Shown: piece by piece, positions 1-48,988 of the stretch
Layout: each line of letters begins with the position of its first letter
Position numbering within the stretch: the first letter of the stretch is position 1
NCBI RefSeq assembly: GCF_016862935.1
Contig: NZ_BONX01000073.1
Location: 1 to 48,988, forward strand
DNA: 48,988 nucleotides
Source of the DNA: Plantactinospora mayteni
Lineage (GTDB): Bacteria > Actinomycetota > Actinomycetes > Mycobacteriales > Micromonosporaceae
Reading direction: 5' to 3'
Made by a program: the position numbers and the translations under genes
The notes under the pieces: model-generated
Database searches by the model: none
The model's input: only the letters and a program-made list of their open reading frames with translations
What the model was told of the DNA's origin: nothing

Positions 1-108
1 TGCCGACATGAAGGCGCCCCGGCTCGGGGACGGAAGCGTAGGGATCGGCACGCGTGCAACTCTCTTGCCCCTGGCGCAGACGGACCGGGCCAGCCTGGGC
101 GACGCACG

Positions 109-636
109 TCAGTCAGCCTCGACGACCGGCATTGGGCTCGGGAAATCCGGCGGCAGACCGTCCGGGAGAACCGTCCCGCGCACCTTCGCCGCCAGATAGG
201 AGGTCAGGCTCCCGTCATACTCACACCAGTCGTCGTTATGGCTGGCGACCAGCACGGTCCACGACTCGTCTTCCGCGCCTGTTGTGCGCCAGTAGAAGAT
301 GTCACCTTCTGCGGAATCGCCCCAGGGGAAAAGTCCGCCGGGCTCGGGGTATGGGGCGTGACCGTGCGACATCCCGGCGGCACGCAGCTCCGACAGGTTG
401 CGCAGGCCCTCCTGTACGCCACGGACGAAGTAGCGCTCCTCTCCGGCCGACGGGATGTGCAGACCCAGGAAGTCGTCCACCGTGAACGGCGGATAGGTCT
501 CCGCGAGGGCAACGAAGTCCGAGGGCAGTACGACACCCGTCTCGCGTCGGATGAACTCCCAATCGATGGATCGGCGCTCGGCCGACCGGATGCCCAGCAA
601 GGCTGGGAAGGCTTCCTCCAGTTCGCGCAGACTCAC
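109..636 (-). CDS. SMI1/KNR4 (SUKH) family protein
   Basis: Likely a SUKH-superfamily protein. The family includes many immunity proteins of contact-dependent toxins as well as general regulatory adaptors. The fold signature visible is an N-terminal helix (LRELEEAFPALLGI), then a stretch on the pattern 'LPSDFVALAETYPP', 'DDFLGLHIPS', and a C-terminal acidic and aromatic segment (WTVLVASHNDDWCEYDGS). I start it at the GTG at 636 because AGGTGA lies about five bases upstream and the SUKH-like part begins there. The frame is open to an ATG at 735, which would add 33 residues with a CxxC pair and overlap the truncated frame ending at 719. About 175 aa, cytoplasmic. Immunity function is an inference from the family; no toxin gene is visible. 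Confidence 0.72.
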   Translation of the reverse strand: MSLRELEEAFPALLGIRSAERRSIDWEFIRRETGVVLPSDFVALAETYPPFTVDDFLGLHIPSAGEERYFVRGVQEGLRNLSELRAAGMSHGHAPYPEPGGLFPWGDSAEGDIFYWRTTGAEDESWTVLVASHNDDWCEYDGSLTSYLAAKVRGTVLPDGLPPDFPSPMPVVEAD

Positions 637-718
637 CAGATCACCTGACTTTCCGGGAGGGTGCTGACGGACGCACGGCTCTAGCTGAATCCCCTGGTCG
701 TTGGCCAGGCCGCAGCTC

Positions 719-889
719 TCACAGCGCGTAATCATCTACGGTCTTGATCCACTTCCGCAACACGCCCAGCCAGGTACAGCGCGGGCGCGACGTTTCGGAG
801 TCCGTCCCGCCCGCGTACCGGGCGAGGATCTGTGCGTTCGTCTCCTCGTCGGCGGGCCGGTCGGCGGCGCGGCGGCGCGCGTAGTTCGG
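719..889 (-). pseudogene. 5'-truncated coding remnant upstream of the SUKH gene
   Basis: A minus-strand frame ending in TGA at 719-721 shows near-exclusive G/C third positions over about 55 codons and reads like a protein C-terminus (NAQILARYAGG ... WLGVLRKWIKTVDDYAL). It has no plausible start codon. It dissolves into low-quality sequence before the permease gene on the other strand begins at 1004. I do not recognise the family. Its position directly upstream of a SUKH gene is where the 3' end of a toxin gene would sit, but that is speculation. The boundary at 889 is approximate. Confidence 0.3.
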
Positions 890-1003
890 GCCGGCGCCGG
901 GCTGTCCGCATCTCGACAGCTCGGCGCCGCCGCGCCCTGCCTCCGGCGACACTGGCCCGATGCGGCCCGTCGAACCGGTGCACCCCGGCACCCGCCCCGG
1001 CGG

Positions 1004-3544
1004 ATGAATCGCCCGCTGCTCCGCCTCGCCCTGGCCGGGCTGCGCGCGCACGCCGTACGGGTGGTGTCGACCGGGTTCGCGGTGGTGGTGGCGGTCGGTT
1101 TCCTCGCCGGCACGCTGGTCTACGGCGACACCGCCCGGGCCGCGTTCTACACCGACCTGGCCCGGTCGGCCCGGAACGTGGACGTGGTGGTGGAGCCGGA
1201 GCACGGGCTGCTCTCCCCGGCGACGGTGCGCCGGATAGCGGCCGTCGACGGCGTGGCGGCGGTGGACGGGCGGGTGGTCGCCTGGCTAGGCGTACTCGAT
1301 CGGAACGGCAAGCTGATCACCAGCCAGGACCACATCGGGTACGCCCTCTCGGTGCCGGGTGACGCCACACTGTCCCCGTACGACGTGGCCGCCGGCCGGC
1401 TGCCGAGCACCGCCGGTGAGATCGCCCTGGACCGGGCCACGGTGGCCGGGGCGGGGTTCGCCGTCGACGGGCCGGTGACGGTGCTGGACCGGGCCGGCAC
1501 GGCACACCGGCTGCGGCTGGTCGGCACGCTGGACCTCGGGGTGAACCGGCTCTTCGGCGGCTCGGCCGTCGCCGCGCTGACCTCGGCCGACCTCGGCACG
1601 CTGACCGGTACCACCGACTATGCCCAGGTGGTGGTCCGGGCGACCGACGGCACCGACCCGGCCCGGCTGCGGGACCGGGTCGCCGAGGCGGTCGGCCCCG
1701 GCGCGCAGACGCTGACCGGGGCGGACCTGCGGGACCGGCTCGCCCGGCAGGCGGCCAAGTACGTCGACGGCTTCCTCGCCGTGCTGCTCGGCTTCGGCCT
1801 GGTCTCGCTCACCGTCTCGGCGTTCGTCATCTACAACACCTTCGCGATGCTCGGCGCGCAGCGGGTCCGGGAGGTCAGCCTGCTCCGCTGCGTCGGCGCC
1901 TCCCGCCGGCAGGTGCGCGGCGCCGTACTGCTGGAGGCGGGCATCCTCGGCCTGCTCGCCTCGGTCGGCGGGCTGCTGGCGAGCCTGCTCGTCGGGTACG
2001 GGCTGATCCGGGGTCGTGAGCTGGTCGCCTCGGACATCCCGCTGCACGCCCCGGTGGTGCGCTGGCCGACCGTGGCCGTCGCGCTCGGCTTCGGCACCCT
2101 GGTCACGGTGCTGGCCGCGCTGGTGCCGGCGGTGGACGCGAGCCGGGTACCGCCGCTGGCCGCACTCCGGTCCCGGGACGCCGCCGAGGCCGGCGCCGGC
2201 CGGCGTCGCCGTACCCGGATCGCGCTCGCGCTCGGCCTGGTCGGGGCCGGCGGGCTGGCCGTGGCGACCGGGCTGCCGCTGGCCTTTCCCGGGCTGCCGT
2301 TGGTGCTCGGCGGCGGCATGGTCGCCTTCCTGGGCGCGGTGGTCGCGGCCCCGCTGCTGGTCCCCCGGGCGGTCCGGCTGGTCGGCTGGCTGCCGGCCCG
2401 GGTCTTCGGTCCGGTGGTACGGCTGGCCGTGGCGAACGCCCGACGCAATCCCCGGCGGGCGGCGGCGACCAGTACGGCGCTGACCATCGGGGTGGCCCTG
2501 ATGGCGATGTTCAGCGTGCTGCTGGCGACCGCCCGGGAGCAGGCCGGACGGGAGCTGACCGAGAACTTCCCGGTCGACTTCGTACTCGACCGGGTCCGCA
2601 CCGACGGCTCCCCGGAGGCGGTACGCGGCCCGCTGCCGCCCGGGGTGGCGCAGCGGCTCCGCCCCGATCCCGCCTTCGGCACCGTCGCCGAGGTACGCCT
2701 GGCCAGCTCACCGCTGGACGACCGGATCCGGATCTGGGCGGTACCGCCCGAGCGGCTGCACGGGCCGATCCGCCCCGAGGTGACCGCCGGCAGCCTGGCC
2801 GGGCTGGCCCCGGGAACGGTGGCGGTGAGCCGGCAGCTCGCCGCCGACCGGGGCATCGGGGTCGGTGACCCGATCGCGCTCGGCCTCGGCCCACCCGGTC
2901 CGCTGACCGTGGTGGCGGTCTACGACGACACCCCGGTCGACGGTGCCGCCCTGGTCTCCTGGGCGTCGTTCGTCGGCGCGTACGGCCCCGGGGAGCCGGA
3001 CCGGCTGCTGGTCGACCTCGCCCCGGGGGTGTCGACGGCAGCCGGCCGGCAGGCGCTGGACGCGGCACTGGCCGACCAACCCGCGGTCCGGGTACGCGGC
3101 CTCGCCGACCAGGCCGACGCGCTGTCCCGTACCCTCGACGAGCTGCTGGGGATCTTCGCCGCCCTGCTCGGGATGTCGGTGCTGATCGCCGTGCTGGGCA
3201 TCGGCAACACGCTCGCGCTCTCGGTCGTCGAGCGGCGCCGGGAGTCGGCGACGATCCGGGCGCTGGGCCTGTCCCGCCGGCAACTGGCGACCATGCTGCT
3301 GACCGAGGCGGCCCTGGCCGGTGCGGTCGGGGCGCTGGCCGGGATCACCCTCGGGCTCGGCCTCGGCTGGACGGCGGCGATGGGCCTGATCAGCGGCTAC
3401 GGCCACGGACTGCCGGCCGTACCCGTCGGGCAGCTCGCCCTCTGCGCCGCGCTGGCCGCCTCGGCGGCGGTACTGGCCAGCCTGCTGCCGGCCCGCCGGG
3501 CCGCCCGGGCACCGATCGTCGCCGCGCTCGGCGACGAGGGGTGA
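1004..3544 (+). CDS. ABC transporter permease, FtsX/MacB type
   Basis: An 846-residue integral membrane protein with two FtsX modules. Order: one TM helix (about 15-40), a MacB periplasmic-core-like extracytoplasmic domain (about 50-240), three TM helices of the first FtsX domain (about 255-400, with the signature 'REVSLLRCVGASRRQV'), a TM pair, a second extracytoplasmic domain (about 510-710), and a second FtsX domain (about 720-840, with 'RRESATIRALGLSRRQ'). Families with this layout export lipids or peptides, or act as mechanotransmitters, together with a separate ATPase. I use the ATG at 1004 because the first TM follows directly; the frame is open further upstream but that stretch is not coding-like. 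No ATPase gene lies beside it, which is unusual. The ribosome site is weak. Confidence 0.9.
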   Translation: MNRPLLRLALAGLRAHAVRVVSTGFAVVVAVGFLAGTLVYGDTARAAFYTDLARSARNVDVVVEPEHGLLSPATVRRIAAVDGVAAVDGRVVAWLGVLDRNGKLITSQDHIGYALSVPGDATLSPYDVAAGRLPSTAGEIALDRATVAGAGFAVDGPVTVLDRAGTAHRLRLVGTLDLGVNRLFGGSAVAALTSADLGTLTGTTDYAQVVVRATDGTDPARLRDRVAEAVGPGAQTLTGADLRDRLARQAAKYVDGFLAVLLGFGLVSLTVSAFVIYNTFAMLGAQRVREVSLLRCVGASRRQVRGAVLLEAGILGLLASVGGLLASLLVGYGLIRGRELVASDIPLHAPVVRWPTVAVALGFGTLVTVLAALVPAVDASRVPPLAALRSRDAAEAGAGRRRRTRIALALGLVGAGGLAVATGLPLAFPGLPLVLGGGMVAFLGAVVAAPLLVPRAVRLVGWLPARVFGPVVRLAVANARRNPRRAAATSTALTIGVALMAMFSVLLATAREQAGRELTENFPVDFVLDRVRTDGSPEAVRGPLPPGVAQRLRPDPAFGTVAEVRLASSPLDDRIRIWAVPPERLHGPIRPEVTAGSLAGLAPGTVAVSRQLAADRGIGVGDPIALGLGPPGPLTVVAVYDDTPVDGAALVSWASFVGAYGPGEPDRLLVDLAPGVSTAAGRQALDAALADQPAVRVRGLADQADALSRTLDELLGIFAALLGMSVLIAVLGIGNTLALSVVERRRESATIRALGLSRRQLATMLLTEAALAGAVGALAGITLGLGLGWTAAMGLISGYGHGLPAVPVGQLALCAALAASAAVLASLLPARRAARAPIVAALGDEG

Positions 3545-3556
3545 GCCGGACCCGAA

Positions 3557-3667
3557 GGCGTCGCGGGTGGACTCCACGTCTCCACCCGGTGACCGGCGTC
3601 GCGGGTGGACTACACATCTCCGACCGGTGATCGGCGCCGCAGGCTCGACATCTCCGATCCGGTAACC
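3557..3667. repeat. Three tandem copies of a ~38-bp repeat
   Basis: Copies at 3557-3594 (38 bp), 3595-3632 (38 bp) and 3633-3667 (35 bp, more diverged) share the pattern GGCGTCGCGGGTGGACT...CATCTCC...CCGGTGAYC. The array starts 13 bases after the permease stop codon. No function is evident. Apart from the array and the riboswitch leader, I see no gene in 3545-4053. Confidence 0.8.
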
Positions 3668-3885
3668 GGCCGCGACGCTGCGCTGCGTGCTGGGGCGGTC
3701 GGCCGGAACTGTCGGAAATCTGCGGTCGGTAGCCGTCGAGGCTCACCGATAGTTAGCGGCATCTTAAGTTTCGCTCCGGTGCTGGATATTTTTGTCCGGA
3801 TACATCACCTCGAAGCAGGAGAATCGCGAGGGTAACTCAGCAACGCCACGTATCCCCGGACGGCAACTGCCGGTAGGCTCGGCTC

Positions 3886-3927
3886 CGGTTTCCGCCGGGC
3901 GGCGCCCTCCGGCGCCTGCGGAAACCG
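3886..3927 (+). promoter_or_regulatory. Strong hairpin abutting the riboswitch
   Basis: A 10-bp perfect stem (CGGTTTCCGC at 3886-3895 with GCGGAAACCG at 3918-3927) carries an inner GGCGCC/GGCGCC stem. It lies immediately 5' of riboswitch P1 and shares its first G. It could be an insulating stem of the leader or a folding partner of the aptamer. It is not part of the core family consensus as I know it. Confidence 0.5.
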
Positions 3928-4034
3928 TCGCCTAATCGCCACGCGCGAGCCGGGGAACCACGTACCAGGGGTGCATCCGCGCCAGCGGTAGGGATCTTCC
4001 GTCCCAAACCCGTCAGCTAACCCGGTCGGCGGCT
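3927..4034 (+). promoter_or_regulatory. ydaO/yuaA-type (c-di-AMP) riboswitch
   Basis: The conserved blocks of the ydaO motif are present in order: GTCGCCTAAT (3927-3936), GAGCCGGGGAACCA (3947-3960), GGGGTGCATCC (3968-3978), GGTAGGG (3987-3993) and AACCCGTCAGCTAACCCGG (4007-4025), closed by GTCGGCGGC. The P1 stem pairs 3927-3932 with 4028-4033. The ligand is known for the family. In actinobacteria the class often precedes wall-hydrolase and resuscitation-factor genes, which matches the gene at 4054. A competing hairpin pairs 4010-4017 (CCGTCAGC) with 4032-4039 (GCTGACGG), reaching the first bases of the Shine-Dalgarno GGAAGG at 4038-4043. This suggests translational control. Confidence 0.87.
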
Positions 4035-4053
4035 GACGGAAGGACATTGTCAT

Positions 4054-5157
4054 ATGCCGTTCCTGGCACCCATCCGACAGGCTCCGGCGTCCGCGCGGAG
4101 AGCCACGAGAACACCCAGGAAGGCCGCGACCACCGTGGCCGTCGCCCTGGGCATGGTCCTCGCGGCGCTCGGCGGCGCACCCGCCGCTGCGGCACCGGAG
4201 TACGCGACCCCCGGGGCGCTGGCCGCGGCACCCGGCGGGGACGACATCGACGGAGGTACCGACAGCCTGCGCGAGCAGCTCCAGACCGCCAGCAAGGGCT
4301 ACCTGACCGCCAAGAACAAGTTGGACAACTCCGTCAAGCGGCAGAAGGAACTGAACCAGCAGCTCGCCGCGCTGCGTACCGAGGTGACGACCCGGAGCGA
4401 ACGGGTCTCCGAGATGGCCGGGATGGCATACCGCACCGGTCGACTCGGGCAGGTCTCCGCCCTGCTCAACAGCGGATCTCCGACCAGCCTGGTGGACCGG
4501 GCCGCCGCGCTCGACACCATCTCGGCGAACGAGAGCCGGGAACTGCGCGGGCTGCGGGAGAGCCTGGACAAGGAGACCCAGGCCAAGGCGGCGCTCGACA
4601 AGGAGGTCGGCGAGCAACGCAAGCAGGTCGAGGTGATGGAGACCCGCAAGAAGCAGGCCGAACGGGCGTTGGCGGCGGCGAACAACAGCGGCGGCGCCGG
4701 CTCGGGGATCAGCGGCAGTGGCGGCGGGTCGGCGCGACCGGCACCCCGCAACGCCGACGGTTCGTTCCCCGACGAGTCGTGCAGTCTCAACGACCCCACC
4801 ACCAGCGGCTGCATCACCGCGCGCACCCTGCATGCCTTGCAGCAGGCCAAGGCGGCCGGCTTCACCCGGTTCGTCTCGTGCTTCCGCAGTGGCGGCAGCG
4901 GCGAGCATCCGAAGGGTCAGGCATGCGACTTCGCCGCCCAGAAGAGCGGGTTCGGCGGAGTGGCGACCGGCGGCGACCGGACGTACGGCAACAACCTGGC
5001 GGCGTACTTCGTGCGAAACGCCGATCGACTGGGCGTGCTGTACGTGATCTGGTTCAAGCAGATCTGGCTGCCGAGCAGTGGTTGGAAGACGTACAACGGG
5101 GGCAACGGTGACCCGTCCAGCGACCACACCAACCACGTACACCTGTCGATGAACTGA
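4054..5157 (+). CDS. Secreted coiled-coil protein with M15-like C-terminal domain
   Basis: 367 residues. A basic N-region and hydrophobic helix (about 24-45, ending AAAAP) form a signal peptide. Residues about 70-215 are a long coiled coil (e.g. 'VKRQKELNQQLAALRTEV', 'KKQAERALAAANN'), as in NlpC/P60 and M23 wall hydrolases. A Gly/Ser linker follows. Residues about 240-367 form an ARB_07466-like domain related to D-Ala-D-Ala carboxypeptidase folds, with 'GEHPKGQACDFA' and 'SSDHTNHVHLS' giving the His/Asp/His metal-site pattern. The likely role is peptidoglycan turnover outside the membrane. The ATG at 4054 sits about 10 bases after GGAAGG. The ydaO-type riboswitch in its leader ties expression to c-di-AMP, a wall and osmotic stress signal. 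Confidence 0.9.
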   Translation: MPFLAPIRQAPASARRATRTPRKAATTVAVALGMVLAALGGAPAAAAPEYATPGALAAAPGGDDIDGGTDSLREQLQTASKGYLTAKNKLDNSVKRQKELNQQLAALRTEVTTRSERVSEMAGMAYRTGRLGQVSALLNSGSPTSLVDRAAALDTISANESRELRGLRESLDKETQAKAALDKEVGEQRKQVEVMETRKKQAERALAAANNSGGAGSGISGSGGGSARPAPRNADGSFPDESCSLNDPTTSGCITARTLHALQQAKAAGFTRFVSCFRSGGSGEHPKGQACDFAAQKSGFGGVATGGDRTYGNNLAAYFVRNADRLGVLYVIWFKQIWLPSSGWKTYNGGNGDPSSDHTNHVHLSMN

Positions 5158-5184
5158 TCGACCGCACCTCCGCACCGATCGCGG

Positions 5185-5225
5185 ACCGCCGGCACCGCCC
5201 GCCACCCCTGGGCAGTGCCGGCGGT
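5185..5225. terminator. Bidirectional hairpin between convergent genes
   Basis: ACCGCCGGCAC (5185-5195) pairs perfectly with GTGCCGGCGGT (5215-5225), 11 bp with a 19-nt loop. It lies between the stops of the riboswitch-controlled gene and the CBM2 protein. Confidence 0.65.
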
Positions 5226-5232
5226 TCTCGTC

Positions 5233-6474
5233 TCAGCAGCCGATCCGGCTCGCGCCGAGCGCCACGTCGTCGAACCAGAGCGTGTTCGCGCCCTCGCCGT
5301 AGCTCTCCCAGCCGAGTCGCAGGTCGGTGAGGTTCGGCCGCCAGTTGGCCCGGTTGTACCACTGCCCGTCGACGTCGTGCGTGGGCGTACCGTCGGCGGT
5401 CAGTCCGGTCACCGCGGTCCCGTTGACCCAGGTGGAGAGCCGGCCCTGGGTGCCGTCCACCATGAACTCCAGGCAGGTCCACTGGTTGACCGGCAGCGGC
5501 GCGCTCAGCGCCACTCCGTTCGGGCTCTGCTCCGGCAGGGTGGCGTCGTCCGAGGCCCGGTTCCATTGCAGGGCGGCGTTCTGCCCGCCCATCCGCAGGT
5601 CACGGTTGCCGTCGTTGGCGTCCCGCATGGCCAGGAAGGTCACGTGCGAGGTCGGCAGCGCGGTGGTGTGCCGTACCCAGAGCCGGGCGTACCGCACCGC
5701 GCCGACCGTGCCGAGGTTGCGGGTGGAGCCGACGAATACGTGGTTGCAGTAGCCGACGGCGCCGTTGACGCGTACCGACCGGGTGCCCTGGTGCGCGACC
5801 GAGGTGTCGATGCTGGCGGTGCCGCTGCCCGAGCAGTCCGGGTAGCTGACGCTCCAGTCGCCGGAGGGTGTCGTACCGCCCTGGTTCTCGAAGCCGTCGC
5901 AGAGCACCGCCGTACCGCAGCCGCTCGGCGGCGGGGTGGTCGGCGGTACGGTCGGCGGTGGCGTGACCGTCGGCGGGACGCTGGTCGGCGGGGTCGTCGG
6001 CGGCCGGGTGGTCGGCGGCGCGGTGCTGGGCGGAGTGGTCGGCTCGGCGCCGTTGCACGGCTCGCCGTTCAGGGTGAACCCCGTCGGTGCCGCCGAACTG
6101 GCGGAATAGCTGCCCTGGACGCCGAACTCGGTGGAGCCACCGGCCGGCAGCGACCCGTTCCAGGCCACGTTCCGGGCGGTCACGGTCGCGCCGGACTGGC
6201 TGACCTGGGCGTTCCAACTGTTGGTGATCCGCTGGTCGCCACCGTAGGTCCAGGTCACGGTCCAGCCGTTGACCGCCGTGCCCCCGGCGGTCACCCGGAT
6301 GGCTGCGGTGAAACCACCGGTCCACTGGTTGGCCTGGTAGTCGACCAGGCAGCCGGCGGCGGCCTGGGCGGCCGGCGCCAGACCGGTGCCGACCACGGCG
6401 ACGCTGCTCGCGGCGATCGCGGTCACCGCGGCCAGGGCCAGCGAGACGCGACGGTACGGTGCGGAGATCCTCAT
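5233..6474 (-). CDS. Secreted CBM2 protein with jelly-roll-like C-terminal domain
   Basis: 413 residues. A signal peptide (1-38, ends AAQAAAG) is followed by a family 2 carbohydrate-binding module (about 38-130, with the aromatic residues of the cellulose-binding face in 'QWTGGF', 'NGWTVTWTYGG' and 'NSWNA'). Then comes a long Pro/Thr linker (about 135-175), then about 230 residues starting 'CGTAVLCDGFENQGG' and ending 'NTLWFDDVALGASRIGC', which look like a concanavalin/LamG-type beta-sandwich. I cannot name catalytic residues in this last domain, so it may be a non-catalytic binding protein or an uncharacterised lyase or hydrolase. The ATG at 6474 follows GAGAGGAA. It converges on the wall-peptidase gene and diverges from the amylase. 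Confidence 0.85.
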   Translation of the reverse strand: MRISAPYRRVSLALAAVTAIAASSVAVVGTGLAPAAQAAAGCLVDYQANQWTGGFTAAIRVTAGGTAVNGWTVTWTYGGDQRITNSWNAQVSQSGATVTARNVAWNGSLPAGGSTEFGVQGSYSASSAAPTGFTLNGEPCNGAEPTTPPSTAPPTTRPPTTPPTSVPPTVTPPPTVPPTTPPPSGCGTAVLCDGFENQGGTTPSGDWSVSYPDCSGSGTASIDTSVAHQGTRSVRVNGAVGYCNHVFVGSTRNLGTVGAVRYARLWVRHTTALPTSHVTFLAMRDANDGNRDLRMGGQNAALQWNRASDDATLPEQSPNGVALSAPLPVNQWTCLEFMVDGTQGRLSTWVNGTAVTGLTADGTPTHDVDGQWYNRANWRPNLTDLRLGWESYGEGANTLWFDDVALGASRIGC

Positions 6475-6711
6475 GGGAGTTCCTCTCGGACGACTGCCGG
6501 CCCCGTCGCCGTCCCTGGCGCGTGCCGGCAGTGCTGTTACGACGACGAGTGGCCGGCACGCACGGCGCGTACCGCCCTCGGTGGGCTCCCGTGACCAGCT
6601 CCCATGATCACCAATCCACCACGACGTTCCGGCCAGCCCGTACCCGGTCGTCCCCGTGGTGGCGCCGACCAAGCTTAGAGACAACCATCGATACGAGCAA
6701 ACCCTCTCGAA

Positions 6712-6729
6712 CGCTCCACGATGGGAGCG
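6712..6729. promoter_or_regulatory. Inverted repeat in the CBM2-amylase intergenic region
   Basis: CGCTCC (6712-6717) and GGAGCG (6724-6729) form a 6-6-6 inverted repeat within the 505-bp divergent region 6475-6979. The bases resemble the arms of CebR-type LacI operators but in the opposite order, so the assignment is weak. Otherwise 6475-6900 shows no gene. Confidence 0.25.
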
Positions 6730-6924
6730 GTGGCGATGAAAGTTCTGCAAGCGCCGGACGGCGAGCCACTCTCACGGGACCTGCGGCGATGTTTCTGGAC
6801 TGCCGATCCGGTACGGCGATCTCTGCAAAGCGAAGCGGGTCCATCCTGGGCAAACCAGTCCAGACATCCAGCTCTGGCTATGCTTTACGGCCTCGGAACG
6901 CGGTGATAGCTTCCCGGCAACATT

Positions 6925-6938
6925 TGCAAGAACTTGCA
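6925..6938. promoter_or_regulatory. LacI-family (MalR-like) operator upstream of amylase
   Basis: TGCAAG-AA-CTTGCA is a perfect 6-2-6 palindrome 41 bases before the amylase start. Streptomyces alpha-amylase promoters carry TTGCA-type repeats bound by the LacI-family maltose repressor MalR (established knowledge). Position and sequence fit repression in the absence of maltodextrins. No regulator gene of this family is present in the window. Confidence 0.6.
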
Positions 6939-6979
6939 GATCAACCGACCCCCGCTCTCCTCGCGCATGGGAGGTTCCG

Positions 6980-8848
6980 GTGCGTACCCGACGAGTTCCG
7001 ACCGCCAACCGAAGAACCGCCAACCGAGAAACCGCCAGCCGGAGAATTGCCGCCCGACGAATTGCCGCGCTCGCCCTGACCGGCGTGCTCGCCGCCGCGC
7101 TGGCGGCCGGCGTCGCCGACCGGCGGGCCGAGCAGGCCACCGCCAGCCCGGCCAGCCCGGGTGCCAAAGACGTAATCGTGCACCTCTTCCAGTGGCCGTG
7201 GGCGTCGATCGCCAACGAGTGCAGCACCGTACTCGGCCCGAAGGGCTTCGGCGGGGTGCAGGTCTCACCGCCGCAGGAGCACGTCGTACTCCCCGGCCGG
7301 GGTTACCCGTGGTGGCAGGACTACCAGCCGGTCAGCTACCAGTTGACCACCCGGCGCGGCGACCGGGCCGCCTTCGCCAGCATGGTCCGCACCTGCCACG
7401 ACGCCGGAGTGAAGATCTATGTGGACGCGATCGTCAACCACATGGCCGGCGGCGCCTCGACCGGGTCCGGCAGCGCCGGCTCGGCCTACGGCCACTACGA
7501 CTATCCGGCCGTGCCGTACGGCAGCGGCGACTTCCACCACTGTGGACGCAACGGCAACGACGACATCGTCAACTGGGGCGACCGCTGGGAGATCCAGAAC
7601 TGCGAGCTGGTCGACCTCGCCGACCTGCGTACCGAGTCGTCCTATGTGCGGGGCAGGCTGACCGGGTACCTGAACGACCTGGTCTCGCTCGGCGTCGACG
7701 GCTTCCGGGTGGACGCGGCCAAGCACCTGCCCGCCGCCGACCTGGCCGCGATCGTCGACCCCGTCACCGGCGACCCGTACGTCTTCTCCGAGGTGATCGA
7801 GGGCGGCTCCGGCGAGCCCACCCCGGAGGAGTACGCCGGGATCGGCGACGTCACCGAGTTCCGCTACGGGGACGTGGTCGGCAACGCGTTCCGGGACGGC
7901 AACCTCGCGAACCTCTCCAACCTCGCCTCGTCGATGCGGCTCGGCTCCGGCGACGCCGTGGCGTTCATCGACAACCACGACACCCAGCGCAACGGCCGGG
8001 CCCGGCTGACCTACCGGGACGGCTCGGCGTACGCGCTGGCCGAAGCGTTCATGATCGCCTGGCCGTACGGGGTCCCGCAGGTGATGTCGAGCTTCACCTT
8101 CAGCGACCCGGACGCGGGGCCGCCCCGCGACGGCAACGGCACCACCAGCCCGGTGAACTGCGCGAACGGCGGCTGGGCCTGCGAGCACCGCTGGCGGACC
8201 ACCGCCAACATGGTCGGGCTGCGCAACGCCGCCGCCGGGGCCGGGGTCACCAACTGGTGGAGCAACGGCGGCAACCAGATCGCCTTCGGCCGGGGCAGCG
8301 CGGGATATGTCGCCTTCAACCGCGCGGGCGGCCCGTTGACGCGTACCTTCCAGACCAGCCTGCCGGCCGGCACGTACTGCGACGTGCTGGGCGGGGACTT
8401 CACCGGCGGCTCCTGCACCGGTACGACGTACCAGGTCGACAACGCCGGCCAGGTCACCGCGACCGTGCCGGCGAACGGCGCCCTGGCACTGCACGTGAAC
8501 GCGCGGACCTCGGGCGGCGGGCCCGGCCCGACCCCGACGGGTGGCTCTTGCGCCACCGTCGCCACCACCTTCGCGGTGACCGCGACGACGGTCTGGGGCG
8601 AGAACGTCTACGTCACCGGCAACGTCCCGGCGCTGGGCAACTGGAACCCGGCGAACGGCGTGCCGCTCTCCTCGGCCGACTATCCGGTCTGGCGGGGCAC
8701 CGTCGACCTGCCCGCCGGAACGGCCGTGCAGTACAAGTACGTCAAGCGGAACGGCGGCCAGGTGATCTGGGAGAGCGATCCGAACCGGTCCCGGACCACC
8801 CCGGCCACCGCCCCCTGCACCGCGACCTGGACCGACATCTGGCGCTGA
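6980..8848 (+). CDS. Secreted alpha-amylase, GH13 with C-terminal CBM20
   Basis: 622 residues. GTG start with GGGAGG about 8 bases upstream. A very basic N-region and hydrophobic core (about 30-50) form the signal peptide. The GH13 (subfamily 32-like) barrel covers about 63-390, with 'VDAIVNHMAGG', the nucleophile Asp245 in 'GFRVDAAKH', the acid/base Glu271 in 'FSEVIEGG', and the transition-state Asp334 in 'FIDNHDTQR'. An all-beta C domain reaches about 510. A short linker leads to a CBM20 starch-binding domain (about 525-622, 'VYVTGNVPALGNWNPANG'). It hydrolyses alpha-1,4-glucan outside the cell. The first 35 residues are encoded by 15-bp tandem repeats, which makes an unusually long Arg-rich N-region. 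An operator palindrome lies upstream. Confidence 0.95.
   Translation: MRTRRVPTANRRTANRETASRRIAARRIAALALTGVLAAALAAGVADRRAEQATASPASPGAKDVIVHLFQWPWASIANECSTVLGPKGFGGVQVSPPQEHVVLPGRGYPWWQDYQPVSYQLTTRRGDRAAFASMVRTCHDAGVKIYVDAIVNHMAGGASTGSGSAGSAYGHYDYPAVPYGSGDFHHCGRNGNDDIVNWGDRWEIQNCELVDLADLRTESSYVRGRLTGYLNDLVSLGVDGFRVDAAKHLPAADLAAIVDPVTGDPYVFSEVIEGGSGEPTPEEYAGIGDVTEFRYGDVVGNAFRDGNLANLSNLASSMRLGSGDAVAFIDNHDTQRNGRARLTYRDGSAYALAEAFMIAWPYGVPQVMSSFTFSDPDAGPPRDGNGTTSPVNCANGGWACEHRWRTTANMVGLRNAAAGAGVTNWWSNGGNQIAFGRGSAGYVAFNRAGGPLTRTFQTSLPAGTYCDVLGGDFTGGSCTGTTYQVDNAGQVTATVPANGALALHVNARTSGGGPGPTPTGGSCATVATTFAVTATTVWGENVYVTGNVPALGNWNPANGVPLSSADYPVWRGTVDLPAGTAVQYKYVKRNGGQVIWESDPNRSRTTPATAPCTATWTDIWR
7000..7074 (+). 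repeat. 15-bp tandem repeat in the amylase signal-peptide region
   Basis: Five in-frame 15-bp units (7000-7014, 7015-7029, 7030-7044, 7045-7059, 7060-7074). They begin with AACCGCCAACCGAGA-like copies and drift to AATTGCCGCCCGACG. They encode the basic n-region before the signal-peptide core. Confidence 0.7.
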
Positions 8849-8866
8849 ACTGCTCGGATTCGCGGC

Positions 8867-8897
8867 GCGTCCCCGGGGTCGGCCACCCCGGGGACGC
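8867..8897 (+). terminator. Rho-independent-type hairpin after amylase
   Basis: GCGTCCCCGGGGT (8867-8879) pairs perfectly with ACCCCGGGGACGC (8885-8897), a 13-bp stem with a 5-nt loop, 18 bases after the amylase stop. Confidence 0.75.
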
Positions 8898-8971
8898 CCC
8901 GGCCGTACGTCGAGTTGCGTACCCCGGTCGTCCACACCGGCACGACGCGCGGAGATCGGCGCGGCGGCAGC

Positions 8972-9559
8972 ATGGCCGACATGAAGCTCTCTCCGCCCTG
9001 GCGAAAAGCTCTCCTCACCCTGCACCTGGTCACCTCGGTCGGCTGGTTGGGCGTCGACGTGGTGCTGCTGACCCTTGGCGTGGCCGGAGCGCGTGGCGCC
9101 GACCCGGACGTGGTCTATCCGGTGATGGCCCTGGTCGGCCAGGCCGTCTTCGTACCGCTGAGCGTGCTCGCCTGGCTGGTCGGCGTCGCCAGCGCGCTAC
9201 TCACGCCCTGGGGCCTGATCAAGCACCGGTGGGTACTGGTCAAGATGGTGATCACCACCGTGATGCTCGGCGCGGTGCTCTTCGCCCTGCTGCCGAGCCT
9301 GCGGGCCGCCGAACTCGGCGCGGCGACCCCGCCCGGGGCCCGGCAGGGGCTGCTGGCGGCGCCGATCGTCTCCAGCACCCTGCTGCTCGTCGCCACGGTG
9401 CTCTCCACCTACAAGCCGTGGGGCCGGATCGGCCGAAACCGCACGGTCAGGGCCGGGCGGCGGCCGGCACGGCCGGCAGCCGGGCCGCCAGCTCCAGGTG
9501 CCCGGCCCGGGCCTGCCGGAACGCGTACGGAGACAGCGGTGCGGGTGCCGACAGGGTGA
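8972..9559 (+). CDS. DUF2269-like small membrane protein
   Basis: 195 residues with four predicted TM helices (about 12-32, 45-68, 82-105 and 125-142) and short loops. Features are 'LHLVTSVGWLGVDVVLL' in the first helix and 'HRWVLVKMVITTVMLGAVLF'. This pattern matches small actinobacterial integral membrane proteins of the DUF2269 group; the function is unknown. I chose the ATG at 8972; another in-frame ATG at 8981 is possible. The last ~40 codons have poor third-position bias and overlap an antisense frame with better bias, so the natural protein may have been extended at its C-terminus after loss of an earlier stop. Confidence 0.75.
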   Translation: MADMKLSPPWRKALLTLHLVTSVGWLGVDVVLLTLGVAGARGADPDVVYPVMALVGQAVFVPLSVLAWLVGVASALLTPWGLIKHRWVLVKMVITTVMLGAVLFALLPSLRAAELGAATPPGARQGLLAAPIVSSTLLLVATVLSTYKPWGRIGRNRTVRAGRRPARPAAGPPAPGARPGPAGTRTETAVRVPTG

Positions 9560-9587
9560 TCTCGACGCGTCGACGCGTACCACCACC
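9447..9587 (-). pseudogene. Antisense coding remnant (C-terminal piece)
   Basis: On the minus strand a frame ending at 9447 reads VEITLSAPAPLSPYAF...HLELAARLPAVPAAARP with almost all G/C third positions. The overlapping plus frame does not show this bias. No good start codon is visible, and the reading frame seems to shift near 9570. I interpret it as the 3' end of a decayed gene convergent with the DUF2269-like gene. The family is not recognised. Confidence 0.25.
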
Positions 9588-9654
9588 AGGTACGTCGTCC
9601 CGCCGGCGGTCCTGCGAGCGGCATGGATAGCGGCTAACAGGGTATCTAACGGGC

Positions 9655-10632
9655 ATGAGCGGACATGTGATGGTCTTTGCTCCCGACCCGCAGTTGACGG
9701 TCACCATCGACCAGCCCGCCGACGAGACCGAGATCCACCTGCATCCCGGCGGACAGGGGGTGTGGCAGGCTCGGATGATCAAGTGTCTGGGCGTACCCGT
9801 GGTGCTCTGCGCCGGGCTCGGCGGCGAGATCGGGCAGGTACTCGAACCGCTGCTGGCCAGTGAGGGAGTCGACCTGCGGGTGATCCACCGGGAGTCCAGC
9901 AGCGGCGGCTACGTGCACGACCGGCGGGACGGCAACCGCCACGAGATCGCCTCGGTGCCGGGCCATCCGCTCGCCCGGCACGAACTGGACGAGCTGTACA
10001 ACCTCGCGCTGAACGAGGGGCTGAACGCCGAGGTCAGCATCCTCAGCGGCCCCGGCCACCCGTCCCTGGTCGCGCCGGAGATCTACCGCCGGCTCGCCGC
10101 CGACCTCGGCCACAACGGCAGCCGGGTGGTCGCCGACCTCTCCGGTCCGCACCTGGCGGCCGTGCTGCACGGCGGCGTGTCGGTGCTCAAGGTCAGCCAC
10201 GAGGAGCTGCTCCGGGACGGCCTGGCCGCCGACGACGGCGAGGCGGAGCTGATCCGGGTGATCCGGGCGCTGCACGCCCAGGGGGCCGAGTCGGTGGTGG
10301 TGAGCCGGGCCGAGGAGCCGGCGCTGGTGCTGGTCGACGGCGAGGTGGCCCAACTCGACATGCCCCGGCTGGAGGTGGCGGACCCGCGCGGTGCCGGCGA
10401 CTCGATGACCGCCGGGGTGGCGGCGGTGCTGGCCCAGGGCGGCGACATCCGGCTCGCCGCCCGGACCGGGGCGGCGGCGGGCGCGCTGAACGTCACCCGG
10501 CACGGGCTCGGCACCGGTCGGCCGGACGCGATCGCCGGCCTGGTCGACCGGGTGAAACTGGCGCCGATGCGGGTGGACCGGCAGGATCGGCTGACCCCGG
10601 ACGAGCTGGCGCACCGGACGACGAAGCCATGA
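9655..10632 (+). CDS. PfkB-family sugar kinase, 1-phosphofructokinase-like
   Basis: 325 residues with a ribokinase/PfkB fold. The C-terminal anion-hole and catalytic-base motif 'DPRGAGDSMTAGVAA' is intact (about 243-257), as is the 'VADLSGPHLAAVL...LKVSHEEL' layout of hexose-phosphate kinases such as FruK. The N-terminal substrate motif, usually GGKGxNVA, is changed to 'GGQGVWQA' (about 33-40), replacing the Lys and Asn that contact substrate. The natural substrate is therefore probably not fructose-1-phosphate, and I do not assign one. Its last four bases overlap the surE start (ATGA), indicating translational coupling. Confidence 0.85.
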   Translation: MSGHVMVFAPDPQLTVTIDQPADETEIHLHPGGQGVWQARMIKCLGVPVVLCAGLGGEIGQVLEPLLASEGVDLRVIHRESSSGGYVHDRRDGNRHEIASVPGHPLARHELDELYNLALNEGLNAEVSILSGPGHPSLVAPEIYRRLAADLGHNGSRVVADLSGPHLAAVLHGGVSVLKVSHEELLRDGLAADDGEAELIRVIRALHAQGAESVVVSRAEEPALVLVDGEVAQLDMPRLEVADPRGAGDSMTAGVAAVLAQGGDIRLAARTGAAAGALNVTRHGLGTGRPDAIAGLVDRVKLAPMRVDRQDRLTPDELAHRTTKP

Positions 10633-11456
10633 CGATCCGGGTACTGGTCACCAACGACGACGGCATCGCGGCTCCCGGGCTGCACTGGCTGGCGCGTACG
10701 GCGGTGCGGCGCGGACTGGACGTGGTGGTGGCCGCCCCGAGCGAGGAGGCCAGCGGCGCGAGTGCCGCGATGAGTGCGGTGGAGCGGGACGGCCGGGTGG
10801 TGGTCGAGGAGCACCCGATCGAGGAGCTGCCCGGCGTCCCGGCGTACGGGGTGGCCGGCTCACCGGCGCTGATCACCCTGATCGCCCTGCACGGGGCGTT
10901 CGGGCCGGCGCCCTCGGTGGTGCTCTCCGGGATCAACCGGGGCGCGAACGCCGGCCGGGCGGTGCTGCACTCCGGCACGGTCGGCGCGGCGTTCACCGCC
11001 GCCGCCAACGGCTGCCACGGGATGGCGGTCTCGCTCGACGTACTCTCCGTGCACGAGGCGAGCACCGGAAGTGGCGGTGCGGCGGTGGCGGTGACCCGAC
11101 CGGACCGGGATGAGCGGCGGCACTGGGCGACCGCGGCCCGGGTGGCGCTGGACCTGCTGCCCCGGTTGACCGCCGTACCCGTGGAGAGCGTACTGAACGT
11201 GAACTCCCCCGACCTGCCCTACGAGCGGCTGCGCGGGGTACGCCGGGGCACCCTGGCCGGATTCGGGCAGGTGCAGATGACGGTCGCCGAGGCCGGCAAG
11301 GGTTTCGTGCGTACCGCTCTGGAGGAGTCCGGCCAGCACGTCGAACCGGGTACGGACGTGGCCTGGCTGGCGGCGGGTTACGCCTCGGTGACGGCGATCC
11401 GGGCGGTCACCGAGGCGTCCGACGTGGATCTGTCCGGACTGGAGGATCCACTGTGA
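10629..11456 (+). CDS. surE: 5'/3'-nucleotidase SurE
   Basis: 275 residues. SurE hydrolyses nucleoside monophosphates and some short polyphosphates with a divalent metal. The metal-site N-terminus 'VTNDDGIAAPGL' (Asp-Asp), 'SGINRGANAG' and 'HSGTVGAAFTAAANG' are all conserved, as is the later 'LNVNSPDLP'. The start ATG overlaps the stop of the PfkB-like kinase, so the two are a coupled operon. A kinase paired with a nucleotidase suggests a shared phosphorylated metabolite, but this is inference. A hairpin follows at 11489. Confidence 0.93.
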   Translation: MTIRVLVTNDDGIAAPGLHWLARTAVRRGLDVVVAAPSEEASGASAAMSAVERDGRVVVEEHPIEELPGVPAYGVAGSPALITLIALHGAFGPAPSVVLSGINRGANAGRAVLHSGTVGAAFTAAANGCHGMAVSLDVLSVHEASTGSGGAAVAVTRPDRDERRHWATAARVALDLLPRLTAVPVESVLNVNSPDLPYERLRGVRRGTLAGFGQVQMTVAEAGKGFVRTALEESGQHVEPGTDVAWLAAGYASVTAIRAVTEASDVDLSGLEDPL

Positions 11457-11488
11457 GCCTGAAAAGGGTTCGGTGAGGGGTGGGATTT

Positions 11489-11520
11489 CCCGGTCCGCGA
11501 CGATCAGCTCGCGGGCCGGG
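11489..11520. terminator. Bidirectional hairpin between surE and the STAS gene
   Basis: CCCGGTCCGCG (11489-11499) pairs with CGCGGGCCGGG (11510-11520), 11 bp including one G-U pair. It sits between two convergent genes. Confidence 0.65.
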
Positions 11521-11525
11521 GACGG

Positions 11526-11897
11526 TCATGCGCCGGGGACCTTGACCACCTCGGCGGCGGTCGCGGCGCCCGCGAAGTAGGGCTCCGGCGCGCCGAAGAG
11601 GCCGAGGAGCCCGGTGACCCAGAGCTGCCGGTGGACGAACCGGCTCGGTTCGGTGACCACGAGCTTGACGCCGCTGACCTCCGCGGTCTGGAAGCCGGCG
11701 ACCATGGCGCTGATACCGACGGAGTCGATGAAGCTGACCAGTCGCATGTTGAGCTCGATCCTGGACGGTCGACCCTTGGTCAGAACTCCGGCGATCGCCT
11801 CACGAACCTCGTACGCCGTATCGACGTCGATTTCTCCCCGAGGGGCGATCTCCACAACTCCACCAGGCAAGACCGACTTGACGATCGACAGGCTCAC
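11526..11897 (-). CDS. Anti-sigma factor antagonist (STAS domain)
   Basis: 123 residues forming a single STAS domain of the SpoIIAA/RsbV type. Features are the N-terminal strand pair 'GGVVEIAPRGEIDVDTA' and the phosphorylation loop 'SFIDSVGISAM', in which Ser59 is the expected target of an anti-sigma serine kinase. The unphosphorylated form would sequester the kinase and release a stress-type sigma factor. The GTG start at 11897 has GGAGG about 8 bases upstream. No partner kinase or sigma factor is in the window, so it probably acts in trans. Confidence 0.92.
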   Translation of the reverse strand: MSLSIVKSVLPGGVVEIAPRGEIDVDTAYEVREAIAGVLTKGRPSRIELNMRLVSFIDSVGISAMVAGFQTAEVSGVKLVVTEPSRFVHRQLWVTGLLGLFGAPEPYFAGAATAAEVVKVPGA

Positions 11898-12023
11898 GCG
11901 AGCACCTCCACTCGCCCATGTCCGGGCGCCTAATCAGTACGCGGGCCGCGACCGAGAGTATTCCTCTCACGGCCCCGATCGCCACCCTTCCGGACGGGCA
12001 ATCTATTCAACGAGCCGACAAAC

Positions 12024-12049
12024 CTACCCGGTAACGGGGCAAACTACGC
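12024..12049 (-). promoter_or_regulatory. Possible sigma-B-type promoter for the STAS gene
   Basis: On the minus strand GCGT (12049-12046), 16 bases, then GGGTAG (12029-12024) approximates the actinobacterial sigma-B/F pattern GNNT-N14-16-GGGTAC/T. It would give a leader of about 115 bases. The last base deviates from consensus. The rest of 11898-12348 shows short hairpins (12197-12214) and direct repeats but no gene. Confidence 0.3.
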
Positions 12050-12348
12050 TAAATTTTCCTGCGCCGTCAGCTTCCACACCTTCGCGTCAACGCCTCTCAG
12101 CGTAGCCGTCCCGCAGGCCGGCGCGGGCGACCGGTGCCCTGTGTCGTACCTCGCTCGACCTCACTCGCTCGACCCCGATGCGGGGTACCCGAATCTCTGT
12201 CGCCTATGCGACAGCGGGTGGCTGGCGGGGCTGCCGGGACCGGCGGGGCCGGCGTCGCTCACCGGGCGGGTGTGCCGACCAGCCCCTAGCATGGGGTGAT
12301 CCGTCCGTCGCGCGGGACGGGCGACCCAGGCTCGGGAAGGGACACCTG

Positions 12349-12492
12349 ATGCTGAGGAAGCTGATCGGACTGGCTGGGGTCGGCGCGCTGCTGGCTCTGG
12401 TACTCGCCTGCGGATTCGGCGGCGGGGGCGATGACGACGACGATGACGACGACGATTTCGCCCAGCGTGCGCCCGTCGTCCTGCTCGGCTGA
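12349..12492 (+). CDS. Small Asp-rich lipoprotein
   Basis: 47 residues. A charged start (MLRKL) and hydrophobic core lead to the lipobox 'LVLAC', giving a mature peptide of about 27 residues anchored by a diacyl-Cys. The mature part is Gly-rich followed by nine consecutive Asp residues, then 'FAQRAPVVLLG'. GGGAAGGGA lies about 8 bases before the ATG. An Asp run outside the membrane could bind divalent cations, but no function is known. It is too short for comparison by eye to any family. Confidence 0.6.
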   Translation: MLRKLIGLAGVGALLALVLACGFGGGGDDDDDDDDDFAQRAPVVLLG

Positions 12493-12677
12493 CTGTGAGC
12501 GTCCACTTGCCGCGTACCGGCACCGGATCTCGGCCGGTTCCGGCAGACTTCGAGACGTGATCCCGGGTTTGCCAGGAAAGATGCCTGGGCACCTCCCCAG
12601 TAGCAACCCGCAACCGCGCCGAACAGACGCCTCTGTCCGAAGTGGCCGCTTCGTTCGGCGACCGAGGAGGTAGCACG

Positions 12678-13097
12678 ATGCTCGGAACGAACCTGCGGAA
12701 ACATCGGAGCACGCCCGAGCGGATCGCCGACCAGGCGTGGGAACACCTGACCACCGTGGTCAACTCGGCTGGCGACTCGGTCAAGCACACCGCCCGCTCG
12801 GCGCGGCGGACCGGATCCCACCTCACCAGCCAGGCCGGCGACCGGGTCGGTGCCGTGACCGACGAGGCCCGGGACCGGGCCGGCCGGGCGTACGACGCTC
12901 TCGCCGGCCGCCGCCCGGGACTCCCCTGGGCGTGGCTGGTCGGGGCGGGTCTGGTCGGCGCCGCCCTGGCCTGGGCCGCATCCACCGCCTCCCGGGCCGC
13001 GCTGGCCCGGGCCGAGAAGGAACTGCCCGCCAGCGACGGGATGGAGTTCGTGGACATCGACCGGGCCAACTCACCGATCCGGGTCGACACCACCTGA
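12678..13097 (+). CDS. Hypothetical membrane-anchored protein with amphipathic helix
   Basis: 139 residues. Residues about 10-80 form a long polar/amphipathic helix rich in Ala, Arg, Thr and Asp (e.g. 'EHLTTVVNSAGDSVKHTA', 'GAVTDEARDRAGRAYDAL'), similar to the helical segments of YtxH- or apolipoprotein-like stress proteins. One TM helix follows (about 88-107, 'LPWAWLVGAGLVGAALAWA'), then a short acidic tail. GAGGAGG lies 8 bases upstream of the ATG. Conserved hypothetical of unknown role, probably envelope-associated. Confidence 0.72.
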   Translation: MLGTNLRKHRSTPERIADQAWEHLTTVVNSAGDSVKHTARSARRTGSHLTSQAGDRVGAVTDEARDRAGRAYDALAGRRPGLPWAWLVGAGLVGAALAWAASTASRAALARAEKELPASDGMEFVDIDRANSPIRVDTT

Positions 13098-13138
13098 TCC
13101 CTGCGTGCCCGCCCGGCCGGTCGGGTGGGTACACGGAA

Positions 13139-13174
13139 GCCGGGGCCCGGCGCGGAAGCGCGCCGGGCCCCGGC
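13139..13174. terminator. 16-bp perfect hairpin, bidirectional
   Basis: GCCGGGGCCCGGCGCG (13139-13154), loop GAAG, CGCGCCGGGCCCCGGC (13159-13174). One of the strongest stems in the window, between the convergent hypothetical and xyloglucanase genes. Confidence 0.85.
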
Positions 13175-13195
13175 CGTGCGGGCCCCGATCCTGGC

Positions 13196-15922
13196 TCAGC
13201 TCCGCGCGCAGCTCACCGGCGCCGGCACGGCGTTCGCGCCGGTCCAACTGCCGAGGAAGCCGAACGTGGTGGAGACGTTCGGTGCCAGGCTGCCGTTGTA
13301 CGAGACGTTCCGCACCGAAACCGCCGCACCGGTCTGGGTGTGCGTACCGCCCCAGATCTGGCTGATCGTCTGGCCGTTGGCGAAACTCCAGCCCACCGTC
13401 CAGCCGGTGATCGCCGACGCGCCGGTGTTCTGCACGGTCACCTCGGCCTGGAAGCCGCCCTGCCACGAGCCGGTCACCCGGTAGGAGGCCGTACAGGCCC
13501 CGCTCGGCGGGGGCGTGCTGGTCGGGGTGGCCGTCGGGGGCCGGGTGGTCGGGGTGGCCGTCGGCGGGCGGGTGGTCGGAGTCGCCGTCGGGGTGCCGGT
13601 GGGCGGGTTGGAGGGGCCGCCGAGCCGGTCCGCGACCAGGATGCCCCGACCGTTGGTACCGAGGTAGACCCGTCCGTAGACCCTCGGGTCACCGGTCAGC
13701 GCCTCGCCCATGTTGCCGTACTGGTGCTGGTCGTCGTTGATCCGTACCCAGGCGCCGCCGGCGTTGTCCGACCGGTACACCCCGCGTACGTCGTCGACGG
13801 TGGCGACCGCGAAGACCGCCGGGTACGTCTGCCCGGGCGCCGCCCGGCCGAACCCGACGTTGACCGCGCTGCTCACGTTCGACAGCTTCGTGAAACTCGC
13901 TCCGGAGTTGGTGGACCGGAACACGCCGGTGTCGCCGGCCAGCCAGATGTCCCCCTCGGCTCCGGCCACCGCCTTGAACTTCGCGCCGCTGCTCGGCAGC
14001 CCGGTGGCGGCGGAGGCGGTGAAGCTCTGCCCGCCGTTGGTGCTGACGTAGAACCGGCCGGCCGAGTAGCCGTAGAACTTGTTCGGGTTCACCCGGTCGG
14101 CCTCGACGACCGCGTTCGCCGGGATGCCGCTGGACTGGCTCCACGAGTTGCCGTACCCGACGGAGTAGACCACCTGTTGGCCGGAGTCGCCGGGTGCCCA
14201 GACGAACCGGCTGCCGTTGGCGGCCACCGCGACGGTGCCGCCGCTGTTGACGCCGCCCGGCTCCTGGGCCTGGAACCAGTTCGCCCCGCCGTCGGTGGAG
14301 AAGGCGACGTGGCTGTCGTTCGGGCGGTCGGCGTCGGTGAAGTTGCCGGCCCGGACCATGATGCTCGGGTTCAGCTCGGCGAAGTCCAGGCTGGTGGTGC
14401 TGGTGAAGACCGGCTGGGTGAACATCGCCGCCGGTACCGTGTCCAGGCTGGTGTGCCGGAAGCCGCCGACGTCGCCGAGCGCACTGACCAGCGGGGCGCC
14501 CGAGGGCGGGCTGACCAGGTCGAGCACGGCGGTCTCCTCCAGCCCTCGGACCATCGGCCGGATGGTGACCGTGCCGCCGCTGTCCCAGTTGCGCAGGTTG
14601 GTGGTGCCGTAGATGGTGGCGCCGGTGCCGTACATCAGCCGGTTGCCGTCGAACGGGTCGATCTCGACGGACTCGTTCATCCAGCCGAGCTTCGGGGTCT
14701 CCTCCGGCGGGGACGGGTTGGCGCCGAAGGTCAGCCACGGCACCGAGCTGATGTCCATGCTGTAGCGCTTGGAGCGGTTCGGATACGAGGTGAAGTCCCA
14801 GATCCGGGTCCAGGTCGCGCCGCCGTCCGTACTCCGGAAGAAGATCGCGTCCGGCCACCAGGAAATCTGTGTCGCCACCATGATGGTGTTCGGGTTCTGC
14901 CGGTCGATGGTCAACCCGCTGTACCCGTAGTACGCGTCGGCGCTGCTGGACGGTACCGGGCTGATCTGGGTCCACGCCCCGGTGGCCCGGTTGAACTTCC
15001 AGACGTCGCCCTTGCCGCCGTCGTACGGGCCGCCGGTGTCGCTGGTGGCGATGTAGAGGAAGCCGCCGACCGGGTCGACGACACCCTTGTGCGCCAGGTA
15101 GCCGGTGGGCTGGCCGGCGATCCGCTCCCAGCTCGTACCGCCGTTGGTGCTCCGGTAGACCGGGTTCTGCTTGTCCGCGACCCCGACGTAGATGGTCTGG
15201 GTGGTGTTGCCGGCGGTGCCGGTGGACTTGTCGAAGCTGACCCAGGTGACACCCTGGTTGCCGTTCAGGTAGTTGTTCGGGTCGTTCGGGTCCTGGGCAT
15301 AGTTGCCGGGGTTCGGGAAGTTGCCCACCTTGGCCCAGGTGGCGCCGTAGTCGGTACTGCGCCAGAGTCCGTTGCCGCCCTCGGCGCCGTAGTAGACGAC
15401 GCTGTTCCGGTTCGGGTCGACGGCGAGCCGCTCGCCCTGGCCCCGCCCCGGCATGTTGCCACCCACCTTGAACGGCAACTGGTATGCCTGCCAGGTGTTG
15501 CCCTTGTCGGTGGAGCGCAGGATCGCGCCGTTGTTCGGGTCCCAGTCGTTGGTATACATCCCAACCGCCGCGTAGACCCGGTTGGTCTGCACCGGGTCGG
15601 TGGCGATGCTGAGCACGCCGTTCCAGCCCCACCGGTCCCAGCCGACCCAGTCCAGCAGCGGGGTCCAGCTCTGGCTGGACTGCTCCCAGCGGTAGGCGCC
15701 GCCGATGTCGGTGCGGGCATAGATCAGGTTCCGCTCGGTGGGGTTGAAGACGATGCCGGGGACGAAGCCGCCGCCGTCGATCCGGACGTTCTTCCACGAG
15801 TACGGCTCCGCCGCAGCGGCCGAGGCCGGAGTCGCGGAGGGGCTGACGGCGATCTGGGCCACCACGGCCACCGCGCCGGCGGCCAGTACGGCCGCGAGCG
15901 AACTGGCGAGACTTCTACGCAT
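13196..15922 (-). CDS. Secreted xyloglucanase, GH74 with C-terminal CBM2
   Basis: 908 residues. A signal peptide (1-37, ends SAAAA) is followed by a tandem seven-bladed beta-propeller GH74 domain (about 40-770) with repeated 'STDGG/STNGG..W' blade motifs. The two catalytic Asp are expected in 'YARTDIGGAYRW' and 'SALGDVGGFRH'. A Thr/Pro linker built from repeats of TATPTTRPP leads to a CBM2 (about 805-908, 'GSWQGGFQAEVTVQNTG', 'ITGWTVGWSF'). It cleaves the beta-1,4-glucan backbone of xyloglucan in plant walls. The ATG at 15922 has GGGAG about 9 bases upstream. With the other CBM2 protein and the amylase it indicates growth on plant polysaccharides. Confidence 0.95.
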   Translation of the reverse strand: MRRSLASSLAAVLAAGAVAVVAQIAVSPSATPASAAAAEPYSWKNVRIDGGGFVPGIVFNPTERNLIYARTDIGGAYRWEQSSQSWTPLLDWVGWDRWGWNGVLSIATDPVQTNRVYAAVGMYTNDWDPNNGAILRSTDKGNTWQAYQLPFKVGGNMPGRGQGERLAVDPNRNSVVYYGAEGGNGLWRSTDYGATWAKVGNFPNPGNYAQDPNDPNNYLNGNQGVTWVSFDKSTGTAGNTTQTIYVGVADKQNPVYRSTNGGTSWERIAGQPTGYLAHKGVVDPVGGFLYIATSDTGGPYDGGKGDVWKFNRATGAWTQISPVPSSSADAYYGYSGLTIDRQNPNTIMVATQISWWPDAIFFRSTDGGATWTRIWDFTSYPNRSKRYSMDISSVPWLTFGANPSPPEETPKLGWMNESVEIDPFDGNRLMYGTGATIYGTTNLRNWDSGGTVTIRPMVRGLEETAVLDLVSPPSGAPLVSALGDVGGFRHTSLDTVPAAMFTQPVFTSTTSLDFAELNPSIMVRAGNFTDADRPNDSHVAFSTDGGANWFQAQEPGGVNSGGTVAVAANGSRFVWAPGDSGQQVVYSVGYGNSWSQSSGIPANAVVEADRVNPNKFYGYSAGRFYVSTNGGQSFTASAATGLPSSGAKFKAVAGAEGDIWLAGDTGVFRSTNSGASFTKLSNVSSAVNVGFGRAAPGQTYPAVFAVATVDDVRGVYRSDNAGGAWVRINDDQHQYGNMGEALTGDPRVYGRVYLGTNGRGILVADRLGGPSNPPTGTPTATPTTRPPTATPTTRPPTATPTSTPPPSGACTASYRVTGSWQGGFQAEVTVQNTGASAITGWTVGWSFANGQTISQIWGGTHTQTGAAVSVRNVSYNGSLAPNVSTTFGFLGSWTGANAVPAPVSCARS

Positions 15923-16174
15923 GTGTACGGCTCCCTGTGTCAAAGAGCTTGCGCTGGCCGGCGCATCCGGGGGTTGGCACGCCGGGGGGTCGGACGAACC
16001 GTCGGCGCGGCGGGCGTTCCGATGTGGACGCCGGGAACGATCCGGACCGCTATGGTCCCGCCGATCGCGCGCATGGACGGAGGACTTCCCGAGCCGGGAG
16101 CTGCCCCTGCTCCCGTGGCGTCGTCCTGGCTCCCGCAGGGCGTCGTGCAGACGCTCACACACCGCTGTACACGC

Positions 16175-16197
16175 TGTCAATAGTTGGAGTCCCAAAC
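16175..16197 (-). promoter_or_regulatory. Possible promoter/operator for the xyloglucanase
   Basis: On the minus strand TTGACA (16180-16175) is a perfect -35 hexamer. It is preceded by the imperfect palindrome AGTTTGGGACTCCAACT around 16182-16198. No good -10 is visible at 17 bases. The leader between here and 15923 contains no gene. Confidence 0.3.
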
Positions 16198-16211
16198 TAA
16201 ACCCGGCGGTA

Positions 16212-16239
16212 CAGGGCCGGCTCACGGGAGCCGGCCCTG
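16212..16239 (-). terminator. Hairpin after the polytopic membrane protein
   Basis: CAGGGCCGGCTC (16212-16223), loop ACGG, GAGCCGGCCCTG (16228-16239), a perfect 12-bp stem 13 bases past the stop of the gene ending at 16252. Confidence 0.75.
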
Positions 16240-16251
16240 CGGTGGGCCGGT

Positions 16252-18336
16252 TCAGCCGAGCCGGAACACCACCGAGCCGGCGACCTCCTCGCGGGTGATC
16301 CCCAGCCCGTCGACCGGCCGGTTCAGCACCTCCTGCCACGGCGTCCCGGCCAGGTACTCCGGCAGCACCACCACGGTACGAACACCGACCTGCCGCAGGT
16401 GGTCGACGCTGAGCCGGTCGGGGAAGCTCGCCGTGATGCCGAGGGTCTGCGCCTGCGAGTCCGGGGTGAAGGCGGCCAGTCCGTTCACGATCTTGGGGAA
16501 GCCGTCGGTGGACCAGAGCATCACGCTGAACTCCAGGGTGCCGCTGCTCGGCAGCACCAGCAGCGGGCCCTCGACCCCGCGCAACGCGGCCGGCTGCGGG
16601 ATCACCGGCGCGTGCGGGGTGGTGTTGACCCCCTCGACGACGATCAGCGCGAGCGGGATCAGTGCGACCAGCCGGACCAGCGCCGTCCGGAACCGGGCGG
16701 CACGCCGGCCGAGGGCTGGCCGGTCCGGCTCTTCGGCGTCCGGCGGGGGCTGGTAGGCGGCCATCCGCAACACGGGTACCGGCACGCCGGGTCGCCCCGC
16801 CCGTTCCGCCGGAGCCTGATCCGGCGCCTGGTCGGGCTGCCCCGGGTCGGTGGCGGGCGGCTTCTCGGTCTTGGCCGACGGACCCGGCTCCGGTCGGGGC
16901 TGGTCGGCGGCGGGCTCCGTGCCGAGCTGGGTCAGCGCGGTCAGCGCACCGGCGGCCAGGATGCCGAGCAGCAGGGTCGTCCAGAGCACCAGCCGACCGG
17001 AGGTCCGGATCGCGTCGAAGCCGGGTGCGTGCAGCACCAGGGTGGCGTACCCGGGATCGCCGTCGCCGCCGAGCGTGGTGCCGCTGGCCAGCCCGACGCT
17101 GACCAGTACGCCGGCCGCGAGCAGGAGCCGGTGCCGCAGTCGCCACACCGAGAAGAACAGCCCGGCGAAGGCCAGCCCGATGATCACGACCCCGGGCAGC
17201 AGGGTCATCTCGCCGGCGAAGCTGAGGCTCGCCCGGGCGGCGGCGTGCCGTTCACCCCAGAGCCAGTTCTCGGGCGGCGCGGTCAGGAAGCCCCGCCACG
17301 GCGGCGAGAACATCTGCACGTGCGCCAGGCTCCGCCGGCCGGCCGGGTGCCGGGCCACCACCTCGAAGTAGGGCAGCGCCATGAGGATGGTGATCCCACC
17401 GAACACCGCCCCGCCGGCCAGGTCGGCGAGGAGCAGCCGTCGACCGAACGGCGGACGGGACCGGCGCCGCCACCAGGACCAGGCGTAACCGACACCGGCG
17501 GCCAGGCAGACCAGCGCCAGCACGTAGCCGAACGGCAGCCCGATGCCGAAGCCGAGAGTCATCTGCCAGGCCGCCACCAGCCAGCCGGCGAAGGCCCAGC
17601 CGGGACGGCGCCGGTCCGGCCGGTAGCCGTACCGCAGCGACCAGCCGTGCCCCCGGGCCAGCATCGCCAGGGCCAACGCGATGCCGCCGATGGAGAGCAC
17701 GTGCAGGTGCCCGGCCTGGGCCAGCTTCCAGGGGGCGTACCCGAAGGCGACCCCGGCCGCCGCGGCACCGATCCGGCCCGCGCCGAGCTGCCGGACCAGC
17801 GCGTACGCCCCGATGAAGGCGAGCGCGTGCACCAGCACGTAGAGGATGTTGTAACGGACCACGGCGGCCACCGGACCCTCGCCGACCATGCCGAACGGGG
17901 CGTAGCCGAGCAGGGTGTCGGAGTAGGCGTAGGTGTAGGGCTCCGGATAGAAGGTGTTGGAGTGCCACAACTGGGTCGGGTCGTTCAGCACCGCGTGGCC
18001 GCCCCAGGCGATCTGCCACGCCTGGAGGGTCGGATCCCCGATGTCCTGCGGAATCGTGCTGGTGATGTCGCGCAGGGTCGGCCAGGTCAGCAGCACCGCC
18101 AGCAGCAGCCCGCCGAGTACGGCCAGCGTCCACTCGTGGCTCACCAGCCGTACCAGGAAGGGGGCCCGGGGCACCCGACCCGAGCCGACCGGCGGGGCGG
18201 CCCGCTCCGGCGGTCCCGTCCGGTGCTCGGGCCCGCCACCGGCCCGCTCGTCGGACCTGCCACCAGCCCGCTCGTCGGGTCCGCCACCAGCCTGGTCGTC
18301 GGGTCCGGCCGGCGCCGTCTGCCGCTCGATCGTCAT
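16252..18336 (-). CDS. Polytopic membrane protein, GT-C glycosyltransferase-like
   Basis: 694 residues. The first ~65 residues are cytoplasmic, hydrophilic and built from 24-bp repeats (motif DERAGGGP). About 11-12 TM helices follow. Between the first helices is a short loop with 'IGDPTLQAWQIAWG' and 'SNTFYPEPYTYAYSD', the acidic first-loop pattern of lipid-linked-sugar GT-C enzymes and their relatives. A second hydrophilic, Pro-rich insertion lies before a last TM and a C-terminal extracytoplasmic domain (about 570-694). The substrate is unknown. The ATG at 18336 is preceded by GGAAGGA at 9 bases; two further upstream starts (18345, 18372) are less well placed. It is transcribed away from the BON gene. 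Confidence 0.8.
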   Translation of the reverse strand: MTIERQTAPAGPDDQAGGGPDERAGGRSDERAGGGPEHRTGPPERAAPPVGSGRVPRAPFLVRLVSHEWTLAVLGGLLLAVLLTWPTLRDITSTIPQDIGDPTLQAWQIAWGGHAVLNDPTQLWHSNTFYPEPYTYAYSDTLLGYAPFGMVGEGPVAAVVRYNILYVLVHALAFIGAYALVRQLGAGRIGAAAAGVAFGYAPWKLAQAGHLHVLSIGGIALALAMLARGHGWSLRYGYRPDRRRPGWAFAGWLVAAWQMTLGFGIGLPFGYVLALVCLAAGVGYAWSWWRRRSRPPFGRRLLLADLAGGAVFGGITILMALPYFEVVARHPAGRRSLAHVQMFSPPWRGFLTAPPENWLWGERHAAARASLSFAGEMTLLPGVVIIGLAFAGLFFSVWRLRHRLLLAAGVLVSVGLASGTTLGGDGDPGYATLVLHAPGFDAIRTSGRLVLWTTLLLGILAAGALTALTQLGTEPAADQPRPEPGPSAKTEKPPATDPGQPDQAPDQAPAERAGRPGVPVPVLRMAAYQPPPDAEEPDRPALGRRAARFRTALVRLVALIPLALIVVEGVNTTPHAPVIPQPAALRGVEGPLLVLPSSGTLEFSVMLWSTDGFPKIVNGLAAFTPDSQAQTLGITASFPDRLSVDHLRQVGVRTVVVLPEYLAGTPWQEVLNRPVDGLGITREEVAGSVVFRLG
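18218..18313 (-). repeat. 24-bp in-frame tandem repeat (about four copies)
   Basis: Units at 18242-18265, 18266-18289 and 18290-18313, with a diverged copy at 18218-18241. They encode eight-residue repeats (DERAGGGP-like) in the N-terminal tail of the membrane protein. Confidence 0.75.
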
Positions 18337-18580
18337 CCTGCCCATTCCTTCCGGCCCGGGCCCTGTCCCCACAGCACACCGGCGCCTGCCCCGGAGCAGG
18401 TCACCGGCATTGATGATTCCTGATGTTCGCCAGGGCTGTCACGCCCCCGCTCCGGCTCACCCCCGGCGGGTGAGGAGCGCTCACCCGAGGGCGGGCCAGA
18501 GTCGAAGCGCTGACGTGACCGGCGGGGCGGAGCCTACCGGTCGCCCGGAGCGCCGTACCCGACCGTTCGGAGGACCGAGA

Positions 18581-19258
18581 ATGGCCAGCCGCGCGACGAA
18601 CCCCAGCGACGAGGAGATGCAGCGCGACATCCTGGCGGAGTTGGCCTGGGAGCCCCGGGTCCAGCCGAACGAGATCGGTGTCGCGGTGCAGGACGGCGTG
18701 GTGACGCTGCGCGGCTGGGTGGACAACTACGCCAAGAAGTGGGCGGCGGAGCGGGCCGCGCACCGGGTACACCGGGTCCGGGCGGTCGCGAACGACCTGG
18801 AGGTACGCCTGCCGTCCTCGGCCGAGCGCGACGACCCCGAGATCGCGGCGGCGGTGACCCGGGCCCTGGACTGGGACGCCTTCGTCCCCACCGCCGAGAT
18901 CGACGTGACCGTCTCCAACGGTTGGGTCGTGTTGCGCGGCGAGGTCGAGTGGGAATACCAGCGCCGCGCCGCCGAGCAGGCGGTACGCCGACTCGCCGGA
19001 GTCCGTGGCCTCACCAACGGGATCTCGGTGCAACCGCACGAGCAACCGGAGCTGGCCGAGATCTCGGAACGGATCCACAGTGCACTGGTACGCAGCGTGG
19101 AGACCGACGCGGCGGGGATCGACATCCGGATCGAGGGCGACGCGGTGGTGCTGACCGGCAACGTCCGGTCGTGGCTCGAACGCGAGGAGGCCGAACGGGT
19201 CGCCTGGTCGGCCCCGGGGGTGACGACCGTCGACAACCACATCACCGTACGGCTGTGA
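18581..19258 (+). CDS. Triple BON-domain protein
   Basis: 225 residues with three BON domains (about 12-77, 84-151 and 155-225). Each has the strand-helix-strand pattern with 'V.DGVVTLRGWV', 'VSNGWVVLRGEV' and 'IEGDAVVLTGNV'. There is no signal peptide or TM helix, so it is likely cytoplasmic, unlike Gram-negative OsmY. BON proteins bind phospholipid surfaces and are often induced by osmotic or envelope stress. GGAGG sits 9 bases before the ATG. It stands alone, divergent from the membrane protein and convergent with the LAL regulator. Confidence 0.92.
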   Translation: MASRATNPSDEEMQRDILAELAWEPRVQPNEIGVAVQDGVVTLRGWVDNYAKKWAAERAAHRVHRVRAVANDLEVRLPSSAERDDPEIAAAVTRALDWDAFVPTAEIDVTVSNGWVVLRGEVEWEYQRRAAEQAVRRLAGVRGLTNGISVQPHEQPELAEISERIHSALVRSVETDAAGIDIRIEGDAVVLTGNVRSWLEREEAERVAWSAPGVTTVDNHITVRL

Positions 19259-19260
19259 GG

Positions 19261-19277
19261 CGTCGGGCTCGCCGACG
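19261..19277. terminator. Weak hairpin between BON and LAL genes
   Basis: CGTCGG (19261-19266) pairs with CCGACG (19272-19277), a short GC stem in the 54-bp gap between convergent genes. Confidence 0.35.
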
Positions 19278-19312
19278 ACGTGGCCGACTGGGACGGCCGC
19301 TCCGAGAAACAG

Positions 19313-22300
19313 TCAGATCAGGTTGAGTTCGCGGGCCCGGCGTACGGCGTCCCGGCGCCGGGTGGCGTCGAGCTTGCGGTAGATGTTCCGGACGTGCGTC
19401 TTGACGGTGTTGACCGAGAGCGACAGCTCCGCCGCGATCTCCACATTGGACAGGATGCTCTGTAGGTAGCGGAGCACGGTCAGCTCCCGCTCGGTCAGCG
19501 GCTCACCCGGTGGTGCCGCCGACGACATCGCCGGTCCGGCCGCCCCGTCGGCGGCGTCGAGCAACTCCCGCACCATCGGCCAGTACGCCGTACCCGAGTC
19601 GAGGTGGGCGGCGAGCAGGTCCCGTACCGGCGGATCAGCCCGGGTGAAGACCTGCCGGAAGCCCTCTGGTTCGGCCAACCGCAGCACGTGTTCCAGCACC
19701 CGGGCGGCGCGGCGGTGGTCGCCGGTCAGCCGGGCCGCGCTCGCGTCGAGCAGTCCGGCCGCCAGCCGCAGCGGAAGCGGTCCACCAGCCCCGGCCGGCG
19801 CCTCCCAGTCCGGCAGCGTACGCAGGGCGGCCTGCGGATCCCGCGCCCGCAGGTGGGCCCGGGACAGCGCCACCGCCAGCGGCTCGACCGGGGCCGTTCC
19901 GCGCTCCAGTGCCGGGGTCAGCATCTCCCTGGCCAGCTCCACGTCGCCGTGGTCGATCCACAGCTCCGCCTCGGCGGCGAGCAGCCAGTGCGCCAGTGGC
20001 TGCGCCTCCGCCCGATCGCCGAGGCGGCGCCGGCTGCCCGCCAGCACCTGGTGTGCACCGGTCAGGTCGCCCCGGTCACGCAGCAGTCGAGCCTGGATCA
20101 CGCCGACCAGACCGTGCACGAGCGGCTCGTCGACGTACTCGGCGGCCCGGACGCCGAGCGCCAGGTTGGCGTCCGCGTCGTCCGGCCGGTCCCGGTACAG
20201 CGCGACGAGCGCCTGCGCGAGACAGCCGTGTACGCCGTCCGCCGGCCGGACCAGCCCGCCGAAGGGTGCCGCGCCGAGTGCCGCGCGGGCGGCCTCGTCC
20301 GCGCTGGTCAGCTCGCCCCGGATCGCCCGGGTCAGGGCCAACCTGCCCAGGCACAGCCGACGGACCCGGGACAGCCCCGCCCGGGTCGCCTCGGCCAGCC
20401 CGTCGGCGATCTCCGGCTCGGCAGCGGTCGGCTCGCCCGTCCCGAACCGGATCGTCCCGGGCACCATCCTGGCCACCACGCTCGCCCGGAGTTCGAGATC
20501 GCTCCGGCCGGAGTCCCCGCCGTCGACCAGGTCGACCCCGAGCCGCCCCAGGTCGGGCGGACCCCCCAGCCCCGAGTCGGGCGGATCCCCCAGCCCGGAG
20601 TCGGGCGGGCCAGCCCAGCCCGCTGCACCCAGCTCAGCTCGGCCCGCACCGAGGAGGTCGGTCCGGGCGGGGTCGGACAGGTCAGGGTGGCCGGGGTGGC
20701 CGGGGTCGAGCAGGGTGAGCCGGCCCAGGTCGATTCGGTCGGCGTCCAGATAGGCGTCGACCTCGACGCCCACGACCGGACCACCGTCGACGCCCACGAC
20801 CGGGCCACCGTCGACGCTCAGCTTCGGGCCCGGGTCGCCGCCCAGTCCCGTGACCGCGTCGGCGGTCACCTCCGGGACGCCGGAGTGGATGTCCGGCGGA
20901 TCCGGTCGGAGAAGGTCGGCGACACCGGCGCGTACCGCCGGTTCGTCCCCGGCCGACTGGGCGACGGCCAGCCGCAGGGCCGCCGCGATCCGCCGGAACC
21001 GGTGCCGGCCGGCGGCGTCGAGCAGGTCGGTGTGCTCGGCGGCGAGCGCGAGATAGCCGGTGGCGGCGGCCGGCTCGCCCCCGTCCAGCCGATCGGCGGC
21101 ACAGGCCAGGCCGAGTTCGGGGTCGGCCCGGACCACCTCCGGGGACGGTGCCGGCGGCGCCGGCCGGGTCGGGGCGTACTGGCCGTAGGGGACGAGGTCG
21201 GGCCAGTGCCGCAGCAGCACTCCGGTCGCGTACGGCCAGTCGTGGGCGGCGAGCGCGTGCCGGAGCGCCTCGGCCGGCAGGTCGTGCGCGGTGAGCCAGG
21301 TGGCGGCTCTGCGGTGCAGCTCGGCCACCTGCTCGGCGGGGCGACGCGCCAACTCGGACCGGAGCAGTTCGCCGAGCATCGGATGGCACCGGTATCCCGC
21401 CGGCCGGCCGCCGAGCGGGATCACGAACCCGCCGAGACGGTCCAGTTCGGACAGTACCCGGGCCGCGTCGGTCCGCCCGGTCAGCGTGTCCAGCAGCTCG
21501 GCGGAGAAGCCCGCCACCAGCGATGCCCGGCAGAGCATCTCCCGGGCGTCGCCGGACAGCTCGGCGAGCAGTTCCTCGGTCAGATAGTCGCCGACATCCG
21601 GATACTCGCCGGTGAACTCCTCGACGAAGCGGGCCGGGTCGGGGTGGCCCGGCAGGGCGAGCGCAGCGAACCGCAGGCCGGCGGGCCAGCCCTCGGTACG
21701 GCCCACCAGCCCGCGGACCTGCTCGGGCGGCAGCGGCTCCCCGTACGCGGAGAAGAGGTCGGCGACCTCGTCGGGGCGGAACGCCAGGTCGGTGGCGCGG
21801 ATCTCGGTCAACTCCCCGCTGAGCCGCCAGCGGTGCAGGGCGAGCCCCGGGTCGGTACGGCAGCCGATCACCAGCCGCAGCCGTCCCGCCGTGTGCCGGA
21901 GCAGGAACTCCAGCCCACTGGAGACCTCCGGGTCGTCCACCTGGTGCAGATCGTCCAGGATCAGCGTCGCCGGCCCGGTACGCCGAGCCAGCTGGTCGGC
22001 GAGGGATTCCAGCCCGTACGCCGGATCCGGTTCGTCCCCGGCATCCGGTTCCGGGCCGTCGACGGCCGGCCGCAGCGCGGCGTACAGGTATGACCAGAGC
22101 CGTGCGCCGCCGTCACCCGGCTCCAGCGAGAGCCAGCCCACCGGGCCCCGGTCCGGGCTCTGTCCGGCCCGGCCGTCCGTCGCGTTACGGGCCCGGTACC
22201 AGGAACTCAGCAGCACCGTCTTGCCCCAGCCGGCCGAGGCCGAGACCAGGGTCAGCGGCCCGGCCGTACCGAGGTCGAGCAGCTCGAACAGCCGGGGTCG

Positions 22301-22450
22301 GGGCAGCAGCACCGCCCCGGAGCGCGGCGCGGCGGTCAGCTTCGCGGTGAGCAGCGGCGGCGGACGCCCGGCCCCGCCGTCCGGGCCGGCGGCTGCCCCG
22401 GCGGTGGCCGGCGCCACCGTTCCGGCGAGTAGTTCCTCGATCCGTTCCAT
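19313..22450 (-). CDS. LuxR-family large ATP-binding regulator (LAL/MalT-like)
   Basis: About 1045 residues. A STAND NTPase domain begins with the Walker A 'VSASAGWGKTVLLSSW' (about 72-87) and the Walker B-like 'ATLILDDLHQVDDPEV' (about 162-177). A winged-helix and TPR-like superhelix fill the middle, with a repeat-rich insertion (about 540-640). The C-terminus is a LuxR HTH ('PLTERELTVLRYLQS', 'LSVNTVKTHVRNIYRKL'). MalT-type proteins bind an inducer and ATP, oligomerise, then activate transcription. The target is unknown; neighbouring secreted enzymes are candidates only by position. The ATG at 22450 lies 13 bases from GGAGGAGG; a TTG at 22456 has better spacing (7) and may be the true start. 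Confidence 0.92.
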   Translation of the reverse strand: MERIEELLAGTVAPATAGAAAGPDGGAGRPPPLLTAKLTAAPRSGAVLLPRPRLFELLDLGTAGPLTLVSASAGWGKTVLLSSWYRARNATDGRAGQSPDRGPVGWLSLEPGDGGARLWSYLYAALRPAVDGPEPDAGDEPDPAYGLESLADQLARRTGPATLILDDLHQVDDPEVSSGLEFLLRHTAGRLRLVIGCRTDPGLALHRWRLSGELTEIRATDLAFRPDEVADLFSAYGEPLPPEQVRGLVGRTEGWPAGLRFAALALPGHPDPARFVEEFTGEYPDVGDYLTEELLAELSGDAREMLCRASLVAGFSAELLDTLTGRTDAARVLSELDRLGGFVIPLGGRPAGYRCHPMLGELLRSELARRPAEQVAELHRRAATWLTAHDLPAEALRHALAAHDWPYATGVLLRHWPDLVPYGQYAPTRPAPPAPSPEVVRADPELGLACAADRLDGGEPAAATGYLALAAEHTDLLDAAGRHRFRRIAAALRLAVAQSAGDEPAVRAGVADLLRPDPPDIHSGVPEVTADAVTGLGGDPGPKLSVDGGPVVGVDGGPVVGVEVDAYLDADRIDLGRLTLLDPGHPGHPDLSDPARTDLLGAGRAELGAAGWAGPPDSGLGDPPDSGLGGPPDLGRLGVDLVDGGDSGRSDLELRASVVARMVPGTIRFGTGEPTAAEPEIADGLAEATRAGLSRVRRLCLGRLALTRAIRGELTSADEAARAALGAAPFGGLVRPADGVHGCLAQALVALYRDRPDDADANLALGVRAAEYVDEPLVHGLVGVIQARLLRDRGDLTGAHQVLAGSRRRLGDRAEAQPLAHWLLAAEAELWIDHGDVELAREMLTPALERGTAPVEPLAVALSRAHLRARDPQAALRTLPDWEAPAGAGGPLPLRLAAGLLDASAARLTGDHRRAARVLEHVLRLAEPEGFRQVFTRADPPVRDLLAAHLDSGTAYWPMVRELLDAADGAAGPAMSSAAPPGEPLTERELTVLRYLQSILSNVEIAAELSLSVNTVKTHVRNIYRKLDATRRRDAVRRARELNLI
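20549..20620 (-). repeat. 24-bp in-frame tandem repeat in the LAL regulator (1)
   Basis: Three units (20549-20572, 20573-20596 and a diverged 20597-20620) encode GPPDSGLG-type octapeptides in the central insertion. Confidence 0.75.
20762..20822 (-). repeat. 24-bp in-frame tandem repeat in the LAL regulator (2)
   Basis: Units at 20762-20785 and 20786-20809 plus a partial third encode VDGGPVVG octapeptides. This array is separate from the one 140 bp away and unrelated in sequence. Confidence 0.75.
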
Positions 22451-22586
22451 CGACAACGCCCCACCTCCTCCGGCCCGCCGGATACGACGGTCCGAGGCGG
22501 ATACCCGGCCCGCAGCGGTTCACCCCTTGCGGACGAGCCTGGTTCACCCGGCACCGCCGGGCGATTCCGAGCCGGCGACACGACGC

Positions 22587-22613
22587 GGGCCCGGCGCGCT
22601 GGTCGCCGGGCCC
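22587..22613 (-). terminator. Hairpin after the trypsin-like protease gene
   Basis: GGGCCCGGCG (22587-22596) pairs with CGCCGGGCCC (22604-22613), a 10-bp perfect stem with a 7-nt loop, about 28 bases past the stop. Confidence 0.7.
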
Positions 22614-22640
22614 GGGTGGGGGTCTTCGGAAGCGGGTCGG

Positions 22641-23459
22641 TCAGGACGGCAGGCCGCCGACCTGGGTGTTGATCCAGGCCCGGATCGAGGGCAGGTCGCC
22701 GTAGATGGACGGGCCGGTCGCGCAGGTCGGGTTGTTGTTGCCCGCCCGGCTGGTCGCGCCGATCAGGTTCCACCGGCCGTCGATGCTGCGCACCTGCGGG
22801 CCACCGGAGTCGCCGTAGCAGGCGCCGGCGTTGCCGTTCGTGTTGTTGGTGCAGATCTCGTACGTCGCGTTGATGCCGGAGCACCGGCTGTCGGCCACGA
22901 TCGAGGTGTCCAGTTCGTTGGCGACGGTCGGCGCCGAGCCGCAGCCCCGGGTCGGGCAGGTCTGCCCCCAGCCGATGATCCGGGTCGCCGTGCCGACCGC
23001 CCCGGAGGCGCTCGGGATGACGGCGGGGGCGTGGCTCACCGAACTGCCGAGCTGGAAGAGCTTCACGTCGATGGAGGGGTGGTTCACCGCGCGTACCACA
23101 CTGACGACGGTGCCGCCGCTGGTGCGGTTGACGCTGCCCACCCGTACCGAACTCGGTGTCGGGCAGTGCTTGGCGGTGACCACCCAGTCGGCCTTGATCA
23201 ACGAGGCCGAGCAGCCCGAGGTGTAGACCAGGAACGAGTAGTTCTCCGACGCCGGCCGGCCGTTCACCACCAGCGTACCGACGCCGCCGTCGCCGTCGGT
23301 GGCCTCGGGTGCGGGCGCGTCGGACGTCTCGGGCACGTTCGCGTACCCGGTCGAGGGCGCCGCCGAGGCGACGGCCGGCAGGGACAGGCCGGCGGCGACC
23401 AGCGCGGCCACCAGGCACGTGCGGCGGACGAGCACGCGCGCCGGGTGTGGTCGGGACAT
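22641..23459 (-). CDS. Secreted trypsin-like serine protease (S1)
   Basis: 272 residues. A signal peptide (1-33, ends AVASA) and a short pro-segment precede the chymotrypsin-fold domain. The triad is visible: His in 'WVVTAKHCPTP', Asp in 'HPSIDVKLFQL', Ser in 'GACYGDSGGPQV'. Cys pairs surround the His and Ser loops. The usual mature N-terminus IVGG is replaced by 'LVVNGRPAS', so zymogen activation through a new N-terminus may differ from the classical case. It is extracellular and divergent from the MerR-clamp gene, with which it shares the short promoter region 23460-23557. Confidence 0.92.
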   Translation of the reverse strand: MSRPHPARVLVRRTCLVAALVAAGLSLPAVASAAPSTGYANVPETSDAPAPEATDGDGGVGTLVVNGRPASENYSFLVYTSGCSASLIKADWVVTAKHCPTPSSVRVGSVNRTSGGTVVSVVRAVNHPSIDVKLFQLGSSVSHAPAVIPSASGAVGTATRIIGWGQTCPTRGCGSAPTVANELDTSIVADSRCSGINATYEICTNNTNGNAGACYGDSGGPQVRSIDGRWNLIGATSRAGNNNPTCATGPSIYGDLPSIRAWINTQVGGLPS

Positions 23460-23557
23460 GACTGACCTCCAGGGGTGTCGGAGTCGTGGTCAGGCAGCAC
23501 CCTAGCGCCGAATAGACGATTGTAGATACATATCCCTTTCTCCCCTACCATCGAACG

Positions 23558-24760
23558 ATGCGCCGGGCGGATCGGCGCAGCGGGTTGACCCTCGACCTGG
23601 TCGAGGGGGCAGAATGCCTGCTCGTGGACGGGGGTGGCCGACTTCTCGGCATCGGCGAGATGGCCCGGGCGAGCGGCCTGAGCATCAGCGCGCTGCGCTT
23701 CTACGACGGTGCCGGCGTGCTGGCACCCGCGTCCGTGGACCCGGGCACCGGTTACCGCCGGTATGCCGAGCGGCAGCTACCGGCCGCCCGCCTGCTGGCC
23801 GGCCTGCGCCGGATCGGGATGCCACTGGCCGAGATCACCCGGGTACTGGAGTTGCGCGGCTCGGACCCGTCCGCCGTGTCGCGGCTGCTGGACGCGCACC
23901 TGCGCCGCCTGGAGGAGGGGCTCGCCGACGCCCGCCGGGAGGCGGCCCGGCTCCGGGTACTCTGCACCGCCGCCGAGCCATCGGCCGAGCCGTCCACCGA
24001 GCCGGAGGGCCGGCTGACCGTACCCGGGCGGGAGCTGGCGGCAGCGGTCGACGCCGTCCGGTTCGCGGCCGGGGCGGACCCCGGGCTGCCGATGCTCGGC
24101 GGTGTGCACTTCGAGATCGACCGGGACGTGCTCCGGCTGGTCGCCACCGACCGGTACCGGATGGCCGTCTCCGAGGTCGCCGGGGACCCGGACCACCGTT
24201 GCGAGGGCGGGGCGGCGTCCGGGCACTCCCGGGTGACCGTGCCGGTCTCGTTCGTCGACGCGGCCCGGGCCCTGCTGACCGGCGGCTGGCCGGCCACCCT
24301 CACCCTCGGATCCGCCGCCGTCGGCCTGCGGGTGCGGGACCGCCGGGTCACCGGTACCCCGATGCAGCACGACTTTCCGGACTACCACCGGTTGCTACGG
24401 ACCGCGACCGGCGGGCCGGACCGCCGCCGGGTGACCGTCGACGTGGCCGGGTTACGCGAGCGACTGACCGCCGCCGAGACCCGGACTGTGGTACGCGCCG
24501 ACGACGGAGCCCGCTGCGCGGTCAGCGTCCTCGCGGTCGACGCCACGAACCGGCTGACCGTCTCCCCCGCCGACGCCCCGGCCGCGCCGACCGATCCGGT
24601 GGTGCGGGTCGGAGTCAACCGGGAGTTCCTGCTCGACGCCCTGGACGCGGTCGGGCCGGGCCAACTGGTACTCGAACTCGACGGGCCGATCCGCCCACTG
24701 GCGGTACGCCGGCTCGACGACGACCGCGCCTTCTCCATCCTGATGCCGGTACGGGTCTGA
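23558..24760 (+). CDS. MerR HTH fused to DNA polymerase III sliding-clamp domains II and III
   Basis: 400 residues. Residues about 28-98 are a MerR winged HTH ('LLGIGEMARASGLSISALRF', 'GYRRYAERQL') followed by the MerR dimerisation helix (to about 132). Residues about 150-400 match beta-clamp (DnaN) domains II and III: 'LPMLGGVHFEID..VLRLVATDRYRMAV', 'DFPDYHRLL', then 'VGVNREFLLDAL' and the C-terminus 'FSILMPVRV'. Clamp domain I is absent, replaced by the DNA-binding part. Residues lining the clamp's peptide-binding cleft (ATD-R, FPDY, LMP) are kept. It probably regulates transcription, with clamp-binding proteins as possible ligands; that is inference. The start at 23558 has no clear ribosome site; a GTG at 23624 is an alternative. 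Confidence 0.9.
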   Translation: MRRADRRSGLTLDLVEGAECLLVDGGGRLLGIGEMARASGLSISALRFYDGAGVLAPASVDPGTGYRRYAERQLPAARLLAGLRRIGMPLAEITRVLELRGSDPSAVSRLLDAHLRRLEEGLADARREAARLRVLCTAAEPSAEPSTEPEGRLTVPGRELAAAVDAVRFAAGADPGLPMLGGVHFEIDRDVLRLVATDRYRMAVSEVAGDPDHRCEGGAASGHSRVTVPVSFVDAARALLTGGWPATLTLGSAAVGLRVRDRRVTGTPMQHDFPDYHRLLRTATGGPDRRRVTVDVAGLRERLTAAETRTVVRADDGARCAVSVLAVDATNRLTVSPADAPAAPTDPVVRVGVNREFLLDALDAVGPGQLVLELDGPIRPLAVRRLDDDRAFSILMPVRV

Positions 24761-24776
24761 GCGCGCTTCCGCTCAG
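24757..24776 (+). terminator. Short hairpin at the end of the MerR-clamp gene
   Basis: CTGAGCG (24757-24763) pairs with CGCTCAG (24770-24776). The stem includes the stop codon. It is weaker than other terminators here. Two GCTCAGGCG copies follow (24790-24816). Confidence 0.4.
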
Positions 24777-24807
24777 TGCGTCCGCGCAGCTCAGGCGCCC
24801 GCTCGGC

Positions 24808-24924
24808 TCAGGCGTCCTCGCCCAGCTCGGTGAAGAGGGTCAGTTGCAGGTGACCGGGCGCCGCCAGCCGCGAGTTCAGCGAGTTCCACGTGCCGCGAAT
24901 GACCGGCCGGAGCCAGTCGATCAC
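24808..24924 (-). CDS. 38-codon small ORF with a clamp-binding-like motif (QLTLF)
   Basis: A 38-residue frame opens at a GTG (24922-24924) immediately after an in-frame TAG and stops at 24808. Third positions are mostly G/C. The N-terminal half could form a helix (DWLRPVIRGTWNSLNSRL) and the end reads HLQLTLFTELGEDA. QLTLF matches the pentapeptide consensus QL(S/D/T)LF by which polymerases and repair proteins dock on the bacterial sliding clamp (established knowledge). It is convergent with the MerR-clamp gene and divergent from the L,D-transpeptidase gene. No ribosome site is visible; a TAGCTA box just upstream could give a leaderless transcript. Existence as a protein is unproven. Confidence 0.45.
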   Translation of the reverse strand: MIDWLRPVIRGTWNSLNSRLAAPGHLQLTLFTELGEDA

Positions 24925-24937
24925 CTACAGTAGCTAG

Positions 24938-25894
24938 ATGGCTTTTGTCCGCTTCAACCCGATTGCCTCGGGGCGGGCACGTCGCCGGACCGGTGCCGCG
25001 CTGGCCGTACTCGGTGGGGCGCTCGTGCTGGCGGTGGTGGTGGTCAACGACGCGCCCGGGCCACGGCGGACGGCCGACCGGCCACCAGCGGCGGACCAGC
25101 TCCTGCCGCCCCCGGCCGCCCCGCACCCGACGCCGAGCGCCGAGCCGACGCTGCCGGCGGCGCCACCCCCGGCCGACCTGCCGGTGGTCGACTACGGTCC
25201 GGCCCCGCGCGGCTTTCCCCGGGACCCGACTCCGATGTCGACGGTACGGCTCGGCGAGGGCCTCCGGCCGATCCGCCGGGTCGCCGCGTACGACGCGCCG
25301 GGCGGCCGGCCCCGGGCCCTCCTCGCGCCGACCATCAGCGGAGTGCCGGTGACCATGCCGATCGTGGCGCGCCGGGCCGGCTGGGTCGCCGTGCTGCTCC
25401 CGTCGGCGAACCGGACCATCGGCTGGGTGCCACCCGGGCCGTGGAGCACCACGGAACTGCGCGACCTGGTCGTGGTGGTCCGGCGGACCCACCGACTGCA
25501 CTGGTACCGGGACGACCGGCTGGTCCGGTCCTGGCCGGTCAGCGTCGGCACCTCGGCCACCCCGACCCCGCTGGGCCGGACGTTCATCCTCGGCCGCTCG
25601 ACCCTGCCCGGCCGGGTGTACGCGGACACCGAGGTCTTCGCGCTCGGCGCCGTACCCGACGAACCGAACTCGGTACCGTCCGGGCTGCGCGGCGCGCACA
25701 TCGGACTGCACGCCTGGTACGACGCCCGCCAACTCGGCCGCGACAACAGCAACGGCTGCATCCGGATAGCCCGGAAGGCGCAGGAACTGCTGCTCGCCGA
25801 GTTGCCGCCCGGCACCGAACTGCTGGTACTCGACCGGTTCTCCGCACCCGAGCGGCTCTCCGGGGTGGGCCCGGTCCCGGTCGCGGCCCGCTGA
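24938..25894 (+). CDS. L,D-transpeptidase (YkuD domain), membrane-anchored
   Basis: 318 residues. One TM anchor (about 19-36) is followed by a Pro/Ala-rich spacer (about 40-88), an SH3-like segment (about 100-165, 'VARRAGWVAVLLPSANRTIGWV') and a YkuD catalytic domain (about 172-305). The active-site motif is 'HAWYDARQLGRDNSNGCIRI' with nucleophile Cys274, and the preceding His is present. Enzymes of this kind form 3-3 peptidoglycan cross-links or attach proteins to the wall. The ATG at 24938 lacks a strong ribosome site. The stop codon sits in a 23-bp tandem repeat. Confidence 0.9.
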   Translation: MAFVRFNPIASGRARRRTGAALAVLGGALVLAVVVVNDAPGPRRTADRPPAADQLLPPPAAPHPTPSAEPTLPAAPPPADLPVVDYGPAPRGFPRDPTPMSTVRLGEGLRPIRRVAAYDAPGGRPRALLAPTISGVPVTMPIVARRAGWVAVLLPSANRTIGWVPPGPWSTTELRDLVVVVRRTHRLHWYRDDRLVRSWPVSVGTSATPTPLGRTFILGRSTLPGRVYADTEVFALGAVPDEPNSVPSGLRGAHIGLHAWYDARQLGRDNSNGCIRIARKAQELLLAELPPGTELLVLDRFSAPERLSGVGPVPVAAR

Positions 25895-25949
25895 CCACTC
25901 CGATCGCGGCCCGCTGACCACTCCGATCGCAGCCTGCTGACCACTTCGG
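25881..25949 (+). repeat. 23-bp tandem repeat across the L,D-transpeptidase stop
   Basis: Two identical copies (25881-25903, 25904-25926) of TCGCGGCCCGCTGACCACTCCGA and a third diverged copy (25927-25949). The TGA that ends the gene is in the first copy and is duplicated in the others. Confidence 0.8.
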
Positions 25950-26080
25950 ACGGTGGCACCCGAGTGACCCGCCGGGATCGGCCGGTCGCGCCGCCCGGAT
26001 CGGCCGGTCACGCTGTCGGTCCCGTGTTAGGCTCCGCCGTCCTTTGGATGGCTGACCGAGACACCGGAACGGGGAACGGG

Positions 26081-26887
26081 ATGACTCGGATGCACCGTGG
26101 CGGTGCCGTACTGGCTGCCGCCGTCACCCTAGTCGTGCTGACCGCCTGCCAGAGCCTCGGCGGAGGAGGCGGTTCCGAGGCAGCGCCTCCGGAACCGGCG
26201 GCGATGCGGGGCGCGGCCGAGGCGGTCAAACAGGCCAGGACGCTGGGCGTCACCTTCAAGACCAAGCAGATCGACGGTACGGTGTTCGGCGGGACCATCA
26301 CCGGTCAGGCCCAGGTGGTGGCCGGGGGCGGGATGGCGGTGGCCTGGAGCCACCGTACGAACAGCGGCCCGGACGAGACCAAGACCATCGACGGTCGGCT
26401 GATTGCCGTCGACGGCGCGGCGTACCTGACCTCGTCGCGGTGGAAGCTACCGCCGGGCAAGAAGTGGTTCTCGATCCCACCGGGTTGGCGTGCCAAGCTG
26501 GACCAGCCGATCGCGCCCGAGTGGTTCGTACTGGTGATGTCGCGACTGCTCGACCCGCTGTTCCTGCTCGGCCAGGGCCTACCCGAGGCGACCGGTCTGA
26601 CGACCACCCCGGCGCCGGGCGAGCCCGAGGGCACCACGGGTTACACCGTGGACTGGAACTTCTCGCAGGACACCGCCGGGCCGGAGATGACCGCGTGGGC
26701 GAAGCAGGTGGGCGAGGCGCTCGTGCTGGATGTCTCGGTCTATCTGGACGGGAGCGGCCGGCCGGTACGGCTGGAGGCCGAGTCCTCCACCCAACTGATG
26801 CTCTTCGACGCCGAGGTCAGCGTCGAGAGCTACGGCACTCCGGCCGAGGTCGCCCCGCCGGATCCGGCCCAGGTCAAGAAGCTCTGA
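26081..26887 (+). CDS. LppX/LprG-like lipoprotein
   Basis: 268 residues. Signal peptide with lipobox 'VVLTACQSLG' (Cys about residue 23), then a Gly-rich linker and a mature domain with 'GVTFKTKQIDGTVFGGTITGQAQV', 'DGAAYLTSS' and 'VDVSVYLDGSGRPVRLE'-type strands. This is the half-barrel pattern of actinobacterial LppX/LprG-like or related lipid-carrier lipoproteins. It is anchored on the outer face of the membrane. The ATG at 26081 follows GGAACGGGGAACGGG; a second ATG at 26090 is possible. The specific ligand is unknown. It probably has its own promoter in the gap after the 23-bp repeat. Confidence 0.75.
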   Translation: MTRMHRGGAVLAAAVTLVVLTACQSLGGGGGSEAAPPEPAAMRGAAEAVKQARTLGVTFKTKQIDGTVFGGTITGQAQVVAGGGMAVAWSHRTNSGPDETKTIDGRLIAVDGAAYLTSSRWKLPPGKKWFSIPPGWRAKLDQPIAPEWFVLVMSRLLDPLFLLGQGLPEATGLTTTPAPGEPEGTTGYTVDWNFSQDTAGPEMTAWAKQVGEALVLDVSVYLDGSGRPVRLEAESSTQLMLFDAEVSVESYGTPAEVAPPDPAQVKKL

Positions 26888-26920
26888 GCCCGGTCCCCGG
26901 ATAACCCTTCGTCGGTCGTG

Positions 26921-27427
26921 CTACAGGTCGCGGCGCATGCAGACCCGGGGCCACCGGTCCAGGCCGTGTGCCGCCTCGCGGGCCCGGATCGCGGCCAGCC
27001 CCGGGGTCAGTTCCCGCTCGTCGAGGACGACAAATCCGCACCGGGAGTAGTACGGCGCGTTCCACGGAACGTCGGTGAAGGTGGTCAGGGTCAGCGCCGG
27101 TACCCCGTCCGCCGTCGCGTACCCGGCGAGGTGCTCGACAAGCTGGCGGCCCACGCCCCGGCGGGCGGCCCGGGGATGCACCGAGACCTGCTCGACGTGC
27201 AGGTTGCCGTCCACCTGCTCGGCGACCAGATAGCCGACCGGCAGGTCGTCGGCGTCGACCGCGACCCAGGCCAGGCCGGCGCGCTGATGCCGGGCCAGCT
27301 CCTCGACGGACGGTGGTTCGTCGTCGGCGACCTCCGGCATCCCGACGTCCCGGAAGGACTGCCCGGCGGCTCGCTCGATCTCCCGCAGCCCGGGCAGGTC
27401 CGCCTGACGGGCCGGTCGGATCCGCAT
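26921..27427 (-). CDS. GNAT-family N-acetyltransferase
   Basis: 168 residues with one GNAT domain. 'LHVEQVSVHPRAARRGVGRQLVEHL' is the acetyl-CoA binding motif (V-x-P-x-x-R-x-x-G-x-G). 'DVPWNAPYYSRCGFVVLD' is the C-terminal motif B. The N-terminal 'IRPARQADLPGLREIERAAGQSF' matches RimI-like members. The acceptor (amine, peptide or small molecule) cannot be told. It is convergent with the lipoprotein gene, 33 bp apart. Confidence 0.9.
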   Translation of the reverse strand: MRIRPARQADLPGLREIERAAGQSFRDVGMPEVADDEPPSVEELARHQRAGLAWVAVDADDLPVGYLVAEQVDGNLHVEQVSVHPRAARRGVGRQLVEHLAGYATADGVPALTLTTFTDVPWNAPYYSRCGFVVLDERELTPGLAAIRAREAAHGLDRWPRVCMRRDL

Positions 27428-27448
27428 CGGGTCATCCTCCCGGCCCGG

Positions 27449-27604
27449 TCAGCGGCCGGCCAGCGATATTCCGCCGTCGGCGCTGCCGTCGACGGCGATG
27501 AGTGGGCTGCTAGTCGACGACCTCACCGAGCCCGAGGTGCTGGCGCCGTATTCGCTCGACAACTGATCACGGACATGGTCGACCGGATCCTGCCGCCGGA
27601 GGCA
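27449..27604 (-). other. Possible small coding remnant between acetyltransferase and Cys-rich operon
   Basis: A minus frame ending at 27449 reads DPVDHVRDQLSSEYGASTSG...PLIAVDGSADGGISLAGR with strongly G/C third positions. A plus frame over the same bases is also open and ends at 27560. Neither has a convincing start or ribosome site. I list it only as possible decayed coding sequence. Confidence 0.2.
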
Positions 27605-27686
27605 TCGCCCACGCCGTCGTCCTGACCCCACCTGCCTCGGCGTCGGCGAGCAGGTCGACGGACGGCGTCGGCAGCGGGCGGCGGGG

Positions 27687-29663
27687 TCAGTTCGGGAACG
27701 ACACACCCGGCGCCTCCAGGATCGCGTGCAAGGCGGTGATGGTGGCGGCGGTAGCGATGTGCCGGGCGGAGTGGTTGACGCGCAGGTAGAGGTGGCAGCC
27801 GGCCGGGTCGAACCGGACCGTCACCGGCTGGCCGGCGTACCGGGCGCCGAGGTGGGTGAGCGGCGGCAGCGGGTCGTCCAGCAGAGCGGGCTCCGGGGAC
27901 GACGGGACCGGGATCGGATATCTCGGGTCGGCCGGTACTACCTCGGCCAGGGCGAGGTCGAGGCAGTCGAGGCAGTCGGCGATCGCCGTCTCGACGGTGG
28001 GATGGGTCGGCAGTTCGGGTACGCCCACCGGCAGGGCTGGCGCGTTGAGTTCGACGTGCCAGCCCTCGCCGTGCAGCCGGAGCGGATCACTCTCGTCGAG
28101 CCGGTGGTTCTGCACGGTCACGGTGGCGACCAGGCCGAGGCCGAGAGCGAGCCGGATCAGGTCGGCCAACGGCGGCACGTCGGGTCGGCCGGCCCGGACG
28201 AAGAGTCGTGCGCCCGGCTGGCCACGACTGGCGTACCCGACGTAGTGCGCGAGCGGGTCGGCGTCCGGGTCGGGCAGGGTGACGATGCCGTCCCGGAGGT
28301 CCTGGTCGACCCCGCCACCACCGTCCAGGTCGGCGAGGTCGTCGGGGCGTACCCGGAAGGCGCCGGCCCAGCGTGCCAGCCGGTAGCGACCGGGAAGCTG
28401 GATCACCGGCTGCCCGTTCGGCTGGCTGCCGACCAGCAGGGCCGGCGGCGGCGGCCCGACCTCCCAGTTGAGGTGGAGGACCCGGTCACGCAGGTTGCTG
28501 AGCGTGACGATGGTTCCCAGGTAACGACGACGGGTGTCGCCGCAGGCGTGGCAGGGCAACACCGAGGCACAGCGACCGGCACCCCGGCAGCGGGCGCACT
28601 CGGGTTCGGCGGACTGCCCGCCGAGGGTGCAGTCGCAGGGCCGCAGGCCGGTGGTCGGGTCGCAGTCGGCGCAGTCGACGTACGGGATGGGGGCGCCGCG
28701 CCAGTGCGGGGCCGGCGGCTCCCAGTTGCGCCGCAACATGCTGGTGGGCCGGGAGCGGAACTGCCCGGTGTGCCGCTCGGGCACACCACCCGGACGCAGC
28801 CCGGTGTACCACCAGCCGCCGTTGCGCCAGATCGCCTGCGCTCCTGGCCTCTCCTCGCCGGTGGCCGGGGCGACGCAGCCGCCGAGGGTCCGGCGTTCGA
28901 CCTGGTCGAGGTCGATTCCGGAGATGACGTCGAGGGTGACCGGCCGAGCGACCCCGGCCGGGCCGGCCGAGCGGACGAAGTGTGCCGGCGCGGCGACTCG
29001 GCGGGCGGCCAGCAGCGCGACCGCCCGCTCCACGGTGGTGGCGGCGACCGCCGTCCGCAGGTCGGGGAAGGCGGCCGACTGTTCCGGGGGCACGGAGCCG
29101 GGCAGCTCGTAGCGGACCTCCCAGCCGAAGCTTTCGGCGGCGCCGGGGAGTCGGCGGGCCTCGACCACCAGGTCGAGACAGAGCAGGCCGGCGACCGCGC
29201 AGAGCCGGGCGAGCTGCCGGTCCGGATCCGGCGCCGGCCGCGCGGCGGTCCGGCCGAGGAAGACCTGCCACGGGGTACGCGTCCAGCCGGCGATCGCCGC
29301 CGCCTCCACGTCGTGCCGCTGCTCGGCGGGCAGGTCGGGCCGCCACCAGGCGGGCAGCGGCACCAGCCGTTCGCCGACCGGCTCGGTCGGGGCGGTGACA
29401 TGGTGGATGCTGCCGGCGCCGACCGACGCGGCCAGGTCGTGCAGCAGCGGGGTCAGTGCGAGGTGCCAGCCGCCGCCGGGCGCCGGGCGCGGTTCGAGCA
29501 TTCCGGGTACGACCTCTGCCGAGGCGACCGCTCCGGTGTCCAGGTTCGCCACCGTGAGGACGAGCTGGGCGCGACGGGCGCCGTATTGCCCGCAGGCGGA
29601 GCAGGCGTAGCTGGTGCTGGTGCGACAGTCCGGGCAGGGCAGCACCAGGGGTGTGGCGGTCAC
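27687..29663 (-). CDS. Large hypothetical protein with two Cys-rich zinc-binding clusters
   Basis: About 658 residues; family not recognised. Near the start is a CxxC pair set 'CPDCRTSTSYACSACGQYG' (about 9-27). In the middle (about 325-375) is a second cluster with spaced CxxC units: 'CADCDPTTGLRPCDC', 'CARCRGAGRC', 'CHACGD', resembling the CxxCxGxG zinc ribbons of DnaJ. The rest is soluble alpha/beta sequence with no TM. The C-terminal ~60 residues ('GARYAGQPVTVRFDPAGCHLYLRVNH') look like a compact beta domain. The GTG start overlaps the stop of the upstream 90-aa gene (GTGA), so the two are coupled. A nucleic-acid or chaperone-like role is possible from the zinc ribbons only. Confidence 0.7.
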   Translation of the reverse strand: MTATPLVLPCPDCRTSTSYACSACGQYGARRAQLVLTVANLDTGAVASAEVVPGMLEPRPAPGGGWHLALTPLLHDLAASVGAGSIHHVTAPTEPVGERLVPLPAWWRPDLPAEQRHDVEAAAIAGWTRTPWQVFLGRTAARPAPDPDRQLARLCAVAGLLCLDLVVEARRLPGAAESFGWEVRYELPGSVPPEQSAAFPDLRTAVAATTVERAVALLAARRVAAPAHFVRSAGPAGVARPVTLDVISGIDLDQVERRTLGGCVAPATGEERPGAQAIWRNGGWWYTGLRPGGVPERHTGQFRSRPTSMLRRNWEPPAPHWRGAPIPYVDCADCDPTTGLRPCDCTLGGQSAEPECARCRGAGRCASVLPCHACGDTRRRYLGTIVTLSNLRDRVLHLNWEVGPPPPALLVGSQPNGQPVIQLPGRYRLARWAGAFRVRPDDLADLDGGGGVDQDLRDGIVTLPDPDADPLAHYVGYASRGQPGARLFVRAGRPDVPPLADLIRLALGLGLVATVTVQNHRLDESDPLRLHGEGWHVELNAPALPVGVPELPTHPTVETAIADCLDCLDLALAEVVPADPRYPIPVPSSPEPALLDDPLPPLTHLGARYAGQPVTVRFDPAGCHLYLRVNHSARHIATAATITALHAILEAPGVSFPN

Positions 29664-29932
29664 GGGCGCACCGCCGTGCAGTCGTTCGGATGGTCGGCCC
29701 GCAGTGCGCAGCGCCCCCGACCGCCGCTGAGCAGTCGGTCGCAGAAGATCCGGTGCCGTACGCCCTGGTTGTCCTCTTCGGAGAGGGTGGTCTCCGGCAC
29801 GTCGAGCTGGGATAGGAAGGCCAGCGAACGGCCGGCGGTGCGGGCGAAGAGCTTCGCCGCGTCCAGACTGGTCGCGGTGAAGGGCAGATGCAGGACGAAC
29901 CTCGGCTGCTCGAACCTCGGCTGCTCGCCCAT
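29660..29932 (-). CDS. Hypothetical small protein, operon partner of the Cys-rich protein
   Basis: 90 residues, not recognised. It opens with a duplicated 'EQPRFEQPRF' encoded by a 15-bp repeat, followed by 'VLHLPFTATSLDAAKLFARTAGRSLAFL' and a Cys-containing C-terminus ('RIFCDRLL...CALRADHPNDC'). Its stop overlaps the start of the 658-aa gene, so the products are likely made together. I chose the ATG at 29932; upstream sequence in frame loses coding bias and contains a strong hairpin. Confidence 0.6.
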   Translation of the reverse strand: MGEQPRFEQPRFVLHLPFTATSLDAAKLFARTAGRSLAFLSQLDVPETTLSEEDNQGVRHRIFCDRLLSGGRGRCALRADHPNDCTAVRP

Positions 29933-30035
29933 CACCGGCCACCCCGCCGATCGGAAGCGGGAGTCAAACCGTGATCGACAACGGACAACATACTCCTTCT
30001 TTCGTCGTCGGCGTGGGGCACTTCGGGAATTGAAA

Positions 30036-30078
30036 GGGGCGGCCCGTCGGGAGGCCGATGTCGGGCACGGGCCGCCCC
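30036..30078. terminator. Strong hairpin in a divergent intergenic region
   Basis: GGGGCGGCCCGT (30036-30047) pairs perfectly with ACGGGCCGCCCC (30067-30078), 12 bp with a 19-nt loop. It lies between the divergent genes at 29932 (-) and 30391 (+), where no known gene ends. The rest of 29933-30390 has no convincing gene; an unseen small transcript could end here. Confidence 0.5.
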
Positions 30079-30390
30079 TGGCGCACCTACCACCGCAACC
30101 AATCGGCGAGTACGGCAGCAGGGCTGCTGGAGTGAGCGCACGTTTCACCACACCACGCGGTTGGTGGATCGGTGGCGCAATTCGTGATGGTGCGGGGTCG
30201 CGGAGCTACGCACGCTCGTGGTAGATAACTCCGGTAAGTCGTGGCGACTCAGCGGTCCAACCTGAAAGGACGACTCGATATCACCTCCTCCATCGACAGG
30301 TTGTCAGGGGCCGCAGGGCGGGAGTAACCCTTCCCGGTCGACCATTCCCGCCGGCCTTTTTCCGCACCGATTCCGCAGAGGAGAAAGATC

Positions 30391-31263
30391 GTGGTTGTGA
30401 CGCAACATCGGCCCTTCATCCGTACGCTCCGGGCACAGTGGCTCGGCCAGCGGCTCCGGGACCTGCGCGAGCAGCGCGGGATGAGTCTGGAACTGGTCGC
30501 CGAACACCTGAACCGGGACCGGTCGGCGCTCGGCCGCTACGAGCGGGCCGAGTGGCCGATCCAGCGCCACGACGTGCTCGCCCTGCTCGACCTGTACGGC
30601 TTCCACCGCGCCACCGAACGCGCCCAACTACTCACCCTCGCCGAGGAGATCTGGCGGACTGATCGGTGGGACGAGGACAGCAGGGACCCATCGGACTCGT
30701 CCTTCATCACGATCCCCTGGCTGGAGTCCCGGGCCATGACCATCTGCTCCTATCACGCCTCGCTGATTCCCGGACTGTTTCAGTTGCCGGAGTACGCCGA
30801 GCTGGTCATCCGCTGCGTGGATGGCCCAGCGACAACCGAGATAGCGGTTCAGGGCAACATCGGCCGTCGGATGGAGCGGCAACGGGTGCTCGACGAACCT
30901 GGAGGACCCAGAATCGAAACGATCATTGACGAGGTGGCCCTACGCCGCGAGATCGGTGGTCCGGCTCTGCTGCGGGCTCAACTTCTCCACATCCAAGCCG
31001 TGACACGGCGGCCTCATGTCGAAGTGCGGGTGCTGCCCTGCCGGGTGTCGCTGCATCCCGGTATCGACGGCTCGTTCTGGCTGTTCCGGATGCCCAAGCC
31101 ATATCCGGCGGTGGCCTACCAGGAGAACCTGGCCGGTCACATGTACCTGGAATCTCCGAAGTCGGACCGGTTCAGCGACGCGTACGATCGGGTCCGGGAG
31201 GCCGCACTCGACCCGCGCGAGTCGGCGGAGATGATAACGACGATCGCGGAGGAACTGTCATGA
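30391..31263 (+). CDS. XRE-family regulator with DUF5753 domain
   Basis: 290 residues. An N-terminal helix-turn-helix (about 15-75, 'LGQRLRDLREQRGMSLELVA', 'SALGRYERAEWPI') is followed by DUF5753 (about 105-285, 'PGLFQLPEYAELVI', 'RPHVEVRVLPC', 'YLESPKSD'). This is the WhiJ-type architecture abundant in streptomycetes and relatives. Such regulators work with a small DUF397 partner encoded next door and affect development or antibiotic production. The DUF397 start overlaps its stop (ATGA). GAGGAGAAAG lies close upstream of the GTG at 30391, supporting the start. Confidence 0.93.
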   Translation: MVVTQHRPFIRTLRAQWLGQRLRDLREQRGMSLELVAEHLNRDRSALGRYERAEWPIQRHDVLALLDLYGFHRATERAQLLTLAEEIWRTDRWDEDSRDPSDSSFITIPWLESRAMTICSYHASLIPGLFQLPEYAELVIRCVDGPATTEIAVQGNIGRRMERQRVLDEPGGPRIETIIDEVALRREIGGPALLRAQLLHIQAVTRRPHVEVRVLPCRVSLHPGIDGSFWLFRMPKPYPAVAYQENLAGHMYLESPKSDRFSDAYDRVREAALDPRESAEMITTIAEELS

Positions 31264-31484
31264 GCGAGACCTTGCCGTCGGTGGGCTGGCACATCAGCAG
31301 CCGGAGCGCCGACAGCGGTGGTAACTGCGTGGAGGCGGGACCGATACTCGACGGATCGGGGCGGGTGGCGCTACGGCACAGCAAGGCACCAGACGCGGCG
31401 ACCATCGTCTACACCCGGGCCGAGTGGGATGCCTTCGTCGCCGGTGTCAAGGACGGCGAGTTCGACTTCGGCACCCCTGCTTGA
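31260..31484 (+). CDS. DUF397 protein (BldB/AbaA-like partner)
   Basis: 74 residues, the usual DUF397 size. Conserved features: 'WHISSRSADSGGNCVEAGP' (normally W.KSS.S...G.CVEVA), 'VALRHSKAPDAATIVYTRAEWDAFVAGVKDGEFD'. It is translationally coupled to the WhiJ-like regulator by a 4-bp overlap. Partner proteins of this class are thought to modulate the cognate XRE regulator, in some cases as a toxin-antitoxin-like pair. A 13-bp terminator hairpin follows. Confidence 0.93.
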   Translation: MSETLPSVGWHISSRSADSGGNCVEAGPILDGSGRVALRHSKAPDAATIVYTRAEWDAFVAGVKDGEFDFGTPA

Positions 31485-31500
31485 CCGGTTCGACGCGATG

Positions 31501-31531
31501 GAGCGCCCCGGCCCCACCGGCCGGGGCGCTC
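31501..31531. terminator. Bidirectional hairpin after DUF397 and G5 genes
   Basis: GAGCGCCCCGGCC (31501-31513), loop CCACC, GGCCGGGGCGCTC (31519-31531). Perfect 13-bp stem between convergent genes. Confidence 0.85.
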
Positions 31532-31566
31532 AGCGTTTCGCCGTCCACGCCGTCCAGCGTCAACCC

Positions 31567-32319
31567 TCAGTCGTCGCATCCGTAACCGTCACCATCACGA
31601 TCCAGGTCGTAGATGTCGTTGCCGATAACCCTGACCGGGCCGCTGACGTAGGCGGGACCGTTGCCGCTACCACCAGCGCAGTCGACATCACTGGCAATCG
31701 GCACGCAGCCGCTGTAGTTCGGGTCGCACCTCCGGGTCTCCTTGGTGCCGACCGCGACGACCTGGGTCACCGGTCTCCTGGTCACCACCTCGTCGACGAG
31801 TTTCTTGCCGGTCTGCTCGCCGTTGACGTACGTCACCTCGTAGGTAAGCGTCTTGGAGCCCTTGACTCCCGCAGTCCGAACCTTGCGCTTGCCCTTGGCC
31901 AGGGACGAATCCTGCACAGTCCGCTCGCCAAACGGAATGCTCCGAGTCTCGGTGACCCGCCGCTTCTCGACCGTCGGCGTGGGCGTGGGACTCGCGGGCT
32001 CCGAGGCGTCGCCGGCCGACACACTCGGAGACAAGGATGGCGTTGCAGGAGCAGGTGACTCCGCCGCCGAAGACGTGTTTGCCGATCCGCCTTCGGGGTC
32101 GGCGGTGCTCCCAATCGCCGCCAGCCCGCCACAGCAGAGCAGGAGCGAAAGCACCGGCCCACCAACAAACAGCGCGGCTCTCTGCCCCGGACCAAGTCCG
32201 CCGAGCAGTCCTGTTCGCGATCGGCCTGCACGGGCCTGGGGTGCCGCTCCGGTAGCCGAGTAAGACGTCGACTGCTTTCCCGACGGATATGCGGATGGCT
32301 CCTGCGCTCGATAGGTCAC
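31567..32319 (-). CDS. G5-domain and excalibur-domain surface protein
   Basis: 250 residues. A cytoplasmic N-tail (1-45) and TM helix (about 47-70, 'AALFVGGPVLSLLLCCGGLAAIG') are followed by a Ser/Pro/Ala-rich spacer. Then come a G5 domain (about 115-190, 'EKRRVTETRSIPF...SSLAKGKRKVRTAGVKGSKTLTYEVTY'), with 'TRRPVTQVVAVGTKE' as its classical end, and an excalibur Ca-binding domain (about 195-250) with the diagnostic 'DLDRDGDGYGCDD'. Excalibur and G5 modules occur on wall-associated resuscitation and nuclease proteins. No catalytic domain is present here, so an adhesive or structural role is more likely. Confidence 0.88.
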   Translation of the reverse strand: MTYRAQEPSAYPSGKQSTSYSATGAAPQARAGRSRTGLLGGLGPGQRAALFVGGPVLSLLLCCGGLAAIGSTADPEGGSANTSSAAESPAPATPSLSPSVSAGDASEPASPTPTPTVEKRRVTETRSIPFGERTVQDSSLAKGKRKVRTAGVKGSKTLTYEVTYVNGEQTGKKLVDEVVTRRPVTQVVAVGTKETRRCDPNYSGCVPIASDVDCAGGSGNGPAYVSGPVRVIGNDIYDLDRDGDGYGCDD

Positions 32320-32456
32320 CGCAGCAGTCTTGACCTACCGCTAGATCATCCACAGTGGTCGAGAGGCGACACTTCGTGACACCCATTGGCCGTGGGAGTC
32401 CCACCGATGGATCTCACAGACAGCCGGACGGCTGCGATGTCCGCCAGACGTACGAG

Positions 32457-32476
32457 CGCCAATCGCCAGGTTGGCG
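32457..32476. repeat. Short inverted repeat in a gene-free stretch
   Basis: CGCCAA (32457-32462) and TTGGCG (32471-32476). The surrounding 32320-32644 holds no supported gene. Confidence 0.3.
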
Positions 32477-32581
32477 ACCGTCACAGCACCCCTCAGGCCG
32501 GTTCAGGGACGCTCCGGGTCAAGAGCCAGCGCCGACCGGTCGACTCGATCCGGGGTAGCTTGCTCAATGTGGACGGCGTCG

Positions 32582-32612
32582 TTGATCTTCTGGTCGCCGG
32601 GAACTCTACAAT
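32582..32612 (+). promoter_or_regulatory. Probable housekeeping promoter for the gene at 32645
   Basis: TTGATC (32582-32587), 19 bases, TACAAT (32607-32612) approximate -35 and -10 boxes. GGGAG lies about 7 bases before the ATG at 32645. A 14-bp motif (32550-32563) repeated at 35236 sits just upstream. Confidence 0.45.
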
Positions 32613-32644
32613 CCCTTTGACTGCCGCTGTAACGGGAGACACGC

Positions 32645-33481
32645 ATGAGAGAAGTTGACCCAGACGATACGCCAGACGACGATCTCACGCCTGAGCTGGC
32701 AGATCTCGTACGGGAGATAAGGAATCTCGGGTCCAGCAATCTCCCATACGAGGCAACACTGATTACCTTGTTGACCTCCGACAGCACCAGTGCGCGATGG
32801 GAGGTGTTCGACCACTACTGCTCCGCTCATCGACACACCCGGTTCGGCGGCCCGCAGGAGCCGTTCTCTGAACGGGTCGAGCAGGCGGTACGTCGGTGCG
32901 CGCGGCAGGAGCTGGCCTCGGCCATCGGTGCACGACCGGACCCGACAGCCACCCGGAACAGCTCTCCCAACCGCGTCAGCGCCCTCTATGCCCTGTGGTT
33001 CTGCGCCCGGCCCGCCGACGGCCCGCTGGTCGCCCGGGTGCTCGACGCCGAGCTGGGCGGGGACCGAGACCCGGAGGTCTTCTCGTTCGGCGTCAACGTC
33101 GCCGGGGGCCTGCTGGGATCCGGTGCACGGCGGTCAATCATCGATCAGCTCGTCCACACACTGACGCGGGTCGCCGTCGACCCCAGGATCGACGTACGAC
33201 TGCGTGGACAGGCGCTCCGCGAACTGGGCAACGGTACGACGAGGCAAACGGTGACGTCTCTGCTCAGCTCCGCCCTCGCCAGTCCGGACCTCACCATCAG
33301 TTCGACCGCCGCGCTGGCGCTGCTGGGCCGCAAAGCCCGGTTCACCAACCAGATCCGAAGGCTCGCGGCCACCTGGCCAACCGGACCGACCGGACCGGGC
33401 GTGCCCTGGGAGGTCAGCGAGGTGCGATACGCGCTGGCCGAAGAGCATGACCGCAGATTGGCCGCGACGTCCAAGCCGTGA
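32645..33481 (+). CDS. Hypothetical HEAT-repeat-like protein
   Basis: 278 residues, soluble, family uncertain. Repeated helical pairs with small hydrophobics (e.g. 'VSALYALWFCARPADGPLVARVL', 'IDVRLRGQALRELGNGTTRQTVTSLLSSAL', 'LTISSTAALALLGRKA') suggest HEAT-like alpha-solenoid repeats used for protein-protein contacts. The acidic N-terminus (DPDDTPDDDL) is distinctive. Codon bias is weaker than in neighbours, which fits a recently acquired or poorly expressed gene. Confidence 0.65.
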   Translation: MREVDPDDTPDDDLTPELADLVREIRNLGSSNLPYEATLITLLTSDSTSARWEVFDHYCSAHRHTRFGGPQEPFSERVEQAVRRCARQELASAIGARPDPTATRNSSPNRVSALYALWFCARPADGPLVARVLDAELGGDRDPEVFSFGVNVAGGLLGSGARRSIIDQLVHTLTRVAVDPRIDVRLRGQALRELGNGTTRQTVTSLLSSALASPDLTISSTAALALLGRKARFTNQIRRLAATWPTGPTGPGVPWEVSEVRYALAEEHDRRLAATSKP

Positions 33482-33613
33482 TGGAAGGAACGCATGCGGA
33501 TGATGCGGGGGTCGCCATGTCGGCATCTCCCGTGACACCGTCTCAGCGGCAATTCCGAAGCGACTGAGAGAGCCCGGTTCGGAAGCAGCTTCTCGCCTTC
33601 GTCCGGGGCAACC

Positions 33614-34678
33614 TCAGTGGGGCTTGGGAAGGTCGAGCTTCTCCCGCAGCTCCGCCAACCCTCGCGTACGTCGCTCGTTGCGCCAGTCCTCGACGTGGGT
33701 GTGAAGCGCGAGTACCAGCCTGCGGCCGCGCTCGTATCGTTCGTCGCTCCAGGTCTTCAGGCGCTCCAGTCCGGCGTGCACCGGTCCGAATTCCGCGCTG
33801 TAGGGGAACAGGTGGAAGCCGATGTCGATGAGCGCGGGACGGCTGATCTCCTTGCGATGGAGGGCGGACTCGAAGGGCTCCCGCACTACCGTGCCCTCAC
33901 TGACACCGCTTTCTTCCATCTGGTCGTAGACGAGGTCCAGGCTGGTCATGTCGCCTGCCAGCAGCTCGCCGAATCGGACGGCAACCCAGGGGTGCAGCCC
34001 CTTACTCCCGGCAGTGGCCGGGTGGGACTCGCCGTGCGCGTAGTTGAGCACGTTTCCGGCTTGGTTCTTCTCGTCCTGACCGATCAGGATGTGCCCTTCG
34101 AGGTAACCCGCGTAGCCTGCGAACAGGCCGTCGTACATCTGTCGTGCGTAGCTCAGCGGCTCGAGGGCCGCAGCCTGGTCGCCGCTCTGGAGCAGAAGGT
34201 TGCCGAGCAGGAGCGTGGCGAGGTTCTCGGTCTCGGTGTCCTTGTGGACGTCGACGGCCTGCTCGAATCCGTTCCGGGCCGCATCCAGATCGCCGGTGAG
34301 CTGAGCCGCAAGGCTCCGGACAAGCACCGGGTGGGAGTCCAAGGACGTGTACGGCTGGAATTCCGGGGCGAGCATCACAGCGGCCAACGGGCCCAGCCAG
34401 GGATCCTCTCCTGCGGCCACCTGCTCCAGCCATTTCCGGCAGGAGTCGCCGAGCCCTTTCTCGCCGAGTTCGATGCCCGCCAGCGCCATCGCCGCATGCC
34501 CGGACACGGCGGTACGTCCCGTGCCGGCGATCGCGCTCAGCAGGGCCCGCGCTTGCGGGGCATCATCGGCCCGATACGCCGCCAGCCCATGTTCGAGCTC
34601 GTCGGGCACCGGGCTCAGAGGGTCGGGGGGAAGCGGAAGTGGCCATCGGTCGGAGTCCAGCAGGGATTGATCCGTCAC
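33614..34678 (-). CDS. TPR-like hypothetical protein
   Basis: 354 residues, soluble. Helical repeats at about 45-230 with TPR-type spacing ('YRADDAPQARALLSAIAGTG', 'AAQLTGDLDAARNGFEQAV', 'LLGNLLLQSGDQAAALEPLSYARQM'). The C-terminal third is a separate helical region ending 'ELREKLDLPKPH'. Sel1/TPR proteins of this kind scaffold complexes; the partner is unknown. GTG start at 34678 with GAGAAGG 7 bases upstream. The frame is open much further, but that part lacks coding bias. Confidence 0.68.
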   Translation of the reverse strand: MTDQSLLDSDRWPLPLPPDPLSPVPDELEHGLAAYRADDAPQARALLSAIAGTGRTAVSGHAAMALAGIELGEKGLGDSCRKWLEQVAAGEDPWLGPLAAVMLAPEFQPYTSLDSHPVLVRSLAAQLTGDLDAARNGFEQAVDVHKDTETENLATLLLGNLLLQSGDQAAALEPLSYARQMYDGLFAGYAGYLEGHILIGQDEKNQAGNVLNYAHGESHPATAGSKGLHPWVAVRFGELLAGDMTSLDLVYDQMEESGVSEGTVVREPFESALHRKEISRPALIDIGFHLFPYSAEFGPVHAGLERLKTWSDERYERGRRLVLALHTHVEDWRNERRTRGLAELREKLDLPKPH

Positions 34679-34755
34679 GTCGTCGCCTTCTCGTATGGAC
34701 GATTCCGCGAAGCATGCCACGAGGGGCCGACACGGCCCTTGATCTCTTCCATCGG

Positions 34756-34923
34756 TCAGACGGGGTCGATCTGCCCTGGCGGCATCCGACGCGGCCCGAG
34801 CGCCACGGTGCCAAACCAGAGGGCGTACGACCACAGCGTCTGCCGCTCGGCGAAGCCGACGACGCTCTCGTACCCGCCGAAGGTCAGCGACGGCACGACG
34901 GTCATCACGTCGGCCCCGATCAT
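34756..34923 (-). CDS. Short hypothetical ORF or gene remnant
   Basis: 55 codons with almost only G/C third positions: 'MIGADVMTVVPSLTFGGYES', a hydrophobic 'WSYALWFGTVALG', ending MPPGQIDPV. It may be the 3' end of a decayed gene or a small membrane peptide. There is no ribosome site before the ATG at 34923; the bias continues about 14 codons further upstream without a better start. It overlaps the 5' edge of the zinc-finger remnant on the other strand. Confidence 0.3.
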   Translation of the reverse strand: MIGADVMTVVPSLTFGGYESVVGFAERQTLWSYALWFGTVALGPRRMPPGQIDPV

Positions 34924-34927
34924 TGCT

Positions 34928-35137
34928 GAGCCAGATGCCGTGGCCGTGATGCTGGCCACAGACCTGAAGCCGCTCGCTCCCCACCCTGGTGGCGCCACCT
35001 GCTGGCAGTGCGAATGCCTGTGGTGTGGGCAGCAGGTCGCGCCGATGCTTTTCAATGTCCTCGCTGGCCACTCGTGCAAGTACTGCGAACAGGGTGCGCT
35101 GTCCACAGGCCCGGGAATGGCGTACAGAAGGTCCTGA
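34928..35137 (+). pseudogene. Remnant of a treble-clef zinc-finger repeat protein
   Basis: Frame reading 'AVAVMLATDLKPLAPHPGGA', then 'CWQCECLWCGQQVAPMLFNV' and 'LAGHSCKYCEQ'. The pattern (A.M..AGLEPL.P.PG....W.C.C..CG..V.P...NVR.G..C..C) is one repeat of the treble-clef zinc-finger proteins found in multiple copies in large actinobacterial proteins. Only one module is present, without a credible start or the usual flanking modules, and coding bias is mediocre. I regard it as a fragment left by a deletion. Confidence 0.5.
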
Positions 35138-35288
35138 TCGCTCGACGTCGCCTTTCTCGGCGACAGTCCGTCGGGTCTCACGACAACCGAAGAATCCGGG
35201 GAGGAATCTGATCCTCTCGTCCCGGCCGGCTCGGCCCGGGGTAGCTTGCCTAATAATCAGAACACGAGCAAGCATCAGGGGGACGCCA

Positions 35289-36035
35289 GTGCTCGTCATC
35301 GCCCACCTCAGCGACACGCATCTGGACAGCTCTCCCCGGTCGGCCGAGCGGACCGCCCGGGTGATGGACTACCTGCACGCCCTGCCGCGACCGGTCGACG
35401 CGATCCTGGTCACCGGGGACGTCGCCGACCATGGTGAGGTGGCCGAATACGAGACCGCCGCGAAGCTCTTCGCCTCGCCACTGCCGGTGCTGGTCTGCCC
35501 CGGCAACCACGACGTGCGGGACGCGTACCGGAAGGGGCTGCTCGGCGACGCGCGCGGCGGGACCGGCCCGATCAACAGCCGGCACGACGTGGCCGGCGCG
35601 GTCTTCCTGCTCGCCGACTCGTCGGTGCCGGGTCGGGACGACGGGCACCTCGACGCGGAGACGATGGGCTGGCTCGCCGACGAACTCGGCTCGACGCCGG
35701 CCGGGGCGCCGGTCTTCGTCGCCTTCCACCACCCGCCGGTCGCGCTGCACCACCCGGTCATCGACCCGATGCGGCTGCTGCCGGCCGAGCCGCTGGCCAC
35801 CCTCCTCGCCACCCATCCGCAGGTCGCCGCGGTGCTGACCGGGCACTTTCACACGTCCGCCGCGAGCACCTTCGCCGGGCGGCCACTCCGGATCGCCCCC
35901 GGGGTGGTCTCCACGCTGCGGCTGCCGTGGGAGGGCGACGGGCCGCTGGTCGATCTGGACCAGCCGCCCGGGGTGGCGTTCCACGTCTACGATGACGCGG
36001 GGCTGCTGACCACGCACTACCGGGTGGTGGTCTGA
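35289..36035 (+). CDS. Calcineurin-like metallophosphoesterase (3',5'-cNMP phosphodiesterase-like)
   Basis: 248 residues. The dinuclear metal motifs are in order: 'LSDTHLD' (D.H), 'VTGDVADHGE' (GD), 'CPGNHDVR' (GNHD), 'FHHPPVALHH' (H) and 'LTGHFHTS' (GH.H). This arrangement is that of the CpdA/GpdQ class III phosphodiesterases; the exact substrate (cyclic nucleotide or glycerophosphodiester) cannot be fixed. GTG start at 35289 with AGGGGGA at 6 bases. Two bases separate it from the LysE gene, so they form an operon. TAATAAT at 35251-35257 may be the -10 box. Confidence 0.92.
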   Translation: MLVIAHLSDTHLDSSPRSAERTARVMDYLHALPRPVDAILVTGDVADHGEVAEYETAAKLFASPLPVLVCPGNHDVRDAYRKGLLGDARGGTGPINSRHDVAGAVFLLADSSVPGRDDGHLDAETMGWLADELGSTPAGAPVFVAFHHPPVALHHPVIDPMRLLPAEPLATLLATHPQVAAVLTGHFHTSAASTFAGRPLRIAPGVVSTLRLPWEGDGPLVDLDQPPGVAFHVYDDAGLLTTHYRVVV

Positions 36036-36037
36036 GG

Positions 36038-36679
36038 GTGCAGGGCATCGCCGTACTCGGCTTCCTGGCGGCCGTCGCGCCGATCACCGCGACCCCGGGC
36101 ACCAGCCTGACCCTGGTCGTCTCGCGGGTCGCCGCCGGCGGGCGCCGGCAGGGCTGGTGGGTGATCCTGGGTACGCTCACCGGCCTCTACGTGCACGCCG
36201 TCCTCGCCGCCGTCGGGCTGGCCGCGCTGGTACTCCGCTCGTCGCAGGCATTTCTGCTCGTCAAGCTGCTCGGTGCCGGCTATCTGGTCGGCCTCGGACT
36301 GTGGCTGCTCTGGTCGGCGACCCGCCGCCGTCGACCGAGCACTGTGGACGCGCCGTCGGCGCCTCGGGCCCGGCGGCTGCCGTGGCGCGGGCACCACCCG
36401 TACCTTCAGGGGTTTCTCGGCAACGTGCTCAACCCGAAGGCGGCGGCGGTCTACCTGACCCTCGCCCCGCAGTTCCTCGACGTGGACGGTCCGGTGCTGG
36501 TCCCGATGCTGGTGCTCGGCACGGCGCACGCGGTGATGGCCGGCTGCTGGCTCGCCGGCTGGACCGCGATCTCGGGTGCGGCTGCCCGACTGCTGCGCAC
36601 CGTACGGGTCCGCCGGGCGCTGGACCGGGCGACCGGCGCGATCCTGGTCGGGCTCGGCGTCCGCACGGCGGTGACCTGA
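36038..36679 (+). CDS. LysE/RhtB-family exporter
   Basis: 213 residues with six TM helices typical of the LysE superfamily: 'FLAAVAPITATPGTSLTLVV' (helix 1 with the conserved Pro-Gly-Pro-type turn), 'LVKLLGAGYLVGLGLWLLW' (helix 3), and 'FLGNVLNPKAAAVYLTLAPQF' (the NPK loop diagnostic of the family). It exports amino acids or related metabolites. GTG start two bases after the phosphoesterase stop, so translation is coupled. Confidence 0.93.
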   Translation: MQGIAVLGFLAAVAPITATPGTSLTLVVSRVAAGGRRQGWWVILGTLTGLYVHAVLAAVGLAALVLRSSQAFLLVKLLGAGYLVGLGLWLLWSATRRRRPSTVDAPSAPRARRLPWRGHHPYLQGFLGNVLNPKAAAVYLTLAPQFLDVDGPVLVPMLVLGTAHAVMAGCWLAGWTAISGAAARLLRTVRVRRALDRATGAILVGLGVRTAVT

Positions 36680-36859
36680 GACCGCAGCCACGCTGCGGGC
36701 TACTCGGGCTACTCGGGCTGCCGTCGGCTGTGGCGCTCGCCACCCGGGTGACCCCGAACCCGCCGACCCGAACGATTCCTGAACCCGCCCCGAACCCGCC
36801 CGGCGACGATGAGCGGGTCTGCACGGACACGGACGCGGACACGGACCCTGGGAGGGTGG

Positions 36860-37387
36860 ATGCGCGGGTGGATTCCTGGCCGGCCGGTGCTGGTGGGCGC
36901 GGTGCTGGGCCTGGCCCTGCTGTCGGGGGTGACGGCCTGCGGTGACGACCCGGCCCCGACGGTCGGGTCCGGCGGTACCGAGGGCGGCGCCGCACCGACC
37001 GGTGGTGCCCCGGAGGGCGGTGCCCCGGCCGGTGGTACCGGCACGATCACGGTGACCGCCGACGGCAAGAAGTACGAGTTCGTCACCGACGACTGCTCCA
37101 CCGTCGAGGTACCGGCGAAGATCTTCTCGCTCAGCACCACGGACGCCACCATCGAACTCGCCCTGCCGCACGACCCCGGCCCGTTCGACCAGGACAGTGA
37201 CGGGGTGATCGTGCCGTTGACGCTCGGCGGCTCCGCCGAGACGTACCAGACGGTGGCGTTCACCGGGCAGCGCACCGAGGACGGCGACCGCACCTCGGGC
37301 ACGCTCAGCGGTACGGCGAAACGGGCCACCACCGGCGAGGAGGTCGAGTTCAGCGTCGACTTCAGCTGCCCCCTCGTACGCGGCTGA
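36860..37387 (+). CDS. Lipoprotein of unknown function
   Basis: 175 residues. Signal peptide with lipobox 'LLSGVTACGDD' (Cys about residue 27), a Gly/Ala-rich linker (about 35-62), then a beta-rich domain 'GTITVTADGKKYEFVTDDCSTVEVPAK...FSVDFSC' with two Cys that could pair. GGGAGGGTGG lies just before the ATG at 36860. A run of GGACAC-type hexamers (36828-36848) precedes it. Extracytoplasmic; partner unknown. Confidence 0.78.
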   Translation: MRGWIPGRPVLVGAVLGLALLSGVTACGDDPAPTVGSGGTEGGAAPTGGAPEGGAPAGGTGTITVTADGKKYEFVTDDCSTVEVPAKIFSLSTTDATIELALPHDPGPFDQDSDGVIVPLTLGGSAETYQTVAFTGQRTEDGDRTSGTLSGTAKRATTGEEVEFSVDFSCPLVRG

Positions 37388-37503
37388 CCGGCCCCTCGCC
37401 CCATCCGCAAGCTTCGGTCAAGAAACAGTGATCAACGGCACTACTCCGGCACCCCGGCCGCACAATCTAAGGATGTTCGGCCTAAGTGGACGGGGACGGG
37501 GCC

Positions 37504-38469
37504 ATGACTCTTGATCCGAGCAACGCGACCTGGGGAATCAGCGCGTCTACCTTCCTGTCGGGCTATCTCCTCCTGGCGGTGGTGGCCTTCGGCTACGCCG
37601 CTGTACGGCGCCGGCAGATCCTCGCCGGGCCGGAGAGCGTACGCACCTCGACGCTGACCGCCGGGCAGATCGCGTACCTGAACGGCGGCGAGCGGCTGGC
37701 GATCTACGCGGCCCTGGCCGGGCTGCGCAACGCCGGGGCGGTGGGCATCGGTCCCGCCCCGGACCGGTATCTGGTGGTCGCCGGAGACCGGCCGGTCGGG
37801 GCGAGTGGCCTGGAGGCGGCGGTCTACCGGTTCGCGGGACAGCGCCGGCGACCACAGGAGCTGCGGTTCGACTTTGGCGTCTCGACGGAGCTGTCCCGGC
37901 TGCGTGACGAGTTGGAGCGGGCCGGGCTGGTGCCGGGCGGTGAGACCCGGCGGGCCCTGCGCCGCTGGACCTGGCTGCTGGTCGCGGTGCTGCTGCTCGG
38001 CGTACCCCGGTTGCTCGCCGAGGTCTCGACCGGCCAGGTCTGGCTGCCACTGGTGCTCGTCCTGGCCGGGCTGGGTGTGGCCACCGTGCTGTTGGGGCGT
38101 CGGCCACCGGCGCGGACCCGGGCCGGCAGTTGGGCGCTGACCACCCTGCGCACCGAACACGCCCACCTCGCCCCGTCCCAGCAACCGGCCTGGAGCACCT
38201 ACGGCCCGGCCGGCGCGACGATGGCGGTCGCGCTCTTCGGCCCGGCGGCGCTCTGCGCGGCGGACCCGGAGTTCGCCGCCGAGGCCGGGATCCAGCAGCG
38301 GATCGGGGCCGCCTCCGGTGGCGGTTCAGGGGGCGGCAGCAGTCCCACGTGCAGCGGGAGCGGGGGCGGGTACGGCTCCGACAGCGGTGGCGGGCACAGT
38401 TGCGGAGGCGGCGGCGGTGGAAGTAGCTGCGGGGGCGGCGGCGGGTGTGGCGGAGGCGGAGGCGGCTGA
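37504..38469 (+). CDS. TIGR04222-domain membrane protein with Gly/Cys-rich tail
   Basis: 321 residues. N-terminal TM (about 10-35), a cytoplasmic TIGR04222 region (about 40-150, 'TAGQIAYLNGGERLAIYAALAGL', 'ELSRLRDELERAGLVPG'), two TM helices (about 155-195), then a cytoplasmic or extracytoplasmic segment and a tail of about 55 residues almost only Gly, Ser and Cys. The tail is diagnostic of the family, which is found in actinobacteria and cyanobacteria; the function is not known. ATG at 37504; a GTG 18 bases upstream is possible. The stop borders the 24-bp repeat array. Confidence 0.85.
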   Translation: MTLDPSNATWGISASTFLSGYLLLAVVAFGYAAVRRRQILAGPESVRTSTLTAGQIAYLNGGERLAIYAALAGLRNAGAVGIGPAPDRYLVVAGDRPVGASGLEAAVYRFAGQRRRPQELRFDFGVSTELSRLRDELERAGLVPGGETRRALRRWTWLLVAVLLLGVPRLLAEVSTGQVWLPLVLVLAGLGVATVLLGRRPPARTRAGSWALTTLRTEHAHLAPSQQPAWSTYGPAGATMAVALFGPAALCAADPEFAAEAGIQQRIGAASGGGSGGGSSPTCSGSGGGYGSDSGGGHSCGGGGGGSSCGGGGGCGGGGGG

Positions 38470-38636
38470 GTCGGCCGCGCCGCAGCACGGCAAGCCGGCA
38501 GCGCCTTAGCAAGCACCGCGAGTCGGCCGCGCCGCAGCACCGCGAGTCGGCCGCGCCGCAGCACGGCAAGCCGGCCGCGCCGCAGCACGGCAAGCCGGCC
38601 GCGCCTCAGTGCGGCAAGCCGGCCGCGCCTCAGTGC
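38468..38636. repeat. 24-bp tandem-repeat array (~7 units) between convergent genes
   Basis: Consensus GGCAAGCCGGCCGCGCCGCAGCAC (24 bp). Units: 38468-38488 (partial), 38489-38516 (diverged, +4), 38517-38540, 38541-38564, 38565-38588, 38589-38612, 38613-38636. Two variants alternate (CGCGAGTCGG... and GGCAAGCCGG...). The last unit provides the stop codon of the prolyl oligopeptidase gene. The frame is open on both strands, but there is no start signal. Confidence 0.9.
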
Positions 38637-40669
38637 GGGGCGTCGGTGAGCCGGCGCCAGAGGAAGCGCAGCATAAGCGCCCACTTGAACGCCAGTTGCG
38701 CGTTGTCGGCGGCGGCACCGTGCCCGCCCTCGATGTTCTCGTAGTAGGAGACGTCGTAGCCGTAGCCGCGCATCCGGGCGGCCATCTTGCGGGCGTGCCC
38801 GGGATGCACCCGGTCGTCCCGGGACGAGGTGACGAGGAGGACCGGCGGATACTCCCGACCCGGCCGGACGTTGTGGTAGGGCGAGTACTCGCGCAGGAAC
38901 GCCCAGTCGGCCTCGTCGTCCGGGTCGCCGTACTCGGCCATCCAGGAGGCGCCGGCCAGCAGCAGGTGGTAGCGGCGCATGTCGAAGAGCGGTACCCGGG
39001 CCACCACCGCGCCGAACAACTCCGGAAACCGGGTCAGCATCACCCCCATCAGCAGCCCGCCGTTGCTGCCGCCCTCGATGCCGAGCCGCGCCGGTATGGT
39101 GATGCCCCGGTCGACCAGGTCGGTCGCCACGGCGGCGAAGTCCTCGTACGCCCGGAGCCGGTTCTCCCGCAGCGCCGCCCGGTGCCAGCGCGGGCCGTAC
39201 TCGCCGCCGCCCCGGATGTTCGCGACCACGTAGCTGCCGCCCCTCGCCAGCCAGCCCCGGCCGATGATCCCGCTGTAGCTCGGCGTCCAGGCCATCTCGA
39301 ACCCGCCGTACCCGGTCAGCAGGGTCGGCCCGGTCGGCTCCCCGGGCGGGCTGACCAGGAAGTACGGCACCCGGGTCCCGTCGGCGGACCGGGCGTGCAG
39401 TTGCCGGACCGCCATCCCGGCCGGGTCGAAGAACGCCGGGTCCCGCTTCAGCGTCTCGGCCGGCCCGCCGACCGTGCCGTGGTGCAGCGCGGTCGGCGTG
39501 AGGAAGCCGGTACTGGCCAGCAGGTATTCGTCGCTGTGCTCCGGGTTGGTGTCGACGATGACGACGTGCCGCTCCTCCTCCGGGCCGACGGTCTCCAGCA
39601 GCGGCGTCCGCCGCCAGCCGTCCGGCCCGGGGGTGAGCACCTCGGTCCGGCTCCGCACGTCGACCAGACTGCTCAGGATCAGGTGCCCCCGGGTCCAGGC
39701 GTGCCGACCGGGCGCGCTCTCCGGACCGGGCGCGAAGACCACGGTCAGATCGCGCTCGCCGGCGAGGAACCGGTCCAGCCGGGTGACCAGCACCGTTCCG
39801 GCGGCGTACGTCCGGTCGCCGATCGCCCAGTCCGAGCGGAGCGCGATCAGCAGCCACTCCCGGTGTACGTCGGTCTCGGCGTCCTCCGGCACGTCGATCC
39901 GGACCAGTTCGCCGTCGACGGTGCGCAGGAACTCCTCCCGACGGAAGAAGTCCAGCCGGCGGCCGAGGAAGTCGCGGACAAAGCCCGGGGTGGGGTCGTG
40001 CACGGCGTACACCGAGACGTCGTCGTCGCGGCCCTGGTGCACGACGGTGGCCTCGGCCAGCGGCGTACCCCGGCGCCAGCGCTTGACGATTCGGGGATAG
40101 CCGGAGGCGGTCAGCGAGCCGGGGCCGAAGTCGGTGCCGACGTAGATGTGGTCGGCGTCGATCCAGCCGACGTCGCTCTTCGCCTCGGGCAGGGTGAAGC
40201 CGTCGGGGACGAAGGCCCGGTCCGTCAGGTCGAACTCGCGGACCACGCTCGCGTCCGAGCCGCCCCGGGCCAGCCGGATCAGGCAGCGCCGGTGCCCGGG
40301 CCGCTGCGCGATCGCGCCCTGCCAGGTCCACGGCTCGCCCTCGGCGGCGGCCAGCGCGTCGACGTCGAGCAGCACCTCCCAGTTCGGCTCCGCCCGGCGA
40401 TATTCGTCGATCGTGGTACGCCGCCACAGCCCCCGGGGATGGCCCTCGTCCTTCCACAGGTTGTAGAGGTAGGTTCCGTCCCAATGCACGAACGGCACTC
40501 GGTCGGCGGCGTCCAGCACCTGGCGCAGTTCGGCGCTCAGCGCGCCGAACGAGGGGTCGTCGGCGAGCGCGTCACGGGTCTCCGCGTTGCGGGCCCGCAC
40601 CCAGGCGGTCACCTCTGTGCTGGAGAGCGCCTCCAGCCAACGGAATTCGTCGTCGAGATCCGGGGACAC
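38630..40669 (-). CDS. Prolyl oligopeptidase family serine peptidase (S9A)
   Basis: 679 residues. N-terminal seven-bladed beta-propeller (about 60-400) and C-terminal alpha/beta-hydrolase domain (about 430-679). Triad: Ser in 'GIEGGSNGGLLMG', Asp in 'LVTSSRDDRVHPGHA', His in 'NIEGGHGAAADN'. 'GSYVVANIRGGGEYGPRWH' is the S9A oxyanion/substrate loop. No signal peptide, so it is cytoplasmic and cleaves short proline-containing peptides. GTG start at 40669. The gene ends inside a 24-bp repeat, which makes its C-terminus a potential target of repeat variation. Confidence 0.93.
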   Translation of the reverse strand: MSPDLDDEFRWLEALSSTEVTAWVRARNAETRDALADDPSFGALSAELRQVLDAADRVPFVHWDGTYLYNLWKDEGHPRGLWRRTTIDEYRRAEPNWEVLLDVDALAAAEGEPWTWQGAIAQRPGHRRCLIRLARGGSDASVVREFDLTDRAFVPDGFTLPEAKSDVGWIDADHIYVGTDFGPGSLTASGYPRIVKRWRRGTPLAEATVVHQGRDDDVSVYAVHDPTPGFVRDFLGRRLDFFRREEFLRTVDGELVRIDVPEDAETDVHREWLLIALRSDWAIGDRTYAAGTVLVTRLDRFLAGERDLTVVFAPGPESAPGRHAWTRGHLILSSLVDVRSRTEVLTPGPDGWRRTPLLETVGPEEERHVVIVDTNPEHSDEYLLASTGFLTPTALHHGTVGGPAETLKRDPAFFDPAGMAVRQLHARSADGTRVPYFLVSPPGEPTGPTLLTGYGGFEMAWTPSYSGIIGRGWLARGGSYVVANIRGGGEYGPRWHRAALRENRLRAYEDFAAVATDLVDRGITIPARLGIEGGSNGGLLMGVMLTRFPELFGAVVARVPLFDMRRYHLLLAGASWMAEYGDPDDEADWAFLREYSPYHNVRPGREYPPVLLVTSSRDDRVHPGHARKMAARMRGYGYDVSYYENIEGGHGAAADNAQLAFKWALMLRFLWRRLTDAPH

Positions 40670-40723
40670 GCAGGGTTCCTACCACAGAACGTGAACAAAA
40701 TTTCCGCTCAGTCGGAAGGCGGA

Positions 40724-40762
40724 TTGAACTTCCCGGCGTCGAAAAACGATCTAACTGAGGTG
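40724..40762 (+). promoter_or_regulatory. Possible promoter giving a leaderless copC-copD transcript
   Basis: TTGAAC (40724-40729), 18 bases, GATCTA (40748-40753) resemble -35 and -10 boxes. The expected transcription start falls on or next to the GTG at 40760, and there is no ribosome site. Confidence 0.35.
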
Positions 40763-42586
40763 GGATCATCTCGACTCCGACCCGTACCGCTGGGGCGGGC
40801 CGCGCTGGCAGTACTCCTCTTCGTCGGGCTGGCGGTGCTGTTCGGCCCGGCGCGACCGGCGGCGGCGCACGCGGCGGTGCTCGGCACGGTGCCGCAGCAG
40901 CAGGCCGTACTCGGCTTCTCGCCCACCGAGGTCACGATCACCTTCAGCGAGCCGGTGGCCCTGGTGGCCGGCCGGGTGCAGGTGCTGGCCCCGGACGGCA
41001 AGCGGATCAACGACGGGGACGCCACCGTCCGGGACGCCACGCTGCGGATCCCGATCCGGGTCGCCGACCGACCGCTCGGGACGTACCTGGTCAGCTATCG
41101 GGTGATCTCCGCCGACAGCCATCCGGTCGCCGGCAGCTACACCTTCTCGGTCGGCGCCGCCTCGGCCACCCCACCCGAGCCGGCCGAGGAGACAGTACGC
41201 CCCGACGTCCGGGTCGCGGTGCCGGTGACCAGATACCTCGGGTACGCCGGACTGGTCCTGCTGGTCGGTCCGACGCTGCTGCTCGGGCTGCTCTGGCCGC
41301 GCCGACTGCCCCGTAGGGGCGCTGTACGGCTGGTCCGGGCCGGTCTGCTGCTGGTCGCGCTCGGCACCCTGGCCGGGTTCTGGGCACAGGCGCCCTACAC
41401 CAGTGGCGCGGGGCTGCTGGACGTCTCCGGCGCCGAGCTGCGGCAGGTGCTCGACTCGGACTTCGGGCTGGCGCTCGCCGCCAGGCTGGGCATCCTGCTG
41501 CTGGTCGCCGCCCTGCTGCCGCCGGTGCTGGCCGGTCGGGCCGGTCGGGTCCGGGTCGGGCTGCTGGTCGCGCTCGGGCTGGCCGGGCTGGCCACCTGGC
41601 CGCTGGCCGGGCACGCCGCCGCCTCGCCGACCCCGCTGGCCAGCGGCATCGCCAGTGTCGTACACCTGGCCGCGATGTCGGTCTGGCTCGGCGGGCTGGT
41701 GGCGATGGTCGGCTTCCCGCTGCGGGCCGCCCATCCCCGGGTGCTGGCGGTGATCCTGCCGGTCTGGTCCCGCTGGGCGACCATCGCGGTGCTCTGGCTG
41801 GTCGCCGGTGGGGTGGTGCAGGCGATGATCGAGATCGGTGCACCGGGTGCGCTCTTCGGCACCGGCTACGGTCGGCTGGTCCTCGCCAAGGTCGCGCTGC
41901 TGGCGCTGCTGCTCGGCGCCGCCGGATACGCCCGCCGCCTGGTCCGCCGCCGCACGACCGCCACCCCCGCGAAGCCGGCAGACAGCGGACAGACGGCAGA
42001 TGGCGGACAGACGGCGGACAACGGACAGCCAGCAGACAGCGGAGAGCCGGCAAACAGCGGACAGACGGCGGACAACGGAGAGCTGGCGGACAGCGGGCAG
42101 CCGGCGGACAGCACGGAGCCGGCGGTCGCCGGGCGGCGGCGGTTGCGCCGTACGGTCGGGCTGGAGGTGCTGGTCGGGCTGGTCGTGCTCGGGGTCAGCT
42201 CGGTGTTGGTGCAGACCACCCCGGGGCGCAACGCCGGGATCGAGGCCGAGATCGCCGCCTCGGACACCTTCGCCCAGACGCTCAGCTCGCCGCTCTACAC
42301 CCTCCAGTTCGACATCTACCCGGTGCAGTTGGGGCCGAACAACACCGTGCACGCGTACGTCTACACCCCGGACGGCAGGCCGCTGCCGGCGGTGGAGTGG
42401 ACGCTGACCGCCGCGCTGCCGGCGCAGGGTGTCGAGCCGACCGACACCCCGATGCTGGGCGTCGAGCCGCACCACGGGGCCGGGGCGGTGAACTTCCCGA
42501 TCCCCGGGGACTGGGAGCTGCGGTTCACGGTACGGCTCTCGGAAATCGACCAGGCCACCGTGCGGACCGTGGTGAGGGTGCGCTGA
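40760..42586 (+). CDS. CopC-CopD fusion copper-resistance protein with C-terminal FixH/YtkA-like domain
   Basis: 608 residues. Signal sequence (about 1-34), cut before the metal-binding His of 'AHAAVLGTVP'. A CopC domain (about 34-135) has the second His site 'DSHPVAGSYTFSVG'. Eight or so TM helices of the CopD domain follow (about 150-400, with 'GHAAASPTPLASGIASVVHLAAMSVWLGGLVAMV'). A hydrophilic loop of eight hexapeptide repeats (about 407-454) leads to another TM and a C-terminal extracytoplasmic beta domain (about 490-608, 'YTLQFDIYPVQLGPNNTVHAYV'). It takes up or buffers copper across the membrane. The GTG start is inferred from the signal sequence. Confidence 0.88.
   Translation: MGSSRLRPVPLGRAALAVLLFVGLAVLFGPARPAAAHAAVLGTVPQQQAVLGFSPTEVTITFSEPVALVAGRVQVLAPDGKRINDGDATVRDATLRIPIRVADRPLGTYLVSYRVISADSHPVAGSYTFSVGAASATPPEPAEETVRPDVRVAVPVTRYLGYAGLVLLVGPTLLLGLLWPRRLPRRGAVRLVRAGLLLVALGTLAGFWAQAPYTSGAGLLDVSGAELRQVLDSDFGLALAARLGILLLVAALLPPVLAGRAGRVRVGLLVALGLAGLATWPLAGHAAASPTPLASGIASVVHLAAMSVWLGGLVAMVGFPLRAAHPRVLAVILPVWSRWATIAVLWLVAGGVVQAMIEIGAPGALFGTGYGRLVLAKVALLALLLGAAGYARRLVRRRTTATPAKPADSGQTADGGQTADNGQPADSGEPANSGQTADNGELADSGQPADSTEPAVAGRRRLRRTVGLEVLVGLVVLGVSSVLVQTTPGRNAGIEAEIAASDTFAQTLSSPLYTLQFDIYPVQLGPNNTVHAYVYTPDGRPLPAVEWTLTAALPAQGVEPTDTPMLGVEPHHGAGAVNFPIPGDWELRFTVRLSEIDQATVRTVVRVR
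41978..42121 (+). repeat. Eight in-frame 18-bp repeats in copC-copD
   Basis: Eight 18-bp units encode hexapeptides ADSGQT, ADGGQT, ADNGQP, ADSGEP, ANSGQT, ADNGEL, ADSGQP, ADSTEP in a loop between TM helices. Confidence 0.85.
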
Positions 42587-42605
42587 CCAGGGGCGGGGCG
42601 CCGGG

Positions 42606-43268
42606 TCAGGGCTCGACCAGGCCGGCTCGGATGGCGTACCGGGTGAGGTCGATCCGGTCCCGCATGCCGAGTTTGGCCAGGATGTTGGCCCGGTGCCGGT
42701 CGACCGTCTTCACGCTGATCACCAGCGCCTCGGCGATCTCCTTTGCCGAGTTGCCCTCGGCGATCAGCTTGATGATCTCCTCTTCCCGGGGCGTCAGGAT
42801 GCTCTCCGGCAGCTTCTCGCCCTGCCGGGCCCGGTGCAGGTAGTCCCGGATCAGCGCGGTGATCGCGCCGGGATAGAGGAACGGCTCGCCGCGCATCGCC
42901 GCCCGGCACGCCTCCAGCAGGTCCCGGTCGGCGACCGACTTGAGCACGTAGCCGGAGGCTCCGGCCCGCAGCGCCTCGAAGAAGTACTGCTCGTTGTCGT
43001 GCATCGAGAGCATCAGGATGCGTACCCCGGGCGCCCGCCGGGAGATCTCCCGGGCCGCCTGGAGGCCGGTCATCCTCGGCATCGCGATGTCCAGGACGAC
43101 CAGGTCGATCTCGGTACGCCGGACCGCCTCCACCGCCTCCGCCCCGTCGGCCGCCTCGGCGACCACCCGCAGGTCGGGCTCGGCGTCGAGGATCAGCCGC
43201 AGTCCCCGGCGGACCAGCGCGTGGTCGTCGGCCAGCAGGATCCGGGTCTCGGTCACGGACATGCTCAC
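42606..43268 (-). CDS. NarL-family response regulator
   Basis: 220 residues. Receiver domain (about 9-125) with acidic pocket 'LLADDHALV', phospho-acceptor Asp60 in 'DLVVLDIAMPRMTG', Thr/Ser switch 'ILMLSMHDNEQYFFEAL' and Lys in 'GYVLKSV'. LuxR-type HTH (about 150-215, 'LTPREEEIIKLIAEGNSAKEIAEAL', 'SVKTVDRHRANILAKLG'). Its start overlaps the kinase stop (GTGA). Transcriptional output of the two-component pair; the target is unknown. It is convergent with copC-copD, with 19 bp between them. Confidence 0.95.
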   Translation of the reverse strand: MSMSVTETRILLADDHALVRRGLRLILDAEPDLRVVAEAADGAEAVEAVRRTEIDLVVLDIAMPRMTGLQAAREISRRAPGVRILMLSMHDNEQYFFEALRAGASGYVLKSVADRDLLEACRAAMRGEPFLYPGAITALIRDYLHRARQGEKLPESILTPREEEIIKLIAEGNSAKEIAEALVISVKTVDRHRANILAKLGMRDRIDLTRYAIRAGLVEP

Positions 43269-44317
43269 GCCCCCCTCTCCCCCGAACCGTCGGCGGGCAC
43301 GGTCAGCCGGACCTCGGTGCCGGTGCCGGGGGTGCCGGTGATGGTCAGCCGGGCCCCGATCAAGAGTGCCCGCTCCCGCATCCCCCGGATGCCGGCGCCC
43401 TCCTGGCGTACCTCGCCGAGGCCGTCGTCGGCGACCCGCAGCACCACCGTGCCGGCACCGGCCCGCAGCGACAGCTCGACCCGGCCGGCCCGGGCGTGCC
43501 GGGCCACGTTGGTCAGGCTCTCCTGGGCGATCCGGTAGATCACCAGCTCCTTCTCCGCGCTCAGCGCCGGCAGGTCCGGCGTCGATCTTCGCACCACCGG
43601 TACCCCGCTGACCTGTGAAAACTCCGTCGCCAGCGCGTTGAGCGCGCTGAGCAGCCCGAGATCGGTCAGTACGTCCGGGCGGAGCCGCCGGGCCACCCGC
43701 CCCACGTCGTCGAGGCTCTCCCGCAGGGTCTCCTGCACCGCGTGCAACTCCTCGCGCAGCTCGGCCGGGGCCCGGTCCACCGCCCGCTTCAACCCGAGCA
43801 GCACCACCGTGAGGCTCTGCCCGATCTCGTCGTGCAGCTCCCGGGCGATCCGCTGCCGCTCCCCCTCCTGGGCGGCGAGCGCGTGCGCGCTGCTGGCGCT
43901 CCGTTCCGCCTCCAGCCGGTCGAGCATCGCGTTGAAGGTCTCGATCAGGTTGGTCAGGTCGCCGTTGCCGGCGTCGACCAGCCGGTCGCCGGTACGCAGC
44001 AGGTCGACCCGGCGCATCAGCGTGGTCAGCGCGTCGAGCGGGGCCAGGCTGGTCCGGAGCAGCAGGGCGTTGACGGCGAGGATCAGCGCCAGCCCGATGG
44101 TCAGCACCGGGATCTCGGTCAGCACCACCGGCGACGAGACGGTGGCCGGGGAGAGCGCGAGCACCAGCGTGCCGACCGTGAAGACCAGGCCGTTGAGCAG
44201 GAACAGCCGGCGGAACAGCGCCTGGGCCGGGGCCCGGCGACCGGGGCGGCCGGAGGCGCCGGACTGCCCCGGGGCGTCCGGTCCGGGTGGGCCTGCCCGG
44301 TCAGCGGTGTCGGTCAC
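43265..44317 (-). CDS. Sensor histidine kinase, HisKA_3 type
   Basis: 350 residues. Cytoplasmic N-tail, two TM helices (about 38-58 and 68-88) with almost no extracytoplasmic loop, a HAMP-like segment (about 90-145), the HisKA_3 dimerisation helix with phospho-acceptor His in 'RQRIARELHDEIGQSLTVVL', and a GHKL ATPase domain with 'AQESLTNVARHA' (N box), 'VADDGLG' (G1) and 'GIRGMRERALLIGA'. With so small a sensor loop, it probably detects membrane state or an interacting protein. GTG start at 44317; the frame runs further upstream but is non-coding there. Kinase first, regulator second, coupled by overlap. Confidence 0.93.
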   Translation of the reverse strand: MTDTADRAGPPGPDAPGQSGASGRPGRRAPAQALFRRLFLLNGLVFTVGTLVLALSPATVSSPVVLTEIPVLTIGLALILAVNALLLRTSLAPLDALTTLMRRVDLLRTGDRLVDAGNGDLTNLIETFNAMLDRLEAERSASSAHALAAQEGERQRIARELHDEIGQSLTVVLLGLKRAVDRAPAELREELHAVQETLRESLDDVGRVARRLRPDVLTDLGLLSALNALATEFSQVSGVPVVRRSTPDLPALSAEKELVIYRIAQESLTNVARHARAGRVELSLRAGAGTVVLRVADDGLGEVRQEGAGIRGMRERALLIGARLTITGTPGTGTEVRLTVPADGSGERGA

Positions 44318-44605
44318 CCTGCCAGCCTCGCCCGGGAGCTGCCGGTTTGTCCATCTGGTCGGACACCCACCTCGACTGGGGCCGACCGGTCGCCGGCCCA
44401 GGTCACCTGCATGTTCCGCCCCACCGGAGATGGGTGCCGGACCCGATGGTCGGGCAAGCCGCTTTCCCGAATTCTTGGTACCGGAACCGGCGGCCAACCC
44501 GAGACCGAGACCGGAACCGGCATCCGAGCCCTGCGTCCGAGCCCCGAGCCCGGCCGGCGTACGGGACGACGCCGCCCCGCCGCCCCTACCCCGAGCGAGG
44601 CCACA

Positions 44606-44878
44606 GTGGACATCACCCGGACCACCGTTCCCGGCGTCGGCGTCGTACACCACTTCCTGACCCGGGGCGGGCAGCGGTTCGGCGTCCTGCTGGACCAGAC
44701 CGGCCTGCGGTCCCTGCTGCTGTACGGGCCGGACGACCCGGACGCACCGGTACAGCGGATCCAGTTGGACCACGACGAGGCCGACCAGATCGCCGAGGTG
44801 CTGCACAGCGCGCCGATCGCCGACCGGCTGGCCAGCCTGGAGCGCCGCCTCGCCGAACTGCACGGCGGATCCGCGTGA
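44606..44878 (+). CDS. KhtT-N-like cation-antiporter regulatory protein
   Basis: 90 residues. Matches the N-terminal domain of KhtT/YhaU-type regulatory subunits of cation:proton antiporters ('TTVPGVGVVHHFLTRGGQRFGVLLDQTGLRSLLLY', 'DEADQIAEVLHSAPI'). The RCK_C (TrkA-C) ligand domain usual in KhtT is missing, so this is a short form. GTG start at 44606 with GCGAGG 6 bases upstream. It is followed by a CBS protein and an NhaD/ArsB-like transporter on the same strand, which suggests one functional unit. Between 44318 and 44605 I see nothing but low-complexity ACCGGAACCGG repeats. Confidence 0.75.
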   Translation: MDITRTTVPGVGVVHHFLTRGGQRFGVLLDQTGLRSLLLYGPDDPDAPVQRIQLDHDEADQIAEVLHSAPIADRLASLERRLAELHGGSA

Positions 44879-45031
44879 TCGCGGTACGCCCACCCGGCCG
44901 CCCCGCCGGCCAGGCTCCCTGCCGGCGGGACAACCCGTCGCCATCGGGAGGTTACGTTGTCGAAGAATCCCTCAGGCCCAACCGTTGCGGCGCGACGGCC
45001 CACGCCGGCCCGCGCCCGGGGAGATGGTGGA

Positions 45032-45490
45032 ATGCAGGCGCAGCAGATCGCCGTGGTGGTACCGACGGTGACCGTCCGGGACTCGGTGGCCCGGGCGGTC
45101 CGGCTGATGGCGCTGCGCCGGCTGCCGGGCATGATCGTGGTGGACGACCGGGGCAGGCCGAAGACCGTGCTCCCGGGTACCCAGGTGCTCCGGATGGCGG
45201 TGCCGGACGCCTATCGGGAGGATCCGGTGCTGGCCCGGACCATCGACGAGGCGCACGCCGACCTCTTCTGGGAGGAGCTGGACAACCTGACCGTGGGCGA
45301 CTGCCTGCTCCGGGAGCCGCCCCGGGTGACGACCGTCGGCCTGGACGGAACGCTGCTGGAGGTGGCCGCGCTGATGGCTCGACAGCGCAGCCCGCTGGTG
45401 GCGGTGGTCGACGGCGCCGGGGTACTGGTCGGGGCGATCACCCTGGACCGGGTACTCGCCGAGTTCGCGGTGGCCGACCCGGACGTCTGA
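45032..45490 (+). CDS. CBS-domain-pair protein
   Basis: 152 residues. Two CBS domains (about 5-60, '[35 protein letters not shown]', and about 90-150, '[43 protein letters not shown]') make one Bateman module, which usually binds adenine nucleotides and switches a transporter or enzyme. GGGGAGATGGTGG precedes the ATG at 45032. A TTG at 44957 has a better Shine-Dalgarno (GGGAGG) and would add 25 low-complexity residues. It likely regulates the transporter downstream (92 bp). Confidence 0.85.
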
Positions 45491-45581
45491 CCCCGGCCCG
45501 GCCGGCCGCCGCGTGCAGTGCGGCGGCCGGCCACCCCGGCAGCGCGCCGCCGGGTGGCATGACCCGATCGGGGTACGCCCG

Positions 45582-46868
45582 ATGAGCGCCGTCGCCGCGC
45601 TCGTCATCTTCGTGGTGGCGTTCTTCTTCATCGCCACCGAGAAGGCGGACAAGGTCAAGGTGGTGCTGATCGCCGCCGCCGCGATGCTGGTGTTCGGCTT
45701 CGCGCCCGGGGCCGAGGTCTACTTCTCCGAGCACGAGGGGATCGACTGGAAGGTCATCTTCCTGCTGCTCGGGATGATGATCATCGTCGGCGTGTTGAAG
45801 CAGACCGGCCTCTTCGACTACCTGGCGATCTGGGCCGCGAAGAAATCGTCCGGCCGGCCGTACCGGCTGATGGTGATGCTGATGCTGATCACCGCCATCG
45901 CCTCGCCGTTCCTGGACAACGTCACCACGATCATGCTGGTCGCCCCGGTCACGGTGGTGGTCTGCAACCGGCTGCACATTCCGGCCCAGCCGTACCTGAT
46001 CGCCGAGATCCTGGCCTCGAACATCGGCGGGGCGGCGACCCTGATCGGCGACCCGCCGAACATCATCATCGGCAGCCGCGCCGGGCTGACCTTCACCGAC
46101 TTCCTGGTGCACATGGCGCCGGCCGTCGTGGTGATCTTCGCGGTCTTCGTCCTCTTCACCCGGGTGCTGTTCCGCAAGTCGTTCCAGTACAACCCGGAGC
46201 ACGTCGAGGCGGTACTCGCGTTGCAGGAGCGGCGGGCGATCACCGACGTACGGCTACTGGTCCGCTGCCTGGTCGTGCTCGGCCTGGTGGTGGTCGCCTT
46301 CGGGCTGCACTCCGTACTGCACGTCGATCCGTCGGTGGTGGCGATGGTCGGCGCCGGGGTGATGCTGATGGTGTCCAGGATGGACGTCTCCGAAGTGCTC
46401 GGCGAGGTCGAGTGGCCGACCCTGGTCTTCTTCATGGGGCTGTTCGTGATGGTCTCCGGCCTGGTGCACACCGGTGTGATCACCACCTTCGGCGAGTGGG
46501 TGATCGAGCAGGTGGACGGCGACTTCTTCGCCGCCGCGACCGCGCTGCTCTTCGGCTCGGCGGTGCTGGGCGCGTTCTTCGACAACATCCCGTACGTCGC
46601 CACCATGGCACCGGTGGTCGAGGGGCTGGTGGCCGAGGCACCCGACCCGGGGACCGGGCAGGCGCTCTGGTGGGCCTTCGCCCTCGGCGCGGACTTCGGC
46701 GGCAACGGCACCGCGGTCGCCGCCAGCGCCAACGTGGTGGCGATCGGCATCGCGGCCCGGACCGGTCACCGGATCTCGTTCTGGCAGTTCACCCGCTACG
46801 GCATTGTCGTCACGATCATGAGCACCGTATTGGCCTGGGTGTACGTCTGGCTCCGGTACTTCCTGTGA
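45582..46868 (+). CDS. NhaD/ArsB-type ion transporter (IT superfamily)
   Basis: 428 residues, about 11-12 TM helices. Signatures of the ArsB/NhaD (SLC13-like) fold: 'ASPFLDNVTTIMLVAPV' and 'ASNIGGAATLIGDPPNIIIGS' in the first half, and 'LGAFFDNIPYVATMAPV' and 'LGADFGGNGTAVAASANVVA' in the second inverted half. It is probably a sodium- or other ion:proton antiporter or an anion pump; the substrate is not decidable by eye. Preceded by KhtT-N-like and CBS genes. A 15-bp terminator follows at 46908. Confidence 0.92.
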   Translation: MSAVAALVIFVVAFFFIATEKADKVKVVLIAAAAMLVFGFAPGAEVYFSEHEGIDWKVIFLLLGMMIIVGVLKQTGLFDYLAIWAAKKSSGRPYRLMVMLMLITAIASPFLDNVTTIMLVAPVTVVVCNRLHIPAQPYLIAEILASNIGGAATLIGDPPNIIIGSRAGLTFTDFLVHMAPAVVVIFAVFVLFTRVLFRKSFQYNPEHVEAVLALQERRAITDVRLLVRCLVVLGLVVVAFGLHSVLHVDPSVVAMVGAGVMLMVSRMDVSEVLGEVEWPTLVFFMGLFVMVSGLVHTGVITTFGEWVIEQVDGDFFAAATALLFGSAVLGAFFDNIPYVATMAPVVEGLVAEAPDPGTGQALWWAFALGADFGGNGTAVAASANVVAIGIAARTGHRISFWQFTRYGIVVTIMSTVLAWVYVWLRYFL

Positions 46869-46907
46869 CGGCGTCGGCCGCACCCTCCCCGGTGCCGGCC
46901 CCGCCGG

Positions 46908-46940
46908 CCCGCGCCGGCCGCGGTTCGCGGCCGGCGCGGG
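46908..46940. terminator. 15-bp perfect hairpin, bidirectional
   Basis: CCCGCGCCGGCCGCG (46908-46922), loop GTT, CGCGGCCGGCGCGGG (46926-46940), between the convergent transporter and hydrolase genes. Confidence 0.85.
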
Positions 46941-46946
46941 TGGGGC

Positions 46947-47576
46947 TCAGTGGCCTCGGGCCAGCCACTCGTCGAGGTGCGGTGCCTCGGCGCCGATGGT
47001 GGTGCTCGCGCCGTGCCCGGTGTGCACCACGGTCTCCGGCGGCAGGCTCAACAGCCGCTGTGTGATCGACTCGACGATCGTGCCGAAGTCGCTGAACGAC
47101 CGGCCGGTCGCTCCCGGGCCACCCTGGAACAGGGTGTCGCCGGTGAAGACCGCCCCGAGACCGGGCGCGTACAGCGAGCAGGCGCCCGGGCTGTGCCCGG
47201 GGGTGTGCAGGACGTGCAGCGTGGTGCCGGCCACCTCGATCGACTGCCCGTCCGTCAACTCCCCGCCCGGCGGCACCTCCGGGTGCACCATGTCCCAGAG
47301 CACCCGGTCCGCCGAGTGCAGCAGCACCTGGGCACCGGTCGCCTCGGCCAGCGCCGGCGCGACCCGTACGTGGTCGTCGTGCGCGTGCGTGGCGAGGATG
47401 GCGAGGACCCGTCGGCCACCGACGGCGGCGACGATCGCGTCCACGTCGTGCGGCGCGTCGATCACCACGCACTCGGCGTCGTCGCCGACCACCCAGACGT
47501 TGTTGTCCACGTCGAAGGTCTGGCCGTCGAGCGAGAAGGTGCCCGAGGTGACCGTATGGTCGATGCGGGCCGCCAT
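46947..47576 (-). CDS. Metallo-beta-lactamase-fold hydrolase, mycothiol-formaldehyde pathway
   Basis: 209 residues. Metal motif 'LATHAHDDHVRVAPAL' (HxHxDH), His in 'LHTPGHSPGACSLY', Asp in 'VFTGDTLFQGG', His in 'VVHTGHGASTTIG', the glyoxalase II-like order. Its start overlaps the dehydrogenase stop by one base. In actinobacteria this hydrolase is regularly encoded next to mycothiol-dependent formaldehyde dehydrogenase and is thought to hydrolyse the S-formylmycothiol product to formate and mycothiol. Confidence 0.93.
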   Translation of the reverse strand: MAARIDHTVTSGTFSLDGQTFDVDNNVWVVGDDAECVVIDAPHDVDAIVAAVGGRRVLAILATHAHDDHVRVAPALAEATGAQVLLHSADRVLWDMVHPEVPPGGELTDGQSIEVAGTTLHVLHTPGHSPGACSLYAPGLGAVFTGDTLFQGGPGATGRSFSDFGTIVESITQRLLSLPPETVVHTGHGASTTIGAEAPHLDEWLARGH

Positions 47577-48664
47577 CAGAAGATCACCACCGACCGCAGC
47601 ACGTCGCCGTGGTGCATCTTGCCGAACGCGTCCTCCACCTGGTCGAGGGCGATCTCCTCGGTGACGAAGGCGTCCAGGTCCAGCCGGCCCTGGAGGTAGA
47701 GCGAGGTCAGCAGCGGGAAGTCCCGGTCCGGCAGGCAGTCGCCGTACCAGCTCGACTTGAGCGCGCCACCCCGGCCGAAGACGTCGAGCAGCGGCAGGTC
47801 GGGCACCTTCATCTCCGGCGTGGGTACCCCGACCAGCACGACGGTGCCGGCCAGGTCGCGGGCGTAGAACGCCTGCTTCCAGGTCTCCGGCCGGCCGACC
47901 GCCTCGATCACCACGTCCGCGCCGTGCCCGCCGGTCAGCTCCCGGATCGCCTCCACCGGGTCGGTCTCCCGGGCGTTCACGGTGTGCGTCGCGCCGAATC
48001 CCCTGGCCCACTCCAGCTTCCGGGGATCGGTGTCGACCGCGATGATCGTGGTCGCGCCGGCCAGCGCCGCGCCGGCCACCGCGCCGTCGCCGACGCCGCC
48101 GCAGCCGATCACCGCGACCGAGTCGCCCCGGGTGACGCCGCCGGTGTTCACCGCCGCGCCGAGCCCGGCCATCACGCCGCAGCCGAGCAGCCCGACGGCG
48201 GCCGGCCGGGCCGCCGGGTCGACCTTGGTGCACTGCCCGGCGTGTACGAGGGTCTTCTCCACGAACGCGCCGATGCCGAGTGCCGGGGAGAGTTCGGTGC
48301 CGTCGGTCAGGGTCATCTTCTGCTTGGCGTTGTGGGTGGCGAAGCAGTACCACGGCTTGCCGCGCTTGCAGGCCCGACAGTTGCCGCAGACCGCCCGCCA
48401 GTTGAGCACCACGAAGTCGCCCGGCGCGACGTCGGTCACCCCGGCACCGACCTGCTCCACGATCCCGGCGGCCTCGTGCCCGAGCAGGAACGGGAAGTCG
48501 TCGTTGATGCCGCCCTCGCGGTAGTGCAGATCGGTGTGGCAGACGCCGCACGCCTGCACCCGCACCACGGCCTCACCCGGCCCGGGATCCGGTACGACGA
48601 TGGTGGTCACCTCGACCGGCGCACCCTTGGCCCTGGCGATGACCCCGCGTACTTCCTGGCTCAC
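47576..48664 (-). CDS. mscR: S-(hydroxymethyl)mycothiol dehydrogenase (mycothiol-dependent formaldehyde dehydrogenase)
   Basis: 362 residues, zinc-dependent medium-chain alcohol dehydrogenase of class III type. Catalytic zinc ligand Cys39 in '[15 protein letters not shown]' and 'LGHEAAG'. Structural zinc ligands Cys93, Cys96, Cys99 and Cys107 in '[16 protein letters not shown]'. NAD-binding '[15 protein letters not shown]' with Asp in '[11 protein letters not shown]'. It oxidises the spontaneous adduct of formaldehyde and mycothiol with NAD+; relatives also reduce S-nitrosomycothiol. First gene of an operon with the MBL-fold hydrolase. This also shows that the organism uses mycothiol, an actinobacterial thiol. 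Confidence 0.93.
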
Positions 48665-48988
48665 GCTGCCTCCTCAAGATCTCGATCCCGATCCGCCGTA
48701 GCATGTCACGGCCGTCCACGCTGCTGACCAGGCTCACCCGCTATGCGGAACGGCACCGATGGCGCGGCGGGCGGACGGCCGGAACACGGCGCCGGACCGG
48801 GGACGGGCGGAGCGCACCAGGAAGTCTGGCAGGCAACGGCGGCATCCGCACCGGCCGGGACGGCCGGCATTTCGCCGGACACCCGCCGCACTCGGGCAGA
48901 TCCCGGACAACGCTCGCCGCCGGCGCGACCCAGCGGGGCGGATCATCGCGCCCGCCATCCCATCCGTGGCCGGATGTCCGGATTTTGG
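48665..48988. other. End of window, no supported gene
   Basis: Contains the promoter region of the dehydrogenase gene. A plus-strand frame from an ATG at 48702 (MSRPSTLLTRLTRYAERH...) is open to the window edge but has poor third-position bias and no ribosome site. It could be the start of a gene continuing outside; I do not call it. Confidence 0.4.

Follow-up and report, generated by a model that had tools for sequence, protein, structure and literature searches.

What use does a transcription factor have for part of a replication clamp? The question arises from an uninterrupted open reading frame of 400 aa (23558-24760, + strand) in a 48,988-nucleotide stretch of Plantactinospora mayteni DNA, hereafter the window. 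A preliminary description had read this frame as a MerR helix-turn-helix and dimer helix followed by domains II and III of the sliding clamp DnaN, without domain I. Pfam, TIGR00663 and PDB matches all agree with that reading. The profile search that had been proposed returned MerR_1 above the cut-off, with the winged helix-turn-helix in the N-terminal position usual for MerR transcription factors, followed by DNA_pol3_beta_2 and by DNA_pol3_beta_3, the last of which lies, taken alone, below the Pfam cut-off. The protein and its parts are placed as follows:

23624..24760, + strand: MerR-clamp fusion regulator (likely start GTG 23624, 378 aa; the listed ORF begins at ATG 23558)
23651..23851, + strand: MerR winged helix-turn-helix (residues 32-98 of the 400-aa ORF; Pfam MerR_1, 5e-11)
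23855..23977, + strand: likely MerR dimerisation helix (residues about 100-140, placed as is usual in MerR proteins; the sequence alignment with MerR regulators of solved structure reaches residue 139)
24020..24382, + strand: sliding-clamp domain II (residues 155-275; Pfam DNA_pol3_beta_2, 1.4e-14)
24383..24754, + strand: sliding-clamp domain III (residues 276-399; TIGR00663 to position 366 of 367, Pfam DNA_pol3_beta_3, 0.0021)

The NCBIfam dnaN profile (TIGR00663) matched residues 145-399 with 2.6e-22 and aligned them with profile positions 119-366 of 367, so that domains II and III are present and domain I is missing. Its score of 79 bits falls short of the equivalog cut-off of 138, and the fusion is therefore not DnaN itself, a clamp with three domains per chain; the canonical dnaN of the 9.84-Mb genome lies on a different contig. 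The PDB sequence relatives are MerR regulators over the first half and beta clamps over the second. PADLOC gave a single weak match within the helix-turn-helix (mad1, 7.4e-7), and an AlphaFold2 model from a two-row alignment was too poor for use (pLDDT 43.9). Around the fusion (19313-23459 and 24938-27427), the window encodes a MalT-like LuxR-type regulator, a trypsin-like protease, an L,D-transpeptidase, a frame without Pfam match and a GNAT acetyltransferase; further away (38609-42586) lies a frame with CopC and CopD copper-resistance domains.

The locus is a genuine fusion of a MerR DNA-binding region and clamp domains II-III in a single chain. The preliminary description had allowed for two genes joined by a sequencing error, which is ruled out because 65 distinct aligned sequences show the same architecture, each in one open frame. 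A survey of its spread, also proposed there, found fusion matches (E 1e-20) in 211 of 300 genomes of the family, in 17 of 44 genera. Beyond the family, too, the class contains fusions that span both halves: among 394 genomes drawn from across the class, 30 had a match over both halves, including the window's own (hand count), and one additional match (G506) was shown in part. A collection scan returned 30 loci, two of which contain the clamp part, namely L038 from Plantactinospora endophytica (87% identity in the alignment, 76% for the best segment in the scan) and L039 from Phytoactinopolyspora (Jiangellaceae). The other 28 (L040-L067) match by the helix-turn-helix half only; six of seven such loci scanned with Pfam are MerR-PP2C fusions (L040, L043, L046, L050, L052, L065), and others of L040-L065 look like MerR-PP2C fusions too.

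We aligned 65 fusions, 51 in group A and 14 in group B, the groups being split by locus number; 12 duplicates, two fragments (L167, L169), a 215-aa frame (L179) and L039, which has masked bases, were left out. Identity to the query is 46-56% in group A (leaving aside the window's own fusion) and 33-38% in group B. A tree of the clamp part places all 65 fusions together in a single clade (support 0.995), separate from 30 DnaN sequences and an E. coli fragment; group A is supported at 0.855 and group B at 0.993. Because they form one clade, the MerR-clamp fusion seems to have arisen once, long ago.

The fusion carries its own control region, which overlaps the start of the listed ORF:

23585..23590, + strand: -35 element TTGACC of the regulator's own promoter (pattern present before 65 of 65 aligned fusions)
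23590..23606, + strand: operator, a perfect inverted repeat CCTCGACC-T-GGTCGAGG within the promoter spacer (read from the sequence; conserved in relatives)
23610..23615, + strand: -10 element CAGAAT (19-bp spacer to the -35 element; start codon 8 nt further)

The inverted repeat (8+1+8, perfect) spans the beginning of the 19-bp spacer between TTGACC and CAGAAT. This is the anatomy of MerR promoters, in which a spacer of 19 or 20 bp contains a palindrome, as excerpts of two papers describe (PMC1526738, PMC11049809). The MerR-type pattern stands upstream of all 65 aligned fusions in groups A and B at up to three substitutions, and the first in-frame start follows the -10 element by 6-8 nt in 60 of 65. 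GTG 23624 stands 8 nt past it, a leaderless geometry. Because this layout is conserved before the fusions, the first 22 codons (66 bases) of the listed ORF are probably operator and promoter and encode no protein; the true start is probably GTG 23624, giving a protein of 378 aa. The 19-bp spacer with its palindrome, together with a start 6-8 nt past the -10 element, indicates autoregulation and a leaderless mRNA. The 22-mer beginning at 23585 occurs once in the window at up to three mismatches, compared with 0 occurrences in 100 shuffles. At two loci (L013, L154), upstream of the fusion in genome G092 and of the MFS gene in the window's genome, the operators are tandem or partly duplicated.

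We then compared the clamp part with DnaN, using as reference 30 sequences from 26 genomes, four of them second copies. Retention was scored at positions conserved in at least 80% of the 30 sequences. The lists of pocket, interface and inner-surface residues follow work on E. coli beta, the ring interface of domain III being the region of R269, I272, L273 and E304 (E. coli numbers). The residues of the cleft are found at:

24146..24163, + strand: cleft residues T197-M202 (E. coli T172-L177)
24377..24394, + strand: cleft residues P274-L279 (E. coli P242-V247)
24737..24754, + strand: cleft residues I394-R399 (E. coli V360-R365, including the gate Met362 and the ligand-contacting Arg365)

The client/drug pocket of DnaN is present in the fusions and its ring interface is mostly lost. 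In group A (51 sequences), the identical residue is retained in 86% of cases at 13 pocket positions, in 9% at 8 interface positions and in 30% at 83 others; the corresponding values in group B (14 sequences) are 78%, 7% and 34%. In group A, the 19 pocket columns have a mean conservation of 0.875, compared with 0.650 for the clamp columns as a whole and 0.540 for the 14 interface columns; none of 20,000 random column sets reached the pocket value. Group B gives 0.769, 0.650 and 0.503 for pocket, all clamp columns and interface. Basic residues of the inner surface at 198 and 205 are mostly lost. The cleft, described as preserved from the outset, thus aligns with the DnaN cleft positions and is the best-kept part of the clamp. 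Given these contrasting retentions of cleft, interface and other positions, the clamp is, as far as sequence can tell, preserved for its pocket and not for its ring. Pocket residues could be kept partly for folding; other conserved positions are less well kept. The PCNA-like six-domain ring by trimerisation, which had earlier seemed conceivable, is not supported by the sequence, with domain I absent and the interface residues of domain III mostly gone. The proposal that the clamp part is the sensor fits MerR anatomy, since the clamp sits in the place of the effector domain and its cleft is best preserved.

Within the pocket, Met362 is present in 65 of 65 fusions. In E. coli DnaN, this residue acts as a gate and Arg365 hydrogen-bonds mycoplanecin A, according to excerpts of PMC10817943. 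Arg365 is present in 92% of group A and in 36% of group B, and Asn320 is retained in no group B fusion, so the two groups perhaps have no ligand in common and that of group B, if any, may differ from that of group A.

To which genes does the operator belong besides the fusion? We scanned 23 fusion-bearing genomes with the operator pattern at up to one mismatch and obtained 64 sites, against 14 for the reversed pattern. Thirty sites were exact, 17 of them the fusion's own, and all 13 others precede genes for TPR-like (8), MFS (4) or YunG-like (1) proteins. One-mismatch sites numbered 34, with 6 at the fusion and 28 elsewhere; among 13 of the 28 that were inspected, 9 precede such genes and 4 precede none of these types (L137, L283, L284, L288), a point against the drug-sensing model given below. 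A stricter pattern, applied to 40 further genomes, matched 35 of them and gave 59 hits, with no hit for the control. We fetched 26 of these, two being the fusion's own and 24 non-self: MFS genes (10), TPR-like genes (6, including L263, read from the other strand), YunG-like genes (3), the dnaN region (4) and a different MerR-type gene with a one-mismatch operator copy (L264, genome G067). Of the 33 hits not fetched, 29 coincide with fusion positions and those in G012, G052, G101 and G060 were not located. The stricter pattern was absent from five of the 40 fusion genomes (G050, G055, G505, G431, G489), and for three loci among them (L159, L162, L163) the looser pattern finds the fusion's promoter. 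With a pattern derived from the promoters of the fusions themselves, 11 of 14 group B genomes had a site at up to one mismatch, one each and all at the fusion. Twenty genomes without a fusion match (1e-20) contained no exact site; at one mismatch, the operator pattern hit 7 sites in them and the reversed pattern 10.

In the window's own genome, an exact site stands at a TPR-like gene (contig C36) and a variant site at an MFS gene (C32) whose ATG lies 6 nt past the -10 element. The window itself contains no second operator at up to three mismatches. The neighbouring trypsin-like protease, L,D-transpeptidase and MalT-like regulator were considered as partners and rejected, the window having one operator only.

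Seven of the MFS genes were verified as MFS_1 above the Pfam cut-off (L125, L134, L131, L257, L262, L281, L285), and one YunG-like protein was verified by a Pfam match of 4.1e-43 (L130); Pfam matches for the TPR-like L119, L126 and L133 were weak and below cut-offs, and the remaining regulon genes were assigned by similarity or by eye. MFS genes stand under the operator in several genera and belong to more than one MFS subgroup. As exporter-type genes, they would supply the transporter that is found in the regulons of MerR drug-sensing regulators, their proteins resembling drug exporters far below curated cut-offs, with EntS (an enterobactin exporter) and phospholipid enzymes listed as well. 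No DNA-repair or SOS gene was found among the regulon sites inspected. The operator common to MFS, TPR-like and YunG-like genes defines a small predicted regulon, which was not visible to the preliminary description.

A survey of homologues for co-conserved neighbours, as had been suggested, placed a TPR-like gene beside the regulator or fused to it, within 1.5 kb, in 12 of 14 group B loci; none was found within 1.5 kb at the other two (L177, L178). In L176 (genome G461), a three-part MerR-clamp-TPR protein joins the regulator to its regulon partner. An MFS-like frame follows the fusion downstream in L039, L165 and L169. Across the family, 145 of 300 genomes have a TPR-like relative: 126 of 211 with a fusion match and 19 of 89 without (hand count). 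At the best 30 TPR-like loci, the operator lies just upstream in 23, and three more are fusion-TPR operons with the operator before the fusion. The other four (L326, L333, L335, L339), from genus g12 with no fusion match, have no operator; near the TPR-like gene of L326 there is a short frame weakly like a group B fusion (2.4e-8). Genome G254 (L331) has the TPR-like gene and the operator and no fusion match, in an assembly of 590 contigs. A clamp-binding motif in the TPR-like protein was considered and set aside; by eye, its QLNL-like string falls inside an apparent TPR helix.

Some operator sites lie near the replication origin. Anchored to a DnaA-box-like sequence, the operator pattern matched 16 of 300 genomes, every one of them from genus g4 and with a fusion match, and the reversed control gave none. 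In all 16, the site stands at the edge of oriC in the interval from dnaA to dnaN; it precedes the dnaN ATG by 688-691 bp, and its distance from the dnaA stop varies (82 to 377). A GTG or ATG stands 5-7 nt past the -10 element in 16 of 16 (L291-L306), opening a frame of 44 to 146 codons that runs into the DnaA-box region and is possibly a leader peptide or due to chance. No such site was found at 30 dnaN loci from 26 other genomes at up to two mismatches; on this comparison the dnaN-side site is a lineage-specific addition, absent before dnaN in the window's genome. The operator would drive dnaN across a gap of 690 bp that spans oriC. The site would connect clamp status with replication control. 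Recruitment of clamp clients to the operator, as the preliminary description had suggested, is possible mainly at this site of some relatives. We regard as doubtful the further idea that a MerR-clamp dimer holds a false clamp at the origin, the occupancy of its pocket by drug or clients setting both origin firing and the supply of dnaN. If true, such an origin-parked clamp would be a feedback from clamp state to initiation, on top of efflux.

From the fusion, the retained pocket, the lost ring interface, the promoter family and the common sites, all of them read directly in the sequences, we infer the binding, the activation and the ligand of the following model, to which we give a probability of roughly 0.5. 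The fusion would be a MerR factor with a clamp relic as its sensor, a target mimic for drugs that act on the DnaN pocket, and it would induce efflux and clamp supply. Its dimers would sit on the 17-bp operator, within a spacer that at 19 bp is over-long. A small molecule shaped for the DnaN pocket, for example a cyclic depsipeptide of the griselimycin/mycoplanecin type, would fill the pocket between domains II and III, the dimer halves would move and the promoter would be twisted into a good substrate for RNA polymerase. The induced cell would then make the pump, the partner and additional sensor, which would itself bind up some of the drug, and probably more DnaN where the oriC-side site exists. 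Inhibitors of the griselimycin/mycoplanecin type are the most likely ligand class. We prefer this drug-sensing model because the regulon corresponds to the needs of a response to a DnaN-pocket inhibitor and because the pocket is the binding place of the drug.

The main rival, which we consider possible but unlikely, is that the pocket responds to clamp-binding proteins of the cell itself (polymerase, repair or translesion proteins with QLxLF-type motifs). Stalled replication would free clients to fill or leave the pocket, and the regulon would tune clamp supply and initiation. Retention of the pocket suits peptides and drugs equally, the operator beside DnaA boxes in 16 genomes keeps a constant distance of 688-691 bp from dnaN, and the TPR-like partner could present a peptide. 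This reading has to contend, however, with the lack of any DNA-repair or SOS gene at the inspected regulon sites, with the recurrence of MFS transporters of more than one subgroup and with a dnaN-side site in only 16 of 300 family genomes. The original proposal that transcription follows replication or repair status therefore takes second place to drug sensing: the sites point to transporters and clamp supply, and to no repair gene.

Alternatively, the TPR-like protein could be the real sensor or switch, binding the clamp part (perhaps through its pocket) and holding the regulator on or off; external signals would reach the system through the TPR-like protein. Proteins are the usual ligands of TPR folds, and both the gene's place beside or within 12 of 14 group B regulators and its link to the operator at 23 of the best 30 loci, with three more in fusion-TPR operons, speak for such a role. 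However, 85 of 211 fusion genomes lack a TPR-like match at the threshold used and one is present in 19 of 89 genomes that have no fusion match (hand count), and we find this explanation improbable. The clamp part might also be a mere dimerisation or structural scaffold, with the ligand bound elsewhere, such as at the junction of the two parts. Since unrelated domains, PP2C among them, are also found attached to MerR proteins of actinobacteria, the fusion alone is no proof of sensing at the original site; that the pocket is conserved in preference to the remainder of the domain nevertheless makes a scaffold very improbable.

The fusion stands near several known systems. With the multidrug regulators BmrR, TipA, EcmrR and BrlR, which appear among the PDB matches, it shares by sequence the helix-turn-helix and dimer helix, as well as an operator in a 19-bp spacer, an own promoter under that operator and transporter genes in the regulon, but its effector domain consists of clamp domains II-III. 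The usual drug-binding domains of such regulators, which we take to be GyrI-like and TipAS, are absent from it. With DnaN (TIGR00663), it shares domains II and III and the client/drug pocket; unlike DnaN, it has no domain I, has lost the interface and the basic inner-surface residues and carries a DNA-binding domain. The MerR-PP2C fusions are alike in joining MerR to a foreign domain and have a close helix-turn-helix half, whereas their added domain is phosphatase-like and their spacer repeat is different, as it was in most of the 26 helix-turn-helix-only loci (L040-L065) whose upstream regions we read by eye. In BlaR1 and MecR1, the sensor derives from the class of the drug's target, as is proposed here; unlike the fusion, they are membrane receptors with a penicillin-binding domain and do not bind DNA directly.

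GriR and MypR, second DnaN copies in the griselimycin and mycoplanecin clusters, are also clamp-derived and tied to DnaN-directed antibiotics, but they are reported as DnaN genes thought to confer self-resistance, according to excerpts of PMC10817943; the word 'MerR' does not occur in its main text. Second dnaN copies in our own genomes (L342 in G113, contig C2; L343 in G010; L344 in G419; L345 in G580) are 49-70% identical to the query DnaN. We considered them as self-resistance genes of antibiotic clusters and set this aside, no cluster or operator being recognised in the 20-kb surroundings of the four in a rough listing of frames, nearly blank for L342.

The literature matches listed contain no description of a MerR-clamp fusion, most subscription journals being outside the scope of the search. 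We know of no earlier transcription factor with a sensor derived from a sliding clamp, and this would be the first known to sense through one. It would also offer a biosensor principle for DnaN-directed antibiotics, which are of current interest against tuberculosis according to excerpts of PMC10817943. With an operator, a regulon and pocket residues all predicted, the idea lends itself to direct tests. If true, it would suggest that actinobacteria meet DnaN-directed compounds in soil often enough to retain a sensor dedicated to them.
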